A DNA stretch of 31,579 bases. Origin: a virus. The translations under genes and the position numbers were made by a program. The stretch is taken from IMG/VR virus record IMGVR_UViG_3300009001_000050, positions 1 through 31,579 of that record, one strand, 5' to 3'. Positions 1 to 31,579 of the stretch are shown here, piece after piece. The notes under the pieces were generated by a model. The model was not told the DNA's origin, made no database searches, and saw nothing but the letters and a program-made list of their open reading frames with translations. How positions within the stretch are numbered: the stretch's first letter is position 1; every line of letters begins with the position of its first letter.

Positions 1-2
1 GG

Positions 3-218
3 TCTGATGTTTACAATATGCCGGTTTGGGCAAGAAAGTTTTATATCAATAAAATTATCGAATTCAAACAAGAGGAGAAGAAAGCAAACGACAAAGAAGC
101 TGCTAAAATCAAGGCAAAGACAAGAAAGAAAGGAAGACCCAACTTAAAGTTGGGTTTTTCTATATTTATTACTATATGGAGATTATATGAAATCAATCAA
201 AAAATCAGAACTTACTGA
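3..218 (+). CDS. C-terminal end of a small tail protein (partial)
   Basis: The reading frame is open from the window edge (codons from base 3) and gives 71 residues before a stop at 216-218. It contains NMPVWARKFYINKIIEFKQ followed by a Lys-rich tail. An MPV-x-R-x-F/Y-x-I motif just upstream of the tape measure recalls small tail-assembly or baseplate-chaperone proteins of myoviruses; this is family resemblance from memory only. The last 25 or so codons read through a terminator-like hairpin (135-160) and overlap the next gene by 32 bases, so the extreme C-terminus may be a recent run-on. The gene is real judging by composition, but its function is uncertain and its N-terminus lies outside the window. 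Confidence 0.5.
   Translation, partial: SDVYNMPVWARKFYINKIIEFKQEEKKANDKEAAKIKAKTRKKGRPNLKLGFSIFITIWRLYEINQKIRTY
135..160 (+). terminator. Rho-independent-type terminator hairpin
   Basis: ACCCAACT (137-144), loop TAA, AGTTGGGT (148-155), then more T residues. This is an 8-bp perfect stem, extendable at its base by A-T and G-T pairs, with a T run (155-159). It lies inside the open frame of the preceding partial gene and about 30 bases before the next start codon. It is the only classical intrinsic terminator I found in the window. Confidence 0.65.
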
Positions 219-393
219 ATTATTGAAATCAAAGGGACTTGATGAGGGTTTCATTGATAGAATTTTCAATAGAGTAAAGGTAGCTAAGAAAAAGTCCGAA
301 TTGAAAGATTTAGAACGTGAGTTGGAGAAATTAGAAAATGACCCCGAATTCAAATCTATCTTAAAGAAGTATAATATCAAACAAGTATACTAA
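187..393 (+). CDS. Small Lys/Glu-rich helical protein, unknown
   Basis: 68 residues, mostly charged and predicted helical (LKDLERELEKLENDPEFKSILKKY), with the start of the protein rich in KS/KK. GGAG ten bases before ATG 187 is a plausible ribosome binding site. It follows the terminator-like hairpin and sits 15 bases upstream of the tape-measure-like gene, a position where phages often encode small tail-assembly chaperones or virion proteins. No domain is recognised; a structural or chaperone role is inferred from position only. Confidence 0.6.
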   Translation: MKSIKKSELTELLKSKGLDEGFIDRIFNRVKVAKKKSELKDLERELEKLENDPEFKSILKKYNIKQVY

Positions 394-408
394 TAGGTGG
401 ACTTATAA

Positions 409-2592
409 ATGGCTGATAATCAAGAACGTATAAATCAGATAAAGCAGGAAGATGCAATTCAACGGAATCTATCTACGATTCTACAAGAACGCATTACTAA
501 GACTGGTGAACTCACTAAAGCTCAAAAAGCATTGGTTGAGAGTACATCTGGTGTACAGGACCTCGAATCTAAAATATTATCAGTTCAAGAGGAAAAAGAG
601 AAAGTCCTCAAAAAAGTTGCGAAGTTTAATAGACAAACTGATAAAGACTTATTATCACATCTCGACACAGTTGAGAAATACTTGGAAACTGAAAAACAGA
701 TAAAGGATAATAAACAAAAGCAAAAGGATGTTCAAAAGGAATTAACTGATGAGATAAAATCATCATTAGGGTATTCTTCAGAATTAGCAGATTTATTTGC
801 AGCAGGTGGTGTAATGGCACTTGGTGCTAAAGCATTCGTATCAGCAGTTGAGAATATAAAAGCAGGATTTAGTGAAACCACAAATCAAGCTACTGAATTA
901 TATAAAAGTCTCGGAATTTCAGCCGGAGAAGCAGCAGGTCTTGCCGGTGATATGCAATTAGCAGCATCTACCTCATTATTATACGATATGAACGATATGG
1001 CTTCTGCAGCAGGTGCATTATCTGATAGATTTAACACTACTCAACATATTACACGTGATATGATGAAAGATGTCGCAGCTATTACATCACTAACTGGTGA
1101 TGCTGCCTCTGCAACCGATTTAGCAGTAGCATTTGAAAACGCAGGTGCTGATGCTGGTAATCTAACATCCGAGATTAAAGACATTGCTCAAGGTGTGGGT
1201 GTCAACGCATCCGCAGTGATGAAAGATATGGCAGATAATCAACATATGATGTTGGGTATGTCAAAAGAAGAAATTAAAGTGTTAGCACAAAAGTCAGCAG
1301 AACTTGCCAAACAAGGTTTGTCTATCTCCAAGATGAGAGATGTGTCTGATAATATGTTAAATGTTGAAAGTTCACTACGTGCTGAAATGAAGGCAAGACA
1401 AATGGGTCTTGGTGATATGTTGGGTGATACTGAGGCAATGAGAAACGCTGCATTTGAAATCCAATATGGTGATGCTGAAAAGGGTGCTGCTATGATGGCT
1501 CAATCTATAAAAGATGCAGGACTTAGTACCGAAAAACTCGGTAGCATGGGATATAAACAACAGCAAATGTTAGCAGATGCATATGGTATGTCTTCGGATG
1601 AGCTAATGAAGATGGTTCAGACTCAAGAGCAGAATGCAGACCTCACTCAAAAATATGGAGACACTATGGGTGGTCTCATTGGTGGTGCTAAGGCATTTGC
1701 TGGAACGGCAGTTGGTGGTTTCAAGACTATGGGTATTGAACTTGCTAAGTTGATAGGGCAATACGCAGTAATGAATATGATGCAAGGTAAGGGTGGTAAA
1801 CTCGGAATGGGTAACCTAATGCCAGGTGGTAAGGGTGGTTCTTCTGGTGGTGGTTCTCCCGAAATGCCAAAAGGTGGTGGTAAAGGAATGGGTGGTATGA
1901 CTAAGGCAATATCAGGAATTGATGCCAAGAAACTACTCGCCGGAGGCGCTGCACTCGCATTAGTCGCCGCATCAGTATTCATATTCGCTAAAGCAGTCCA
2001 AGAGTTTATGGAAGTATCTTGGGAAGCAGTCGCTATGGCAGTTGTATCTATGTTAGCTCTTGTTGGAGCACTTGCATTAGTGGGTGCTATTATGATGAGT
2101 GGTGTAGGTGCAGTTGCAATCCTTGCTGGAGCAGCTGCAATGTTAGTAATCGCAGCCGCATTATTAGTGTTGGGTATTGCTATCCAAGAAATTGCTAAAG
2201 GGTTTGGGATGTTCGGAGAACTAACAACTCAACTAACTGCATTGGTAATGATAGCACCAGGACTTATCGCATTGGCAGGTGTATTTGCTATATTAGGTGC
2301 ATCTATGATTCCACTCGCTATGGGTCTCGCATTGATTACACCATTACTACCAACTCTAATGATTTTGGGTGTATTCTTACCTATGATTGCTGGGGCACTT
2401 GGTCTTGGTGGTGGTGATTCTGACTCAAGTGCTGGTGGTGGTCAAAAATCTGACCCACTTCTCGATGAAATTAAGGGACTTCGTAATGATATTCAATCTC
2501 AACCAATTCAGATTGTTATTGATGATAAAGTGGTTTCTACGATGAATAAGAAAAATGTAAGAATGCAGTCTTATAGAGACCAACTGAAGTAA
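409..2592 (+). CDS. Tail tape measure-like protein
   Basis: 727 residues. Residues 1-130 are charged and helical, probably coiled coil. Roughly 130-450 is Ala/Gly/Met-rich and helical. At 455-500 there is a Gly/Lys/Met-rich linker of GGK-type repeats. Residues 555-690 hold several long hydrophobic segments (for example ALALVAASVFIFAKAV and VAILAGAAAMLVIAAALLVL). A short polar C-terminus follows. A long helical protein with internal hydrophobic stretches, placed just before baseplate genes, is typical of tape measures, which set tail length and enter the host envelope. GGTGG precedes ATG 409. It is longer than T4 gp29 (about 590 aa). A phage membrane-perforating virion protein is an alternative. 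Assignment is by architecture and context, not sequence identity. Confidence 0.65.
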   Translation: MADNQERINQIKQEDAIQRNLSTILQERITKTGELTKAQKALVESTSGVQDLESKILSVQEEKEKVLKKVAKFNRQTDKDLLSHLDTVEKYLETEKQIKDNKQKQKDVQKELTDEIKSSLGYSSELADLFAAGGVMALGAKAFVSAVENIKAGFSETTNQATELYKSLGISAGEAAGLAGDMQLAASTSLLYDMNDMASAAGALSDRFNTTQHITRDMMKDVAAITSLTGDAASATDLAVAFENAGADAGNLTSEIKDIAQGVGVNASAVMKDMADNQHMMLGMSKEEIKVLAQKSAELAKQGLSISKMRDVSDNMLNVESSLRAEMKARQMGLGDMLGDTEAMRNAAFEIQYGDAEKGAAMMAQSIKDAGLSTEKLGSMGYKQQQMLADAYGMSSDELMKMVQTQEQNADLTQKYGDTMGGLIGGAKAFAGTAVGGFKTMGIELAKLIGQYAVMNMMQGKGGKLGMGNLMPGGKGGSSGGGSPEMPKGGGKGMGGMTKAISGIDAKKLLAGGAALALVAASVFIFAKAVQEFMEVSWEAVAMAVVSMLALVGALALVGAIMMSGVGAVAILAGAAAMLVIAAALLVLGIAIQEIAKGFGMFGELTTQLTALVMIAPGLIALAGVFAILGASMIPLAMGLALITPLLPTLMILGVFLPMIAGALGLGGGDSDSSAGGGQKSDPLLDEIKGLRNDIQSQPIQIVIDDKVVSTMNKKNVRMQSYRDQLK

Positions 2593-2602
2593 GGATACGT
2601 AA

Positions 2603-5062
2603 ATGGCATTAAAAGACTTAAAATCAGACTTATCTAAGTTTAGAAAACCAATAGAGAAACCACTCATCGATAAAAAGAGAGTGGAAGTCCCTAAGTCTTC
2701 TAATCAGACTCCTCTATCTCAATTTGTAGATAAGACCCCATCTGCTCCTAAATCAAATACGACTACCCCTAAACAAGGTGTGACACCAAACAAATTTGAT
2801 AACTCATCAAACTATTTGGGTGAAACATCTCAACCCAAATTTGATAACTCATCAAACTATTTGGGTGAGACTACACCATCTAAGATGTCTTTATCAGAAA
2901 GATTCTTAGGTCAGACCGAAACACAAGAAGTTCAACAAGGGGATAAATTCAAAGGTGAAACCGAAACAGCAAATATTACTCAAGGAGATAGATTTAAGGG
3001 TCAAACGACTCCTCAAGACTACTCCAATGCTGAAAAGTTCAAAGGTGAAACCAATCCTACCGAATTCAAGTTCACTCAACAATTCTTAGGTGAAACCACA
3101 CCAAACGACTTTTCATTAACTGAGAGATTCTTGGGTGAGACTACACCAACTAAGTTTGATTTATCAGAGAACTTTTTAGGTGAGACCGATGTACCAAATA
3201 TGGTATTGGAAAGTCCATTTAAGGGTGAGACTACTCCAAGTAAATTTGAGTTCAATCCACATTTAGAAACTCAGGCGACTGAGCCTACATTTGTTGACTT
3301 CATCACTAACGATGATGCTAAAGGATTTTCACCATTCCAACAACCACGAAATAATTCTACATTTGTTGGGGTAGACCCTTCACAAACTCAGTTTGAAGGT
3401 GTAACTCCAATTAGCGGCCAGTTCGTAATAAATCAATATGGTGTAACACGAGATAATGATGGTGGTTTGGGTACGACTTATACTGATAAACTCCTAAAAG
3501 ATACTTACAACAAGTTCAATCTAAAAGAAGACTCGTATAATTCCTCAATCTTCAAGCAACCATTTATACTAAGTGGTATTCAAAAGGAAAAGGGTGAACC
3601 CGAAACATTGGGTGTGGGTTCATTCTCATTTATCAGAGGTGGTGCTATTACCTCAACTGCACGAGCTGCAATTGATGTAGTAAGAATGGGTCAATTCCTA
3701 TTAACACCTCGTGGTATTACTTGGGGATTAAAACAAGTTGGGATGCAGAGAAGTCAGAGGTATGGTAAAACATTTACTCCAGTAAACTTACTTGCATCTC
3801 TTGGTGGACAACACCTTGGTTTAAAATTTGATAGACCTGGTGTTCAACCAATTGGTGATGAAACTTGGAAATACGATACTAATGGATATCTAACTGAAGT
3901 ATATAATGTATTTAGACTCCAAACTAAAAATAGTGTATTACCACTTAGAGTAGACCCACGTGGTGGATTTGACTCTACATATGGTATCGGAGTAACCACA
4001 TACAATAGACAACACAACTCATTCTTTACTAAGGGTCAAGATGAGCAGGATAGGTTTGCAAACTTTAGTCAAAGAACAAATCCATTTGATTTAACATTCG
4101 ACCCATTCGTAAACTCATATGAAAAGACTGTAAGTTTACCAAATGGTGAGTTAACATCACAACGTGGTGAGTTTGATACCAAAACACAACAAACTCCAAA
4201 CTTACTATCATCCGAAGGAAGAACTATTGGGTTTGGAAACGATATTAGTGATTACGAATCAATATCATATGGTACGATTCAGAAGATACAAGATAAGGAT
4301 GCAAGTAATTACAAAGGTGACTTTAGAAATCTTAAAAAGGCAAAGTTCAATAGACTTAGTGATGTTGAAGCGGGTACTAATTATGAAGAGTATAACCTTG
4401 AAAAAACATATGGTACACCTTCAACATTTAAGACCAACTTAGAACGTATTGACCCACTTAACAAGAATCGTAGAATTGATAGTGTATATGAGTCAGTTTA
4501 CAATGCTAAACTACAAAATGACTTGGTACATCTATTCTTTTCATACGATAATTCTGATGGTAGTCAAAACACAGGAAAGATAATTCAATTCCGTTCTACA
4601 ATTAATGGAGTTACTGAAACCTTCTCACCATCGTGGAACGGAATCAAATATCCTGGTCGTGCTGATAAAGCATATATGTATAGTGAATTCGAGAGAACAC
4701 TATCATTTAACTTTAAAGCATATGCTACATCGAGAGATGAGATGAAAAATATGTGGAAGAAGTTGTCTGAACTATCTAAACTTACAATGCCGACATATGC
4801 AGGGTCTGCTTACTCTGGGCACATTTGTTATTTTAGATTAGGTCAACTTTGGGGTAATGGTACTAAAGGTGTTCCATCATTAATAACATCACTAACCTAT
4901 ACCATTCCAGATGATTTACCTTGGGATATAAATCACGATGGGAAGTTATCTGAATTACCATTAGGTGTCGATGTAAATATTGGATTAACTATTCTCCCCG
5001 AAACTATTTATAAGAGTAGTAAGAATCACTATTCTTTCTATGAGACTAAAGGATTTCAATAA
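2603..5062 (+). CDS. Baseplate/tail-tube protein with N-terminal 15-aa repeats
   Basis: 819 residues. After a basic, Pro/Ser-rich leader (1-63), residues 64 to about 228 are eleven consecutive 15-residue units built around [FY]-[LK]-G-[EQ]-T. The rest is globular. Near the C-terminus (about 660-800) is a block with GKIIQFRSTINGVTETFSPSW, a GR-x-D stretch, LSFNFKAYATSRDEMKNMW and DDLPWDIN. I associate this pattern with baseplate/tail-tube-cap proteins (T4 gp48/gp54 type) of contractile-tailed phages. AGGA lies upstream of ATG 2603. The stop overlaps the LysM-like gene by one base (TAATG), suggesting translational coupling. The repeat region is likely an extended scaffold rather than enzymatic. 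Baseplate role is fairly likely; the exact T4 equivalent is uncertain. Confidence 0.6.
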   Translation: MALKDLKSDLSKFRKPIEKPLIDKKRVEVPKSSNQTPLSQFVDKTPSAPKSNTTTPKQGVTPNKFDNSSNYLGETSQPKFDNSSNYLGETTPSKMSLSERFLGQTETQEVQQGDKFKGETETANITQGDRFKGQTTPQDYSNAEKFKGETNPTEFKFTQQFLGETTPNDFSLTERFLGETTPTKFDLSENFLGETDVPNMVLESPFKGETTPSKFEFNPHLETQATEPTFVDFITNDDAKGFSPFQQPRNNSTFVGVDPSQTQFEGVTPISGQFVINQYGVTRDNDGGLGTTYTDKLLKDTYNKFNLKEDSYNSSIFKQPFILSGIQKEKGEPETLGVGSFSFIRGGAITSTARAAIDVVRMGQFLLTPRGITWGLKQVGMQRSQRYGKTFTPVNLLASLGGQHLGLKFDRPGVQPIGDETWKYDTNGYLTEVYNVFRLQTKNSVLPLRVDPRGGFDSTYGIGVTTYNRQHNSFFTKGQDEQDRFANFSQRTNPFDLTFDPFVNSYEKTVSLPNGELTSQRGEFDTKTQQTPNLLSSEGRTIGFGNDISDYESISYGTIQKIQDKDASNYKGDFRNLKKAKFNRLSDVEAGTNYEEYNLEKTYGTPSTFKTNLERIDPLNKNRRIDSVYESVYNAKLQNDLVHLFFSYDNSDGSQNTGKIIQFRSTINGVTETFSPSWNGIKYPGRADKAYMYSEFERTLSFNFKAYATSRDEMKNMWKKLSELSKLTMPTYAGSAYSGHICYFRLGQLWGNGTKGVPSLITSLTYTIPDDLPWDINHDGKLSELPLGVDVNIGLTILPETIYKSSKNHYSFYETKGFQ
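2792..3287 (+). repeat. Tandem 45-bp (15-codon) repeats inside the baseplate gene
   Basis: About eleven in-frame units encode variants such as KFDNSSNYLGETSQP, KMSLSERFLGQTETQ, DFSLTERFLGETTPT and KFDLSENFLGETDVP. Period is exactly 15 residues. The core F/Y-L/K-G-E/Q-T is kept, while other positions vary. Two neighbouring units retain an identical 33-bp DNA stretch (2791-2823 and 2836-2868), so at least one duplication is recent. The last unit is degenerate (ending in ETQATEP). Confidence 0.9.
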
Positions 5063-5364
5063 TGAATAGATATGATAATATAGAGGTTCAAAAAGACAAG
5101 AAGGGTCGTAGATTCAGAAAGACTACACTACTTCCTATTATAGAACCAAATGTCGATGATATCTACATCATAGGTCAAGTTGGTGATAGATTGGATAATC
5201 TTGCATTTAAATACTACCAAGATTCATCACTTTGGTGGATTATCGCAAGAGCAAATAATATTGGTAATGGTAGTCTGACTGTACCAATTGGTATCCAATT
5301 AAGAATACCACAAAACCAATTTGAAATCATAGATGAGTATAAAGAATTAAATGGTATCGAGTAA
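5062..5364 (+). CDS. LysM-like baseplate wedge protein (gp53-like)
   Basis: 100 residues. Residues 27-90 fit a LysM-like fold: DIYIIGQVGDRLDNLAFKYY, then SSLWWIIARANNI and IPIG-type residues (VPIGIQLRIP). T4 gp53 and the LysM 'tail protein X' family use such a domain to hold baseplate pieces together in the particle. The start codon overlaps the stop of the upstream baseplate gene (TAATG) and only 3 bases separate it from the hub-like gene, consistent with one tail operon. The domain call is good; the exact baseplate position is inferred. Confidence 0.75.
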   Translation: MNRYDNIEVQKDKKGRRFRKTTLLPIIEPNVDDIYIIGQVGDRLDNLAFKYYQDSSLWWIIARANNIGNGSLTVPIGIQLRIPQNQFEIIDEYKELNGIE

Positions 5365-5367
5365 GTT

Positions 5368-7098
5368 ATGTCAGATATATTCAATCAAGGTGCTATGTCG
5401 TTACCACCAAATCCATTTGGTAGTAGACAACGTGCATACAAACGAAGAGCGTATGGTAGTGTAAGTGTAGTTGGTAATGACCAATTCACGTGTTCAGGTG
5501 GTGGATTCTCTCTAACCTTTGGTGGTGATAGTGAAACTAAGTTTTCCCAAGGTGGGGCATTACAACCACGTAGTGGTGGTAGATATGTACCCAACCCATA
5601 CCTAACATCGATAACCACAAAAAACCAAGGTGGTGGTGACATAACCGATACTGCACTTTGGGAAATTGAATTTCAATATACTTGTTATGGTACTGACCAA
5701 CTAAATAAGTGTTCAAATGCATTTATGATTCCTGGTATGTTGATTGATGTGGTCATAGGGTACGACCCTGGTGACAAGTTAACGATACCAAAAGCAAGAT
5801 TATACGACTTTAGTTTTTCATACAATTCGGATGATGGTAGTTACTCGTGTACTGCAAAGTGCTTGGGTTCTAATTCAAAATCAGCAGTAGCAGGTGCTCT
5901 AAAAGTAAAACCAAGTGAAAATGGGTCTGAAATAACCGATGAGGGTGGTAAGACCATTAAGGGTTATTCCATAATTAAACAACTTCAAAACAATTGTGAT
6001 AATGAGTTGAAGTTAGACCGTGATGCTGATGGTAACTTGAAAAATACAAATGTACCTTCAAGAGATGGAACTGCTAAATCAGTCGGGTCGTATGGTCTTA
6101 TTAAAGGACAAAAAGACGCAGGTATGTGGGATATGTTATTTTCGGGTGGTAGTGCTGATAATATATTAGTACCAGTAGTTCAACTCAAGGAAGTGGTAGC
6201 ATTCTTAGATAATCTCGTAGGTAATGTCTATGTATTTGATGCAACATACTCATCAAAATTATCAAAATTACAATCAGCAGACCCAATGGCATTTTGTTTA
6301 CCAGGTTCAGCAGGTAAATATGGTGAAGGTAACGACTTTTCAAAATTAGGTGGTTCATTTGGTCAAGTGGGTGATATATGGGTATCAATCCCCAAGTTAC
6401 TACAAATTGAAGATTCCGTAATGCAGTCTAAAAAAGAAGACAATAAAGAATATACCACTAACGAGTTGTTAAATAAGGTATTTGCCGAACTAAGTTCGTG
6501 TACTGGTGGGGCAGTTGATTGTTTTGTAGCAGAACGTGATAATAAGTTCAATATAGTCAATCGTAAGAATGATATAAAGAAGGGGACTAAGGGAACTGTA
6601 ATCAAGTTATTAGACCCAAATTCACCAGTTAAGTCTTTAAGTATGTCTTCGAATATGGACCCTGATATGGCCGCAATTGCATTCGCAGGTGGCAGTGGTC
6701 CATATCCTAAATCGGTTATTGAGAGCGTATTCGCAGGTTGTAAACCAAAAGAGACCGATTCAGCAAAACCACTACCATCGCCTGAAGAAAAGTTAGCTGA
6801 AAAGATTAAAGAAATTGGTGAAAGTTACTCAGCAGAAGTTGCTCAAGATTGTAAGGGTATTCTAAAAGAGTATGTTAACCAAAATCTAACTCAAATCTCA
6901 ATGAGATATGGGATTGACCTAAGTGTTACCTTTGATGGGTGGAATGGTCCTAACTTTATGGAGAGATTTAGTGTAAGTCCTTTACCAAACGCAGTAAGTG
7001 GTGCTGATGTCTATTACGCAGTTGGTGAAATTGAACATAAATGTGATGGTGAAACTTGGGACACTACGGTTGTCGGATATATGATGGTTAACGGATAA
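5368..7098 (+). CDS. Baseplate hub-like tail protein
   Basis: 576 residues. The N-terminal part is Gly/Ser/Asn-rich beta-type sequence (FTCSGGGFSLTFGGDSETKF). Around 110-170 is MIPGMLIDVVIGYD followed by FSFSYNSDDGSYSCTAKCLG, which looks like the beta-barrel domain of hub proteins (gpD/gp27 type: a ligand-like 'function defined on a range' barrel). A Lys/Glu-rich helical stretch lies at about 470-510, and the end (GEIEHKCDGETWDTTVVGYM) is again typical of hub proteins. Several Cys residues are present, unusual for this phage. No lysozyme or peptidase motif is visible. Neighbouring LysM-like and baseplate genes support the call; an alternative is another beta-rich tail protein. Confidence 0.5.
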   Translation: MSDIFNQGAMSLPPNPFGSRQRAYKRRAYGSVSVVGNDQFTCSGGGFSLTFGGDSETKFSQGGALQPRSGGRYVPNPYLTSITTKNQGGGDITDTALWEIEFQYTCYGTDQLNKCSNAFMIPGMLIDVVIGYDPGDKLTIPKARLYDFSFSYNSDDGSYSCTAKCLGSNSKSAVAGALKVKPSENGSEITDEGGKTIKGYSIIKQLQNNCDNELKLDRDADGNLKNTNVPSRDGTAKSVGSYGLIKGQKDAGMWDMLFSGGSADNILVPVVQLKEVVAFLDNLVGNVYVFDATYSSKLSKLQSADPMAFCLPGSAGKYGEGNDFSKLGGSFGQVGDIWVSIPKLLQIEDSVMQSKKEDNKEYTTNELLNKVFAELSSCTGGAVDCFVAERDNKFNIVNRKNDIKKGTKGTVIKLLDPNSPVKSLSMSSNMDPDMAAIAFAGGSGPYPKSVIESVFAGCKPKETDSAKPLPSPEEKLAEKIKEIGESYSAEVAQDCKGILKEYVNQNLTQISMRYGIDLSVTFDGWNGPNFMERFSVSPLPNAVSGADVYYAVGEIEHKCDGETWDTTVVGYMMVNG

Positions 7099-7637
7099 TG
7101 AGTAGAAAAAAGATATATTACCCCGAAGGTCAAATCCAAAAAGGACTCTACACTCAAGGTGCTGAGTGGATGTTGGAAGATGGTACTGAATACATTGGTG
7201 ATTACCATAGGTATATTACTGGTGAGGTGTTTACTAAATCAGCATACATCAAAAACATATCCCAAAAACTCATACCTTATGTAAACCTATCACAAAATGA
7301 CAATAGAGTAAAGTTTGAATACGATAGTCTTAGAGGTGAGGAAGTAGAATCATTTGTATTTGCAAGATATGAAAAGTCAATACCACTTCAGAGAGACTAT
7401 GATAGTGGGTTTTACTATCGTTACTTTGCTAAGAGACACTTTGATGGGTTAATTACTGAAATTAGTAAAAACACATACGACCTACTCCAATCTGAACACT
7501 ATAAAACATTAGAGTTGGCTTGGAAACTTAGGGGTGATGCACCTATTGTAAATCAACGACAAGTAAATACTGCCGAAAAAGACATCGAGGGTATCTCAAA
7601 CTATATTACGGATTATTCTGAATTCGTTAAAGTTTAA
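7098..7637 (+). CDS. Putative tail/virion protein, unknown
   Basis: 179 residues. The N-terminus (YYPEGQIQKGLYTQGAEW, then EYIGDYHRYITGEVFT) resembles a family common in marine myovirus tail modules. I know no function for it; the resemblance is from memory. There are no membrane segments and no catalytic motif. Its start overlaps the hub gene stop by one base (TAATG), placing it at the end of the tail operon. Its own stop codon lies inside the first TTAACA box of the downstream promoter, so the late and early/middle regions meet here. Confidence 0.55.
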   Translation: MSRKKIYYPEGQIQKGLYTQGAEWMLEDGTEYIGDYHRYITGEVFTKSAYIKNISQKLIPYVNLSQNDNRVKFEYDSLRGEEVESFVFARYEKSIPLQRDYDSGFYYRYFAKRHFDGLITEISKNTYDLLQSEHYKTLELAWKLRGDAPIVNQRQVNTAEKDIEGISNYITDYSEFVKV

Positions 7638-7689
7638 CAATTTCTTAACATTATGCATTTGGTAAAGTCCATATCTTTCACTATATTTA
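7633..7689 (+). promoter_or_regulatory. Promoter with tandem TTAACA boxes
   Basis: Two TTAACA boxes 11 bp apart (7635 and 7646), then TTTGG (7659-7663) and a -10-like TATATTTA (7682-7689). The TTG to TATATT distance is 22 bp. The same arrangement recurs at 8046 and 30882. The ATG at 7700 starts 11 bases after the -10 element. Confidence 0.7.
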
Positions 7690-7699
7690 CTATGTAATA

Positions 7700-8044
7700 A
7701 TGAGAGATATGAAAGTATTAGGAAAAAAGTACGGAATCGAAATCACGAAACCTTGGAATAAGGAAATGTATGACCACAACGACAAGGTTGCTGACTTGAT
7801 GAAAGCCGAGTTAAAACTTGCTCTTGTCAAGGCATACAAGAACAAAGATGAAGAACTCCTAAGAGGGGTTGCTTCGGTGATTGAACCTTCTGGATATGGA
7901 TATGGATTCGATATGGAAGGTATCTACAAAGATGCTCTGAATGGGTTGGAGATGGTTCAAAACTATTGGTTGAACGAAGAATATCCTTATGGAGTAGAGA
8001 AAGGTATCGTTCCTTCAGTTGAACTTGAGTTTATTGGTTACTAA
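7700..8044 (+). CDS. Small soluble protein, unknown
   Basis: 114 residues, soluble, with a charged helical first half (DKVADLMKAELKLALVKAYKNKD) and an aromatic/Gly-rich second half (EPSGYGYGFDMEGIY and NYWLNEEYPYGVE). No domain recognised. It is a single-gene unit between two nearly identical promoter regions carrying tandem TTAACA boxes, which suggests early or middle expression. ATG 7709 is an alternative start (MKVLGKKYGIEI); neither has a clear Shine-Dalgarno. Confidence 0.6.
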   Translation: MRDMKVLGKKYGIEITKPWNKEMYDHNDKVADLMKAELKLALVKAYKNKDEELLRGVASVIEPSGYGYGFDMEGIYKDALNGLEMVQNYWLNEEYPYGVEKGIVPSVELEFIGY

Positions 8045-8045
8045 A

Positions 8046-8103
8046 GTTTAACAATTTCTTAACATTAAAGGTTTGGTGGTTTCCTAAATAATCACTATAT
8101 TAG
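8046..8103 (+). promoter_or_regulatory. Promoter with tandem TTAACA boxes
   Basis: TTAACA at 8048 and 8059 (11 bp apart), TTTGG at 8072-8076, TATATTAG at 8096-8103; TTG to TATATT is 23 bp. Bases 8046-8065 are identical to 7633-7652 upstream of the previous gene. The ATG of the next gene is 43 bases downstream, so this transcript has a leader. Confidence 0.75.
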
Positions 8104-8146
8104 TAGTGTAAGAGTGAGAAAGTTAAATCAAATTAAAAAGTAAAAA

Positions 8147-8419
8147 ATGACTTATCAAGAATTAAATCAGTTGAGTATCGAACAATTACGAATGTTAAAC
8201 ACCAAAGTAATTGAAGTGATTAAGATGAAACAAAGTGAAGCTGCGATGGACATCAAAGAAGAACTTTACATTGGTGCTAATGTGAGTGTTAATCACCCAA
8301 AGTTGATGGGTAAACAACTACGAGTTGAGAAAATCAACCGAACCAAAGCCAAACTCAAACTTTTGAATGGTGGTGGTTTTTGGAATGTTCCATTAAGTAT
8401 GATTGAGTTAAACAAATAA
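8147..8419 (+). CDS. Small protein with KOW/SH3-like C-terminal half
   Basis: 90 residues. Residues 1-35 form a helix (LNQLSIEQLRMLNTKVIEVI). Residues 42-90 look like a small beta-barrel of the KOW/SH3 kind: IGANVSVNHPKLMGKQLRVEK, then KAKLKLLNGGGFWNVPLSMI. Such domains bind RNA, DNA or protein; a regulatory role is possible but not shown. It is the first gene of a three-gene unit (8147-8824) with 3-base spacers and an AAGAT sequence before each following ATG. Confidence 0.6.
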   Translation: MTYQELNQLSIEQLRMLNTKVIEVIKMKQSEAAMDIKEELYIGANVSVNHPKLMGKQLRVEKINRTKAKLKLLNGGGFWNVPLSMIELNK

Positions 8420-8422
8420 GAT

Positions 8423-8638
8423 ATGATAGTTCAGAAACCAAAAAGTGAAGGTATCACAATTGACCTAACGGGCCCTCAAGGGAATGCATTTTTCCTTATT
8501 GGGACTGCTACTAAACTCGCTCGACAACTTGATTTGAATGAGTATGAAGTTTTGAATGAAATGAAGAGTGGTGATTACGAAAACCTTCTTCAAGTGTTTG
8601 ACCGATACTTCGGTTCATTTGTAACTCTTTATCGTTAA
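8423..8638 (+). CDS. Small protein, unknown
   Basis: 71 residues, soluble. It begins with a short strand region (SEGITIDLTGPQGNAFFLIG) and then helices (TATKLARQLDLNEYEVLNEM). No recognised family or catalytic motif. It lies 3 bases after the KOW-like gene and 3 bases before the next small gene, in the same unit. Coding is supported by tight packing and continuity of the operon. Confidence 0.55.
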   Translation: MIVQKPKSEGITIDLTGPQGNAFFLIGTATKLARQLDLNEYEVLNEMKSGDYENLLQVFDRYFGSFVTLYR

Positions 8639-8641
8639 GAT

Positions 8642-8824
8642 ATGACACGAGTGGAAAACGAACAATGGCTCAAAATGGCCAATCAACTCCAACATAAGGG
8701 GTTAAACCCCCAAGAGTGGGGGGTTATGGTTGAACTTCGTAAAAAGATGTTGATTAGCAAGGGTAAGAATCCAAACCATTACGACTTAGGTTCAACACGA
8801 TGTTCTAAAAAGTTTGGATACTAA
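8642..8824 (+). CDS. Small basic protein, unknown
   Basis: 60 residues, Lys/Arg-rich, mainly helical (VENEQWLKMANQLQHKGLNP and WGVMVELRKKMLISKG), ending KKFGY. No family recognised. Its last codons carry the TTTGG (8813-8817) of the promoter for the family-A polymerase-like gene, so the promoter is partly inside this gene. An internal C5/G6 hairpin (8698-8725) is described separately. Confidence 0.5.
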   Translation: MTRVENEQWLKMANQLQHKGLNPQEWGVMVELRKKMLISKGKNPNHYDLGSTRCSKKFGY

Positions 8825-8844
8825 CGAATAATTTCGTATATTAC
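8813..8844 (+). promoter_or_regulatory. TTTGG/TATATTAC promoter, leaderless type
   Basis: TTTGG at 8813-8817, 19 bases, TATATTAC at 8837-8844, preceded by ATTTCG. The GTG start at 8850 comes only 5 bases after the element, so the transcript is expected to begin at or very near the start codon. Confidence 0.75.
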
Positions 8845-8849
8845 CCTTT

Positions 8850-10073
8850 GTGAAGATAGTAGATACAAACGAAAGATTACATAAACGCATTTCTTCCTTG
8901 TCAAGTAAGGTGTTGGTGTTTCCCATTCTAACAAGTTTGGAGAAACACCCTCATCTTTCAAGGATATCGGGTATTATCATATCAGATGGTGATACTGACC
9001 TCTTTGTGAATTATAACAACATAGATGCAAGTTGTGTAACTGACCCCATAGACTTCAGTTTGTTCGAAGAGGTGTGTGTAGTGGGTTTAAAGGAGTTCTT
9101 ACACCACTACGACTTCCTACCTAATATGTTTGACCTTGAGATGGAGTTATTCCATCAGGCACGAGATTTCGAGGTAGATGAGAAACCTATATATACAATC
9201 TTTAGAAGAAGAAAAGCACCTAAAGCAAATGACCTCATTCCAATTTGGAAACACTACGAACAATTCCAATCGTGGAAATCTATATGGTCTGATTTGACCC
9301 CAAGTAAGTTTAGTCAATTGTATCCAACTGGATTGCAGTGGATGGAGAGTAGTGGGTTACATACTGATAATGGTATGGAATATACCCAATACAATATGTT
9401 GACCACAACTTCACGACCATCCAATACCTTTGGTGGTGTGAACTATGCCGCCCTACCAAAAGATGGTGAGGTTCGTAAGAGGTTCATATCACGATTTGAA
9501 GGTGGTAAGTTGTATCAGTTAGATTTCGATGGGTATCACATTCGTTTGATTGGTAAATTGATAGGTGTAGACATACCATTAGACATCAAAGCACATAAGT
9601 GGTTGGCAGACCAATACGGAGCAGACCTCAAGGATGCAAAAGCAATTACATTCCGACAATTATATGGTGGGGTGCAGGATGAATACAAACATATTCCATT
9701 CTTCAGTAAAACCGCTCAGTATATAGAGACATTGTGGGGTGAATTTACACGAAATGGTGAGGTTCATACACCACTATTGAAGAGAAAACTTACTTTTGAT
9801 AAAGATTTAAACAAAAACAAGGTATTTAACTACATTCTTCAGTCCGTTGAGACCGAACGAAACATACTTATATTGGAGAAACTATCTAAAATGATATCTT
9901 CTCGTAAGTCCTTACCCATCCTCTACACATATGACTCGATTTTATTTGATGTCCACCCCGAAGATGGCAATGAACTTATATTGGAAATAAAGAAAGTAAT
10001 GGAGTCCGATGGGTTTCCAACGGATGTAGAAATTGGTGATAATTATAAAGATATGGTTAAGGTCGAATTATAG
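8850..10073 (+). CDS. Divergent family-A DNA polymerase-like protein
   Basis: 407 residues with a GTG start. The palm/fingers motifs of family-A polymerases can be aligned by eye. TSRPS (187-191) matches the TGRLS motif. Motif A is DFDGYHIRL (225-233), keeping the catalytic Asp225 but with His230 where E. coli Pol I has the steric-gate Glu710. Motif B is DAKAITFRQLYGG, keeping Lys264, Phe268 and Tyr272 (Lys758, Phe762 and Tyr766) but with Leu260 for Arg754. Motif C is LYTYDSILFD, keeping Asp362 (Asp882) but with Ser for Glu883. The N-terminal 150 residues may be a degenerate exonuclease domain, with no clear metal-binding Asp/Glu set. It is short (Pol I Klenow fragment is about 600 aa) and a full family-B replicase is also present, so a repair, lesion-bypass or non-canonical role is possible. 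Both catalytic Asp remain, so activity is plausible. Confidence 0.65.
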   Translation: MKIVDTNERLHKRISSLSSKVLVFPILTSLEKHPHLSRISGIIISDGDTDLFVNYNNIDASCVTDPIDFSLFEEVCVVGLKEFLHHYDFLPNMFDLEMELFHQARDFEVDEKPIYTIFRRRKAPKANDLIPIWKHYEQFQSWKSIWSDLTPSKFSQLYPTGLQWMESSGLHTDNGMEYTQYNMLTTTSRPSNTFGGVNYAALPKDGEVRKRFISRFEGGKLYQLDFDGYHIRLIGKLIGVDIPLDIKAHKWLADQYGADLKDAKAITFRQLYGGVQDEYKHIPFFSKTAQYIETLWGEFTRNGEVHTPLLKRKLTFDKDLNKNKVFNYILQSVETERNILILEKLSKMISSRKSLPILYTYDSILFDVHPEDGNELILEIKKVMESDGFPTDVEIGDNYKDMVKVEL

Positions 10074-10079
10074 ATATTT

Positions 10080-11786
10080 ATGGTTATGAAGAAACTTATC
10101 AATTACATAGCACAGCAAGTGTGGAACGAAGTGGGTGTAACTCTAAACGAGGGTATCACCAACGAAGAGTCGTTGAAAGCTACTTATAAGGTAGTTTCAG
10201 AAATCATAGGTGAAGAATTTGCCGAAGAGTTAATCAAGAACTTATTGGAAGCCGAGGAAGAAGACAAAAAAGTTGATTCCAAGAAAGATGATACTTCGGA
10301 GGAGCCGGTTGAGGATGAGCCAGACTTCGACTCAGATGACCAAAAGAGTATGATGACTCAAGCAGAGAGGGATGCTCTTAATGAAGCAAGTTTCTTAGAC
10401 CCAAAATACAAACCAGGTCATCAGATTATTGTGGCAACACCACCACCATTTGCTAAAAAACTCAAAAAGGGTGATGTTCTTACTATTGTAACTGACAAAC
10501 CAGGTGAGCCTGATTATGGAGATGGTGAGTATGAAAAAACACTACAATTTCCAGATGGAACTGAATTTAAAGTAGCATCGAAAAATACAGGATACGCATC
10601 TTCTTACTTCACTCACTTAAAATCCGGCAAAGCAATGCCAAGTGGTGAGGATTGGGAATCTCTAATCATTGTGGCATACAACAATACATTCGAAGGATAC
10701 GAGTGGGAACGTGCAGAGAAGTTTTGGGCAGATTATGGTAATGATGCAAGAAAGATTGCTGACTCCTTCAAGAAAGAAATTAAATCCAAATCACTATCTC
10801 AGTTAGGTGCATCAACTGCACCACTAAACTCAGATTGGGGTGGTTCTAATAAAACACCAAAGACTGACATTTTAGGTGATAGTGATGAGAGAATCTCATT
10901 AAAAAAAGCAGGTGGGTCACAACTAATGAGTGGTGGTCAAGAGGAAGCACTTGCGACCTTTGATGCAGCAATGAAAATGGTAGGTGAGAACAAACCAAAG
11001 ATTTTGGATTCATTCTTAAACACCTTAGAAGATAAAATGGGTAGGATGAGTCAAAAAGGTACGATTTCAGCACTTGAAGCACTAAGAGACAGTGGTGAAA
11101 AACTAACACCCGAACAAGAAACTGCAATTGCAGAAATGCAGCAGCTACAACTCAATGCTCAAGAAATAAATAAAGATATGTCTTTGGTATTTAAAGATAT
11201 ATACTTTAAGTCGTGTTTTTGTTTTGAAGCAGCAACTGGTACTAATAAGTTTGCAGACAAAAATGCAATTGCAAACGAACTAATCGAGTTCAACCCAGGT
11301 AATGGTAAGATTACGGCACACTTACCTATGAAGAAGATTGAAGATGCAAAACCATTGGCACAATCTAACTCATTCTATGTATCATTCAAAACAGGTGGGG
11401 GTGGTTCTAAACCATACCTTGCTTTGAGAACTAAGAAGATGAGTAAGAAGCAGATGTTGGGTGAAGAAGTAGAATCATTCAGAGACATTGTAGTTGAGGA
11501 ATTTTCAAAATCGGATTATGGTATGAGTATGTTGAACGAAGCAAACGAACAACAACTTAACGAATTCCAAATATTCAATAAATTGTCTAAGGGTCTCAAA
11601 AATGTGTCTTCTAAGATAAAGTCACAAGCAAAGAAAATCTTGGACGCAATATTAAAAAGAATCAAGCAAGCATTTGATGCGATAAAGAAATTGGGTCGTA
11701 GTATGTTTGATGGAATTATGCACTTCTTGGGTATGGAAGTGTCTTCGGTGAAAATTTCATCTGGTGGTCAATTCCCATTAGTGTAG
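10080..11786 (+). CDS. Large acidic protein, unknown
   Basis: 568 residues. An N-terminal helical region (1-60) is followed by a strongly acidic linker (about 60-100; DDTSEEPVEDEPDFDSDD), a mixed central domain, an Ala/Glu-rich helical part (280-360), and a basic amphipathic helical tail (about 515-550; SKIKSQAKKILDAILKRIK). No catalytic motif is recognised. The ATG at 10086 (MKKLINYIAQQ) is an equally good start. It lies 6 bases after the polymerase-like gene with no promoter, so it is probably co-transcribed with it. The acidic linker plus basic helical end could suit a virion core or nucleic-acid-associated protein; this is speculation. Confidence 0.5.
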   Translation: MVMKKLINYIAQQVWNEVGVTLNEGITNEESLKATYKVVSEIIGEEFAEELIKNLLEAEEEDKKVDSKKDDTSEEPVEDEPDFDSDDQKSMMTQAERDALNEASFLDPKYKPGHQIIVATPPPFAKKLKKGDVLTIVTDKPGEPDYGDGEYEKTLQFPDGTEFKVASKNTGYASSYFTHLKSGKAMPSGEDWESLIIVAYNNTFEGYEWERAEKFWADYGNDARKIADSFKKEIKSKSLSQLGASTAPLNSDWGGSNKTPKTDILGDSDERISLKKAGGSQLMSGGQEEALATFDAAMKMVGENKPKILDSFLNTLEDKMGRMSQKGTISALEALRDSGEKLTPEQETAIAEMQQLQLNAQEINKDMSLVFKDIYFKSCFCFEAATGTNKFADKNAIANELIEFNPGNGKITAHLPMKKIEDAKPLAQSNSFYVSFKTGGGGSKPYLALRTKKMSKKQMLGEEVESFRDIVVEEFSKSDYGMSMLNEANEQQLNEFQIFNKLSKGLKNVSSKIKSQAKKILDAILKRIKQAFDAIKKLGRSMFDGIMHFLGMEVSSVKISSGGQFPLV

Positions 11787-11796
11787 GAGATAATGA

Positions 11797-12183
11797 GTGA
11801 GAACGCAGTTATTATGTACGTTCACCAACGAAGGTGAATTTGAAAATATAGTAGATACAATATTGAAGACTTTTGATTTATTCAGTCGTAAGATATTCGT
11901 ATTGAAGTTACAACCATCGAATGAGTTGGTAGTTAGTTATAACATCATACCTAACTCATCATCGTTCTTACCATCTACCATTATGGTGCATAGAAAGAAA
12001 GAGTCCAACACGATGTATACAATCAATGCTTTGAATAGATTGATTACTACTGAAAATGGTGGAGTATTAGATAAGTCATTCCAAGTAAATTGGGATAAAT
12101 ATAGAAATTCAGTTATACTAACCGATGGGGATGGGTATAAGGTAATGAAGACAAGTTTGTTCCGAATTATCGATGTTAATTAA
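11797..12183 (+). CDS. Conserved-looking small phage protein, unknown (GTG start)
   Basis: 128 residues beginning at GTG 11797, preceded by AGGAGA. The nearby ATG at 11793 is in another frame and stops after 14 codons, so GTG is the right choice. The sequence has alternating strands and helices (LLCTFTNEGEFENIVDTILK, KIFVLKLQPSNELVVSYNI, NTMYTINALNRLITTENGG). I believe similar proteins occur in marine myoviruses next to replication genes, but I know no function. It ends the polymerase-like operon, just before the SSB promoter. RegA-like translational repressors have similar size, but I see no convincing match. Confidence 0.55.
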   Translation: MRTQLLCTFTNEGEFENIVDTILKTFDLFSRKIFVLKLQPSNELVVSYNIIPNSSSFLPSTIMVHRKKESNTMYTINALNRLITTENGGVLDKSFQVNWDKYRNSVILTDGDGYKVMKTSLFRIIDVN

Positions 12184-12253
12184 CTTTAACAGCCTATTTA
12201 TATACACGTAGTTTGACTACAAAATAAAAAATAAAAAAATATTTTGAAATACA

Positions 12254-12285
12254 TTTGGAGTTGTCACCCAAATGTTGTATATTAG
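12254..12285 (+). promoter_or_regulatory. TTTGG/TATATTAG promoter of the SSB operon
   Basis: TTTGG (12254-12258), exactly 19 bases, TATATTAG (12278-12285), preceded by TGTTG. The ATG at 12324 is 38 bases later with AAAGGA as ribosome binding site, so this is a leadered member of the family. The region 12184-12253 is AT-rich and holds no gene. Confidence 0.75.
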
Positions 12286-12323
12286 TGACATAGTTAACAA
12301 TTAATAATTAAAAAGGAACAATT

Positions 12324-13085
12324 ATGGCTATTGATTTAGACGCAATCCGCAACCGTTTGAATACACTTCAAACAAAAGTAACAAAGACTGATAATCTTTG
12401 GAAACCTCAACCTGGCAAACAACAAATCCGTATTTTGCCTTACGTTCACAACACTTCAAATCCGTTTATCGAACTTTACTTCCACTTTGGATTTGGTGGT
12501 AAGAATGTTATCTCACCATCTTCATTTGGTGAAGCAGACCCATTATTAGAATTTGCTGAGAAGTTGAAAGCAACTGGAAATCGTGATGATTACCAATTGT
12601 CTCGTAAACTCACTCCTAAGATGAGAACATACGTTCCAGTATTGGTACGTGGTGAAGAGTCTGAGGGTGTAAAGTTTTGGGGATTTGGTAAGAACGTTTA
12701 CCAAGAACTATTAGGATTCTTTGCAGACCCAGATTATGGTGATTTGACTGACCCAGTAAATGGTCGTGATATCACAGTAGAATTCAAAACCGCTGCTGAA
12801 TTAGGTAAATCTTATCCTGAGACTTACATTCGTGTTAAACCAAACACAACTCCAATCTCAGAAGATTCTAACATTCTTTCGGCAGTTAAAGACCAAATCG
12901 AACTTCCAGGTATGTTCAAGAAAGTAACATATGAAGAAATGGAAGGTATGTTGAAAGAGTGGTTGGAAACTGGTGAAGTATCAGACTCTAACGACCAACC
13001 AGTTGCTGAGACATCTCAACCAACTCAAGCAACTTCTCCTGCATCCAATGTAAAGGATGCATTCGATGACCTATTTAACGACTAA
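12324..13085 (+). CDS. 32: Single-stranded DNA-binding protein, gp32-like
   Basis: 253 residues. The core (about 25-180) matches the gp32 family: LWKPQPGKQQIRILPY, then FHFGFGGKNVISPSSFG and GVKFWGFGKNVYQELL, an OB-fold rich in aromatics for ssDNA contact. The C-terminal 25 residues are Ser/Gln/Thr-rich and end acidic (KDAFDDLFND), as in other phage SSBs whose acidic tail recruits replication partners. T4 gp32 (301 aa) has a Cys/His zinc site; no such cluster is visible here. AAAGGA precedes the ATG and a promoter lies at 12254. It leads the 32-uvsX-rnh unit; uvsX follows after 5 bases. Confidence 0.85.
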   Translation: MAIDLDAIRNRLNTLQTKVTKTDNLWKPQPGKQQIRILPYVHNTSNPFIELYFHFGFGGKNVISPSSFGEADPLLEFAEKLKATGNRDDYQLSRKLTPKMRTYVPVLVRGEESEGVKFWGFGKNVYQELLGFFADPDYGDLTDPVNGRDITVEFKTAAELGKSYPETYIRVKPNTTPISEDSNILSAVKDQIELPGMFKKVTYEEMEGMLKEWLETGEVSDSNDQPVAETSQPTQATSPASNVKDAFDDLFND

Positions 13086-13090
13086 TTAGT

Positions 13091-14224
13091 ATGGCTAAGA
13101 AGAAGAAGGAAAGTTCTCGTGATGAACTATCTTCTATCCTCGCTGACAACCTAAACAAGAAGTTTAAGTCCGCCCACAAGGTGGCTTACTTCTTGGATGG
13201 GGAGGAGACCACCCCAACCGACTTAGATGAGTGGGTATCAACGGGGTCTCCTATGTTAGACTTGGCAATTTCAAATAGACCAAATGGTGGATTACCAGTG
13301 GGCCGTATTACTGAGATTACAGGTTTGGAAGGAAGTGGTAAATCACTACTCGCAGCTCACTCAATCGCAGACACTCAGAAGAAGGGTGGTCTTGGAGTCT
13401 ATATCGACACCGAGAACGCAATGAATCAAGAGTTCTTAGAAGCAATTGGTGTAGATGTAAACAAGATGTTGTATGTTCCATTAGAGACTGTGGAAGACAT
13501 CTTTGAAGCAATTGATTCAATCATTGAATCAGTCCGTTCTTCTGACAAAAAGAAGTTGGTTACAATCGTAGTAGACTCCGTTGCAGGTGCATCTACTAAA
13601 GTCGAGATTTCGGCTGATTATGACCAAGCAGGTTATGCAACTCAAAAGGCCATCATTATCTCGAAGGCAATGAGAAAGGTAACTAACCTTATTGGAAGAG
13701 AACGAATTTCACTAATCTTTACAAATCAATTGAGAACTCGTATGGGTGTATCATTTGGTGACCCTTGGACTACGAGTGGTGGTAAGGCAATTGCATTCCA
13801 CTCATCTTGTAGATTGAGATTGAAACAAATGGGTCAGTTGAAGTCAAAGGTTGGTGGTGTTGACCAAGTTGTGGGTATTAAGACCCGTGCTCAAGTCATC
13901 AAGAATCGTATGGGGCCACCATTACGTTCGGTAGATTATGATATCTACTTTGATAGTGGTATCGACAACTATGGTTCTTGGTTACAAATGATGAAGAGTT
14001 ACAAGTTGGTAGGACAAAGTGGTGCTTGGTACACTTATGTAGATAAAGAGACTGGTGAGGAAATCAAATTCCAAGCCAAGAACTTTGAAGAGTTGTTGGA
14101 AGAGAGACCCGAAATGAAGGAGTCAATCTACAACCAAATTTGTGATGCATATATTATGTCTTACAAACAATCAAGTGCAGAAGCAAACATAGATAACGTA
14201 GAAGTAGCAGATTTCGATGAATAA
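13091..14224 (+). CDS. uvsX: UvsX/RecA-type recombinase
   Basis: 377 residues. Walker A is GLEGSGKS (about residues 78-85) after VGRITEIT. A Glu of the RecA type is in GVYIDTENAMN. Walker B is VTIVVDSVAG, and there is a FTNQLRTRMG strand with the Gln of the ATP sensor. The C-terminal part (KSKVGGVDQVVGIKTRAQVIKN) fits RecA core. It forms filaments on ssDNA for recombination-dependent replication and repair, working with gp32 just upstream. The C-terminus is acidic. The next gene begins within its last codons (8-base overlap), suggesting translational coupling. Confidence 0.9.
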   Translation: MAKKKKESSRDELSSILADNLNKKFKSAHKVAYFLDGEETTPTDLDEWVSTGSPMLDLAISNRPNGGLPVGRITEITGLEGSGKSLLAAHSIADTQKKGGLGVYIDTENAMNQEFLEAIGVDVNKMLYVPLETVEDIFEAIDSIIESVRSSDKKKLVTIVVDSVAGASTKVEISADYDQAGYATQKAIIISKAMRKVTNLIGRERISLIFTNQLRTRMGVSFGDPWTTSGGKAIAFHSSCRLRLKQMGQLKSKVGGVDQVVGIKTRAQVIKNRMGPPLRSVDYDIYFDSGIDNYGSWLQMMKSYKLVGQSGAWYTYVDKETGEEIKFQAKNFEELLEERPEMKESIYNQICDAYIMSYKQSSAEANIDNVEVADFDE

Positions 14225-15269
14225 TAGATACGCAGAACTCCTCAAAGAAGTGAGTCAAGAACACAAGGTGAAGAAAGATGAACACCTAAATGATAGAGTA
14301 CTCATCATAGATGGTCTCAATCAGTTTATTAGGGTATTTGGGGCAGTCCCTGCGTTGAATGATGATGGTGAACATTGTGGTGGTATAACAGGTTTCTTGT
14401 TATCCATCGCAGCCACCATTAGAAGATTGAAACCTACACGAGTTGTTATCGTGTTTGATGGTAAGGGTGGGTCAAATCGTAGAAAGTCAGTTTATAAAGG
14501 TTATAAGGAAGGTCGTACTGGTCTAACTAAAATCAACCGATTGGCAGGATACGAGGATTTGGAGGACCAACAAGAATCTATGAGAAAGCAATTTGCACGG
14601 CTAATTGAATACCTCCAAATCCTACCCATTTCCCTTACTTACATTGACTATGTAGAGGCTGATGATATTATCGCATATCTTGCCAATCATTACTTTAAGA
14701 AAGAAGTTACAATCATCTCATCAGACAAGGATTTCTTACAATTAGTAAATCCACGAATTAAAGTGTATGCACCTACTAAGAAGAAGATGTATGATGAAGC
14801 ACTTGTAATGGAGGATTATGGTGTTAAACCACAAAATCTTGTATTCTATCGTGTAATTGAGGGTGATAAGTCAGATAATATCGAAGGTGTCCGTGGTGTT
14901 GGTCCTAAGACCATTCATAAAAAGATGCCATTCCTAAATGATGAGGTTATGGACTTAGATGGGTTCATCTCTAAAATCAAAACTGAATGTGATGATAAGT
15001 TGTCACAAAAGTTGATGGAAAATGTGACAACTATTGAGATGAATTATGGATTGATGCAACTCAAAGACCCCGAAATCTCATCTTCAATCAAATCAAATGT
15101 CAGAGATATTATGGACTCACAAGAATCAAACTTTGATGTGGTTGAGTTTAAGAAGATGTTTATGTATGATAAGTTATACACTGTATTTTCTAATATTGAT
15201 AGTTGGTTGCAAAATTCGTGGTCACCATTGCACAACTTTTTGAAGAATAGTTTTGATACTAACAAATAA
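14217..15269 (+). CDS. rnh: FEN-type 5'-3' exonuclease / RNase H (T4 Rnh-like)
   Basis: 350 residues with the ordered acidic motifs of the FEN family: VLIIDGLN, IVFDGKGGSNRRK, YVEADDIIA, ISSDKDFLQL, and then GDKSDNIEGVRGVGPKT, the helix-hairpin-helix DNA-binding part. It removes RNA primers and flaps on the lagging strand. T4 Rnh is 305 aa, so size fits. The start overlaps uvsX by 8 bases. The last codons contain the -33 element of the promoter for the helicase gene. Confidence 0.88.
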   Translation: MNNRYAELLKEVSQEHKVKKDEHLNDRVLIIDGLNQFIRVFGAVPALNDDGEHCGGITGFLLSIAATIRRLKPTRVVIVFDGKGGSNRRKSVYKGYKEGRTGLTKINRLAGYEDLEDQQESMRKQFARLIEYLQILPISLTYIDYVEADDIIAYLANHYFKKEVTIISSDKDFLQLVNPRIKVYAPTKKKMYDEALVMEDYGVKPQNLVFYRVIEGDKSDNIEGVRGVGPKTIHKKMPFLNDEVMDLDGFISKIKTECDDKLSQKLMENVTTIEMNYGLMQLKDPEISSSIKSNVRDIMDSQESNFDVVEFKKMFMYDKLYTVFSNIDSWLQNSWSPLHNFLKNSFDTNK

Positions 15270-15282
15270 TTTCGTATATTAG
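15252..15282 (+). promoter_or_regulatory. TTTG/TATATTAG promoter, leaderless type
   Basis: TTTG (15252-15255), then TATATTAG (15275-15282) preceded by AATAATTTCG, a 10-mer also found in front of the element at 8837. TTG to TATATT is 22 bp. The helicase ATG at 15290 begins 7 bases after the element. Confidence 0.72.
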
Positions 15283-15289
15283 TCCTTAT

Positions 15290-16648
15290 ATGGAGAAGTT
15301 AGGAAGTAAGTTTAGCACATCGTTTCAGAATAAAGTAATCTCGGCAATTATATCCGATAGGTCGTATACCCGACAAATCTACGATATACTAAAGCCTGAG
15401 TACTTTGACTCCGAAGCGTCTGAATGGTTAGTTAAAACCATTTTAAAATATTTTGATGAGTACGAGACAATGCCAACATTGGATGTCCTTAAAGTCAAGA
15501 TAAACACCATTGAGAGAGATGTGTTAAAGACTTCAGTAGTCGATACATTAAAATTCGCTTGGAATCACTTAGATAGTGAAGATTTAACTTATGTAAAGGA
15601 GCAAGTCCTTGACTTTTGTAAGAATCAATCTATCAAGAACGCAATCTTAGATTCGGTGACTTTATTAGAGGATGGTAAATACGATACCATTAAGAAGAAT
15701 ATTGATACTGCAATGAAAGCAGGTCAAGACTCTGATATAGGACACGAGTATAAGACTATGTTGGCAGAACGATATGAAGATTCAGTTCGTAATGTGGTTT
15801 CAACTGGATGGGATGTTGTTGATGAAATCACACAAGGTGGTTTTGGTAAGGGTGAGTTGATACTATTCGCTGCTCCTCCTGGAATTGGTAAGTCGTGGGC
15901 TTTGGTGAATATTGGTGTAAATGCAATGAAGAAGGGTAAAGTGGTAGCACATTATACTTTGGAGTTGAACGAAGGTTACACTGGTCAGAGATACGATGCA
16001 GTTCTAAGTGGTGTTGCGGTAGGTAATTTGAAGTACAATATGGAGGATGTCAAGAAGGCAGTCGAAAATGTACCAGGTGACCTTGTTGTAAAACACTATC
16101 CTACCAAAACTGCAAGTGTGACATCTTTAAAAGCACATATGGATAAGATGACCTTACAAGGTAAGAAGCCAGATGTGGTAATTGTGGATTATGCTGACCT
16201 TTTGAGAGGACCTGCTAAAGAAAAGAGACACGAGGAGTTGGAAGAAATCATCGAAGACCTTAGAGGATTGGCAGGTGAGTATGAAGTTCCAGTCTTCACG
16301 GCATCTCAGATTAATAGAAGTGGTGCTGAAGATGACATTATTACCGGCACCAAGATTGCTGGGTCATTCTCAAAGATGATGACTGCTGATTTCGTGGTAT
16401 CTCTATCTCGTAAGATTGAAGATAAACTTGCAGGGACTGGTAGATGGCACGTAATTAAGAATCGTTTTGGACCTGATGGTATGACATTCCCATCTAAAGC
16501 AAACTTCTCAACTGGTCAAATCCACATTTATAATGATGATTCTATTGATGGTAGAAACACCACAAAGCAGATGAAACAAGGGGAGAGTTTAGTAAGAAAA
16601 GAATTAGCCCAAAAATACAAGGAAATGAGTGGTGATATTGGTTTTTAG
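15290..16648 (+). CDS. 41: Replicative DNA helicase, gp41/DnaB-like
   Basis: 452 residues. The N-terminal helical domain (1-110; FQNKVISAIISDRSYTRQIY) resembles the DnaB/gp41 N-domain. Walker A is FAAPPGIGKSWALVN (about 197-211), Walker B is PDVVIVDYADLLRG, and the later FTASQINRSG and GSFSKMMTADFVVSLSR are DnaB motifs H3/H4. The C-terminus (WHVIKNRFGPDG) contains the arginine-finger region. It unwinds the fork and would work with the gp43/45/44/62 set encoded downstream. No Shine-Dalgarno is seen before the ATG, which fits leaderless expression. No separate primase lies in this window. Confidence 0.88.
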   Translation: MEKLGSKFSTSFQNKVISAIISDRSYTRQIYDILKPEYFDSEASEWLVKTILKYFDEYETMPTLDVLKVKINTIERDVLKTSVVDTLKFAWNHLDSEDLTYVKEQVLDFCKNQSIKNAILDSVTLLEDGKYDTIKKNIDTAMKAGQDSDIGHEYKTMLAERYEDSVRNVVSTGWDVVDEITQGGFGKGELILFAAPPGIGKSWALVNIGVNAMKKGKVVAHYTLELNEGYTGQRYDAVLSGVAVGNLKYNMEDVKKAVENVPGDLVVKHYPTKTASVTSLKAHMDKMTLQGKKPDVVIVDYADLLRGPAKEKRHEELEEIIEDLRGLAGEYEVPVFTASQINRSGAEDDIITGTKIAGSFSKMMTADFVVSLSRKIEDKLAGTGRWHVIKNRFGPDGMTFPSKANFSTGQIHIYNDDSIDGRNTTKQMKQGESLVRKELAQKYKEMSGDIGF

Positions 16649-16707
16649 AGACTATATATTACCACCCCAATTAACATATTGTCTAATAATTAAAAGAGGA
16701 GAACCCT

Positions 16708-17700
16708 ATGGGTCTATTTGATAATCGAATACCATTTAAACCGTTTGAATACCCCGAATACTACACCGAAGGTTGGTTGAAACAAGCTCAAGCATTTTGG
16801 TTACATACCGAAATACCAATGCAAGGTGATATTAAGGATTGGAATGAAAATTTGTCAGTCGAAGAAAAGAATTTAGTTGGTAATATCCTTTTAGGATTTG
16901 CTCAAACGGAATGTGCTGTATCCGATTACTGGACCACTATGGTTACTAATTGGTTTCCAAAACACGAAATCAAGCAGATGGCAATGATGTTTGGTTCACA
17001 AGAAACCATCCACGCTACTGCATACTCATATTTGAATGAGTCACTTGGTTTAGAAGATTTTGAGGCATTCTTACACGAACCTGCAACTGCTGAACGTTTT
17101 GAGAATCTTGCTGAGGTATCAAACAACTATACCTACGAAGACTTGAAGAACAATCCAGAAGCAAGAGCTGAAGTAGCACGTTCACTTGCAATCTTCTCAG
17201 CATTTACTGAGGGAGTAGCACTATACTCTTCATTTGCAGTATTGTACTCATTCCAAATGAGAAACAAACTGAAAGGTATCGGTCAGCAAATGAAGTGGTC
17301 GGTGAGAGATGAATCACTACACTCTCGTATGGGATGTCAGTTATTCAAACATATGTGTGAAGAATATCCCGAACTATTGGAAGATTCTAAAGAGTCAATC
17401 CAAAAGGCCGCCGAGTTGATTCAAACATTGGAACACAAATACATCGATAAGATGTTTGAAATGGGTGATTTGGAAAATCTTAAAAAAGAGGACCTAAAGA
17501 ACTTCATCAATCAGAGATTAAATGAAAAATTAAATGAGTTGGGTTACCAATCTATGTTTACATATGATGAAGACTCAGCTGCACAATTAGAATGGTTCTA
17601 CCACTTGACTGGTGGACATACACATACTGACTTCTTTGCTCTAAGACCTACTGATTATAGTAAGGCTAATGAAGGTGAAGATTGGGATGATATATTTTAA
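16708..17700 (+). CDS. nrdB: Ribonucleotide reductase class Ia, beta subunit
   Basis: 330 residues. Metal ligands are visible: FAQTECAVSDYW (first acidic ligand), SQETIHATAY (Glu, His, and the radical Tyr four residues after the His), TEGVALYSSF (Glu) and RDESLHSRMG (Glu, His). This is a standard di-iron tyrosyl-radical R2 subunit. AGGAG lies before the ATG. A TATATTAC (16655-16662) sits upstream but lacks a well-spaced TTTG, so whether it is a promoter is uncertain. nrdA follows after 6 bases. The order B then A is the reverse of many hosts' operons. Confidence 0.92.
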   Translation: MGLFDNRIPFKPFEYPEYYTEGWLKQAQAFWLHTEIPMQGDIKDWNENLSVEEKNLVGNILLGFAQTECAVSDYWTTMVTNWFPKHEIKQMAMMFGSQETIHATAYSYLNESLGLEDFEAFLHEPATAERFENLAEVSNNYTYEDLKNNPEARAEVARSLAIFSAFTEGVALYSSFAVLYSFQMRNKLKGIGQQMKWSVRDESLHSRMGCQLFKHMCEEYPELLEDSKESIQKAAELIQTLEHKYIDKMFEMGDLENLKKEDLKNFINQRLNEKLNELGYQSMFTYDEDSAAQLEWFYHLTGGHTHTDFFALRPTDYSKANEGEDWDDIF

Positions 17701-17706
17701 GAAGTT

Positions 17707-19491
17707 ATGAAGAATTACGGAGAAGAATTAGGTTGGGAACTCGGAGTAGACTTTCCAACGTGGGGAAATACTGAAATTTACGTTAAGACCATCTCAAAGG
17801 GTTACCTATTAGCAGGTGAAAAACCAAAGGATGCTTATTGGAGAGTTGCTACGGCAGTTGCTCGTAGACTTAACAAACCACAATTGGCATCAAAATTCTT
17901 TGATTACATTTGGAAAGGGTGGTTGAACCTTGCATCACCAGTGCTATCAAATACTGGTACTGATAGAGGTTTACCAATCTCGTGTTTTGGTATTGATGTG
18001 GGTGACTCTATTCAAGAGATTGGGTCGAAGAACCTTGAGTTGATGTTACTTGCAAAGCATGGTGGTGGTGTCGGTGTTGGTATCAATATGATTAGACCTG
18101 CTGGTGCAAACATCACTAACAATGGAACATCTGATGGTGTAGTACCATTTGCTAAGATTTACGATTCAACAATCCTTGCTACAAATCAAGGTGCTGTTCG
18201 TAGAGGTGCTGCATCGGTGAATCTAAACATCGAACACAAAGACTTTGATGAGTGGATTGAAATCAGAGAACCTAAAGGTGATGTAAACCGACAATGTTTG
18301 AACTTGAACCAATGTGTTATCGTTGGTGATAAGTTTATGAGAAAACTTGAAGATGGTGACAATGAAGCAAGACGCAAGTGGGGTAAGGTACTTCAGAAAC
18401 GTAAAGCAACTGGTCAACCTTACATTATGTATAAGGGTAACGTAAACAAACAAAACCCTGAAGCATACAAACATAATGGGTTGAAGGTTCATATGACTAA
18501 CATATGTTCTGAAATCACATTACATACTGATGAGTCTCACTCATTCGTGTGTTGTTTATCATCACTAAACTTATCTAAGTATGATGAGTGGAAAGATACT
18601 GACCTTATCTATACGGCTACTTGGTTCTTGGATGGTGTACTCGAAGAGTTTATTCAACGTGCTAAGAATATGAGAGGGTTTGAGAACTCAGTCCGTTCTG
18701 CTGAAAAGGGTAGAGCATTGGGTCTTGGAGTTCTTGGATGGCACACTTACCTACAACAAAAAGGTATGGCATTCGAAGGATTACCTGCTCAGTTTGAGAC
18801 TCGTAAGATATTCTCTCAAATCAAGATTGAATCAGAACGTGCATCACGTGACTTGGCTCAAGAGTATGGAGAACCACTTTGGTGTGTTGGTAGTGGTATG
18901 AGAAATACTCACTTGAGAGCAATCGCACCAACGGTATCCAACTCTAAGTTGAGTGGTAATGTATCTGCTGGTATCGAACCTTGGGCTGCAAATGTCTTTA
19001 CTGAACAAACGGCTAAGGGAACGTTCATTCGTAAGAATCGTGAATTGGAGAGAGTACTTCGTAAGTTGAATATGAACAACAAAGATACTTGGGATAAAAT
19101 TCTACAAGATGGTGGTTCAGTACAAGACTTGAGTGAGTTCGACAATTGGGCATATGTCAATGGTAAATTACTCAATCGTAGTGATATTGCCGATGTGATG
19201 ATTGAAAACAAAGAAGTGGATTGGTTAAAGGATGTATTCAAAACATTCAAGGAAATCAATCAGTTGGAGTTAGTTAAACAAGCAGGTATCAGACAACAAT
19301 ACGTTGACCAAGCAGTTTCTCTAAACTTAGCATTCCCATCACAAGCAAGTCCAAAGTGGATTAACCAAGTCCATATGGAGGCTTGGAAAGAAGGAATCAA
19401 AACCCTCTATTATATGAGAACGGAATCAGTACTTCGTGGTGATATTGCTACGAGAGCTACTGACCCCGATTGTGTATCGTGTGATGGTTAA
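17707..19491 (+). CDS. nrdA: Ribonucleotide reductase class Ia, alpha subunit, short form
   Basis: 594 residues. Active-site residues are all present: GLPISCFG (first redox Cys), TNICSEITLH (the N-x-C-x-E catalytic trio), FVCCLSSLNL (second redox Cys), KTLYYMRTES (Tyr pair of radical transfer), and a C-terminal DPDCVSCDG CxxC pair for re-reduction. The usual N-terminal ATP-cone of about 90-100 residues is missing; the barrel entry sequence starts within the first 60 residues. The overall activity switch by dATP should therefore be lost, which suits high dNTP supply during phage replication. A thioredoxin gene follows. Confidence 0.92.
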   Translation: MKNYGEELGWELGVDFPTWGNTEIYVKTISKGYLLAGEKPKDAYWRVATAVARRLNKPQLASKFFDYIWKGWLNLASPVLSNTGTDRGLPISCFGIDVGDSIQEIGSKNLELMLLAKHGGGVGVGINMIRPAGANITNNGTSDGVVPFAKIYDSTILATNQGAVRRGAASVNLNIEHKDFDEWIEIREPKGDVNRQCLNLNQCVIVGDKFMRKLEDGDNEARRKWGKVLQKRKATGQPYIMYKGNVNKQNPEAYKHNGLKVHMTNICSEITLHTDESHSFVCCLSSLNLSKYDEWKDTDLIYTATWFLDGVLEEFIQRAKNMRGFENSVRSAEKGRALGLGVLGWHTYLQQKGMAFEGLPAQFETRKIFSQIKIESERASRDLAQEYGEPLWCVGSGMRNTHLRAIAPTVSNSKLSGNVSAGIEPWAANVFTEQTAKGTFIRKNRELERVLRKLNMNNKDTWDKILQDGGSVQDLSEFDNWAYVNGKLLNRSDIADVMIENKEVDWLKDVFKTFKEINQLELVKQAGIRQQYVDQAVSLNLAFPSQASPKWINQVHMEAWKEGIKTLYYMRTESVLRGDIATRATDPDCVSCDG

Positions 19492-19594
19492 ACGAAGTGT
19501 GGTTTGAAGACCACATCTTAGGACCGTGTTAGTTCACGGAAACGGGGTGGGGAAGTTCGCTACTCCCCACTCCACTTGAGATTAAATTAATTAA
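19492..19594 (+). ncRNA. Structured intergenic segment: three successive hairpins
   Basis: Between nrdA and thioredoxin lie three stems. Stem 1 is TGTGGT/ACCACA (19498-19515, 6-nt loop). Stem 2 is CCGTG/CACGG (19524-19539, 6-nt loop). Stem 3 pairs 19544-19556 with 19562-19573: 12 bp including one G-T pair and one bulged A, with loop TCGCT. It is locally far more GC-rich than the rest of the window. There is no T tract after stem 3, so it is not a classical terminator. It does not fold as a tRNA. It may be a cis-acting RNA, an mRNA processing or stability element, or a small RNA; class unknown. Confidence 0.5.
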
Positions 19595-19843
19595 ATGAAA
19601 GAAAATATGAAACAATATCTTTACTTTTCAGCACCTTGGTGTGGGCCGTGTAGAATGTTAGGTCCGATGATGGAACGTGTAAACAACACAATACCAGTTC
19701 AAAAGGTCAATGTAGATGAGAACTCTGAATTGGCACAGCAATACAATGTAAGAAATATACCTACCGTAGTTCTATTGCAAGATGGGCAAGAGGTTAAACG
19801 AATTATAGGAGTAAAGCCTGAATCTGAATATCTAAACGTTTAA
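19595..19843 (+). CDS. Thioredoxin-like protein
   Basis: 82 residues, a short thioredoxin. FSAPWCGPCRML carries the classical WCGPC active site, and RNIPTVVLLQDG carries the cis-Pro. The first helix/strand of host thioredoxins is missing, as in some small phage versions. It most likely reduces the C-terminal CxxC of the NrdA encoded upstream. ATG 19607 (MKQYLYFSAPWC) is an alternative start closer to the fold; neither has a strong ribosome binding site. The segment before it is highly structured. Confidence 0.88.
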   Translation: MKENMKQYLYFSAPWCGPCRMLGPMMERVNNTIPVQKVNVDENSELAQQYNVRNIPTVVLLQDGQEVKRIIGVKPESEYLNV

Positions 19844-19856
19844 TTGGAGTTATAAA

Positions 19857-21074
19857 ATGGTTACGAAAAATACAAAATCAAAGTTTTGTTTCAATACAAT
19901 GGTTAATAATGAAGCACATTGTATTGAACGTATGTTAAATACAGTATGGCCTTACATTGACTATTGGGTAATTCAAGATAATGGGTCAACTGATGGGACT
20001 CAGGACATTATTCGCAATTTCTTTGAAGAGAAGGGAATTCCTGGGTTTTTGTATCAATTAGATTGGTGGGAGGGTCACGGTATTAATCGAGACCATTGTA
20101 TCAAAACTGCACTTGAAGCAGACCACGGATGTGATTGGATACTAAGAGTAGATGCTGATGAGCAGTTGATAATCGATGATGAATTTGATTGGTCTGTTTT
20201 TGATGACACCTCTATTCAAAGTTTTAACGTTGCTGCTCGTGATGGTGGTACAACCTACTTTAGAACGTGGTTATGGAATGCAAAAGAACCTTGGGCATTT
20301 TATCCAGACAAAGCACACGAGACCATTTACTTAGATAGGGATGGTATTGGAGAGGAATTCCAACGTGTTAATTTGCCTATTGGTATGAGACATCTACTTA
20401 CAAACGATGGTATGACTTGGGCAAAACCTATGAAGTTTTTAAAGGATGCTTTAAATCTTGAATTGGGTAATGTTCCTACTCGCAAAGTCTTAACTGATAA
20501 TTATCACTTGTGGTATATTGCTAAGAGTTATGCAGATTGTCACGATGATGTCGAAAACTTACCATATGGTCAATTACATAAGGAAGAATATGCACGTAGA
20601 GCAATATTCTATTACAAAATGTATTTGTATCAAACCAACCCACGTTATGAATTAGAAGGTATATCAGAGGGTGATGGTCAAGAAATGGCATGGTATGCTG
20701 CATTTGGAATCGGTCAAATGTATCGTTCTTTAAACGAGGATGAATCTGCTATAAAATGGTATCAAAGAGCAAGTGAATTTTGTGCAAACCGAAACGAAAA
20801 TTACTTCAATATGGCATTGTTGTACGAGAAAACTGGTCAATACCAAAATATGCTAAACATATCTAAGTTTTTAATAAGTGCTGACCGATACAACCCATTC
20901 CCAAATCGACAATTCTTAATAATGAATTATGCATATCCAGACACAAGTCAAGAACCACATTGGTTGCACGCACGTGCATTGGATTACTTAGGTATGGATT
21001 CAACTTACTATAAGAACTTGTTAAAAAATGACCCTACTACTCCTGAGTGGATTTTAAATCAAATCAATGAGTAA
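19857..21074 (+). CDS. Family 2-like glycosyltransferase with TPR-like C-terminus
   Basis: 405 residues. The N-terminal GT-A domain (about 10-200) has FNTMVNNEAHCIERML, then VIQDNGSTDGTQDII (nucleotide-sugar binding) and WILRVDADEQLI with a DxD motif (DAD), as in inverting GT2 enzymes. Residues about 270-350 contain a helix-turn-helix repeat pattern resembling TPRs (AFGIGQMYRSLNEDESAIKW, FNMALLYEKTGQYQNML). It lies 13 bases after thioredoxin with GGAG before its ATG, and overlaps the UDP-galactopyranose mutase gene by 8 bases. A galactofuranosyl transfer is therefore a reasonable guess. The acceptor (phage DNA, virion protein or host surface glycan) is unknown. Confidence 0.78.
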   Translation: MVTKNTKSKFCFNTMVNNEAHCIERMLNTVWPYIDYWVIQDNGSTDGTQDIIRNFFEEKGIPGFLYQLDWWEGHGINRDHCIKTALEADHGCDWILRVDADEQLIIDDEFDWSVFDDTSIQSFNVAARDGGTTYFRTWLWNAKEPWAFYPDKAHETIYLDRDGIGEEFQRVNLPIGMRHLLTNDGMTWAKPMKFLKDALNLELGNVPTRKVLTDNYHLWYIAKSYADCHDDVENLPYGQLHKEEYARRAIFYYKMYLYQTNPRYELEGISEGDGQEMAWYAAFGIGQMYRSLNEDESAIKWYQRASEFCANRNENYFNMALLYEKTGQYQNMLNISKFLISADRYNPFPNRQFLIMNYAYPDTSQEPHWLHARALDYLGMDSTYYKNLLKNDPTTPEWILNQINE

Positions 21075-22158
21075 TAATTACGACTATATAATAGTTGGTG
21101 CTGGGTTTTTTGGTGCCATATGTGCTTATGAACTGAATAAGGCAGGTAAGTCCGTATTGGTAATTGAAAAACGAAATCACATCGGTGGTAATGTTTATAC
21201 TGAGGAACGAGATGGGGTTCATATTCACGAATATGGACCTCACATCTTCCATACTAACGAAAAGTGGATTTGGGATTGGGTTAATCAGTTTGCAGAATTT
21301 AATAATTTTAGATACAACCCAATCGCTAACTATAATGGTAAACTTTATTCATTACCATTTAGTATGTATACATTTAACCAAATGTGGGGAGTCACAACAC
21401 CACACGATGCAAAGAAAAAGATTGAAGAGCAACGTTTTACAGGTAAGGTAACTAATCTTGAAGAACAAGCACTTTCGTTAGTAGGTAAGGATATTTATGA
21501 AACTCTAATTAAGGGGTATACTGAGAAGCAGTGGAGAAAACCTGCTACCGAACTACCTGCATCTATCATCAAAAGATTGCCAGTTAGATTTACTTGGGAT
21601 AACAACTACTACTTTGATAAATACCAAGGTATTCCAATCGGTGGTTATACTCAAATCTTTGAAAAGTTGTTGGATGGGATAGAGGTTCGTTTGGGTGTTG
21701 ATTATCTTAAAGAAAAATCAATGTGGGATGCTATTTCTAATAAAGTGATTTATACTGGACCTATTGACAAATACTTTGATTATAAATTTGGTGATTTAGA
21801 ATACAAATCAGTAGAATGGGATACTATGAAACTGAATACTGAAAATTACCAAGGATGTGCTGGGATGAACTATACCGATAGTGAAACTTCATTTACTCGT
21901 ATTATAGAACATAAGTGGTTTGATAACCAAAACCAAAAAGTAAGTTGGGTAAGTATGGAATTCCCAAAAGAATACAAGCGAGGTGTTGAGCCGTTCTATC
22001 CAGTGAATGATGATATCAACAATGAGAAGTATAGAAAATATAAGGAACTTGCTGATAAAGACAAAGTGATATTTGGTGGAAGACTTGCAGAGTACAAATA
22101 CTATGATATGCACCAAGTAATTGCATCGGCATTAAGTAAAGTAAAAAAACTTGTATAA
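21067..22158 (+). CDS. glf: UDP-galactopyranose mutase
   Basis: 363 residues. The FAD-binding N-terminus is YIIVGAGFFGAICAYEL followed by an acidic end (VIEKRNHIGGNVYTE), and the family motif HEYGPHIFHT comes next. KGYTEKQWRKPATELP is the substrate-binding region, and NYTDSETSFTRIIEHKWF and IFGGRLAEYKYYDMHQVI are conserved C-terminal blocks. It converts UDP-galactopyranose to UDP-galactofuranose. Size fits the bacterial family (about 370-390 aa). Translationally coupled to the upstream glycosyltransferase (8-base overlap), it likely supplies that enzyme. Confidence 0.92.
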   Translation: MSNNYDYIIVGAGFFGAICAYELNKAGKSVLVIEKRNHIGGNVYTEERDGVHIHEYGPHIFHTNEKWIWDWVNQFAEFNNFRYNPIANYNGKLYSLPFSMYTFNQMWGVTTPHDAKKKIEEQRFTGKVTNLEEQALSLVGKDIYETLIKGYTEKQWRKPATELPASIIKRLPVRFTWDNNYYFDKYQGIPIGGYTQIFEKLLDGIEVRLGVDYLKEKSMWDAISNKVIYTGPIDKYFDYKFGDLEYKSVEWDTMKLNTENYQGCAGMNYTDSETSFTRIIEHKWFDNQNQKVSWVSMEFPKEYKRGVEPFYPVNDDINNEKYRKYKELADKDKVIFGGRLAEYKYYDMHQVIASALSKVKKLV

Positions 22159-22181
22159 TTGAAAATAATTTTGTATATTAG
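22150..22181 (+). promoter_or_regulatory. TTG/TATATTAG promoter, leaderless type
   Basis: CTTG (22150-22153) overlaps the end of glf; TATATTAG (22174-22181) is preceded by AATAATTTTG. TTG to TATATT is 23 bp. The MazG-like ATG at 22188 begins 7 bases after the element, so a leaderless mRNA is expected. Confidence 0.72.
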
Positions 22182-22187
22182 TATATT

Positions 22188-22604
22188 ATGAAGAAACAAC
22201 TACAACAACTTTGGGACTTCCAAAGTGCATACAACTCAACAAGAAATACCAAACCAACTTTAATCGAACCTGATGATTACTTTTTAAGGTATCGTTTGGG
22301 TAAAGAAGAATTGTTGGAGTATTTAGATGCTTGTAATAACGATGACCTTGTAGAAATCACCGATGCTCTTGCAGACCAACTATACATCCTATTGGGTACT
22401 ATGGTTGCTCACGGAATGCAGGATATTATCGAAGATGTCTTCAACGAGGTACATCGTTCTAATATGTCAAAGTTAGGTGAGAATGGTAAACCTATCTATC
22501 GAGAAGATGGTAAGGTTTTGAAAGGGCCAAACTATTCACCACCTAACATTGCACAATTCCTACCAGGAACTCAGTTGGAAATTCCATTCAATGAGGAAGT
22601 TTAG
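22188..22604 (+). CDS. MazG-like NTP pyrophosphohydrolase
   Basis: 138 residues, all-alpha. The metal-binding motif is visible as GKEELLEYL (E-E-x-x-E, about residues 44-48) followed by EITDALADQLYI (E-x-x-D, about 64-67). The C-terminal NMSKLGENGKPIYREDGKVL, then NYSPPNIAQFLP, is common in phage MazG-type enzymes. These hydrolyse nucleoside triphosphates to monophosphates. In T4, the analogous dCTPase gp56 keeps unmodified dCTP out of DNA. Whether this one targets dCTP, a damaged nucleotide or (p)ppGpp cannot be told. It starts a transcription unit leading to the HTH protein and the ABC/GNAT fusion. Confidence 0.75.
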   Translation: MKKQLQQLWDFQSAYNSTRNTKPTLIEPDDYFLRYRLGKEELLEYLDACNNDDLVEITDALADQLYILLGTMVAHGMQDIIEDVFNEVHRSNMSKLGENGKPIYREDGKVLKGPNYSPPNIAQFLPGTQLEIPFNEEV

Positions 22605-22605
22605 G

Positions 22606-22809
22606 ATGGCATTGCGAGGAGAATCACACCCACAACATAAACTTACGGAAGACCAAGTAAAGTCTATACGTAAGTTGTGGGCTGTGGGTCACCGAAACAT
22701 CAAAGTATTGGCCCGAAACAATGGTGTATCACCTGCCAACATCCGCAGGATTGTAAAAGGTGAAACTTGGACTCATATTATTTTTGGAGAATTTAACGAC
22801 TACCAATAA
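22606..22809 (+). CDS. Small helix-turn-helix DNA-binding protein
   Basis: 67 residues starting at ATG 22606, one base after the MazG-like stop, with AGG just before it. LTEDQVKSIRKLWAVGHRN, then IKVLARNNGVSPANIRRIVK and GETWTHI, match the HTH found at the ends of phage HNH/NUMOD-type homing endonucleases and in stand-alone phage HTH proteins. No nuclease domain is attached. It could be an endonuclease remnant or a small transcription factor. The stop overlaps the following ATG by one base (TAATG). Confidence 0.65.
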   Translation: MALRGESHPQHKLTEDQVKSIRKLWAVGHRNIKVLARNNGVSPANIRRIVKGETWTHIIFGEFNDYQ

Positions 22810-23990
22810 TGTCAGAAATTAAACTATCACATAAGATTAAGAATGATGAATACACGGAGTATGTGTATAACACCTTTGATATTCAAGACCGAGATACTAC
22901 AAGTGTAAGTATCCCAATGAAAATTGGGGACTTAGATACATTTGAGTGGAATATCGGTGTAATCTATGGGAGTAGTGGGTCTGGTAAGTCCACCATCTTA
23001 AATAAATTGGGTGGTGTTCGTAGTATCAAGTTTGATGAAGAGAAATCGTTGATATCAAACTTTGATTGGTTAACTCCAGAAGAAGCAGGTAGAGTCCTTA
23101 CATCCATCGGTCTATCATCCATTCCAACTTGGTTGAGACCTTACCGATTATTAAGTAATGGTGAAAAGTATAGAGCAGAACTTGCATACTTGATATCATC
23201 CTCAAAGGATGGTGACATCATTCTAATAGATGAGTATACTTCAGTAGTGGATAGAGATGTTGCAAAAGCAATGTCGTTTGCTCTTCAGAAGTATATTCGT
23301 AGAGAAGGTAAGAGAATCATCCTTGCATCGTGTCACTACGATATTATGGAATGGTTGATGCCCGATTGGACTGTATCACCCGAAAAAGATGGAGGCGCAC
23401 TCGTGAGAGGCGAATGGCTTCGGCAAGGGAGACCACAAATCAATCTACACATTAGTAGAGTCGAACCTCAAACTTGGGACTTGTTCAAAAGACATCACTA
23501 TTTAACCGAAGAGGTTAATAAGGCATTTATCTTCCTATTATATGAGTGGAATGACAAGCCAGTTGCTATGGGAGTCATCGGTAGACAAATTGGTAAAGGG
23601 CAGGGGTATTCTTTAAGAGGTAGTAGAACAGTAGTTCTTCCCGATTATCAAGGTCTTGGAATTGGGTCACATATATCCAATTTCCAAGGTGCAGTAGCAG
23701 CAAATAGAGGTGCTAAGTATTTTACCAAAACGGTAAATCCTGCATTGGGTGAGTATCGAAATAAAAGAACTGATTTATGGAGTCCGACTGGTCACAACGG
23801 CAGACAACGTAATGATGAGAACTATGAATCAATCGTATACAAAACACTTAAACAACGACCATCATACTGCCACTCCTATTGTGGTCCATCGATAGATGGG
23901 TATGATGAGTTATTAGACCCAATTGATAAAGTTCGTATGATGAGTCGTGTAGACTTAGATTTAGTCCGAAACTTTTGGGATGTTGAATAA
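22809..23990 (+). CDS. ABC-type ATPase fused to a GNAT-like domain
   Basis: 393 residues. Residues 40-205 form an ABC ATPase: Walker A YGSSGSGKST (53-62), a short signature LLSNGEKYRAEL (114-125; LSNGE in place of LSGGQ), Walker B DIILIDEYTSVVD (136-148) and an H-loop His (ASCHYD). There are no membrane segments, so it is not a transporter. Residues 216-380 are GNAT-like: TWDLFKRHHYL (222-232), FLLYEWNDKPVAMGVI, and an acyl-CoA-loop-like VVLPDYQGLGIGSHIS (275-290). The HHYL block recalls the Mom-like GNAT group, whose founder modifies adenine in phage Mu DNA. The link is by motif memory and needs a profile search. Nearby modification-type genes make DNA or nucleotide modification the leading idea. 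Confidence 0.7.
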   Translation: MSEIKLSHKIKNDEYTEYVYNTFDIQDRDTTSVSIPMKIGDLDTFEWNIGVIYGSSGSGKSTILNKLGGVRSIKFDEEKSLISNFDWLTPEEAGRVLTSIGLSSIPTWLRPYRLLSNGEKYRAELAYLISSSKDGDIILIDEYTSVVDRDVAKAMSFALQKYIRREGKRIILASCHYDIMEWLMPDWTVSPEKDGGALVRGEWLRQGRPQINLHISRVEPQTWDLFKRHHYLTEEVNKAFIFLLYEWNDKPVAMGVIGRQIGKGQGYSLRGSRTVVLPDYQGLGIGSHISNFQGAVAANRGAKYFTKTVNPALGEYRNKRTDLWSPTGHNGRQRNDENYESIVYKTLKQRPSYCHSYCGPSIDGYDELLDPIDKVRMMSRVDLDLVRNFWDVE

Positions 23991-24005
23991 TTTTTTGTAT
24001 ATTAG
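23974..24005 (+). promoter_or_regulatory. TTTGG/TATATTAG promoter of the DNA polymerase gene
   Basis: TTTGG (23974-23978) lies inside the last codons of the ABC/GNAT gene; TATATTAG (23998-24005) is preceded by ATTTTTTG. TTG to TATATT is 23 bp. ATG 24022 is 17 bases after the element, with no clear Shine-Dalgarno. Confidence 0.75.
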
Positions 24006-24021
24006 TATAAAATAAGACTTA

Positions 24022-26535
24022 ATGTATCAAAATGTATATTACGAAAAAGAAAAGAATCTCATCCATTGTTGGGATGATGAAAAAGGTTACTTTACATCTA
24101 AGTATCGTAGATATGCTTACGTTAGAGATGGCAATGGTGCTCATACTTCTATTCACGGAGAGAGGTTAAAGAAGATTAATTTTTGGAAACAAGATGAGGG
24201 TCTTCAGTTATACGAGAGTGATGTAAATGAGGTGACACGTTTTCTAATCGATAACTATGGTGATTCTGATGAGGTGTCTAAAGGACACACTCTATTCACA
24301 TTCGATATCGAGGTAGAGATGAATAGTGGACTACCTGACATCACAAAAGCAGGCAATGCTATGACCTCAGTCGCAGGTCACGATTCGGTTACTGGAGACT
24401 ACTTCGTATATGTCGTAAACAAGGGTGAGAAGATTGATAAGACCATCAAAGGTGCACGTGTAGTATCATTTGATACTGAAGAAGATATGGTTATGGCTTT
24501 CCTAAACAAGTGGAAAGAGATTAGACCTACCGTAGTTACTGGGTGGAACATCGATTACTTTGATATTACCTACCTATACAATCGTATTAAGGTTTTATTT
24601 GGAGAGGGTGTTGCAAATCAACTATCACCGATTGGTAAAGTGACTTGGAACAAATATCGTAGTAGATACCTCATCGCAGGAGTTTCGTGTTTGGATTACC
24701 TTGCATTATACAAAAACTTTACCTATACTGAATTACCTAACTACCGATTGGATACAGTCGCAGTAACTGAATTGGGTAGAGGTAAGATTGAGTATGAAGG
24801 TAACCTTGACCAATTGTTCAGAGATGACTTAGAAAAATTTATTGAGTATAACTTGGTGGATGTTGAGTTGGTTGTTGATATGGATAAGAAACTTCAGTTC
24901 ATCGAACTTGCTCAAGCAATTTGTCACGCAGGTCACGTGTTCTACGAAGATTTCCTATTCTCATCAAAGTGGTTAGAGGGTGCAATCCTAACATTCCTAA
25001 GAAGGTCTGGTCGCGTTGCTCCAAACAAACCACCTCGTGTTGCACGTGATGAGAATGATACGAATGGGGGTAAGTTTACTGGTGCTTATGTGAAAGAACC
25101 AAAACCTGGTCTTTATAAGTGGGTATATGATTTGGATTTAACATCACTATATCCATCGATTATTATGACCTTGAATACTTCACCAGAGACCAAGATTGGT
25201 AAGTTGAAGAACTTCACATCAGAGGACCATATAAAGGGTAAAATTGAAACCTACTCAATTATCGATGATGATGGCAATGAGTTTCCACCTTTGAATAGAG
25301 AAAAGTTTATGGAGTTCGTGGAGACATCCGACTACTCAATCGCTGCAAATGGTGTTCTATATCGTAGAGATAAGATTGGGGTGATTCCTGAGATTCTAAA
25401 TGTTTGGTTTGACAAACGTGTGGAATACAAAGACCTTATGAAGAAGTATGGTAAGGAAGGTAATGATGAATTGTATAAGTTCTACTCTCAGCGTCAGTTG
25501 GTTCAAAAGATTATGTTGAACTCCCTATATGGGGTATTGGGTCTACCATCGTTTAGATTCTATGATGTGGACAATGCTGAGGCAACCACGATTACTGGTC
25601 AGTCGGTGATTAAGACTACTGAGTTGATTGCTAACCAATACTATACTAAGATTATTGGTAAAGAGGCAGATTACAATGTATATACTGATACTGATTCAGT
25701 CTTTTATCAGGCAGCACCACTTGTAAAAGCACGTAACCCTCAAATTGATGAGAACTCGGATGAGCAAATGATTCCTGCGATTCTATCAGTAGCAAGGGAA
25801 GTTGAGGAACACATCAACAAGGTCTATGATATGATGGCATTTAAGATGTTTAATGTGGACTCACATAGATTTGATATCAAACAAGAGACTATTGCTAAAG
25901 GTGGTTTTTGGGTATCAAAGAAGAGATATGCTCAATGGATTATCAATGATAACACCGTAGATTGTGACAAGTTGGATGTAAAGGGATTGGATGTAAAACG
26001 TTCATCATTCCCAACTTACTTCAAAGAAGTGATGTCAACTGTATTGATGGATATTCTAAAGGATGCTGATAAAGATGAATTAGACCAAAAGATTTTGGAT
26101 TACAAGCGCGGTATGACTGACCAACGATTCGTTGATATTGCAAAGAATTCAGCAGTGAAGGATATGTCTAAGTACTTGTTTAAGAATCAAGCATTGGGTG
26201 AGTTTATGAAGGGAACTCCTGCTCACGTAAAAGCTGCGATTACTTATAATCAATTACTAAAGAAGTTCAATGCCCCTTACAAATATGAACCAATGAAGGA
26301 TGGTGACAAAATCAAATGGGTATATCTAAAGAAGAATCCACTTGGGTTAGAAACCACAGGATTCACTGGTCATTCAGACCCACCAGAAATCAATGCATTC
26401 ATCCAACAATATATCGATTATGATTTGATTTGGGAGAAGGAGTTGAACAATAAGTTGGATGACTTCTACAAAGCAATGGATTGGGAGAAACCAAATCCTA
26501 ACCTTGCTACTGCATCACAATTCTTTTCATTTTAA
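24022..26535 (+). CDS. 43: Family-B replicative DNA polymerase, gp43-like
   Basis: 837 residues. Proofreading domain: Exo I FTFDIEVEM (about 92-100), Exo II TGWNIDYFDITYLY (about 173-186) and Exo III NLVDVELVVDMD (about 279). Polymerase domain: motif A DLDLTSLYPSIIM (about 371-383), motif B KIMLNSLYGVLG (about 496-507) and motif C YTDTDSVFY (about 554-562). All catalytic acidic residues are present. The C-terminus ends ATASQFFSF, a hydrophobic tail suited to binding the sliding clamp encoded just downstream. Size is close to T4 gp43 (898 aa). This is the obvious main replicase, which makes the extra family-A-like protein at 8850 notable. Confidence 0.95.
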   Translation: MYQNVYYEKEKNLIHCWDDEKGYFTSKYRRYAYVRDGNGAHTSIHGERLKKINFWKQDEGLQLYESDVNEVTRFLIDNYGDSDEVSKGHTLFTFDIEVEMNSGLPDITKAGNAMTSVAGHDSVTGDYFVYVVNKGEKIDKTIKGARVVSFDTEEDMVMAFLNKWKEIRPTVVTGWNIDYFDITYLYNRIKVLFGEGVANQLSPIGKVTWNKYRSRYLIAGVSCLDYLALYKNFTYTELPNYRLDTVAVTELGRGKIEYEGNLDQLFRDDLEKFIEYNLVDVELVVDMDKKLQFIELAQAICHAGHVFYEDFLFSSKWLEGAILTFLRRSGRVAPNKPPRVARDENDTNGGKFTGAYVKEPKPGLYKWVYDLDLTSLYPSIIMTLNTSPETKIGKLKNFTSEDHIKGKIETYSIIDDDGNEFPPLNREKFMEFVETSDYSIAANGVLYRRDKIGVIPEILNVWFDKRVEYKDLMKKYGKEGNDELYKFYSQRQLVQKIMLNSLYGVLGLPSFRFYDVDNAEATTITGQSVIKTTELIANQYYTKIIGKEADYNVYTDTDSVFYQAAPLVKARNPQIDENSDEQMIPAILSVAREVEEHINKVYDMMAFKMFNVDSHRFDIKQETIAKGGFWVSKKRYAQWIINDNTVDCDKLDVKGLDVKRSSFPTYFKEVMSTVLMDILKDADKDELDQKILDYKRGMTDQRFVDIAKNSAVKDMSKYLFKNQALGEFMKGTPAHVKAAITYNQLLKKFNAPYKYEPMKDGDKIKWVYLKKNPLGLETTGFTGHSDPPEINAFIQQYIDYDLIWEKELNNKLDDFYKAMDWEKPNPNLATASQFFSF

Positions 26536-26567
26536 TTTGGATAGTAAGAATAAATTTTGTATATTAG
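26536..26567 (+). promoter_or_regulatory. TTTGG/TATATTAG promoter of the clamp operon
   Basis: TTTGG (26536-26540) and TATATTAG (26560-26567), preceded by ATTTTG; exactly 19 bases between them. The ATG at 26599 is 31 bases further, with AAAGGA as ribosome binding site. It would drive 45, the TAGT-like gene, 44 and genes up to 30885, as no other promoter of this type is seen there. Confidence 0.78.
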
Positions 26568-26598
26568 TAAAGTTAAAAAGTAAATAATAAAGGAAACT

Positions 26599-27297
26599 AT
26601 GAAAAAAAGTTCTATTGAAGGTTTCATCTCTCGCTATAACTTAGGTGGTGAGATTGAATCTGTAAAGATTGAGTCAACTGATGCAGGTATGTCAGTTAGA
26701 TTTATCTCTGATGACAAAACTCTCTTGGGTGATGTATCAAGTGAAGAGACTGACTTTCCAAATGGGGAGTTTGGTATCTACACCACATCTCAACTAAAAA
26801 ACCTATTGGGTGTATTGGGAAGTGATGTTGATGTAAAGGAAGGTAACGCAAGTTTGACATTTGGTGATAGTGGAACAACGATTAACTATATGTTAGCAGA
26901 CCTATCAGTAGTGCCAATCGTACCAGACCTAAAACAACTTCCACCATTTGGTTCTACAATCACTTTGAATGATGAGTTTGTATCTAAGTTCGTTAAGTCT
27001 AAAGGTGCATTGAGTGATTCGGATACATTTACATTTACTTGTAAAGATGGCAAGGGTGAGGTAATCTTGGGTTACCAAAAGAGTATGAATTCAAACCGAA
27101 TCTCACTTAATGTAGATTGTACGTGTGATGGTGATGTTGAACCAATTTCATTCTCAGCAAAATACTTGAAAGAAATCCTAAATGCAAATCGTGCTGCAAA
27201 ATCATCTTCAATGAAGGTTTCATCACAAGGTCTTGCATCTGTATCGTTTGAACACGATGGGTTTAAATCTAACTATTTCTTGGTGGAGATTAAGTAA
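26599..27297 (+). CDS. 45: Sliding clamp, gp45-like
   Basis: 232 residues, very near T4 gp45 (228). Two similar clamp halves can be seen: GEFGIYTTSQLKNLLGVLG (about 55-73) in the first, and FSAKYLKEILNANRAAKSSS (about 183-202) with SFEHDGFKSNYFLVEIK at the end, as in PCNA/gp45 folds. It encircles DNA and tethers the polymerase. In T4, gp45 is also the mobile activator of late transcription. Start has AAAGGA. The stop overlaps the TAGT-like gene by one base (TAATG). Placement between polymerase and clamp loader genes supports the call. Confidence 0.85.
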   Translation: MKKSSIEGFISRYNLGGEIESVKIESTDAGMSVRFISDDKTLLGDVSSEETDFPNGEFGIYTTSQLKNLLGVLGSDVDVKEGNASLTFGDSGTTINYMLADLSVVPIVPDLKQLPPFGSTITLNDEFVSKFVKSKGALSDSDTFTFTCKDGKGEVILGYQKSMNSNRISLNVDCTCDGDVEPISFSAKYLKEILNANRAAKSSSMKVSSQGLASVSFEHDGFKSNYFLVEIK

Positions 27298-28550
27298 TGA
27301 GTCTCGTTAAGATACATACACATCAAAGAGCAGAAGCAGAACGGATGCTACGAGAAATTGAACTCGAAGGTCCATTTTGGAACTATGGAGTTCACTATAA
27401 AGTTATAGAGGATTTCTACGATGGGTTTGACTTGACAAATGAACATTACACCAATCTTCCAGAATTTAGATGGTCACCAAACATTCAAAGTAGAACTTAC
27501 ATCAAAGTGGATACACCTACTGATGAGGTAAGAAATGCAGTATTTGAGAAGTTTGGTCAAAAGGCAGGTGGGTTGAATTATATTCATTATAAACTTGACC
27601 CAAATCCTGCGACTGAATGTGAATACACATTTGATTATAAGGTTGAACCAAAATACCCATTATATGTAATATCATTGGGTAGATGGGACAAAACATACAC
27701 CATTGACACATTAGAAGAGATGGGTATTGACTTTAACATTTGTGTTGAACCAAAGGAATACGACAAGTATGCTGCCAATCCAAAGATTGATGAAAACAAA
27801 CTCATCAAACTACCCGAAAACTTTAGTGAGAGGGGAATGGGTGGTATTCCAGTTCGTAACTTTGTATGGGAACACTCGGTTGAAGCAGGACATAAGAAGC
27901 ATTGGATTATTGATGATAACATCGAAGGATTTTTTAGATGGAATGATAATGTCCAAAAGAAAGTCAAAGATGGGGTATTCTTTAGAATAATGGAAGACTT
28001 TAGTGATAGATACGAAAACCTCGGATTAGTAGGGTGTCAGTATGCATCATTTGTCCCTGCTAATGAACCACGTAGAACTCAGTTCATCATCAATACACGT
28101 GTGTATAGTTGTATCTTAATTAACACGGAACTTCTTGACCAACGTTTGGAAGAGCGATGGAGGGGTAGATATAATGAGGATACTGACCTTGCTCTAAGAG
28201 TATTATCCACTGGTGATTTATGTACCGTAAACTTCAATATGCTCTTATCGGGTAAGAAGACAACAGGTACAGTAAAGGGTGGTAATACAAATACTATCTA
28301 TGAGTTTGGTGATAACAAAGAAGAGAATGCTAAGTTCACTGGTTTGCAGAAGAAGTTTGATGAACTCAAAGAAAATTGGGGAGACATCGTACAATATACT
28401 ACTGCAAAGCATGCCGATGGTAGACCACACCACGTTATTCAATACACTAAGTTGTTTCAGCAAGAATTGGTGATGAAAGAAGGGGTTCAGTTAGAACCAA
28501 AGGTCAACGAGTACAATATGAAATTTGAAAAAGCAAATAAAGATGAGTAA
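27297..28550 (+). CDS. TET-associated glycosyltransferase (TAGT)-like protein
   Basis: 417 residues. Residues about 118-380 fit the TAGT domain, a GT-A-type glycosyltransferase linked to phage DNA base hypermodification: YPLYVISLGRWDKTYTIDTL, NICVEPKEYDKYA, then LPENFSERGMGGIPVRNFVW, KKHWIIDDNIEGFFRW with the DDN metal-binding motif (about 206-208), and RGRYNEDTDLALRVLS with an ED motif. The N-terminal 115 residues are of unknown kind. TAGT proteins are thought to glycosylate hydroxymethyl-pyrimidines in DNA. The gene lies inside the clamp/clamp-loader operon: its start overlaps 45 by one base and its end overlaps 44 by 8 bases. No TET/JBP oxygenase is fused or adjacent. Confidence 0.8.
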   Translation: MSLVKIHTHQRAEAERMLREIELEGPFWNYGVHYKVIEDFYDGFDLTNEHYTNLPEFRWSPNIQSRTYIKVDTPTDEVRNAVFEKFGQKAGGLNYIHYKLDPNPATECEYTFDYKVEPKYPLYVISLGRWDKTYTIDTLEEMGIDFNICVEPKEYDKYAANPKIDENKLIKLPENFSERGMGGIPVRNFVWEHSVEAGHKKHWIIDDNIEGFFRWNDNVQKKVKDGVFFRIMEDFSDRYENLGLVGCQYASFVPANEPRRTQFIINTRVYSCILINTELLDQRLEERWRGRYNEDTDLALRVLSTGDLCTVNFNMLLSGKKTTGTVKGGNTNTIYEFGDNKEENAKFTGLQKKFDELKENWGDIVQYTTAKHADGRPHHVIQYTKLFQQELVMKEGVQLEPKVNEYNMKFEKANKDE

Positions 28551-29463
28551 TTCACTTTGGGTAGAAAAATATAGACCCGATACACTTGAAGGTTATGTTG
28601 GAAACGAACATATCCTTGAGAAAGTAAAGATTTACATTGAGAATGAGGATGTACCACATCTACTACTCTATGGGGTAGCGGGGACTGGTAAGACTACACT
28701 CGCTAAAATCATCACCAATCAGATTGATTGTGATGTTATGTACATCAACGCTTCGGATGAAAACTCCGTTGATGCAGTTCGTGATAAGATTCGTGGGTTC
28801 GCATCATCAATGGGATTCCGTAAGTGGAAAGTTGTAATCTTAGATGAGGCAGACTACTTGACACCAAATGCTCAAGCAGCACTCCGTAATCTAATGGAGA
28901 CTTTCAGTAAATCTACTCGTTTCATTTTGACTTGTAACTATGTAGAGAAGGTTATTGACCCTATCCAATCACGTTGTCAGACATTTGCAATCACACCTCC
29001 ATCAAAATCAGAGGTGGCAAAGAGACTATATGACATCCTAAACTTTGAGAGTGTAGACTTCCGTAAAGAAGACCTACCAATCTTGGTGAATAGTGGGTAT
29101 CCCGACATTCGTAGAGTCCTCAACGCAGCACAACGACAAGTTGTAAAAGGTGAGTTGAAGATTGATACAACCTCTACTGTTCAAGCAAACTACATTGATA
29201 ACTTGGTTAAGGTTCTACAAAAGGGTGGTGATGTAAAACAACAATTCACCGAAATTAGACAAATCATTGCCGATTCAAAAGTTAAGGATTTTACACCATT
29301 GTATAGAGGACTATATGATGAGGTAGATACTTATGCAAGTGGCAAAGTGGGTCAGACCATCTTAAACATCGCAGATGGTCAATATAAAGACTCAATGGTA
29401 GTTGATAAAGAAATCAACGTAATGGCGATGATATTGAATATATTAATTACATTAGGAAAGTAA
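28543..29463 (+). CDS. 44: Clamp loader large subunit, gp44-like
   Basis: 306 residues from ATG 28543 (MSNSLWVEKYRPDTLEGYVG). An upstream in-frame TTG at 28525 is less likely. AAA+ motifs: Walker A GVAGTGKTTLAK (about 45-56), Walker B VVILDEADYL (about 97-106), sensor 1 FILTCNY, and the SRC arginine finger IQSRCQTF. With gp62 it opens and loads the gp45 clamp using ATP. Size fits T4 gp44 (319 aa). The start overlaps the TAGT-like gene by 8 bases, so the glycosyltransferase and clamp loader are translated in tandem. Confidence 0.93.
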   Translation: MSNSLWVEKYRPDTLEGYVGNEHILEKVKIYIENEDVPHLLLYGVAGTGKTTLAKIITNQIDCDVMYINASDENSVDAVRDKIRGFASSMGFRKWKVVILDEADYLTPNAQAALRNLMETFSKSTRFILTCNYVEKVIDPIQSRCQTFAITPPSKSEVAKRLYDILNFESVDFRKEDLPILVNSGYPDIRRVLNAAQRQVVKGELKIDTTSTVQANYIDNLVKVLQKGGDVKQQFTEIRQIIADSKVKDFTPLYRGLYDEVDTYASGKVGQTILNIADGQYKDSMVVDKEINVMAMILNILITLGK

Positions 29464-29466
29464 ACT

Positions 29467-29637
29467 ATGGCAAATTCAAACGAATTATTCGAACAAATGA
29501 CCGAGTTGTTTGCAGACTTCTCGGAGTCTCACAATGGTACAACTAAGAAATCTGCAGCTCAAGCAAGAAAAGCAATTGGTGAGTTGAAGAAATTGGTAAC
29601 TGAATACCGTAAAGCATCGGTAGAAGAAAACAAATAA
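29467..29637 (+). CDS. Small basic histone H1-like protein
   Basis: 56 residues, too short for many ORF callers. After an acidic helix (MANSNELFEQMTELFADFSE) comes TTKKSAAQARKAIGELKKLV, then TEYRKA. The KKSAAQARKAIGELKKL pattern closely recalls the small Hc1/histone-H1-like proteins of Bacteroidetes. It begins 3 bases after gp44 and ends one base before the next ATG, so it is packed like a genuine gene. A nucleoid or DNA-packaging-related role, or a helper of the clamp loader or transcription, can be imagined. The family match is from memory and the protein is short. Confidence 0.6.
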   Translation: MANSNELFEQMTELFADFSESHNGTTKKSAAQARKAIGELKKLVTEYRKASVEENK

Positions 29638-29638
29638 G

Positions 29639-29917
29639 ATGGCTAAAAAAGGTAAAATCGTAGAGATGGGTCAACCGGCAAAATCTCCACAAATGAATTT
29701 GGATGTTACGAAGTTGAAGAACGTAACGTGTCCACAATGTGATGGTATCTTCTTCGATGAACTACAAATGTTCAAAGAGGTATCAGCAGTACAATCTCCG
29801 AATGGTCAAGCATCAATGCTACCAATTCCAGTTGTTGTATGTAACAATTGTGGTACGGTACATCCGAAGTTTACACCAAAAGAGTTATTTGAAGATGTCG
29901 CAAACCAAGAAAGCTAA
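29639..29917 (+). CDS. Small zinc-ribbon protein, unknown
   Basis: 92 residues. Two CxxC knuckles, TCPQCDG (31-34) and VCNNCGTVHP (68-71), 33 residues apart, form a likely zinc ribbon. The N-terminus is basic (MAKKGKIVEMG) and the middle is a polar strand-rich loop. Zinc ribbons of this size in phages bind nucleic acid or RNA polymerase, but no specific family is recognised. It lies between the H1-like gene and the gp62-like gene, whose start it overlaps by 23 bases. Confidence 0.65.
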   Translation: MAKKGKIVEMGQPAKSPQMNLDVTKLKNVTCPQCDGIFFDELQMFKEVSAVQSPNGQASMLPIPVVVCNNCGTVHPKFTPKELFEDVANQES

Positions 29918-30335
29918 GACTATATTTGAGCATCTTTCTGGTATAAAGGAGAAAAAGGTTTCTTGGGAGTCCCTATCTGATATGGATAAGAAATCTTTTT
30001 CACCCTTTATCATCAATCGGTGGTTGTCTATGAACTTAGAGTTGGTGGGATTGGTAAACGAACTACAACCATACACCATAGGTCAACTATCACCTCGTGA
30101 TACTTACAAACTATACTTGGATGTTCTACCTAAGAAGAAGACATTTGACAAGTATGTTAAATCTAAGGGTAAGAGCAAGTATAATGATAGTGTATTGGAT
30201 TACCTATCAAAGTATTTCGAGGTATCGCATCGAGAAGTCAAGGACTATCTTGAGATTCTATCGAAGGATGAAGTAATTGAAATCATCCAAAAATTTGGAG
30301 TAGACAAAAAAGAAATCAAAAAATGGCTGAAGTGA
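29895..30335 (+). CDS. 62: Clamp loader small subunit, gp62-like
   Basis: 146 residues from ATG 29895 (MSQTKKAKTIFEHLSG); the open frame extends further 5' but that part overlaps the zinc-ribbon gene fully and is a shadow. The pattern FSPFIINRWLSMNLELVGLV, then TYKLYLDVLPKKKTFDKYV, VLDYLSKYFEVSHREVKDYL and ILSKDEVIEIIQKFG follows the layout of T4 gp62 (187 aa): a substrate-binding 'FMVNR'-type start, a 'P-[KR]-[GK]-[KR]' loop and a C-terminal helical part. Position after gp44 agrees. It is shorter at the N-terminus than T4 gp62. The next gene overlaps its 3' end by 13 bases. Confidence 0.72.
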   Translation: MSQTKKAKTIFEHLSGIKEKKVSWESLSDMDKKSFSPFIINRWLSMNLELVGLVNELQPYTIGQLSPRDTYKLYLDVLPKKKTFDKYVKSKGKSKYNDSVLDYLSKYFEVSHREVKDYLEILSKDEVIEIIQKFGVDKKEIKKWLK

Positions 30336-30733
30336 TAAAAGAGGCAAAAAACAAAGTAGAGTGGGTTGGTGAAGAGGAACGACCAATTTATGGAGAACCA
30401 ACTGCACGACAATATTGTGAAGAGACCTATCCAGAAATGATGGAAGAATACAAAAGGATTATGTGGGAACAATATGAGACCTTTTGTAAGAAGCAACGAA
30501 ACTACGGACCAGGTAACATCTCAGTAGGAACTCCATTGGAGACAAAGGATGATGTAAAGTTGTCACTAACTGGGTTATGGTTCAGAATGAACGATAAGAT
30601 TCAGAGATTAAAACAATTAGTAGTATTGGGTCAACCTGATGAGGTTGGTGAGTCACTACAAGATACATATGCAGACTTATCAGTATATGGTATCATCGCA
30701 CAATTAGTACAAAACGGAAAATGGGCAAAGTAA
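30323..30733 (+). CDS. Nmad1/DUF1599-like protein
   Basis: 136 residues, helical. The C-terminal two-thirds fits the DUF1599 (nucleotide modification associated domain 1) pattern: YETFCKKQRNYGPGNISVG (the KQxxYG segment), LWFRMNDKIQRLKQLV (R-x-x-D/E-K-x-x-R), and ESLQDTYADLSVYGIIAQL (E-x-x-x-D-x-x-x-D-L). The N-terminus (1-40) is acidic. DUF1599 proteins were named for their linkage to phage base-modification genes; their biochemistry is unsettled, with a MazG-like all-alpha nucleotide-binding fold suspected. It ends the clamp-loader operon and supports a modified-DNA hypothesis for this phage. Confidence 0.75.
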   Translation: MAEVIKEAKNKVEWVGEEERPIYGEPTARQYCEETYPEMMEEYKRIMWEQYETFCKKQRNYGPGNISVGTPLETKDDVKLSLTGLWFRMNDKIQRLKQLVVLGQPDEVGESLQDTYADLSVYGIIAQLVQNGKWAK

Positions 30734-30885
30734 AGATGTCCCTATATAGTCATTCAATCGTGATGGCTATATTGGGTATATGGGCAACCTCATATCAATA
30801 TGTCCCCGCCTCATTCTTAGGTGGGTTATTGATAGGGTATGGGTTGAGACTTGCATATACTGCAGGTCAGCAATCCAAAAGATAA
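30721..30885 (+). CDS. Small membrane protein, unknown
   Basis: 54 residues from ATG 30721 (MGKVKMSLYSH), overlapping the previous gene by 13 bases; ATG 30736 in the same frame gives 49 residues. Two hydrophobic segments separated by a short turn (HSIVMAILGIWATSYQYV and ASFLGGLLIGYGLRLAYTAG) with a basic end (QQSKR) suggest a two-pass inner membrane protein. No holin family can be assigned, though size and topology would suit a small holin-like or superinfection-exclusion protein. Its stop codon lies within the first box of the promoter at 30882. Confidence 0.5.
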   Translation: MGKVKMSLYSHSIVMAILGIWATSYQYVPASFLGGLLIGYGLRLAYTAGQQSKR

Positions 30886-30936
30886 CAATTTCTTAACATA
30901 GAAATTTGGTAGTTTAAAAATAAAGTTGTATATTAG
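30882..30936 (+). promoter_or_regulatory. Promoter with tandem ATAACA/TTAACA boxes, leaderless type
   Basis: ATAACA (30882) and TTAACA (30893) 11 bp apart, TTTGG (30905-30909), 19 bases, TATATTAG (30929-30936). This is the third copy of the arrangement seen at 7633 and 8046. The nuclease ATG at 30942 begins 6 bases after the element start of spacing (5 bases between), so the mRNA is expected to be leaderless. Confidence 0.78.
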
Positions 30937-30941
30937 AGTAT

Positions 30942-31579
30942 ATGAAAAAGTCAGAAGTATCAAACGTGTTTAACCTCTCCATTAGAGAGGAGATAAGTGG
31001 TGTTGCTAAAATATCATATTCACAATATACAATGTGGGCAAATTGTCCTAAACAATGGAAACTAACCTATATGGATGGTCACAAAGACTTTGACCCATCC
31101 ATTCATCTTGTATTCGGTACTGCAATGCACGAGACCTTACAAGGGTGGTTACAAGTTCTATATAAGGATGGTCCGAGTGAGGCAGACAAACTTGACTTAG
31201 GTCAGATACTACTAAACTCAATGGCAGCTGAATACAAGTCTATGTCTGAGAGGTATGGTCAGTTCACCACTCGTGCTGAGATGAACGAGTTCTACGATGA
31301 TGGTATTCAAATCATTGACTTCATTAAGAAGAATCGTACCGACTACTTCTCAACTAAGAAGTTAAAGTTAGTAGGTGTCGAGTTACCAATCTATCACGAA
31401 ACATCCAACAAGAACATTATGATGAAGGGTTTCATCGATTTGGTGTTTGAGGATATGGATGGTATCATTGAGATTTGGGATATCAAAACATCTACTCGTG
31501 GATGGAATGAGTATCAGAAGAAAGACAAAACCAAGACTGCACAATTAGTTTTATATAAGAAGTTCTTCTCAGAACAATA
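30942..31579 (+). CDS. PD-(D/E)XK nuclease, RecB/Cas4-like (3' partial)
   Basis: 212 codons are visible and the frame is still open at the window edge. ISYSQYTMWANCPKQWKLTY is the typical start of RecB/Cas4-type nucleases. FGTAMHETLQGW carries the G-x-x-x-H motif. GFIDLVFED then IIEIWDIKTS gives the D...(D/E)-x-K core (Asp of IDLV, Asp/Lys of WDIKT). Such enzymes act as exonucleases or single-strand nucleases in recombination or in host DNA breakdown. It is a separate unit with its own promoter. The missing C-terminus prevents telling whether a Cas4-like iron-sulfur Cys cluster is present. Confidence 0.82.
   Translation, partial: MKKSEVSNVFNLSIREEISGVAKISYSQYTMWANCPKQWKLTYMDGHKDFDPSIHLVFGTAMHETLQGWLQVLYKDGPSEADKLDLGQILLNSMAAEYKSMSERYGQFTTRAEMNEFYDDGIQIIDFIKKNRTDYFSTKKLKLVGVELPIYHETSNKNIMMKGFIDLVFEDMDGIIEIWDIKTSTRGWNEYQKKDKTKTAQLVLYKKFFSEQ

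Follow-up and report, generated by a model that had tools for sequence, protein, structure and literature searches.

The window, i.e. the whole 31,579-nt stretch of viral DNA analysed here, contains an intact ORF that starts with an ATG at position 22809, ends with its stop at 23990, and encodes a 393-aa protein in which an N-terminal ABC ATPase domain is joined to a C-terminal GNAT acyltransferase domain (Table 1). This fusion, proposed in an earlier note on the same DNA, is real, both domains being recognizable by their motifs as well as by their fold. AlphaFold2 modelling of the whole protein with 67 homologues as input gave a pLDDT of 89.9 and a pTM of 0.83. The protein matched the PHROG profile of phrog_11143, a family annotated as "unknown function", with an E-value of 2.3e-120, covering positions 2–352 of 357. 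Two further IMG/VR contigs contain an identical copy of the gene, and a third contains one with 90% identity.

The ABC-GNAT family is distributed over unrelated phages; its carriers include Nonlabens phage P12024S, Leptospira biflexa phage LE4, and Arthrobacter phage EastWest, which has a ParB pair (genes 74–75). In a tblastn search, 81 of 50,697 phage records were matched by the window protein, including 18 that aligned over at least 80% of the query and some in which only the ABC half aligned. ABC-GNAT genes are rare in cellular genomes: when bacterial genomes were scanned with the window sequence alone, only two members were found, and a profile survey performed afterwards identified them in 3 of 296 Bacteroidota genomes.

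In the window, the neighbours of the ABC-GNAT gene are a MazG-like gene, a small HNH-type HTH ORF, and PolB, and neither ParB nor mom is present in the 31,579 nt. A gene for a TET-associated glycosyltransferase (TAGT), located 3.3 kb downstream, is also found in both longer contigs containing the same ABC-GNAT gene. TET/JBP, a thymidylate-synthase-type hydroxymethylase, and Mom were not found in these two contigs, both of which are fragments and were searched for TET without a positive control. Given the nearby TAGT gene, a DNA-modification setting is plausible for the phage of the window; the evidence involving mom and ParB, described below, comes from its relatives.

Several other features of the locus were recorded. 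Positions 19857–22158 encode a family-2 glycosyltransferase with TPR followed by a UDP-galactopyranose mutase (GLF; E = 2.7e-74), two sugar-metabolism genes whose pairing is unusual within a phage replication region. Positions 30323–30733 gave a weak match, below the cut-off, to DUF1599, "nucleotide modification associated domain 1" (E = 4e-4). Assignment of the ABC-GNAT gene to an anti-phage defence system was rejected, the PADLOC matches being only partial and limited to the ABC domain (mad3, E = 1.5e-9, residues 109–173).

Table 1. Positions of the ABC-GNAT gene, its domains and motifs, and associated genes (window coordinates unless a locus is named)
Feature	Position	Strand	Evidence or remark
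ABC-GNAT fusion gene, 393 aa, phrog_11143 family	22809..23990	+	ORF, PHROG, AF2
N-terminal ABC ATPase (NBD) domain, residues 1-200	22809..23408	+	NCBIfam/Pfam ABC matches; Foldseek to MalK and MacB NBDs
Walker A, GSSGSGKST, residues 54-62	22968..22994	+	G54, S56, G57, G59, K60 invariant in 67 members
ABC signature, LSNGE, residues 115-119	23151..23165	+	L115, S116, G118 invariant in 67 members
Walker B/D-loop, IILIDEYTSVVDR, residues 137-149, catalytic Glu E142	23217..23255	+	D141, E142, T144, S145, R149 invariant
H-loop, CHYD, residues 175-178	23331..23342	+	C175, H176, D178 invariant in 67 members
C-terminal GNAT acyltransferase domain, residues ~207-360	23427..23888	+	AF2 of domain alone; Foldseek top matches all GNATs
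HHYL motif, residues 229-232	23493..23504	+	Y231 invariant; H230, L232 at least 90%; at KHYS of Mom in a weak profile alignment
GNAT motif A, acyl-CoA pyrophosphate loop, QGLGIG, residues 281-286	23649..23666	+	G282 invariant; Q281, G284, G286 at least 90%
TAGT (TET-associated glycosyltransferase) gene	27297..28550	+	Pfam PF20691, E 3.2e-35; possible second DNA-modification enzyme
Tiny ORFs with the C-terminal segment of the ParB-like partner	L049:7759-7884; L051:7852-7998; L040:7762-7884		

Domains of the fusion protein and its relative in phage pT24

The N-terminal half contains Walker A, an LSGGQ-type signature, Walker B with the catalytic Glu, and the H-loop His, as expected of an ABC ATPase; its Walker B/D-loop segment includes LIDEYTSVVDR. 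The best sequence matches of this half are ABC-F and transporter ATPases, with whose NBDs it shares Walker A, the signature, Walker B and its Glu, the D-loop, and the H-loop. Unlike these NBDs, the window protein has no transmembrane partner, a single NBD, a short helical subdomain, and no conserved Q-loop Gln, which was not found between Walker A and the signature in two family alignments. The interval from Walker A to the signature is short, at about 55 residues. No membrane segment is present in the protein, nor is there an SMC/Rad50-type coiled-coil insert, the distance between Walker A and Walker B being ~80 residues within a single compact domain. The absence of a membrane part, stated in the earlier note, is thus confirmed; as for the label "SMC/transporter-type" given there, the cassette is nearer to transporter-type or ABC-F NBDs than to SMC. 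The same best matches could point to an ABC-F-like or transport-like resistance protein that acetylates a drug or a metabolite. This is very improbable, however, since the protein has neither a membrane domain nor the second ABC domain found in ABC-F, the genes lie in no resistance context, and they are seldom found in cellular genomes and are exchanged with mom (see below).

The C-terminal domain, when modelled alone with AlphaFold2 (pLDDT, 90.2), shows a clear GNAT fold, and its top Foldseek matches are GNATs without exception (probability, 1.00). The R/Q-x-x-G-x-G/A motif A of the GNAT superfamily is present as the conserved QGLGIG, and matches to Pfam Acetyltransf_7 and Acetyltransf_1 were obtained below the curated cut-offs. 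Among the 67 members, F226, Y231, R273, V275, P278, and G282 are invariant, and conservation is 90% or higher at H230, L232, Q281, G284, and G286. F..HHYL, near the start of the domain, is a family-specific motif. Both of the segments singled out in the earlier note, HHYL and QGLGIG, are thus genuine and conserved across the family.

Variations on this architecture were observed. At six loci (L043, L047, L048, L050, L054, and L128), ABC and GNAT are encoded by separate adjoining genes, with a gap of ~1.7 kb in L128. At two others, the fusion gene is directly followed by an additional GNAT copy of this family that stands alone (L024:11149-11718 and L110:1653-2255). Salmonella phage SSU5 (L055:3512-6656) contains two ParB-like genes, after which come one gene for an ABC protein on its own and another for a weakly GNAT-like protein, and other ~110 kb phages contain ABC matches resembling those of SSU5.

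The combination of GNAT and ABC ATPase has been described in Tenacibaculum phage pT24, with acyl modification of a DNA base as the predicted function (Iyer et al. 2021, PMC7824862); that paper cites Iyer et al. 2013 (NAR) for the prediction. The idea of ATPase control of such a modification is therefore not new, contrary to what had been supposed. The pT24 protein is 54.5% identical to that of the window over 99% of the query, the homology being full-length and extending over both domains. In pT24, an in-frame stop within the GNAT part has led to annotation of the gene as two ORFs, whereas the window gene is intact; otherwise, no difference was seen. The reading frame of the pT24 gene (L002:8001-9180) is unchanged past this stop. 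Judged by its sequence, the window gene is a member of a published, so far only predicted, DNA-modification family. Neither an experimental study of the ABC-GNAT family nor a paper on COG2401 was found in the literature searched.

Relation of the GNAT domain to Mom and other acetyltransferases

Mom is a member of the GNAT superfamily, and the C-terminal domain of the window protein had been called Mom-like. As a statement of family membership, this was not borne out: Pfam Mom (PF25680), which matches Mom of Mu, Porphyromonas, and Microbacterium at E-values of 1e-46 to 1e-75, gave no match to the window protein at E < 0.1, and the profile comparison of the GNAT domain with Mom by hhalign was not significant (probability, 1.3%; P = 0.04 over 50 columns; P = 0.08 for the ABC domain as a control). 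At the motif level, the term is partly justified. HHYL was set on KHYS of Mom in this weak alignment, but the QxxGxG CoA loop, canonical in the window domain, was not seen in the Mom alignment, suggesting that Mom and the GNAT domain of ABC-GNAT represent different branches of the superfamily. Mom also differs in having no ABC ATPase; what the two have in common is an interchangeable genome slot and, in some phages, a ParB-like upstream gene.

The nearest solved structures of the GNAT domain identified by Foldseek are RimI, GCN5, Naa60, and PaiA, i.e. general protein or small-molecule acetyltransferases. The earlier note had held that a domain matching only such enzymes, with no link to phage DNA-modification genes, would refute its proposal; the nearest solved structures are indeed of this kind, but a link to phage DNA-modification genes exists, as described below. 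Acetylation of host or phage proteins, for host takeover or to block defence and with the ABC part as a sensor or remodeller, would agree with these structures, and phage GNATs of the phiKMV Rac kind have been described or predicted (PMC7824862). We regard this reading as unlikely, since it leaves the exchange with mom in one slot and the ParB partner common to mom genes unexplained.

Alongside ABC NBDs, Foldseek returned TmcA (2zpa) for the whole model, in an alignment that spanned both halves (436 columns; E = 5e-7) at a TM-score of only 0.25. TmcA, an NTPase-GNAT fusion that acetylates the cytidine amine of tRNA(Met), is a known precedent for a nucleobase target. As in the window protein, its NTPase is N-terminally fused to the GNAT part, but the motor is of the RecA/helicase type and the substrate is RNA. 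A TmcA-like acetylation of tRNA or rRNA, with the ABC domain replacing this motor, is given a similarly low probability: the TmcA-specific Pfam domains (helicase and GNAT) have no match in the window protein, and the neighbouring genes of the family are replication, packaging, ParB, and mom genes, with no RNA-processing genes among them.

Exchange with mom and neighbouring genes

ABC-GNAT and mom were found in the same genome slot in transposable Porphyromonas phages. Throughout the tail region, as far as the cassette, phages 011a (ABC-GNAT) and 013a (mom) show 91–92% identity, and they have a common right terminus; the last slot contains a mini-ORF, the ABC-GNAT gene, and a formyltransferase gene in 011a and mom alone in 013a. 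Among ten Porphyromonas phages with a common tail gene, this position is occupied by ABC-GNAT in five (006a, 007a, 008a, 009a, and 011a), by mom in four (012a–015a; the content of 014a and 015a was taken from the mom DNA search only), and by neither in one (010a). The two types are interleaved in a tail-gene tree of eight of the ten phages, suggesting that the exchange occurred more than once. The swap with mom strengthens the published prediction of DNA modification; it is known from one phage group, and right-end slots of Mu-like phages can carry unrelated accessory genes. A second exchange, in Pseudomonas Mu-like phages, is not claimed, the upstream matches there being short (54–118 bp, 79–83%).

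A gene abutting or overlapping that of ABC-GNAT encodes a ParB N-terminal domain at 36 of the 127 loci with an upstream ORF, and a 38-residue C-terminal segment common to the partner genes was detected at 38 of them, some of these loci being near-copies. Because the ParB profile was built from 22 of the counted loci, the independent count is that obtained with Pfam ParB_N (15/87). The ParB profile built from those 22 loci likewise matched the gene lying just before mom in L249 (E = 5e-40), L250 (E = 1e-42), and Microbacterium MenE (E = 5e-26), none of which had been used to build it. A ParB-like protein, DpdB, acts in Dpd DNA-base insertion (PMC12839542). Furthermore, mom lies within about 1.2 kb of ABC-GNAT in three contigs: L060, whose ABC-GNAT protein is 63% identical to that of the window, L106, and L112, in which mom is immediately downstream. 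The presence of both genes in a few contigs suggests that they are not strictly redundant.

Free ORFs of 41–49 aa that overlap the ABC-GNAT start in Mu-like phages match the C-terminal segment of the ParB-like partner (Table 1). In Porphyromonas phages, the same tiny ORF bears the annotation "acr candidate" (anti-CRISPR). A Com-like zinc finger was considered for the 42–49 aa ORF and rejected, as it contains no Cys-x2-Cys and matches the partner segment instead. At one further locus, the gene directly 3' of ABC-GNAT (L102:6939-8126) encodes two ParB N-terminal domains in tandem.

At five loci (L044, L046, L047, L048, and L052), a ParB-like gene is located upstream and terminase genes downstream, an arrangement that might represent a partition or packaging-start module of ParB and ABC ATPase near the terminase, with GNAT as a regulator. 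This explanation is given a very low probability. The window protein belongs to a branch of 53 in a tree of 80 members (support, 100/99), and no ParB partner is present beside the ABC-GNAT gene anywhere in this branch; the terminase is not always adjacent, the window gene lying beside PolB and those of Mu-like phages after tail genes; and the cassette is missing or replaced by mom in close relatives.

Most genes downstream of ABC-GNAT are ordinary replication or packaging genes. Formyl_trans_N was identified immediately downstream in 4 of 77 cases, and an aspartate decarboxylase (L045:9101-9523; E = 2e-33) and a CoA transferase (L134:4708-5271; E = 2e-34) are each encoded immediately 3' of the gene at one locus. 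These enzymes could supply or tailor an acyl group.

Proposed function and implications

The role in DNA modification put forward in the earlier note is the best-supported function, given the slot swap with mom, the ParB-like partner that certain mom genes also have, and the three contigs in which mom lies close by. ABC-GNAT probably acylates bases in phage DNA, its ABC ATPase driving or gating the reaction, and thereby protects that DNA. The complete active-site motifs in both domains of 67 members count in favour of an acyltransferase. Against a DNA acyltransferase stand the failure of sequence comparison to place the GNAT domain in the Mom family, with protein and small-molecule acetyltransferases as its nearest structures, the absence of ParB from the branch of the window, and the origin of the slot exchange from a single phage group. 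No earlier report of the slot exchange and the common ParB partner was found in the literature searched, which did not include Iyer et al. 2013, and priority for these two links is uncertain.

In the mechanism that we propose, the ABC halves would pair as a head-to-tail ATP dimer, grip the DNA, and expose a base, and the GNAT domain would then move an acyl group from acyl-CoA onto the exocyclic amine of that base; ATP hydrolysis would free the DNA and reset the enzyme. Acylation would protect the genome against host nucleases, as Mom does in Mu. In many relatives, the enzyme would work with the ParB-like partner encoded just upstream, whereas in the branch of the window it would not, and, more speculatively, the formyltransferase neighbour might tailor the added group further. 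We infer the DNA substrate, dimerization on DNA, exposure of the base, the exocyclic amine as the target, protection, and all steps involving ATP.

On a wider scale, it is possible, though we hold this only tentatively, that ABC-GNAT is a widespread second solution to the task of Mom, ATP-clamped, ParB-assisted in several branches, and with an acyl group varied by the neighbouring formyltransferase, decarboxylase, and CoA-transferase genes, giving rise to new DNA bases; in the phage of the window, it might add a second layer atop TAGT-type glycosylation. The natural exchange with mom offers a ready genetic comparison. If an ATP motor does control base acylation, the modification could be timed, directed, or processive, unlike that by Mom or simple methyltransferases.
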